The notes under the pieces: model-generated
Told to the model about the DNA's origin: nothing
Seen by the model: the letters and a program-made list of their open reading frames with translations, nothing else
The model's database searches: none
In this document: piece by piece, positions 1 to 21,913 of the stretch
How the letters are laid out: the number at the start of each line of letters is the position of its first letter
Numbering within the stretch: position 1 is the stretch's first letter
Position numbers and translations under genes: made by a program
Origin: a virus
IMG/VR virus record: IMGVR_UViG_3300045973_000831
Coordinates: 1 to 21,913 of that record
Length of the DNA: 21,913 nt
Strand: one strand, 5' to 3'

Positions 1-558
1 CGGATAGTTCACGAAGAGCCACAGATTAAATCTGGTCGAAAAAAATCCACCGTAAAGGGTACAAAACTTGATGTGGTGAATTTCGACTACATCAATGCAG
101 AAGGCGAGTACTCAAGCAGACGAATAATCGTCCGAGTGCTTGCGGACACTTATTTTGAAGGCATCGACACAGAGATACACGAAACAAGAACGTTTCGCTA
201 TGACCGAGTGGTTGGACTTATAACCTCAGAGGAAACCGGCGAGATCATTGATCCTGAAGCCTGGGCAACTGCGGCGAGGAATCCGTTTGCTAATAAACCG
301 TCTCAATCAACTGGAAGGCAGTTACAAAAATCAGTTTCAATTGAGATCTGCTTTACCGGGTTTGCGAAGGCTGACAAGTCCAACCTGGAAGAGATGGCCG
401 AGTCGGCCGGAATGATTGTTCGCAAGTCAGTGACCAATGGATTGACGCACCTGTGCGCCGGTCCGAACGCCGGGCCTTCAAAGCTGAGCAAGGCCGGTGA
501 GGTCGGGGCCGAGGTGATTGATGAGGGCGAGTTTTATAGTTTGTTCGCTGAAAGTTGA
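1..558 (+). CDS. WYL-like / BRCT-domain protein, 5' end cut by window
   Basis: The frame is open from base 1, so the GTG at 73 need not be the start; the gene probably begins upstream. The N-terminal part (roughly codons 25-85) has a small beta-barrel look: a NFDYINAEGE stretch and then RTFRYDRV, which resembles the conserved end of WYL ligand-sensing domains. The last ~75 residues read as a BRCT domain like that of NAD-dependent DNA ligase: ICFTGF, then NLEEMAESAGMIVRKSV, then THLCAGPNAGPSKLSKAGEVG and the closing DEGEF motif. BRCT domains bind DNA ends or phosphoproteins, so a role in DNA metabolism or regulation is possible, but no catalytic domain is visible. Domain calls come from motif reading only. 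It is followed by 88 bp of AT-rich non-coding DNA. Confidence 0.75.
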   Translation, partial: RIVHEEPQIKSGRKKSTVKGTKLDVVNFDYINAEGEYSSRRIIVRVLADTYFEGIDTEIHETRTFRYDRVVGLITSEETGEIIDPEAWATAARNPFANKPSQSTGRQLQKSVSIEICFTGFAKADKSNLEEMAESAGMIVRKSVTNGLTHLCAGPNAGPSKLSKAGEVGAEVIDEGEFYSLFAES

Positions 559-628
559 AACAGATTGTTATAGTGAACCGAATCGCTCAGCAATGCCATT
601 GGCTTGCTAAATATTACAAACCCATAAT

Positions 629-646
629 TATATCGAGTGTGATATA
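629..646 (+). promoter_or_regulatory. Candidate operator: perfect inverted repeat upstream of toxin-antitoxin operon
   Basis: TATATC (629-634), six-base spacer, GATATA (641-646): a perfect 6-bp inverted repeat ending exactly where the toxin GTG begins. A TTGCTA at 604-609 followed 16 bp later by AATTAT makes a weak sigma-70-like promoter just before it. XRE antitoxins commonly autorepress by binding such palindromes, so this is the obvious operator candidate. The promoter call is weak. Confidence 0.5.
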
Positions 647-1075
647 GTGCTACAGTTGTATCCACAACCCGGCTTCCTGGAAGACCTTCAGACTATTAAC
701 CAGGACGATGCAGATCTAATACGAGAATTCATTGCTGAAATTGATGTTGATGAACGGGCTAAAAACACGCTTTTCAAGAGAAATGATGAGTACTATCACC
801 CAGCGTTTACTGTTCGTGCCATCGACTGCTTTTTACAGAGAGGCATCAATGTTTCAAGAGTCAGGCCATGTATTGGCCGATTGGTCATTTACCGAATAAT
901 TTTTGCTTTAGATAACGAGTATGAGGATTTTTATCTCCTTGCACTTGTCAAAAAAACACGTGAATACCTTACTGGAAAATCAAACGATGGCTACAACTAT
1001 GAGCCGAAACACTGGATTACTGAGCGGATACTCCTCGACTACGAAGAGCTCGGTTTGCCTGTTCTCTCATCATGA
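647..1075 (+). CDS. Putative RelE/HigB-like toxin of a toxin-antitoxin pair
   Basis: 142 aa from a GTG start; the frame closes with a stop at 608 and there is no good in-frame ATG nearby. No strong Shine-Dalgarno is visible, so the start is uncertain. The middle holds a strand-rich core with RLVIYRIIFALDNEYEDFYLLALVKK, which resembles the yRviY...i.iL.v.KK core of RelE/ParE/HigB-type ribosome-dependent mRNA interferases and phage Gp49-like proteins. The N-terminus is helical and acidic. At 142 aa it is longer than typical RelE (about 90 aa), with a C-terminal extension after the KK motif (YNYEPKHW...). The next gene encodes an XRE-type HTH protein, giving the toxin-first order of higBA-type modules. 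The toxin assignment rests on that context and the weak fold resemblance. Confidence 0.6.
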   Translation: MLQLYPQPGFLEDLQTINQDDADLIREFIAEIDVDERAKNTLFKRNDEYYHPAFTVRAIDCFLQRGINVSRVRPCIGRLVIYRIIFALDNEYEDFYLLALVKKTREYLTGKSNDGYNYEPKHWITERILLDYEELGLPVLSS

Positions 1076-1193
1076 TGTTGGTACGTCAACAAATCAGAAA
1101 GTCATTGTCGTTAATCTTTCGTTCAATCAGATAAACGATAAGGAAGAGGGAAGGCAGCGTTCACCAAGAACTGGAAAATTGTCCTTCTCAGAA

Positions 1194-1520
1194 ATGAAGC
1201 GAGAGGCGGAGTCTAGCGGTAGCAATTATGCAGACAGATCGCATCGCGCCAGAACTGTTTTGGCAGATGAGTTCGCTTCAGTTATGCCGAAGAATCTTGC
1301 ATGGGCGAGACTAAGGCTGGGATTTTCACAAGATGAATTGGCAAAGAAAATGGGTACTACCCAGCCACGCATAGCCAATATTGAGTCTGGGAAACGAAGA
1401 ATTTTTTTTGATACGGCAATGCAACTTGCTGATGCACTGAGCCTGTCTCTTGATCAACTGAGAGGCTTTGTTGAATTCGATGAGCAACACAGCACAAAGA
1501 CAACGGTGGTGGTTGAATGA
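1194..1520 (+). CDS. XRE-family helix-turn-helix antitoxin
   Basis: 108 aa from the ATG at 1194. A standard HTH_3/XRE domain covers about residues 45-95: ARLRLGFSQDELAKKMGTTQ, then RIANIESGKRR, then the helix with LADALSLSLDQL. Such proteins bind DNA as dimers, neutralise the cognate toxin and autorepress the operon. The same frame is open far upstream (back to 921, inside the toxin gene), and codons 1077-1193 read like plausible protein, so the true start may be upstream at a non-ATG codon; no convincing ribosome site marks 1194. Its TGA overlaps the ATG of the next gene (ATGA), indicating translational coupling. Confidence 0.75.
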   Translation: MKREAESSGSNYADRSHRARTVLADEFASVMPKNLAWARLRLGFSQDELAKKMGTTQPRIANIESGKRRIFFDTAMQLADALSLSLDQLRGFVEFDEQHSTKTTVVVE

Positions 1521-1948
1521 CTAATAGATATTCTTACTGTTTGTTTTGCGACGATATTCGTTTCGAGCAAGGTGGTAAGATTTCACTGATGGGTATTTAT
1601 GGCGGAGAAATGATTGTTGAATCATTCCCTGCTGTGCTGCCTAAGCTATGTATGGCTGCTTTTATGACTAGCGATATTGAAAATCAGTTTTCTTCGCTAG
1701 TCATGGAGATTGTTGTTAATGACAATATTATTCAAAAGTCAGAGCTGCCAGTAAATGATTTACGACATTCTTATGAATTAGTATCCTCAAGAGGGGCGGA
1801 GGATGACCCAATAAAGACAATTTCAGTTGGGTTCCAGAATATTATTTCTCCAGTTGCTTTTGAAAAAGAATCTAAAGTTACAGTTAGATTCATTGCCGAT
1901 GGTGTTGAGTACATTGCCGGCAAGCTGAGAGTCAAGTGCATGCAGTGA
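1517..1948 (+). CDS. 143-aa protein of unknown function, DUF6941-like, third gene of the TA operon
   Basis: The ATG overlaps the antitoxin stop by four bases, so the three genes form one operon. The N-terminus carries a YCLFCDDIRFEQGGKISLMG motif with two close cysteines and then GIYGGEMIV; the rest is beta-rich and soluble, with no signal peptide or membrane segment. From memory the opening (CDDIR...GGK.SLiGiY) matches small uncharacterised bacterial proteins grouped as DUF6941; this was not checked by search. Base composition is clearly AT-richer than the phage genes across the terminator. Its coupling to a toxin-antitoxin pair is the main clue to role; no function is assigned. Confidence 0.75.
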   Translation: MTNRYSYCLFCDDIRFEQGGKISLMGIYGGEMIVESFPAVLPKLCMAAFMTSDIENQFSSLVMEIVVNDNIIQKSELPVNDLRHSYELVSSRGAEDDPIKTISVGFQNIISPVAFEKESKVTVRFIADGVEYIAGKLRVKCMQ

Positions 1949-1965
1949 CAGCCAAAAAATAAATC

Positions 1966-1999
1966 AGCCCGGCATCGTCTTGATCGCCGGGCTTTTTTT
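1966..1999. terminator. Rho-independent terminator, probably bidirectional
   Basis: AGCCCGGC (1966-1973) pairs perfectly with GCCGGGCT (1986-1993) across a 12-base loop, followed by a run of seven T ending at 1999. On the other strand the stem is followed by an A/T-rich stretch (complement of 1953-1965), so it can also stop the late phage operon that ends with gene D. It sits between the convergent operons. Confidence 0.9.
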
Positions 2000-2037
2000 C
2001 GTCTTATCCACAGACTTACTCAGTTTTTCTGTGGGTA

Positions 2038-3426
2038 TCAGTCCGGTATCTCAGTCGCCTTTATTTCCAGCTCCAGTCGCTGGCTGTAGCCGCCATCGCC
2101 GCTGATGCTGTTGCTTACTCGAGTAATGATCCAGTCGGTGCTGTCGATCTGCGGTTTGAAGCCAGCGACGTTGACTGGGGTTTCCGGGAATAGGCGGGGA
2201 TCGCCGATGGCCATGCTGAGATTGAAGGTGGCCATGCCGCGCTGCAGGCGGCGCCATTCTGCCCGGGCGGCGCGCTGGGCGTTGGCCTTGCTGGAATAGA
2301 CGTGGCGCATCGTCTTGATGTTGTCGGCGGTACGCTCAAAGGCGTTGGCTGGCTCGGCTTCTTTCTGATCGATATTCGCCTTATCGATTTTTGCCTTATC
2401 GCGCTGCGCTAATTTACTGGCGTTACTTTGCTTTTTGGCCTCATCCGCATCGCCCCAGCTCACCTCACCTTTGACGCTGGTATTTCGGTCGTTATAGGCT
2501 GCCTTGACGCCGATGTAGGCCGCTTTGGCGGCTTTGTTTCCTTTCAGGCGCTTCCACTCTTTTTTTGCTTCGCGCAGGGCTTTGTGTCGGCTGCTGAAGG
2601 TGCTGCCCATGGCCTTGTACTGCCCTGTTGGCGGCGCTGACGGCAGGGCTTTCGGCTTCCGTTTGCCTGACTCGATGTCGTTTTCTTCCTCGCCCCAGAT
2701 GACTTCGCCCTTAACTGCCAGGTTGAGGTCGTTGTACAGGGCGCGAACCGATTTGAAAGTGCCTCGATCGGCAATTTGAAACTGGTGCCGATCACCCGAC
2801 TGGCGGGTGATTTTGACGGCCGGAATGCGGTGACCGGTGACGGATCGACCGCCACCCATCGGCATGAAGATCAGCCGGCCATCTTTGATACTGGCAATGG
2901 CATCGTGCATCAGCGCCAGGCGAGTGAGGAAATTGGCTGATGATTCGTTGGTTTGGTCGAGATGGATGACGGAAATTTCAGACAGCCCAATGTTGACCGC
3001 AGGTTTCAGGTCGTTTTCGCTGGCGATGGTGCGAATGATGTCGCCAATAGTGGTGTCATGCCAGGAGCGTTCGCGCTGGGTTGTCATGCCCGAGGCCATG
3101 TCGGCGCTTTGGGCGCGGATGCTGAGTACATCCGGCGCGCCGTTGTGAGCGACTTCGCTGACGATATAGCTGCCTTTTTTGACCAGGCCATCTTTCTTCC
3201 AGCCGAAAGCGAGTTCAATGGTGGCGCCACGTGGCGGCAGATCGAGCACACCATCACTGTCGTCGAGATCCAGCTCAACGGTGTCGGCTTCGAATCCGCG
3301 ATTGTCGGTATGGTTGAGGCTGATGAGGCGGCGGCGTAGCAGGCTATCAATTTCCTTGCCGTCGACGGTGATTTGCCAGATCACCTGTGGGTGGTTGGTG
3401 ATGCCGATGATTGAGGTCAGATTCAT
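2038..3426 (-). CDS. D: P2 gpD-like tail protein (late control protein D)
   Basis: 462 aa, last gene of the late tail operon. In P2, gpD (about 387 aa) forms the baseplate hub/collar around the spike, structurally like Mu gp44 and T4 gp27. The N-terminal half shows the family pattern: VDGKEID...RLISL, ELDLDDSDGVLDLPPRGATI, GW..DG..KKGSYIVSEV and the SWHDTTIGDIIRTIASENDL helix. The C-terminus (RLFPETPVNVAGFKPQID...DWIITRV) is typical. The protein is about 75 residues longer than P2 D because residues 227-297 are followed by a second, related copy at 307-397 (see repeat entries). Its ATG overlaps the U stop (TAATG). The call is firm; the extra length is the unusual point. Confidence 0.95.
   Translation of the reverse strand: MNLTSIIGITNHPQVIWQITVDGKEIDSLLRRRLISLNHTDNRGFEADTVELDLDDSDGVLDLPPRGATIELAFGWKKDGLVKKGSYIVSEVAHNGAPDVLSIRAQSADMASGMTTQRERSWHDTTIGDIIRTIASENDLKPAVNIGLSEISVIHLDQTNESSANFLTRLALMHDAIASIKDGRLIFMPMGGGRSVTGHRIPAVKITRQSGDRHQFQIADRGTFKSVRALYNDLNLAVKGEVIWGEEENDIESGKRKPKALPSAPPTGQYKAMGSTFSSRHKALREAKKEWKRLKGNKAAKAAYIGVKAAYNDRNTSVKGEVSWGDADEAKKQSNASKLAQRDKAKIDKANIDQKEAEPANAFERTADNIKTMRHVYSSKANAQRAARAEWRRLQRGMATFNLSMAIGDPRLFPETPVNVAGFKPQIDSTDWIITRVSNSISGDGGYSQRLELEIKATEIPD
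2236..2508 (-). repeat. Second copy of internal duplication in gene D
   Basis: Encodes gpD residues ~307-397: opens with VKAAYNDRNTSVKGEVSWGD and closes with AQRAARAEWRRLQRGMA. It parallels the upstream copy in order of motifs, with an inserted lysine/aspartate-rich linker between. Homology is at protein level and diverged. Confidence 0.7.
2536..2748 (-). repeat. First copy of internal duplication in gene D
   Basis: Encodes gpD residues ~227-297: opens with VRALYNDLNLAVKGEVIWGE and closes with ALREAKKEWKRLKGNKA. Shared pattern with the other copy: V[KR]A.YND.N..VKGEV.WG near the start and an A.REAK.EW.RL.-type helix at the end. Confidence 0.7.
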
Positions 3427-3884
3427 TATTTAAGATCGAGCAGCGACAGCAATTTTTTACCCACGGTGCCGAGCAGACTGGGCTCGTCATCGGTACGGGC
3501 CAGCTTGATGGAGAACTCGATTTTGCGGGCGGCGCCATCCGGGAAGAAGGCGGTTGCAGTGGTAGACAGCTCCTCGATGACGTAGAGGCCATAGAACCAG
3601 CCGGTACCTTCAAGCAGTGGCCAGGCCATGCCTTCATCGGCCATGGCTTCAAGCGCGGCCAGGCTGATCTTGCCGCCGGTGATTTCTGGGTAAAGCACGC
3701 CGGACAGGGTGATGCTTTCATCGCCACGGCCGGTAAATTGCCGCTTGGGTCTGCCGCCGACAATGCTGTTTGATGGATGGCGCCAGGTGACTTGGCGCTG
3801 CAGCTGCTGGTAGGGCAGGGTTTTCATGCCGAAGACGAAGAAGCCGAGCGTCATCAGCATGTGGATTTGAGGGATGCCGTACAT
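3426..3884 (-). CDS. U: P2 gpU-like tail protein
   Basis: 152 aa, close to P2 gpU (159 aa), a tail completion/terminator-type protein of contractile tails. Recognised by MYGIPQIHMLMTLGFFVFGM, the LPYQQLQRQVTWRHPSN motif, RGDESITLSGVLYPEITGG and a C-terminus FSIKLARTDDEPS. It lies in its canonical place just before D, with a one-base TAATG overlap to D. The preceding 56-aa gene is separated by only two bases. Confidence 0.95.
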   Translation of the reverse strand: MYGIPQIHMLMTLGFFVFGMKTLPYQQLQRQVTWRHPSNSIVGGRPKRQFTGRGDESITLSGVLYPEITGGKISLAALEAMADEGMAWPLLEGTGWFYGLYVIEELSTTATAFFPDGAARKIEFSIKLARTDDEPSLLGTVGKKLLSLLDLK

Positions 3885-3886
3885 GA

Positions 3887-4057
3887 TTATTCCGCTTGTT
3901 TAATTTGATCGGCAATTTCAGTAAGCTGGTTGTAGAGCGCCCGAGCCTCTCCCTTTGCTCCTATTGCAAAATCGCTTAAGTCATTTACTTCGTCCCAGCC
4001 ATCAGCACGTTTCTTGAGGTGGTCAAGCATGGCATCTGAAGTTTTCCCGTAACTCAT
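3887..4057 (-). CDS. Small 56-aa protein between T and U, unknown
   Basis: This ATG frame encodes MSYGKTSDAMLDHLKKRADG followed by a helical, charged stretch ending in QIKQAE. A GGAG lies six bases before the ATG, inside the end of gene T, and the stop (TAATC) is two bases before the U start. Spacing and ribosome site strongly support a real gene. P2 has no gene at this place. The predicted all-helical small protein could be a tail assembly factor or a moron; no family is recognised. Confidence 0.75.
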   Translation of the reverse strand: MSYGKTSDAMLDHLKKRADGWDEVNDLSDFAIGAKGEARALYNQLTEIADQIKQAE

Positions 4058-4060
4058 GAA

Positions 4061-6505
4061 CTACTCCATATCTCTCAGACGGGATCTCGATCGAGCTGCT
4101 TTATTGGATTCAATGCGCTCGATCTCGCGAGCAACCAGGCTGGCCAGCCCCTGGTTGTCGGTGCCGGCCGGCGCGTTAATGATGATCTGATAGGTGTTGC
4201 CACCCGCTGCGGCCGAGGCCGCGCCGGCGGCGATGGGGGCGGTGCCGATCGCGATACCGGCACCGACTGAGGCCAGGCGGCGAGCAGCATCACCCATGGC
4301 ACCGAGTGGTCCGCCAGCGTTGCCGGAAATGCCATCCTCGAAGCCCTGCATTGTGAAGGCACCGATCTCGCGGAAGACGCGGGATGGCGATTTGATGCCG
4401 AGCTTATCGCGTACCCAGCCGATTGTTGAATCGGCGACGCCCATGACGGTAGACCGCAACGCATCCCAGCGCTGGGTTACGCCATCGATCATGCCGTTGA
4501 TCAGTTCCCTGCCGGCGTTGACCGCGCGGTCTTTCAGGCTGCTGAAGTAGCCGGAGATACGCTCGATCAGCGCGGCCAGCCATGGGCCGATTTTGTCCCA
4601 GTTGAGGTAGATCAGGGTGGCTGCGGTGGCAATAGCGGTCAGTGTCAGGCCAATCGGGTTAAGCAGTAGCACGCGAGCAGCGAAGCCGAGAGCGGTTCCC
4701 ACGGCAGAGAGTGCCGTTGTCAGCATAGCCATAGCGCCGCTGCCGGTGATGCCGAGGGTGACAAGGGAAAACTTCATGGCCGCCAGCGGTACCAGAATGG
4801 CACCGGCGGCCATGGTCAGTGCACCCAAGACGGTGAGTGTGCCGGCCAGCCATTTGAGGGCAGTCATCAGGCCGCTGGATAGTGCCGGATTTTCCGCCGA
4901 CCAGGCGCGAACGGCTTGAACCATACTCAGGGTACGCTCCAGCGTGGCAGCAACGGCCGGCTTGAAGCTCTGCCCGAGGTCGCTGCTCAGATTAGCGAAT
5001 GCGTCCTTGGCGTTCTCGATGCGCGCATTGAGCGTGTCGCCCCATGAATCCGCTTCGCGCTGCATTGAGCCCATGGCTTTCTGGTCACGGACAAGCTGCA
5101 GCTGGCGCCGGTACTCGTCCAGATTGCTGGCCAGCTTGGCGGCGTCGTCACCGTATTCTTTGCCGAAGAGGCGTGTTGCTGCTTCGAGCTGCTTGTCGCC
5201 GGCGAGCGATTTGATCTTCTCTAGCACCTTGATGATGGTTCCGGTGGCATCCTTGTTCATGCTCGATTGAACGTCTTTGCCGTTCATGCCGATCATGGCC
5301 ATGCCTTCCTTGAAGCGCTTGCTCTGCATGTTGGCTATAGAGAGTTCGCGGATCATGGCATTGGAGGCGCTGGCCGCAACTTCAGCCTTGGCGCCGAGGC
5401 TGAGAAAGGTGGAACCGAGCGCTGCGGCATCCTTGAATGACATGTTGACCATGTCGGCGGTACCGGCGATTCGCTTCATCACGTCAATGATATCGGCACC
5501 CTTGGCCAGCGCGTTATCGTCCAGGAAGTTGATGGTGTCACCCAGCTGTTTGATGTCCTTGATGGGCACCTTGTAAAGCTGGCTGATCTTGCCGATATCC
5601 TCGCCGATCTGATCGACGGGCAGGTCAAAGGCCTTGGCCATGACTGCGGTTGTTTCGGCAAAGATGAGCAGATTTTCTTTGCCCTGGATGCCCATGCGCG
5701 CACCGCCTTCGACGATCTTGGCAATGTCGTTTGCTGTGCCTGGCAGGCGCTCGCTCATAGCCTTGATCGATGCGGCCATTTCCCAGTAGGTCTTTGTGAC
5801 CTTGCCGCCATCGTCGCGCGCGCCATCCATCTGGCGGGCAACGCCGAGCATGGCGGTTTCGAAATCGGCGAAATCCTTGATGGTTTTGCCGACGACAGCA
5901 CCGCCTGCAGCGCCGGCGGCAGTCATCCCTGCGCCTCTCATCGCCAATTTTCCGGCCAGTTCTTTTGACTTGGTGAGATCGGCCTGCGCGGCATGCAGGC
6001 GCTTCATCTTCTGGTTTTCGGCATCGAGTGCCGATTGCAGACGATTGCTGGCATTGGCGGCGGCGGCGCTTGAGCTGGCCAGCTTCTGGCGATGCTCTGC
6101 AAGATTGCGGGTGTCGATACCTGCAGCCTTCAGTTTCTCGAACAGTGCCTGCTCGGCGCTGGTCAGCGACTGATGTTTGGTCTTGAGCTCTTCTGAATGC
6201 TTGGTGAGCCGCGCCATCTCATCGGACATCGTCTTGGTCGGGACCAAGACGCGATCCATGGCCGCCTTGAGGTCGTCGATCTCGCGCTTATTTTTGGCGA
6301 AGGCATTGCCGGCGATCGCCATGTCTTTGCCAATCTTCTTGAAGGCATCGATCTGCTCAACCGTGCGGTTGAATTCCTTCATCCGCGCGGTGTTGTCGCG
6401 CATGGCCTTGGCCGCCTCGCTGGCGCTGGCGGTGATGGCCTTTACCGGCCGGATGAACTTGTCGACCGCAGCAAAGACAACCTTGAGTTCGAGGGCGCTG
6501 CTCAT
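4061..6505 (-). CDS. T: P2 gpT-like tail tape measure protein
   Basis: 814 aa, almost exactly the length of P2 gpT (815). It sets tail length and is threaded in the tail tube. The N-terminal ~190 residues are long helices/coiled coil rich in A, K, E; residues ~205-520 match the phage tail tape-measure core (DFADFETAMLGVARQMDG, MAASIKAMSERLPGTANDIA, EAATRLFGKEYGDDA); residues ~545-636 are hydrophobic and glycine/alanine-rich, as expected for a membrane-inserting segment; the C-terminus carries the SPSRVFREIGAFTMQGFEDG motif common in these proteins. The start overlaps the E' stop as ATGA. Confidence 0.97.
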   Translation of the reverse strand: MSSALELKVVFAAVDKFIRPVKAITASASEAAKAMRDNTARMKEFNRTVEQIDAFKKIGKDMAIAGNAFAKNKREIDDLKAAMDRVLVPTKTMSDEMARLTKHSEELKTKHQSLTSAEQALFEKLKAAGIDTRNLAEHRQKLASSSAAAANASNRLQSALDAENQKMKRLHAAQADLTKSKELAGKLAMRGAGMTAAGAAGGAVVGKTIKDFADFETAMLGVARQMDGARDDGGKVTKTYWEMAASIKAMSERLPGTANDIAKIVEGGARMGIQGKENLLIFAETTAVMAKAFDLPVDQIGEDIGKISQLYKVPIKDIKQLGDTINFLDDNALAKGADIIDVMKRIAGTADMVNMSFKDAAALGSTFLSLGAKAEVAASASNAMIRELSIANMQSKRFKEGMAMIGMNGKDVQSSMNKDATGTIIKVLEKIKSLAGDKQLEAATRLFGKEYGDDAAKLASNLDEYRRQLQLVRDQKAMGSMQREADSWGDTLNARIENAKDAFANLSSDLGQSFKPAVAATLERTLSMVQAVRAWSAENPALSSGLMTALKWLAGTLTVLGALTMAAGAILVPLAAMKFSLVTLGITGSGAMAMLTTALSAVGTALGFAARVLLLNPIGLTLTAIATAATLIYLNWDKIGPWLAALIERISGYFSSLKDRAVNAGRELINGMIDGVTQRWDALRSTVMGVADSTIGWVRDKLGIKSPSRVFREIGAFTMQGFEDGISGNAGGPLGAMGDAARRLASVGAGIAIGTAPIAAGAASAAAGGNTYQIIINAPAGTDNQGLASLVAREIERIESNKAARSRSRLRDME

Positions 6506-6621
6506 GCTTCGGATGCTCCGGAACGTTTGATGGCGCGCTCGCGCCAGTCGATGATCTCTTCAATTGTCATGGCTTCCATGCTTTCCGCGCTCCAGTGGAA
6601 AACGGTGGCGATGTCGGCCAT
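6502..6621 (-). CDS. E': P2 gpE'-like (GpE family) tail assembly protein
   Basis: 39 aa: MADIATVFHWSAESMEAM, then IEEIIDWRERA. The MADIA.VFHW opening is the hallmark of the small GpE/E' family of P2-like phages. In P2 this segment is mainly made as a -1 frameshift extension of gpE and acts as a tape-measure chaperone. Here it has its own ATG but only a poor ribosome site, while the E gene's -1 frame runs straight into it without a stop (see the slippery site). Its stop overlaps the T start by ATGA. Confidence 0.9.
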   Translation of the reverse strand: MADIATVFHWSAESMEAMTIEEIIDWRERAIKRSGASEA

Positions 6622-6629
6622 GTAATCTT

Positions 6630-6938
6630 CTACTCGGTCTGGGAGAGCAGGGCCGTCACTTCCTCCTCGCTCGCCTTCGGCAAGAAAAAAACGGCGATCC
6701 TCATGCCGGCCATGGCGATGTCTTCCGCTTCCATGTTGTTGGCCTCGGCGGCGGTCAGCTTTGGGTCAGAGATGCGCGGCAGCAGGCGCTGGATGGTGTC
6801 GCACTCCATGTCCATGATGGCGCGAATGCTGATGCCCTTGAGGGTGCCGCCTTTAGGTTTGTGTAAGGTGATGCTGCTGATCTGCTGGTCACCACGCTGA
6901 ATCGGGTTGTCCAAAATGAGTTGGGCTGTGCTGCTCAT
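6630..6938 (-). CDS. E: P2 gpE-like tail assembly chaperone
   Basis: 102 aa from the ATG preceded by a good AAGGA site (P2 E is 91 aa). Sequence pattern ITLHKPKGGTLKGISIRAIM...DTIQRLLPRISDPKLTAAE...MEAEDIAMAGMRIAVFFL is typical of the phage tail assembly chaperone E family. Works with the frameshifted E+E' product to keep gpT soluble and load tube protein, analogous to lambda gpG/gpGT. The frame stays open upstream for 43 more codons to another ATG at 7067, but the ribosome site and family length favour the start used here. Confidence 0.93.
   Translation of the reverse strand: MSSTAQLILDNPIQRGDQQISSITLHKPKGGTLKGISIRAIMDMECDTIQRLLPRISDPKLTAAEANNMEAEDIAMAGMRIAVFFLPKASEEEVTALLSQTE
6684..6690 (-). 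other. -1 programmed frameshift site in E (T TTT TTC)
   Basis: In the E reading frame the codons are GTT TTT TTC (V83 F84 F85), forming an ideal X-XXY-YYZ heptamer TTTTTTC. After a -1 slip the frame reads CTT GCC GAA GGC GAG ... GAT TAC ATG GCC GAC with no stop and joins the E' ORF, giving a fused product of about 145 aa. P2 uses TTTTTTG at the equivalent place and makes a 142-aa E+E' protein. Confidence 0.88.
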
Positions 6939-7070
6939 GTTTTTTTCCTTTGCTGCAGGGCTTTGTGTCGGCGTGGTTTTTTTACCAAATAACAATGCAG
7001 ATCGACCAAGCGGCTTTCCGACAAAGCAGCGGCAAGGTCTGATCCCGCAACACGGGCATACGCTCATTAA
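6939..7070 (-). other. 132-bp leader between FII and E
   Basis: Holds the E ribosome site (AAAGGA next to the ATG) and otherwise no recognised gene. The E frame is open through it from ATG 7067 and would encode a cysteine-rich MSVCPCCGIRPCRC start, but no ribosome site precedes that ATG. I see no clear promoter or terminator. Confidence 0.5.
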
Positions 7071-7583
7071 TTAAGCCAGGCCGATGGCCTTGCGTTGCTT
7101 TTCGAGCATGTCGACGCCGTTGACCATGAAGATCATGGCCAGTGCATCGATCTCGATCAGCACCTGGCCGTTGACGGTCAGCTTGTAGTAGCTGCAGACA
7201 GTCTTGATCTTGGTCTGCGTCTTGTCGCCGACCTTGGCGTTGCCGAAGTCGAGTTCCTTGTGGCGACCACGGATGACGATTTCAACGGCATCGACATCAC
7301 CCGTGTCTTCGCGCTGGTAGGCACCCGCGAAGCGCAGCAGGTTGGCGCCAACCTTCGCGGCACCGTATTGCTTGACGGCATCAAACAGGAAGCCGGCACA
7401 GGTCCAGTCCAGCTCGATCTTTTCGTTCGAGATGTCGATATCGACGGGCATCGGCATGCCAGCGCCCTGGAATTCGTCCATCTTGCGGGAGAGCTTAGGC
7501 AGGGAAACCTCTTCGGCGACGCCCATAAGGCTGTTGCCGTCGTTGAAGAGGTTGAAGATCTTGAGGATGTTAGGCAGGGCCAT
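7071..7583 (-). CDS. FII: P2 gpFII-like major tail tube protein
   Basis: 170 aa (P2 FII is 172). Forms the inner tail tube through which DNA passes. Family pattern: MALPNILKIFNLFNDG opening, then EVSLPKLSRKMDEFQGAGMP, VDIDISNEKIELDWTCAG and a KVCSYYKLTVNG.-like ending with a conserved IDALAMIFMVNGVDML. A strong AGGAG lies seven bases before the ATG. Directly follows the sheath gene, as in all P2-like phages, so both are expressed at high and matched levels. Confidence 0.97.
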   Translation of the reverse strand: MALPNILKIFNLFNDGNSLMGVAEEVSLPKLSRKMDEFQGAGMPMPVDIDISNEKIELDWTCAGFLFDAVKQYGAAKVGANLLRFAGAYQREDTGDVDAVEIVIRGRHKELDFGNAKVGDKTQTKIKTVCSYYKLTVNGQVLIEIDALAMIFMVNGVDMLEKQRKAIGLA

Positions 7584-7595
7584 GGTGTGCTCCTA

Positions 7596-8765
7596 TCAGG
7601 CGCCGATGCGGGCGGCGAAGTCGGCCAGGTAGCGATCAGTGATGCGCTGGCGGAACATGAGGTTTTCGAGCGGCGGGACCGGCGTGTAGTCGTAGTCGAT
7701 GTACAGCTTGCCGGACTTGAGGGTGACTTCATCATTGACCGAGGCGTCGTACCAAGCGGAGCCGTCGATGAGGTAGCCGAGTGCTTTGAGTTCGCGGAAC
7801 TTGGCATTGACGCCTTCGAGGATGTCTTTGACGAGCGATGGGTTGAGCGGCTTATCGACCGCCCACAGGTGCGCTTCGGCGATGGTGTCCATCAGTACCT
7901 GGGCAGTGCGGGTGTAAGGCTCGAAGGCAAATAGTGGATCAGCCGAGCAGGTGCGCGAGCCCCAGAAACGGTAACCATCGCGACAAATGAGCGTGGTGAC
8001 TTGAGCGGCGTTGAGGAAGCCGGTGTCAGTCGCCGGGTCTTCTAGATCGAAAAATACATCCTTACTGATGCCGGTGACGCCCTGGACGGGGATATTGGAG
8101 AGCGACTTGTGCCAGCCGATCTCGTTGTCAATCTGGGCGCGCAGGCCGAGGGCACGGGCGACGGCAGGGGTTGAAACAGTGGCGCTACTAGCGCTATCCC
8201 ATGCCTTGAATTCCGGCCAGATGACCATGACTTCGCGGGCGCCGAAGTTGGCGCGGTAGGTGGCGGCGGCTTCCTTGGTGGCGGTGCCGGCCTGTACATA
8301 GGCAAAGCCGCGCAGCTTCTTGGCGAGCGCGACCAGCTCAGTGGCCACTGGCAACGTGTCGAGGCCGGGAACGCCCAGGATGCGCGGTTTGATGCCGAAC
8401 TTTGCTTGGGCAGTGAGCAGGGCTTTCATGCCGGTATATTGGCCACCGGCGGTGACGGTGCCGATGACTGCCGTATTTGTGGCGGCGTCATCGGCACCGG
8501 GTGCAACGCGGACAATGATGCAGGCCGGGCTGCCGTGGTCGGCGATGGCATCGAGCGTCTTAGCTAGCGTGCCGAGGGTGCCGGCCTTGCCGATGGCACT
8601 GAGCACATCAGTGATCAGGACGGCGGTATCAAGCGGGAAGGCTGCTGCATCGGCGTCCGGTGCGGTGGCGACGATGCCGATGATGGCGGTTTCAATGGTG
8701 CGGATGGGGCGACGGCCGTCGGAAAGTTCGACGACGCGTACCCCGTGATGGTAATCGGCTGGCAT
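7596..8765 (-). CDS. FI: P2 gpFI-like contractile tail sheath protein
   Basis: 389 aa (P2 FI is 396). Polymerises around the tail tube and contracts on infection. Recognisable stretches: [18 protein letters not shown] opening, [47 protein letters not shown], the [20 protein letters not shown] motif near residue 275 and the C-terminal [17 protein letters not shown]. Start is the ATG with AGGAG seven bases upstream. It is the first gene of the FI-FII-E-E'-T-U-D operon, and the 120-bp gap before it carries the candidate late promoter. Confidence 0.98.
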
Positions 8766-8796
8766 GGGTGGCTCCTGTCTTGTAGGTGCTGCCCAT

Positions 8797-8856
8797 GTTG
8801 CCGGTCATACGCGCGCGTGTCTTGCGCTGGTGGTCGTAACTGGCTTGGATACGACT
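8797..8856 (-). promoter_or_regulatory. Candidate late promoter PF with activator inverted repeat
   Basis: Plus-strand GGTCGTA (8832-8838), 11 bases, TACGACT (8850-8856) forms a dyad; a TATGAC box (minus strand, 8809-8804) lies with its last base exactly 40 bp from the dyad centre and is preceded by CGCGCGCG. The identical layout precedes V. P2 late operons start at V and FI from promoters without good -35 boxes, activated by Ogr bound near -55. The site sequence here differs from P2's TGT-N12-ACA. Start site at about 8797 is inferred. Confidence 0.65.
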
Positions 8857-8885
8857 AGATATTCCGAATGCCCATTAAAATTAAG

Positions 8886-9302
8886 TTACGCAGCGCAGGA
8901 TAGTTCCTGAAGTTCATTAAGCGATAGGGTGTCAGCAAACGACGTGATGTTGCGCAGACGATTCTTTTCTAAAACTATTGCTGAGGTATCAGTACCAGTT
9001 TCAATATTCCTCTGAAACTGAATGTCTAAAGCAAAGAAAAGAGGCTCGCGCTCACGACGTAGTCGCGCCTTTGTTTCTTCCACAGCAAGGTCGTAATCAA
9101 CATAAATTTCCGATCCGTTCCATCTGTGTGATTCATGCGACCACTTATTATCAGGCCAGGGAATGTCGCCCCCCAAGAAAACAAAAGAGGGGTAAAAATC
9201 ACCAGAATTATGTTTCTCCAAGATATCTGACTCGGCCTGGTCGACGACAAAGGTTGTGTATGCCAGCGTTCCATTTTCTTGTAACCACAGTGCTGTTTTC
9301 AT
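8886..9302 (-). CDS. 138-aa protein at the gpG position, probable tail fibre assembly/chaperone-like
   Basis: Lies directly after the tail fibre gene H where P2 has G, the fibre assembly chaperone. The ATG has an AGGA about eight bases upstream. It does not look like P2 gpG overall. The last third (VEETKARLRREREPLFFALD, then NIETGTDTSAIVLEKNRLRNIT) has the helical pattern seen at the C-terminal end of many phage tail fibre assembly chaperones, which supports the same job. The N-terminal half (KTALWLQENGTLAYTTFVVD; YPSFVFLGGDIPWPDNKWSH) is unfamiliar. Visibly AT-richer than its neighbours, consistent with exchange of the fibre/chaperone cassette for host-range change. Confidence 0.65.
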   Translation of the reverse strand: MKTALWLQENGTLAYTTFVVDQAESDILEKHNSGDFYPSFVFLGGDIPWPDNKWSHESHRWNGSEIYVDYDLAVEETKARLRREREPLFFALDIQFQRNIETGTDTSAIVLEKNRLRNITSFADTLSLNELQELSCAA

Positions 9303-9314
9303 GTTTTTTTCCTA

Positions 9315-10733
9315 TTACCCGATTGCCGCGATGGTTATATAAGTTCCGCTATTTAAGCTACCCGTCGCCATAATTCCTATGCGAACCGTCGTTTGCGTTG
9401 GAGCCGCTCCGGGATACGTGCCACCTGTTAAGTTATGTACCGTTAGGACCCCCATCGGGTACGCGTCAGAACCGCGAGAGCTTGCGGTGCCTACATACCC
9501 ACAATTAACAGGCAGTGCGACGCTCCAGTTGATGTCGTATATCCCCGACTGAACCTTCGTGATCGAGCTAAGACCAGAATAATTCTTATAATCAATTGTT
9601 GAATTCGCATCGTTGCATCCGAAGACGACAAATGCTTTTGTTTGACCGATGTGCGCATGCCCCGCCGTAGCGAAATCCCCTGTGTTATTCCCCGCAGCAG
9701 TCCCCAATGTCGGCTTGCCCGAAATGCCGATCCACGGTGCAGTGGCAGCGCTGCCTGAAATACTAATCGGCCATGTCCCGGAAGTCCCCCCACCAGTCAG
9801 CGGTGCCTTCCCGGCCAGCGCATTCGTCATCGTCGTCGCAAAATTGGCGTCGTTGCCCAGCGCGATTGCTAACTCGTTTAGGGTATTTAGTGCGGCGGGC
9901 GATGAATTCACTAGGGCGGTAATCGCCGCACTGATCGCTGCATTCACCCCAGCCGGATGCGTTGCACGTACCATATCTGTACCGGTAATGGTTTCTGCGT
10001 TGGTGGCTAGCTCAAGGTGCCCAGAGACCGTTTCAGAGGCGGCAACGACGCTGGCTACAATCTGGGAAAGCACAAAGGCCGTCGTGGCCACCTGTGTCGT
10101 GTTCGTCCCGGCAGTAGCGGTCGGCGCTGTCGGCGTGCCCGTCAACGCGGGGGAGGCGATCGGGGCGCGACTGGTGTCTGTTGGGTGTACGTGATCGCCG
10201 CGCGCGGATGTATTGAGTGCGCCGATGGCGGCGACGCCGTCCATCTTGATGTTGCCGACAATATTTTCGTAGGCCGTGGCGATAGCACTCGCGACAGAAT
10301 AAACAAAGGCCGTCGTGGCCAGCTGCATCGTGTTCGTGCCTGCGGCTGCAGTCGGCGCTGTGGGGATGCCGGTGAAGGCGGGAGAAGCAAGTCCGGCGGC
10401 ACCTAGGGTTCCGCATGCTGTCGCCGCATCCGCGTCATCAAGCAGGGTGCGTATAAAGGCGCTTAGTGTCGTCATCGCGAAGGTGTCTGGGCCGGTCGCG
10501 TAGATCAGCTTGTCGGCGGCGGTGATGAGGGCGGAAAGCGCGGACAGGGTTGAATCAAGTGGCTGCTTTCCTGTGTTGAGGTTATCGACCTGCGCTTTGA
10601 GGTAGGCCGTGCGATTGGCCAGCTGGCGCGGAGCGACATTGTCCTTACCCGCCGCGCCACCTTCGACGGGATCCGTCGTTTCTAGCTGGTAGATACCCGC
10701 TTCCCACGCACTTGTTTCGCTTAAAAAGGCCAT
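9315..10733 (-). CDS. H: P2 gpH-like tail fibre protein
   Basis: 472 aa, shorter than P2 gpH (about 669). Forms the fibre that binds the host receptor. The N-terminal ~60 residues attach to the baseplate and contain the conserved DPVEGGAAGKDNVAPRQLAN-like motif. The shaft contains two copies of an ASPA[FL]TG.PTAPTA.AGTNT motif (residues ~116-146 and 193-223), a DHVHPTDTSRAP segment, and the ALNTLNELAIALGNDANFAT helix-forming motif typical of these fibres. The tip (from ~365) is a variable glycine/serine-rich receptor-binding domain ending in GIMATGSLNSGTYITIAAIG. GGAG precedes the ATG. Confidence 0.93.
   Translation of the reverse strand: MAFLSETSAWEAGIYQLETTDPVEGGAAGKDNVAPRQLANRTAYLKAQVDNLNTGKQPLDSTLSALSALITAADKLIYATGPDTFAMTTLSAFIRTLLDDADAATACGTLGAAGLASPAFTGIPTAPTAAAGTNTMQLATTAFVYSVASAIATAYENIVGNIKMDGVAAIGALNTSARGDHVHPTDTSRAPIASPALTGTPTAPTATAGTNTTQVATTAFVLSQIVASVVAASETVSGHLELATNAETITGTDMVRATHPAGVNAAISAAITALVNSSPAALNTLNELAIALGNDANFATTMTNALAGKAPLTGGGTSGTWPISISGSAATAPWIGISGKPTLGTAAGNNTGDFATAGHAHIGQTKAFVVFGCNDANSTIDYKNYSGLSSITKVQSGIYDINWSVALPVNCGYVGTASSRGSDAYPMGVLTVHNLTGGTYPGAAPTQTTVRIGIMATGSLNSGTYITIAAIG
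10065..10157 (-). repeat. Tail-fibre shaft repeat, second copy
   Basis: Encodes residues ~193-223 of the fibre, ASPALTGTPTAP...ATTAFVLS. It is closely similar in DNA and protein to the copy at 10296-10388 and is a standard building block of phage fibre shafts. Confidence 0.8.
10296..10388 (-). repeat. Tail-fibre shaft repeat, first copy
   Basis: Encodes residues ~116-146 of the fibre, ASPAFTGIPTAP...ATTAFVYS. It matches the second copy in 31-residue length and motif order. Confidence 0.8.
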
Positions 10734-10745
10734 GTACTACTCCGG

Positions 10746-11330
10746 TTAAATACTGGTGTTGACGACGCCGCGTGACCAGACGGCATTGCGGAGGATGCTG
10801 CCGTTATGCTGGTTGCTTGATTGCCGATAGTCGATTGCAGTGAGGGTGATGCAGTTGCGCTGAGTGGCAGCGAGTAGCCGCTTGATCTGAAGTGCTTGAT
10901 TGATGGTGGTTGGTTGCGAAAGGATCACGCGGTATGTCGCCCATCCGCCGGAGCCGGCACGCAGCCGGCTACCGTCACGCGGGATGCTGGCGTTGTACGA
11001 GTTGAAATTGCCGCGCTCGATGACTGTAGCGCCGACTTGCCCCATGGATGATAGGGCGCGGTAGATGGCTGAGAGGGTGCCTTTGTGCTGGTGGATGTAG
11101 CGCGATTCGGCAATGACGGCGCGTTTTTTTTCTTCGCCCCAGCCTTCATTCCATTCGTCGACCGATAGCGACCAAGCGAGATAGGGCAGTAGGGCAGCGG
11201 GACAAGTGGCGGCGTTCCATAACCCGGAGACCCGCATTGGCAAAGCAGCAAGGCGAGCCGCAACCGTCCGGTCGGCGGCTCGTTCTAACAGCGTGCTGCT
11301 GGGAGGAAGGATTGAAGAGGGGGCGATCAT
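10746..11330 (-). CDS. I: P2 gpI-like baseplate/tail protein
   Basis: 194 aa (P2 I is 176). A baseplate wedge protein connecting the fibres to the baseplate. The family signature is present: LPYLAWSLSVDEWNEGWGEE followed by KKRAVIAESRYIHQHKGTLS. The C-terminal ~70 residues (from GSGGWATYRVIL) are the variable wedge-to-fibre part. It begins two bases after the J stop and precedes H, the canonical order. Confidence 0.95.
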   Translation of the reverse strand: MIAPSSILPPSSTLLERAADRTVAARLAALPMRVSGLWNAATCPAALLPYLAWSLSVDEWNEGWGEEKKRAVIAESRYIHQHKGTLSAIYRALSSMGQVGATVIERGNFNSYNASIPRDGSRLRAGSGGWATYRVILSQPTTINQALQIKRLLAATQRNCITLTAIDYRQSSNQHNGSILRNAVWSRGVVNTSI

Positions 11331-11332
11331 CT

Positions 11333-12226
11333 TTAATCTTCGACTGCCGTGACGGCAACCGTAATAGCAGTGCAGTAGGGGGCCTGAGAAATTCCGCAGG
11401 CGACATCAGCCGCAGGGCTATTGATGATGACTTTTTTGACGCCGGCGACGTGGGCGGCGGCATCGATTGCCGAACGGATTATGTCGGCGCCCAGCTTGTG
11501 ACTGTTCGTAGCAAATGAGTCCAGTGCGGATTTGACCGCCGTAATGACCAGTTCGGAAGACGGGCCGGGGAATAGGGTGAGCGAGAGGTTGATGCTGTAG
11601 TTGACGATCGTTGGGGCGCTGACCAGCACGAGTTCGGAAAGTGGGCGGATGGTTTCGCCATTGAGTACATTCAAGACATTGGCGATCAGGGCAGCAGAGG
11701 GGATGCCGTTGCCGGTCCGCGTGAGGATGTAAACCTGTGTTGTGCCACCGATTGGGCTGGTGACGCCGGCGTCCTTAATCTGCCCATCTGTACTAATGGC
11801 GTGCCACTTGAAAGCATCACGCGGGCCGGCGACTGACCAGCTTTCCGGCTTTAGCGCGAGGCGCTGGCGATAGTCTTCATCGGTTTCCATCACCGCCGGC
11901 GTGGGCGGAATGCTGCTGCTGTCTTCCGGGGTGACGACGAGTCGGGCCTCTTGATAATAGCTGGCGCCGAGGTGATCGAGGTCGTTTCCTGTGGCAAAGG
12001 CCAGCAATAGGGCACGCGCTTCATCGTTGTAGCGGGCGCGGATCTGCAGCTCGCGGTAGCTCCAGCATTCGAGCAGCTTGACGATGGGTTCTGATTCCAG
12101 GTCGATGACGGCGGATGCTTCCGGATAACGGGCGATAAAATCAGCCTTGGCTTCAGCAAGGATGGTTTCAAAGGCCAGTGTTTCAATGACTTCTGGCGCG
12201 GGCAGGGTGGCGAGGTCGATGGTCAT
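11333..12226 (-). CDS. J: P2 gpJ-like baseplate wedge protein
   Basis: 297 aa (P2 J is 302), a homologue of T4 gp6/Mu gp47-type baseplate wedge proteins. Recognisable segments: DLATLPAPEVIETLAFETIL opening, FIARYPEASAVIDLESEPIV, LLECWSYRELQIRARYNDEA, LLAFATGNDLDHLGA, then DEDYRQRLALKPESWSVAGP and KDAGVTSPIGGTTQVYILTR. Its ATG overlaps the W stop by ATGA. Confidence 0.96.
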   Translation of the reverse strand: MTIDLATLPAPEVIETLAFETILAEAKADFIARYPEASAVIDLESEPIVKLLECWSYRELQIRARYNDEARALLLAFATGNDLDHLGASYYQEARLVVTPEDSSSIPPTPAVMETDEDYRQRLALKPESWSVAGPRDAFKWHAISTDGQIKDAGVTSPIGGTTQVYILTRTGNGIPSAALIANVLNVLNGETIRPLSELVLVSAPTIVNYSINLSLTLFPGPSSELVITAVKSALDSFATNSHKLGADIIRSAIDAAAHVAGVKKVIINSPAADVACGISQAPYCTAITVAVTAVED

Positions 12227-12561
12227 TGGAGCGGGTAGGCGATGCTGACGCGCTGGCCGGCACGGGCGCCGGTGCGTTTGGTGGCAGAAATATCGAGTTC
12301 TGCCGAGCCATCCATTTCTTGAGCGATGAAAACGCTGGTGATGACGAGGCGCGGCTCCCAGCGCAGGATGGCCATGACGGTGGCGGACTGCAGGCGTAGG
12401 CGGTTGGCATGGTTGCCCGGATGGTCGATGAGATCAGGCAGCAGCGAGCCGTAATCGCGGCGCTCGATGCGGGTGCCTATCGGCGTGCTGAGGATGTCGG
12501 CAACGGACTGGTGAATGTGCTCGTCTTCCGTCATTGGCTGACCGGTCTGGCGATTCATCAT
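12223..12561 (-). CDS. W: P2 gpW-like baseplate protein (gp25 family)
   Basis: 112 aa (P2 W is 115). Member of the T4 gp25-like lysozyme-fold baseplate family: SVADILSTPIGTRIERRDYG, then GSLLPDLIDHPGN, the core of the family and its EPR motif at RWEPRLV. These proteins join the wedge to the sheath initiator. Two adjacent ATGs (12561 and 12558) are possible; the first overlaps the V stop as ATGA. Ends overlapping J. Confidence 0.95.
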   Translation of the reverse strand: MMNRQTGQPMTEDEHIHQSVADILSTPIGTRIERRDYGSLLPDLIDHPGNHANRLRLQSATVMAILRWEPRLVITSVFIAQEMDGSAELDISATKRTGARAGQRVSIAYPLQ

Positions 12562-13172
12562 GTTGGGCCGCCGGTATTCCCGCCACCGGGGTAAACGCCG
12601 GTGTGCGTGTGCGTAGCCAGGACGATGCCATTGCTGCTGAGGCTTCCACCGGTATGGGTGAAATTGCCGATGATGGCGTTGTTATTGGCGCCACCGGTGC
12701 CGTTGATGCCGTTGCCGTAGGTGAGCAGGTCATCAGCGGTTAGCTTGCCTGTGCAGTGAGTGAGCGGGGTGTTGAGGATGATTGATTCGCTGGCGCTGAT
12801 TGCGGCGGTGACCATGCCGGAGATCTCCAGATGGCTGCTGGCGTGGTCGTAGGAAAATACTGCGCCGTCCGGAAACTTGATGACATGCTTGGCCAGATCA
12901 TGACTGGGCGTGTCGATCAGGTCAGACGGGGCCCCATAGATGATCATGCCCTGGGCGATTTCTCCGGAGGGGGAGAGGACAACGCATTGTTCGCCGATTG
13001 TTGGCGGGTTCCAGGTGGTTGTCTCGCCGGCGCGAGATTCGATCCAGCGTAACCAGTCGGTGATGATCTGGCCGCTTTGGACGCGGGCGCGCTTGGCCTG
13101 ATGGTCAACGGAATGAATGGTCCCGAAGCGGATCAGGTTTTCGACAAGGCGGGAGAGTTCGGCGATATCCAT
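12558..13172 (-). CDS. V: P2 gpV-like baseplate spike, membrane-piercing tip
   Basis: 204 aa from ATG 13172 (P2 V is 211). Trimeric spike that punctures the outer membrane. N-terminal OB-fold region: LVENLIRFGTIHSVDHQAKR, then VQSGQIITDWLRWIESRAGE and PTIGEQCVVLSPSGE; then beta-helix triplets (GMVTAAISASESIILNTPL) and the apex FTHTGGSLSSNGIVLATHTH with the HxH pair that holds an iron ion in P2 gpV and phi92 gp138. An in-frame ATG at 13193 would give 211 aa, but it lies inside a block also found, non-coding, before FI (likely promoter). Neither ATG has a clear ribosome site. First gene of the V-W-J-I-H operon. Confidence 0.93.
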   Translation of the reverse strand: MDIAELSRLVENLIRFGTIHSVDHQAKRARVQSGQIITDWLRWIESRAGETTTWNPPTIGEQCVVLSPSGEIAQGMIIYGAPSDLIDTPSHDLAKHVIKFPDGAVFSYDHASSHLEISGMVTAAISASESIILNTPLTHCTGKLTADDLLTYGNGINGTGGANNNAIIGNFTHTGGSLSSNGIVLATHTHTGVYPGGGNTGGPT

Positions 13173-13181
13173 GCCGGCGAT

Positions 13182-13241
13182 GATGCCGGTCATACGCGCG
13201 CGAAGGGAGCGCCGGCGGTCGTAGCAAAACCGCTTACGACC
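13182..13241 (-). promoter_or_regulatory. Candidate late promoter PV with activator inverted repeat
   Basis: Plus-strand GGTCGTA (13217-13223), 11 bases, TACGACC (13235-13241): a perfect 7-bp dyad. On the minus strand a TATGAC box (13194-13189) preceded by CGCGCGCG lies with its last base exactly 40 bp from the dyad centre, the same geometry as upstream of FI. V is where the P2 PV operon starts. No good -35 hexamer is seen, as expected for activator-dependent promoters. The inferred start near 13182 leaves a very short leader before the ATG at 13172. Confidence 0.65.
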
Positions 13242-13258
13242 AATAAACAGCGGGTGAT

Positions 13259-13711
13259 TTATCGGCCGGCGAGGTAGTCGACCGAGAGATCGCGAATCAT
13301 TGCTTCGTCTGCGGCGCTGAGGCCGAGCAGTTCGCGCTGCGCGTAGTCAGCTTCCAGGCTGGTTTTGCGATTAACCCGGTCGCGCAGGCCGAGCTGGTGA
13401 ACCCGGGCGATGCGCGATACCTGCTCGGTAAAGGAAACAATAGCCGCATCGCTGGTGCCTTTGGCTTTGAGATAGCGAGCGGTGCGCAGCTTGGTGAACA
13501 TCTGCTGGCGAATTCGCCCTTTTTTGCTGCGTAGCTGCGTCTTGCGTGGGGCGAAGCCGCTGCCGTCTGGGTTGAGCTGGGCGGCGATGCGCTTTTGCTG
13601 GCTGGCGCGCAGGTCTTTGGCGATGCGTTTTGCTAGTTCGGTGCGGGCTGATGGTTCGAGGCGGGCCAGCAGGTCGCTGGCGAAGGCCTCAATGGTGGCG
13701 AGGTCACTCAT
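13259..13711 (-). CDS. S: P2 gpS-like tail completion protein
   Basis: 150 aa, the same length as P2 gpS. Family pattern: LATIEAFASDLLARLEPSAR, then TELAKRIAKDLRASQQKRIA, QLNPDGSGFAPRK and KGRIRQQMFTKLRTARYLKA. The R/S pair finishes the tail end that joins the head. Begins three bases after the R stop. Last gene of the head/lysis/R/S operon before the V promoter. Confidence 0.95.
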   Translation of the reverse strand: MSDLATIEAFASDLLARLEPSARTELAKRIAKDLRASQQKRIAAQLNPDGSGFAPRKTQLRSKKGRIRQQMFTKLRTARYLKAKGTSDAAIVSFTEQVSRIARVHQLGLRDRVNRKTSLEADYAQRELLGLSAADEAMIRDLSVDYLAGR

Positions 13712-13714
13712 TCT

Positions 13715-14179
13715 TTAGCCGGCACCTATCGGCACGCCCTTGAGGTAGATTTCCCAGCCGGTTGGGCCGGTGAGATCGGGTAGCGGTGGCTCGTTGATGT
13801 GTTCGCACTCATAGCCGGCGGCGGTCGGTTTGACTAGCACGCGCTCGGAGAGCTCGAGCGTGAGTTCGATATCGACTTTGTCGTGGTCGATCAGCTCAGC
13901 CTTGAAGGTGACAAGGTTTTCGCGCAGCTTTTCGTCGAACAGCAGGTTGGGCTGGTGCTGGCCGATCCAGACCATCAGGGGGACAGCCAGAACGTCCGGA
14001 CTTTCGGCGAAGTCGGTGATCAGCAGTTGTACCTGGTAGCGATATTCAAAGGACAGGCTTTTGCCGTAGCGGGCGACGATACGGCCAGTCTCGATAAAGA
14101 CGTGCAGCTTGTCCGGATTGGCGGCTAGGTCGGGTACCCACTGGGTGAGATGGGCGCGCAGGTCGATGGGCTTTTTCAT
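13715..14179 (-). CDS. R: P2 gpR-like tail completion protein
   Basis: 154 aa from the ATG overlapping the spanin stop as ATGA (P2 R is 155 aa). Matches the family through KPIDLRAHLTQWVPDLAANP, then KLHVFIETGRIVARYGKSLS, FEYRYQVQLLITDFAESPD and DIELTLELSERVLV. Needed for joining head and tail. The same frame is open to an ATG at 14215, but the coupled start matches the family length. Confidence 0.94.
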   Translation of the reverse strand: MKKPIDLRAHLTQWVPDLAANPDKLHVFIETGRIVARYGKSLSFEYRYQVQLLITDFAESPDVLAVPLMVWIGQHQPNLLFDEKLRENLVTFKAELIDHDKVDIELTLELSERVLVKPTAAGYECEHINEPPLPDLTGPTGWEIYLKGVPIGAG

Positions 14180-14685
14180 TCGCTGCTGTCCGTACTGCTG
14201 ACGCCTTCTGCCCATGATTGCAGGGCGCTCAGTTGCTCAGCGTTTTGTCGGCAGGCGGTGTAGTTGTCGACTAGGGTGCGGGCAAGGTCTGGAGCGGCAA
14301 CGGGGGCTGCATCAGCAGTGCCGGCGGCTTGGGGAGGCTCACCACGGGCGGCGGCATCGTGCAGCAGGCGGAAACCAGCAGGCAGGTTGCAAGTATCGGT
14401 CGGTACATAAACGGGTATCTCCTGAATGATTTTTTCTGCAGGGGCGCGAACGGCGCGGACGCGATCGACGTACTGGGTGACGACGCGGGTGGTGATTTCG
14501 GCCTGGGCGAATTTGACTTCAGCCGCTTTTTTAACGGCCTGCAGGCGCTCTTTTTCCCAATCTGCACGGACGCTTTCAGCGCCTTTGTGCCAGCTGAATG
14601 CGCCGGCAGCAGAAAGGAGTACGGCAGCGACAGCCCAAGCGGCAAGGTCGCCTGAGATTCCTCCAAAGATCACACCGGGATTCAC
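14176..14685 (-). CDS. i-spanin (Rz / LysB-like lysis protein)
   Basis: 169 aa from a GTG overlapping the endolysin stop (GTGA). One N-terminal membrane helix (residues ~13-31, AAWAVAAVLLSAAGAF) is followed by a charged coiled coil (WEKERLQAVKKAAEVKFAQAE and on) and the TCNLPAGFRLLHDAA motif typical of Rz-type proteins. Inner-membrane spanin subunits pair with an outer-membrane lipoprotein to fuse the membranes at the end of lysis. The lipoprotein partner is nested in another frame of this gene. It sits where P2 has lysB. Confidence 0.85.
   Translation of the reverse strand: MNPGVIFGGISGDLAAWAVAAVLLSAAGAFSWHKGAESVRADWEKERLQAVKKAAEVKFAQAEITTRVVTQYVDRVRAVRAPAEKIIQEIPVYVPTDTCNLPAGFRLLHDAAARGEPPQAAGTADAAPVAAPDLARTLVDNYTACRQNAEQLSALQSWAEGVSSTDSSE
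14271..14408 (-). CDS. o-spanin (Rz1 / LysC-like lipoprotein) nested inside the i-spanin gene
   Basis: 45 aa in a different frame of the i-spanin gene: MYRPILATCLLVSACCTMPP, then a proline-rich tail (VVSLPKPPALLM...). The LVSA|C lipobox puts the lipidated cysteine at residue 15, giving a ~30-residue mature proline-rich lipoprotein, the classic Rz1 design. An AGGAG lies ten bases upstream of the ATG. Fully embedded Rz1 genes are known from lambda, and P2 lysC overlaps lysB similarly. It acts in the outer membrane. Confidence 0.85.
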   Translation of the reverse strand: MYRPILATCLLVSACCTMPPPVVSLPKPPALLMQPPLPLQTLPAP

Positions 14686-15494
14686 GTGGACACCGCTTCG
14701 GGCAGAAATTCCGCAAAGGCGCGGGCGAGTTTGATGTCGTAAAAATTGTCCTTATAGGCCGGGCCGTTGTATATCTTCGCGACTTCGGCCCATTTGAGAC
14801 TTTTCAGGGCTTTATGCAGGGTGGGATCGGCCTTGATGAAGCGGACAAAGGCGTCGAGTTGGGCGGCTTCTGTCGTGCACATTTGACAGACAAATTCGGC
14901 GCAGGATGAATAGCCGAGGGTTTCCCAGTGGAAGCCCATGATTTGAAACTGGCCCCAGCTGCAGGCTTCGTGCGGGATGTCTGGCCATTCGGAAAGTGCC
15001 TGGCGGGCGCTGGCCAGGCGGCTCCATTCGGCCGGGCCGCCGGTATAGCCGCCGCGTTTCTGGCTGATGAGGTTGGGGTAGCGATCGGCGAGTGCTAGAG
15101 CTTGGGGGAAATCGAGGCCAGATTCGCCGAGGCGACGGAAGGCGATGTGCCGTTCGTAAAGGATGATGGGGCGGCCATCGTCGAGAAAGCCGCAACCTTT
15201 GGTTTCGATGGCATTGATGGCCTTGATGGCGGCCAGTTGCACGTCGAGTTCTGCGGCTGCCTTTTCGAGATCTTGCTCTGAAAGGTGCAGGGCGTTTTTT
15301 TTGCCATTGATCAGGGCGGCGATGGTTTTTGGGCCGGCCTGACCATCGACGACGAGGCCGGCCTGTTGCTGGAATAGTTTGACTGCGGTTTCCGTCGCTG
15401 GGCCGTACCAGCCATCAATGCTGACAAGGATGCCAGCGGCCTTGAGCCGCTGTTGCAGCTGGGTGACGTGAGAGCCGGTTTCGCTATGACGCAT
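14682..15494 (-). CDS. Endolysin: peptidoglycan-binding domain + N-acetylmuramidase
   Basis: 270 aa, starting at the ATG with AAGGGA seven bases upstream. Residues ~5-63 are a PG_binding_1 domain (HVTQLQQRLKAAGILV, DGWYGPATETAVKLFQQQAG). Residues ~80-265 match the N-acetylmuramidase (DUF3380/PF11860) family: INAIETKGCGF with the likely catalytic Glu97, DGRPIILYERHIAFRR, NLISQKRGGYTGG, ACSWGQFQIMGFHWETLGY. It cuts the glycan backbone of host murein. It differs in class from the P2 gpK-type endolysin that P2 carries here. No signal peptide, so it depends on a holin. Confidence 0.93.
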   Translation of the reverse strand: MRHSETGSHVTQLQQRLKAAGILVSIDGWYGPATETAVKLFQQQAGLVVDGQAGPKTIAALINGKKNALHLSEQDLEKAAAELDVQLAAIKAINAIETKGCGFLDDGRPIILYERHIAFRRLGESGLDFPQALALADRYPNLISQKRGGYTGGPAEWSRLASARQALSEWPDIPHEACSWGQFQIMGFHWETLGYSSCAEFVCQMCTTEAAQLDAFVRFIKADPTLHKALKSLKWAEVAKIYNGPAYKDNFYDIKLARAFAEFLPEAVST

Positions 15495-15780
15495 GGTGTA
15501 TTCCCTTCTGTTTTGGGTGGATGAGGTGGCGCCGATGACGCTCACAGAAGATAAGTAGGGCGACGCCCGATAGAATGAGCAGGGTGAAAAAGTCGACCGA
15601 TGAACCACTGAAAATGATGAAGATGATGCCGATGGCGCCGCCGGCGAGCATGAGCATGGCGTAGCGGATCATCCAGTGCGTTTTTCCTGTCATTCGGGCG
15701 AGCGCGGGTTCGGTGCGCCAGAGAATGAGGGCGGCACCGAGCAGGGCGGCGAAGTTGATCAGTTGGGCGGTCAGGCTCAT
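15484..15780 (-). CDS. Small membrane protein, probable holin/antiholin
   Basis: 98 aa with about three hydrophobic segments: LINFAALLGAALILW, MIRYAMLMLAGGAIGIIFII and FFTLLILSGVALLIF, and a basic His-rich C-terminus (ERHRRHLIHPKQKG). Start overlaps the preceding membrane gene as ATGA, and the stop lies inside the first codons of the endolysin gene. Short, multi-span, basic-tailed, just before the endolysin: a typical holin profile, but which of the two membrane genes is holin and which is antiholin cannot be told. Confidence 0.7.
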   Translation of the reverse strand: MSLTAQLINFAALLGAALILWRTEPALARMTGKTHWMIRYAMLMLAGGAIGIIFIIFSGSSVDFFTLLILSGVALLIFCERHRRHLIHPKQKGIHHAS

Positions 15781-16136
15781 GCGAGATCCTCCACTTTTTT
15801 CTGTGCGGTTCTGAGTAGGGCTGGCCCGATGACCTTGTGCGTGAGGAAACCGATGGCGAGGGCACAGGGAAAACCGGCAATGACGGCGGTGACCGTATGT
15901 GGCCACCAGTCGAGACCAGTTAGCCAGGTAATCACCGGCGGCGTGAGCCAGGCGGCAACCAGCCCGGCGATGATGGCCGATGAAATGCGGCGGCTGAAGC
16001 TGAGTTCGCCGAGGTAACTGTTGTACCACCAGCAGCCGATGAAGCCGGCGACGAGGAGCATGGGGTGCAGGCCGGTGACAAGGCCGAACGCGGTAAGGCC
16101 ACCGGTCGCAAGTAGGGGGGTCGTTGGTTCCGACAT
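15777..16136 (-). CDS. Small membrane protein, probable holin-region protein
   Basis: 119 aa with three or four hydrophobic segments: GLTAFGLVTGLHPMLLVAGF, SSAIIAGLVAAWLTPPVITW and TVTAVIAGFPCALAIGFL. The C-terminus is helical and charged (LLRTAQKKVEDLA). Follows tail gene X by three bases and overlaps the next membrane gene by ATGA. In P2 the holin gene Y lies directly after X, so this is the positional counterpart; family assignment is by topology and place only. Confidence 0.7.
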   Translation of the reverse strand: MSEPTTPLLATGGLTAFGLVTGLHPMLLVAGFIGCWWYNSYLGELSFSRRISSAIIAGLVAAWLTPPVITWLTGLDWWPHTVTAVIAGFPCALAIGFLTHKVIGPALLRTAQKKVEDLA

Positions 16137-16139
16137 TTT

Positions 16140-16346
16140 TTAATCCCAGAGTTGAATAAGCGTTTTTCCGGCGGTACTGGCCGGGGCGGTGTCGGGCAGG
16201 GTGACGGTCGTACCTTCGGGCAGGATGGGGCCGAGCGCGGCTAGCCCAGGGTTGGCCTCGAGGACTCGTTCGACGACGGCGCTGGTGCCGAGGTGGCGCC
16301 AGCAAAGGCTATCGACGGTGTCGCCCTGGTGCGAGATGGCCTGCAT
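16140..16346 (-). CDS. X: P2 gpX-like tail protein (LysM-type)
   Basis: 68 aa (P2 X is 67). LysM-like opening ISHQGDTVDSLCWRHLGTSA followed by VERVLEANPGLAALGPILPEG and VTLPD is diagnostic for the tail protein X family; in contractile phages these small LysM proteins link tube, hub and baseplate. The start overlaps the L stop by one base (TGATG). Confidence 0.95.
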   Translation of the reverse strand: MQAISHQGDTVDSLCWRHLGTSAVVERVLEANPGLAALGPILPEGTTVTLPDTAPASTAGKTLIQLWD

Positions 16347-16816
16347 CAGATGAGTTCCACGGTGATGCGAGCCCGCCCGGCAATGTCGGCGATGGCATTA
16401 AGGTGGTCGCGCCGGCAGTCCTCGATCGGGTCGATCATGGCATCGGCCCGGCGATCGCCTTTGCCGCTCGTGTCGAAATCGCGCAGGCGCTCGAGGAGGA
16501 GGGCTTTGGTCAGACAGCCGACGGCGCGGTTGTAGCGGTGGACAAGGATGCTGAGGCTGTCGACTTCATCGCCATCAATGGCGGCCAGGGTAGCGTTGCC
16601 GAGCGCGACTTGCTCAAGCCGCCAGACTGAAAGCGATCCGTTGGTACTGGCAATGGCCTCAATGAGCGTGGCGCGCAGACGAGTGGGGGTGACTGTGTTG
16701 TCGATACGCTGTGCCTCCCTGATTTTTACAGGATCGACCGCTGGCCAGAATTCGCTGGATGAAATCGGAAGTTCTGCCGATGGTGGCGTTGGTGCATTGA
16801 TGATCAGATTGGACAT
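16346..16816 (-). CDS. L: P2 gpL-like head completion protein
   Basis: 156 aa from ATG 16816 (P2 L is 169). Family features: EFWPAVDPVKIREAQRIDNT, VTPTRLRATLIEAIASTNGS, then ILVHRYNRAVGCLTKALLLE and the DFDTSGKGDRRADAMIDPIE motif with the RRDHLNAIADI helix. It attaches to the portal after packaging to close the head. The start overlaps the end of the preceding 51-aa gene by 13 bases. In P2 it directly follows M; here a two-gene insert separates them. Confidence 0.95.
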   Translation of the reverse strand: MSNLIINAPTPPSAELPISSSEFWPAVDPVKIREAQRIDNTVTPTRLRATLIEAIASTNGSLSVWRLEQVALGNATLAAIDGDEVDSLSILVHRYNRAVGCLTKALLLERLRDFDTSGKGDRRADAMIDPIEDCRRDHLNAIADIAGRARITVELI

Positions 16817-16959
16817 GGCGCAGGCCTGCAAATCTGTTCTTCCTCGATCTCCCTGTCTTCCGAGGTCACCATGCCTTTTTCGTCAACAAACGACTCAGCC
16901 AGCCAAAGCACCCCGGCCTCGTCGCGGTAGTAGCATTCACCCGTTTTTGCCTTATCCAT
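16804..16959 (-). CDS. Small 51-aa acidic protein, companion of the inserted structural gene
   Basis: ATG at 16959, two bases after the TAA of the large upstream gene; the protein reads MDKAKTGECYYRDEAGVLWL then AESFVDEKGMVTSEDREIEE and ends with a CRPAPC cysteine pair. Start and stop fit exactly between the large gene and L (13-base overlap with L), so it is almost certainly translated by coupling. The YYRDE.G.LW pattern recurs in small phage proteins that follow decoration or tail-surface proteins, as far as I recall. No function assigned. Confidence 0.75.
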   Translation of the reverse strand: MDKAKTGECYYRDEAGVLWLAESFVDEKGMVTSEDREIEEEQICRPAPCPI

Positions 16960-16961
16960 GA

Positions 16962-19430
16962 TTAACCCCATGCCTTAACAGCGACGAAACCGAAAGTTGA
17001 TACGGCACCCTGCGCCGTGACCACCGGCCGGATAAAAGCGGCGGCGACATTACCGACAGTGACCTGAACCGTGCTGTTAGCAACCCCCGCCAGCGTAGAA
17101 CCGGGGATGTCATACCAGCTATTGCCATCTTCCGAGCCTTGCAGCTTGAACGATGCGGGTGTCGTCGATGCGCCAAGATTAAGAATCATCTGAACATTGC
17201 TGCATCCTTCGGAGAACAACACTGCAGTGCTCGCCACCGTAGCAACCGCTGCGGTACTGAGTGTGCTCGTGTAGTCAAACACCCGGCGGATCGGCTTGAC
17301 CGTCGTAAAAGGCCACGTTGTGCGATTGATTGAGCGAGTAATGCTTGCGCCATAAACCAGCGTATGAACGTAGCGAATATATCGGCCGATGGCTTGCAGG
17401 ATCGGGGATCGGTACGCGCCATTCGCTGAGATGCGCGGGAATTGATACGTCGTGACCCAGTTGAGATTGTCTTCAGATTCTTGAATCGAAATATCAACGA
17501 CGCCCGATCCGTTGATCGCTGTCACCGGAATTTCAACCTGATAGCCGCTTCCCAGATCATTTGACGCAGCGGGTGTCGTTGTGACGGTTCCTATCGCCGC
17601 AGCGGCCGCATCAGCCAGTACCAAGATTCCAGGACGCACGTACCAAGCGTTAGCGCCTGATACGCCATTCAGCGTAGTTCCCAATCCCTGTGTCGCGGTT
17701 GATCCGACAGCGCTAACCACCGCAACAGGCAGTGCTTTATCGAGTCGACCCGTACCCGCACCGTCAAGCATCACACGATGCTCAGTCCATTCTTCGACCG
17801 ATACATCATGTATCCGCAGACTCGGCGCAAGGATGATAGAGCCGCCCACCGTAGCCGCCGCCGTATTCGGCACAGGGGAAATACGATTGCCGTAGATGTC
17901 GTAGATCGGCAGAAAATAGGCATTGGTGCCGGCTGATGTAGCAAGCTTCCACAAGCCATCCATATTGGGATCAATGCCGTTGCCCAGGGCGCCGGTGATG
18001 AGGTAGTTACCCGCCATTTCCAAACCCGCCCAGGCGCTTGATCCCACTAAGCGCAGCACCCCCGTGGCGACGTCGTAGGTCCCCGCTACGATGTTATTTG
18101 CTACAAGCCCAGGTTGGTCAAAGGCACTATTGCAAAGGTGCACGCTACCGCCGTTAGACGTTGCGATGACCGCAGTGCCGTGCACAATCGAAAACGAGGT
18201 ATCGCTGAGCCAAGTGATCGGTGTTGAAGTCGTAATCGCGGCGAAATTGACTTGATCCAGCACGCCTTTGATCGTGATGGCCTCACCGTTTACTAGACCA
18301 TGCGGCTCTTTTGTCACGATGACTGCCGTAGCGCTGCCTGATTTTGTAATCGTTAAAATCCGTGCAACCGGGCGCGGCAGCGATTTGGGCATTTGCAAAT
18401 AAAAGCGTGGAGAAAGCGCCTTGTCCTGGCTCGGTTTAACTGTCGACCGAACCACACGTGGCGTAAACACGCCGCTCGAATCAACGGCGCAATCCAAAAT
18501 CGCTGACTCATCAACCCGGCTTTCAAAGCGAAAACGGGAGATGGGTTTAATCTCAATCAAACCGTAATTACCGGCCGCTGTATTGACTGCGCTACTAGCA
18601 AATGCCGTTCGCTGATCGGAGGTCAGCGAGCCTGAAATCTGGCAATCGCCCTCTCCCATTTTCGTAAAAGCGGCGGCATTACCTATGCTACTTGACGAGA
18701 AGCGCAGCCCCACCGCGTGAGTGGCACCCATTGCGTTGTTGAAGAAGCTGATCTTCATCGTGCCGGCCGGCGGCGTCTGCAGGGCGATGGCCGTGCTGGT
18801 ATTCAAAATGGTTTCGTCAACGTAATTGAGGATGAGGCTCTTGCGGTCAAAATCAATGTGCCGAATCGCCGCATTGAACATCGTTTCGTTGGCGTTGCCA
18901 TTACCCGCCGTTGTCTTTGCGCCTGAAATGCAAACCCAATCACCCAGATGCACTGACGTAGGCAGCGCAACTTCGAGCGTCAGGTGAACAAAGGTCCCGG
19001 CTACCCCGGTGTTTGCGCCGATGTAGTCTGCATTATCTTGATACCAAGAGGTCACGTTGATCGGGGAAGGGAGTACATCCAGCGGATCGCCAAAGTTACC
19101 CAACACGGCCCCGGCAAACCAACCTCGGGCGCGACCTGAAAAAGCCAGTTCGCACTCCATCGCCATCGGCATTACGGCGGCTTTTTTGAAATCGAGGTAA
19201 GACAGTTGATCTTCATAGCGCGGATCAGCGACCAGCGCGACGACGGCCTGACCGTTTTCAGTACGACGAAAAGTGAGGCAGTGATTCGGTGCGATGGTCG
19301 GCTTGTACTTTATCAACACCTCGGAGAGGATTGTTACATCGTCTGGGGTGTAATTCACTTCTCCTGAAGTCGGTACGACGTCAGGGCGGTAGAGTTCTTT
19401 TGTATCTCTATCAATCAGGAACACGGTCAT
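16962..19430 (-). CDS. Large beta-rich structural protein inserted between M and L (putative head decoration/adhesin)
   Basis: 822 aa from ATG 19430; a TTG at 19481 with AGGACTG upstream would give 839 aa and has better ribosome spacing, so the start is open. Opening: TVFLIDRDTKELYRPDVVPT. Residues ~357-430 form a 'TxxPHGLxNGxxxTIKGV...' module (EPHGLVNGEAITIKGV ... WLSDTSFSIV) common in phage surface proteins. The C-terminal ~180 residues hold two discoidin-like units, each with an 'ESED/GSEDG..NW/SWY' turn (VDISIQESEDNLNWVTTYQF and FKLQGSEDGNSWYDIPGSTL). There is no signal peptide or membrane span. Canonical P2 has nothing here. Placement among head genes suggests a capsid fibre or decoration with carbohydrate-binding tips; this is inference. 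Confidence 0.8.
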   Translation of the reverse strand: MTVFLIDRDTKELYRPDVVPTSGEVNYTPDDVTILSEVLIKYKPTIAPNHCLTFRRTENGQAVVALVADPRYEDQLSYLDFKKAAVMPMAMECELAFSGRARGWFAGAVLGNFGDPLDVLPSPINVTSWYQDNADYIGANTGVAGTFVHLTLEVALPTSVHLGDWVCISGAKTTAGNGNANETMFNAAIRHIDFDRKSLILNYVDETILNTSTAIALQTPPAGTMKISFFNNAMGATHAVGLRFSSSSIGNAAAFTKMGEGDCQISGSLTSDQRTAFASSAVNTAAGNYGLIEIKPISRFRFESRVDESAILDCAVDSSGVFTPRVVRSTVKPSQDKALSPRFYLQMPKSLPRPVARILTITKSGSATAVIVTKEPHGLVNGEAITIKGVLDQVNFAAITTSTPITWLSDTSFSIVHGTAVIATSNGGSVHLCNSAFDQPGLVANNIVAGTYDVATGVLRLVGSSAWAGLEMAGNYLITGALGNGIDPNMDGLWKLATSAGTNAYFLPIYDIYGNRISPVPNTAAATVGGSIILAPSLRIHDVSVEEWTEHRVMLDGAGTGRLDKALPVAVVSAVGSTATQGLGTTLNGVSGANAWYVRPGILVLADAAAAAIGTVTTTPAASNDLGSGYQVEIPVTAINGSGVVDISIQESEDNLNWVTTYQFPRISANGAYRSPILQAIGRYIRYVHTLVYGASITRSINRTTWPFTTVKPIRRVFDYTSTLSTAAVATVASTAVLFSEGCSNVQMILNLGASTTPASFKLQGSEDGNSWYDIPGSTLAGVANSTVQVTVGNVAAAFIRPVVTAQGAVSTFGFVAVKAWG

Positions 19431-19525
19431 TTCCTTTTTTGGTGGGCGGTGGTCGGCAGGCACTGGCGTCAAAGGAGTCAACCGTCAGTCCTGCCGAGCC
19501 GCCCAGGTGCGGGGTCCGCTCTTTG

Positions 19526-20227
19526 TCAGCCGTTGCTGGTTTCTGCCGATTTCTCGGCGTCGACCGCAGGGGTTGAGTTCTTGATGAGCGTGTCGAGACG
19601 CTCAATGTCTTTTTTCACGCCGACGCGCTGGTCGAGTTCAAGGGCGCGGATGAGCATGGCGCTGGCGGTGCGCAGTTCATTGCTGGCGCGCAGGGTGTAG
19701 CCGTAAGCCTTGTAGAGTTTCGCGCGCACTTCGTCTGGCATGTCGCAACCATCGGTCAAGCTGATCGCCATTTCGAGTGCTTCGAGCAGGGGAATTCGGT
19801 CGGCGTCAGCGGCTTTGATGGCGAAGTCAGCAACCTCTTCGGCTAGTACACAGGGCACGTCGCGCTTGTACTGGTCTGGCATCGTCAGTTTATGACTGAT
19901 GGCGTACCGGCCGATCTGCAGGGCGAGCGGGAAATTGCCGATATCGATGGACCAGACGAAGACGGTCATCAGGACATCATCTTGGCGACCGCTGTCGCTT
20001 TCGAGGACCCCGTTGATCCATGGCAGGTAGTCTGGCAGCAGCTTGGCTTTGACTTCCGCTTTGCGCTCGATGGACTGGACGTTCTTGAGCTGGCGCTTGT
20101 CTTCGGTCAGTTTATAAAGCATCAGTTCGTAGGCCGATGCCGCTTGCGGGTCGATGGCGTCGGTAGCGGTTGCGATCGAGGCGGCTGAGGCTTGCTGAAA
20201 GTGGGCTTTGGCGTGGCTGAGTCTCAC
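19526..20227 (-). CDS. M: P2 gpM-like terminase small (endonuclease) subunit
   Basis: 233 aa (P2 M is 247). With gpP it cuts and packages the genome at cos. Family features: RLSHAKAHFQQASAA opening, YELMLYKLTEDKRQLKNVQS, IERKAEVKAKLLPDYLPWIN, then DDVLMTVFVWSIDIGNFPLA and ALQIGRYAISHKLTMP. GTG start with AAGGA about six bases upstream. In P2-like phages the order N-M-L is fixed; here M is followed by the large inserted gene. Confidence 0.95.
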   Translation of the reverse strand: MRLSHAKAHFQQASAASIATATDAIDPQAASAYELMLYKLTEDKRQLKNVQSIERKAEVKAKLLPDYLPWINGVLESDSGRQDDVLMTVFVWSIDIGNFPLALQIGRYAISHKLTMPDQYKRDVPCVLAEEVADFAIKAADADRIPLLEALEMAISLTDGCDMPDEVRAKLYKAYGYTLRASNELRTASAMLIRALELDQRVGVKKDIERLDTLIKNSTPAVDAEKSAETSNG

Positions 20228-20246
20228 GGTTTTTCCTTTGTGGTTC

Positions 20247-20268
20247 CCGGGCGACAGAGGCCGCCCGG
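20247..20268 (-). other. GC-rich hairpin between N and M
   Basis: CCGGGCG (20247-20253) and CGCCCGG (20262-20268) form a perfect 7-bp all-GC stem with an eight-base loop, 18 bp after the capsid gene stop and about 19 bp before the M start. No T-run follows on the minus strand, so it is not a standard terminator. It could stabilise capsid mRNA or reduce read-through to M. Confidence 0.6.
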
Positions 20269-20286
20269 TGAGTTATCAAGCTGGGG

Positions 20287-21330
20287 TTATGCCCAGCCAC
20301 CAGCGCCGTTCGGCAGTTTTATATTGACTGCAGCACACGAGGCGCCCAGGTCTTCGATCACATACGATTCATTGACGGATTCATAGTTTTCGATCTGATC
20401 ACGCTTGGCGTTGTCGACGATGGTGCGGCGACGTGAGCCGTTCTGCCAGTAAATTGACAGGTTGGAGCCGCCGTTTTTTCCCAGGCGGGTGATGAACAAG
20501 GTGCGGCCCGGGAAGAACGGGATTTCGGCTGCAGCCAGGCCACCGAGGCGCTTGGCGGAGAGCATCTTGTCCAGTTCGTTGGATTCGCTTGGGGTGCTGC
20601 CGTGCTTGGCGACGAGCGGGAAGTATTTCTCGTCGAGCATGTCAGCTGAGACGCAGGCGATGAAGCCGTTGTCGCGGGAATACCAGGGCGATAGCAGGTT
20701 GGAGCGCATGTCGTAGACCAACTCGTCCATGTTTTCGTAGTCACCGCCCGGGCCGACCTTAATTGAGCCGGCTGTAGCGCCTTGTGTCATGTAGCGGGCT
20801 GACGCTTCGACCTGCAGTTTCTTCAGCCAGCCGATATTGACGTCCTGCAGCAGCGGGTTGGTGGCGCGGTTGGTGTTGGCGGCGGCGCTGTTGCCGTGCC
20901 AGCCGATCATCAGACGGTCGCGGCCTTGCTGCTCGATGATGGCATTGCGCATCTTGGTCTGGAAGTCGGGGAACTTGGCCCAAAGGTCGATGGTGTTGTA
21001 ACGGATCGCGGTATCAAAATTGGTCTTCTTACACTCGTACTGGTTGCTGTCGAGCGAGGTCGGGTCGGTGGCCACGCGGTCGGCACTGGTAGTGTCGGTG
21101 CGACTGGCGATGGTGGTGCCGACGGTGAGGCCGATTTTCTCGCCGACCAGCTCGTCGACCGGAATGCTATTGACGTTCATCAGAAAGCCAGAGCTTTCCT
21201 GAATGCGGGCTTCGAGCTTTTGCTCAATGGTCGGTGAGACGGTGAATTGCTCGGTGGCGTTTTGAACGTCGTTAAGTTTAGCTACATCGGCGCGATAGGC
21301 GTTGAACAGCTGGCGGGTTTCTTTTTTCAT
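20287..21330 (-). CDS. N: P2 gpN-like major capsid protein
   Basis: 347 aa from the ATG with AGGAG eight bases upstream (P2 N is 357). Recognisable: MKKETRQLFNAYRADVAKLN, FTVSPTIEQKLEARIQESSG, FLMNVNSIPVDELVGEKIGL, CKKTNFDTAIRYNTIDLWAK, then RDRLMIGWHGNSAA and the C-terminal NYESVNESYVIEDLG. It builds the HK97-fold procapsid; in P2 the N-terminal ~31 residues are removed by the gpO protease. The frame extends further upstream, but the ribosome site fixes this start. Confidence 0.97.
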   Translation of the reverse strand: MKKETRQLFNAYRADVAKLNDVQNATEQFTVSPTIEQKLEARIQESSGFLMNVNSIPVDELVGEKIGLTVGTTIASRTDTTSADRVATDPTSLDSNQYECKKTNFDTAIRYNTIDLWAKFPDFQTKMRNAIIEQQGRDRLMIGWHGNSAAANTNRATNPLLQDVNIGWLKKLQVEASARYMTQGATAGSIKVGPGGDYENMDELVYDMRSNLLSPWYSRDNGFIACVSADMLDEKYFPLVAKHGSTPSESNELDKMLSAKRLGGLAAAEIPFFPGRTLFITRLGKNGGSNLSIYWQNGSRRRTIVDNAKRDQIENYESVNESYVIEDLGASCAAVNIKLPNGAGGWA

Positions 21331-21361
21331 GGGGTGCTCCTGGTGGCGTGTCTTGTGTGGT

Positions 21362-21913
21362 TTAGCAATCGGTCTTGATCTGGCCAGTGCCGCCGGCTGC
21401 CGGTGGGCGTTCCTTGTCGTCGCCGTCGGTGGTGCCCAGTTTTTCCTTGAGGGCGGTGAATTCTTTGGCACCGGTTTCGATTGATTCTTGCGTCAGCTTG
21501 ACGGCTGCGCCTTGCTCGGCCATGTCTTTCTCGATCTTGGCGAAGCGGTCGATCAGGTCTTTCTGACTGAGAGCGATGGCTTCGACGGCCTTGCCCTGAT
21601 CGGCAAAGCGGTCGTCGGTTTCCTTCTTACCGAGGCCGAGCAGATCCTTGACCTTGTTGAACAGGGTGTTGCCTGGGGTTTCTTGCGGTGCGGCGGTTTC
21701 GAATTCCAAAGTGATTTCGTTATCGAAGGCGTAGCGCTCACCAGTGGCGCCGCAGAAGCTGAATTTCATGCTTTCGGTGCCGAGGGAGGCGGGGGTGTCA
21801 GTGAAAGCGAGGCCGGTCAGGTAGAAGTTGCCACTGCCGATCTGGCCGACTTCCATCGATGCAAAGGCTTTCTGGCCTTTCTTTTGCAGCTCAACGATTT
21901 CTTGGCTGGCATC
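21362..21913 (-). CDS. O: P2 gpO-like capsid scaffolding protein/protease, N-terminus cut by window
   Basis: 183 codons are visible, open to the right edge; P2 O is about 284 aa, so roughly the first third is missing. The visible part starts inside the protease domain: VELQKKGQKAFASMEVG, LTGLAFTDTPASLGTESMKF, the segment where P2 gpO has its catalytic serine. It is followed by a linker and a long scaffold coiled coil (NKVKDLLGLGKKETDDRFAD ... LIDRFAKIEKDMAEQGAAVK). gpO is an internal scaffold that cleaves itself and gpN. It lies just upstream of N. Confidence 0.95.
   Translation of the reverse strand, partial: DASQEIVELQKKGQKAFASMEVGQIGSGNFYLTGLAFTDTPASLGTESMKFSFCGATGERYAFDNEITLEFETAAPQETPGNTLFNKVKDLLGLGKKETDDRFADQGKAVEAIALSQKDLIDRFAKIEKDMAEQGAAVKLTQESIETGAKEFTALKEKLGTTDGDDKERPPAAGGTGQIKTDC

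Follow-up and report, generated by a model that had tools for sequence, protein, structure and literature searches.

Gene content and the two dyads

The window, by which we mean the whole 21,913-base stretch analysed, is the entire virus record IMGVR_UViG_3300045973_000831. Late genes of the P2-like type lie on its minus strand, and the record stops within O. With letters given by homology and by order relative to P2, the genes run as partial O, N, M, L, X, lysis genes, R, S, V, W, J, I and H, then a short gene without an assigned function, and then FI, FII, E, T, U and D. Used as a query, the V protein of the window returned only eight distant relatives, ∼40% identical. An 839-residue open frame lies between the head genes M and L (16962–19481, minus strand). 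It has no PHROGs match, and towards the C-terminus it gives F5/8 type C (galactose-binding-like) matches that are weak and sub-threshold; it possibly encodes an added virion surface protein.

The operons that begin with FI and V are both preceded by the dyad GTCGTA-N11-TACGAC, which on the minus strand reads GTCGTA tccaagccagt TACGAC at FI and GTCGTA agcggttttgc TACGAC at V. Downstream of each dyad comes a CGCGCGCG tract and then TATGACCGGCA. An identical inverted repeat before both genes had been reported in a first-pass annotation, and we find exact copies at these two places only in the window (Table 1) and none in 100 dinucleotide-preserving shuffles of it. The same annotation placed a TATGAC box 40 bp from each dyad centre. 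The distance is indeed equal at the two sites, with 40 bp separating the dyad centre from the far edge of the box and 37.5 bp separating the two centres.

A search for further copies in the window gave one dyad with two mismatches at 14063–14085, within tail gene R, which we rejected as a third site; 0.36 such matches (at most two mismatches) are expected by chance. Searching viral contigs with the complete promoter (dyad, GCG, CGCGTATGAC) yielded no match. Scanning for GTCGTA-N11-TACGAC-N5-GCG gave 22 stretches, which we take as chance occurrences, since only one of them (L155) holds a P2-like tail gene set and the match there sits within the tape-measure gene.

Table 1. Coordinates of the two genes and of the predicted promoter elements upstream of them
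Feature	Coordinates	Strand	Evidence
FI, tail sheath protein	7596–8765	−	phrog_23, E 2.2e-130; PF04984
V, baseplate spike	12558–13172	−	PF04717 and PF18715; start at ATG 13172 backed by relatives
PF activator-site dyad, GTCGTA-N11-TACGAC (= GTCGT-N13-ACGAC)	8833–8855	−	Exact; Ogr-type site at matching place in relatives
PV activator-site dyad, GTCGTA-N11-TACGAC	13218–13240	−	Exact; matching place in relatives
PF −35-like hexamer, AAGACA	8818–8823	−	Weak, spaced 17 bp from the −10; T and G preferred at family columns +10 and +12
CGCGCGCG tract, PF spacer	8810–8817	−	Sequence; enriched in relatives
CGCGCGCG tract, PV spacer	13195–13202	−	Sequence; enriched in relatives
TATGAC at FI, not the −10	8804–8809	−	Absent in 98 relatives; −2.61 bits
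TATGAC at V, holds ATG 13193	13189–13194	−	Absent in relatives
Predicted PF −10, CAACAT	8795–8800	−	Conserved cAnnaT column, 7.15 bits
Predicted PV −10, CATCAT	13180–13185	−	Conserved cAnnaT column, 8.07 bits

Conservation of the site among relatives

For comparison we collected 80 viral loci and 80 bacterial-genome loci that encode relatives of FI. Most carry a dyad before FI and V at the matching place, with the core TGTA-N11-TACA (that is, TGT-N13-ACA), and many carry it also between O and P, where it is common to these divergent genes. This comparison of related prophages, proposed as a check in the first-pass annotation, thus places an Ogr-type site at matching positions before both genes. 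The window dyad is in register with these sites: GTCGT-N13-ACGAC is the GTTGT-N13-ACAAC class with one symmetric T-to-C change, at the first T of each half, giving a core of CGT-N13-ACG.

Similar sites are known from other phages. The stated consensus for P2 is TGT-N12-ACA (PMC3931495), and the late promoters of the Ralstonia phages RSA1 and RSY1 carry TGTTGT-N13-ACAACA (PMC5694545). The Ralstonia sites share with the window the N13 spacing and the GTxGT-N13-ACxAC arms before late operons; they differ in that each half of the window site has C instead of T at the start of the inner TGT. P2 differs from the window in its N12 spacing and T, as against CGT-N13-ACG with the CGCGCGCG tract in the spacer. 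In a published analysis of Burkholderia phage AP3, one of the P2-like phages of GC-rich hosts, no conserved motif for phage promoters was reported (PMC5247547).

A predicted −10 element downstream of the dyad

We aligned 98 dereplicated sites from the relatives by the dyad alone, leaving the −10 out of the alignment. This anchor favours TGT-like dyads, and conservation within the dyad is therefore inflated. Past the dyad, the strongest conservation falls at columns +33 to +38, as cAnnaT. In these sites, which were dereplicated at 75–80% identity and are still kin by descent, A at +34 is accompanied by T at +38 in 89 of the 98, compared with a median of 2 for other pairs of columns four apart. 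The conserved hexamer sits 9 bp downstream of TATGAC, which would put the dyad centre near −56. From this −10, which a weak −35 precedes by 17 bp (AAGACA at PF and the poor TCCCTT at PV), the centre is predicted to lie near −55/−56 from the transcript start. PF and PV of P2 (NC_001895) are alike in this respect, with the same genes and a dyad centre near −55/−56, and the −10 of P2 PV, CAATCT, has its A and T in places matching the −10 of the window.

The first-pass annotation took TATGAC as the promoter box and proposed that a diverged Ogr-like activator of new specificity recognizes the dyad. We regard this model, with TATGAC as the −10, as quite improbable. The hexamer does stand at an equal distance from the dyad in both promoters and matches TATAAT at four of six bases, but it is found in none of the 98 relatives and scores −2.61 bits at +24, versus 7.15 and 8.07 bits for the hexamers nine bases on. 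With TATGAC as the −10, moreover, the dyad would fall near −47, versus −55 in P2. TATGAC is also a common hexamer, occurring seven times in the window where 4.9 are expected.

The start of V

In 50 of the 53 V sites of relatives, an ATG occupies columns +45 to +47, equivalent to ATG 13172 of the window, at which V apparently starts. The upstream ATG at 13193, inside TATGAC, is probably not the V start; the relatives give it no support. In the P2 record, the V transcript starts at the A of the V ATG, and the V transcript of the window is predicted to do likewise. Because the relatives keep the ATG at +45 to +47 and the P2 transcript starts at its own ATG, a leaderless V message is likely a feature that this phage has in common with P2. 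The P gene of five relatives (L119, L133, L138, L149 and L152) has its ATG 7 nt past the −10 of the P promoter (CAGCAT), and P may also be leaderless in these loci.

The CG tract in the spacer

The first-pass annotation had noted a tract preceding both TATGAC boxes. The CGCGCGCG tracts are present at both sites, and tracts of this kind are enriched in relatives. Within +13 to +34, CGCGCG or GCGCGC occurs in 41 of 63 sites at FI and in 26 of 52 at V, where ∼1.3 would be expected in each for the same loci. The alignment behind these and the following counts uses the −10 in part. At +39 to +60 of the same sites, neither hexamer is found. Among loci with at least 62% GC, the tract is present in 25 of 27 FI sites and 19 of 25 V sites. 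In GC-rich relatives the enrichment is thus ∼20–30 fold and position-locked; the tract is rare in AT-rich relatives. Many P and O promoters of relatives have it too, and visual inspection showed it at the FI site of Pseudomonas phage Dobby. In a small search of the open-access literature we found no account of it, and given the enrichment its role becomes a testable question. Our guess is that it might act as a barrier to activator-independent opening.

Base changes in the half-sites

In relatives, 120 of 131 left half-sites, and as many of the 131 right ones, have T at the base that is altered in the window; these sites were picked without using that base, and the counts partly use the −10 for alignment. 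Among sites with a convincing −10, the window alone has C in both halves, and it has it at both promoters; C in all four half-sites is not seen in any of the 131 sites of relatives. This is a point in favour of a diverged activator. Single C half-sites, however, occur in close relatives. In L176 (MAG SZAS-76), whose FI is 81% identical, the FI site reads GTCGTA-N11-TACACC and the V site GTTGTA-N11-TACATC. In L202 (Azonexus sp. R2A61), GGCGTA-N11-TACACC stands before both FI and V, and the O–P interval holds GGAGTA-N11-TACACC. L180 (Denitromonas) has a single C half-site at each of two places, upstream of V and between O and P, and L065 has a single C half-site, before V. All four keep T in their remaining half-sites. 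The first two prophages are among the closest known counterparts of the window, sharing the FI/V layout, the CG tract, a −10 at FI (CACCAT) and one half-site with CGTA; they differ in that the other half-site keeps TGTA and in having no TATGAC.

Because C (or A) and T are mixed within one phage, a single activator seems to accept both C and T in each such relative. The re-targeted activator proposed in the first-pass annotation is probably not needed to account for the window sites, whose register and outer arms match the TGT-N12/13-ACA class but whose core is CGT-N13-ACG. The T-to-C substitution is by itself minor. It is conceivable, though we consider it unlikely, that the Ogr of this phage has shifted to CGT-N13-ACG in all half-sites and that the CG tract in the spacer is functional, for example as an opening barrier that enforces activator dependence. 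If true, this combination would make a promoter layout that has not been described in P2.

A model for the two probable promoters

In this fragment of a P2-like phage, the two sites are very probably the late promoters PF and PV, with an Ogr/Delta-type activator acting on the dyad and a −10 of the cAnnaT type. The first-pass annotation had reached the same identification of PF and PV, with which the P2-like gene order, the sites before FI and V in relatives and the many sites between O and P agree. The position and register of the dyads, the conservation of site and −10 across relatives and the enrichment of the CG tract were observed directly. According to this model, an Ogr/Delta-type zinc-finger activator, encoded outside the record, would bind the dyad ∼56 bp upstream of the transcript start and recruit host RNA polymerase to an intrinsically weak promoter. 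Such a promoter would have a poor −35, a 17-bp spacer with an alternating CG tract and a −10 of the form cAnnaT. The dyad itself would be a variant of TGT-N13-ACA with C replacing the first T of each half. Transcripts are predicted to start ∼22 nt before FI and at or adjoining the V ATG, the latter giving a leaderless V message. Binding by Ogr and its contact with the alpha subunit of RNA polymerase are carried over from P2, in which that contact is tied to suppressors of rpoA109 (PMC11434276); use of the two promoters in this phage is likewise a prediction. Counting against PF and PV are the C in all four half-sites, unique versus the 131 sites of relatives, the lack of ogr in the record, which runs 2 kb past D whereas L202 has the gene at 1.5 kb, and the poor −35 of PV. 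The alignment offers a usable late-promoter layout for P2-like phages of GC-rich hosts, consisting of the dyad, a weak −35, the CG tract and cAnnaT, with the V gene beginning at the predicted transcript start.

Past D, in the place that ogr occupies in P2, the window has plus-strand genes (647–1948) for a small protein, a helix-turn-helix protein (921–1520) and a DUF6941 protein; the first three plus-strand genes past D had no match among the fetched relative loci. With no ogr in the record and a helix-turn-helix gene in its place, another regulator such as this protein might replace Ogr on the dyads. This is very unlikely: the site retains the Ogr-type register, spacing and most bases, and in two close relatives Ogr genes lie past D at distances of 1.5 and 2.3 kb, while the window stops at 2 kb.

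Least probable of all is that the dyads are RNA hairpins, acting as terminators or attenuators at operon ends; each does lie downstream of the final gene of the operon before it and could form a stem of 6–9 bp (−5.1 and −8.5 kcal/mol), but relatives keep the outer TGT/ACA with a freely varying spacer and a fixed distance to the −10, and the terminator reading in particular was rejected on the missing T run after the dyad and on the dyads that the divergent O and P genes share in many relatives.

Ogr genes in relatives

No ogr gene was found within the 21,913-base record, which ends 2 kb past D and inside O. Ogr-family genes were found in 44 of the 65 related records or genomes searched, including L202, with ogr 1.5 kb past D, and L003, with ogr 2.3 kb past D. 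The Ogr proteins of these two agree at 78 of their first 90 positions, and their sites carry T, A and C. No simple rule linking the type of Ogr sequence to the C variant therefore emerged. The Ogr gene in the genome of L176 lies on another contig, on which none of the seven window proteins used as queries had a match, and for this reason it cannot be assigned to the L176 prophage.

Paired Ogr-family matches within one open frame were seen in two genomes: L273/L275 in the genome of L208 (210 codons) and L271/L276 in the genome of L179 (272 codons). This pairing resembles the double zinc finger of P4 Delta.
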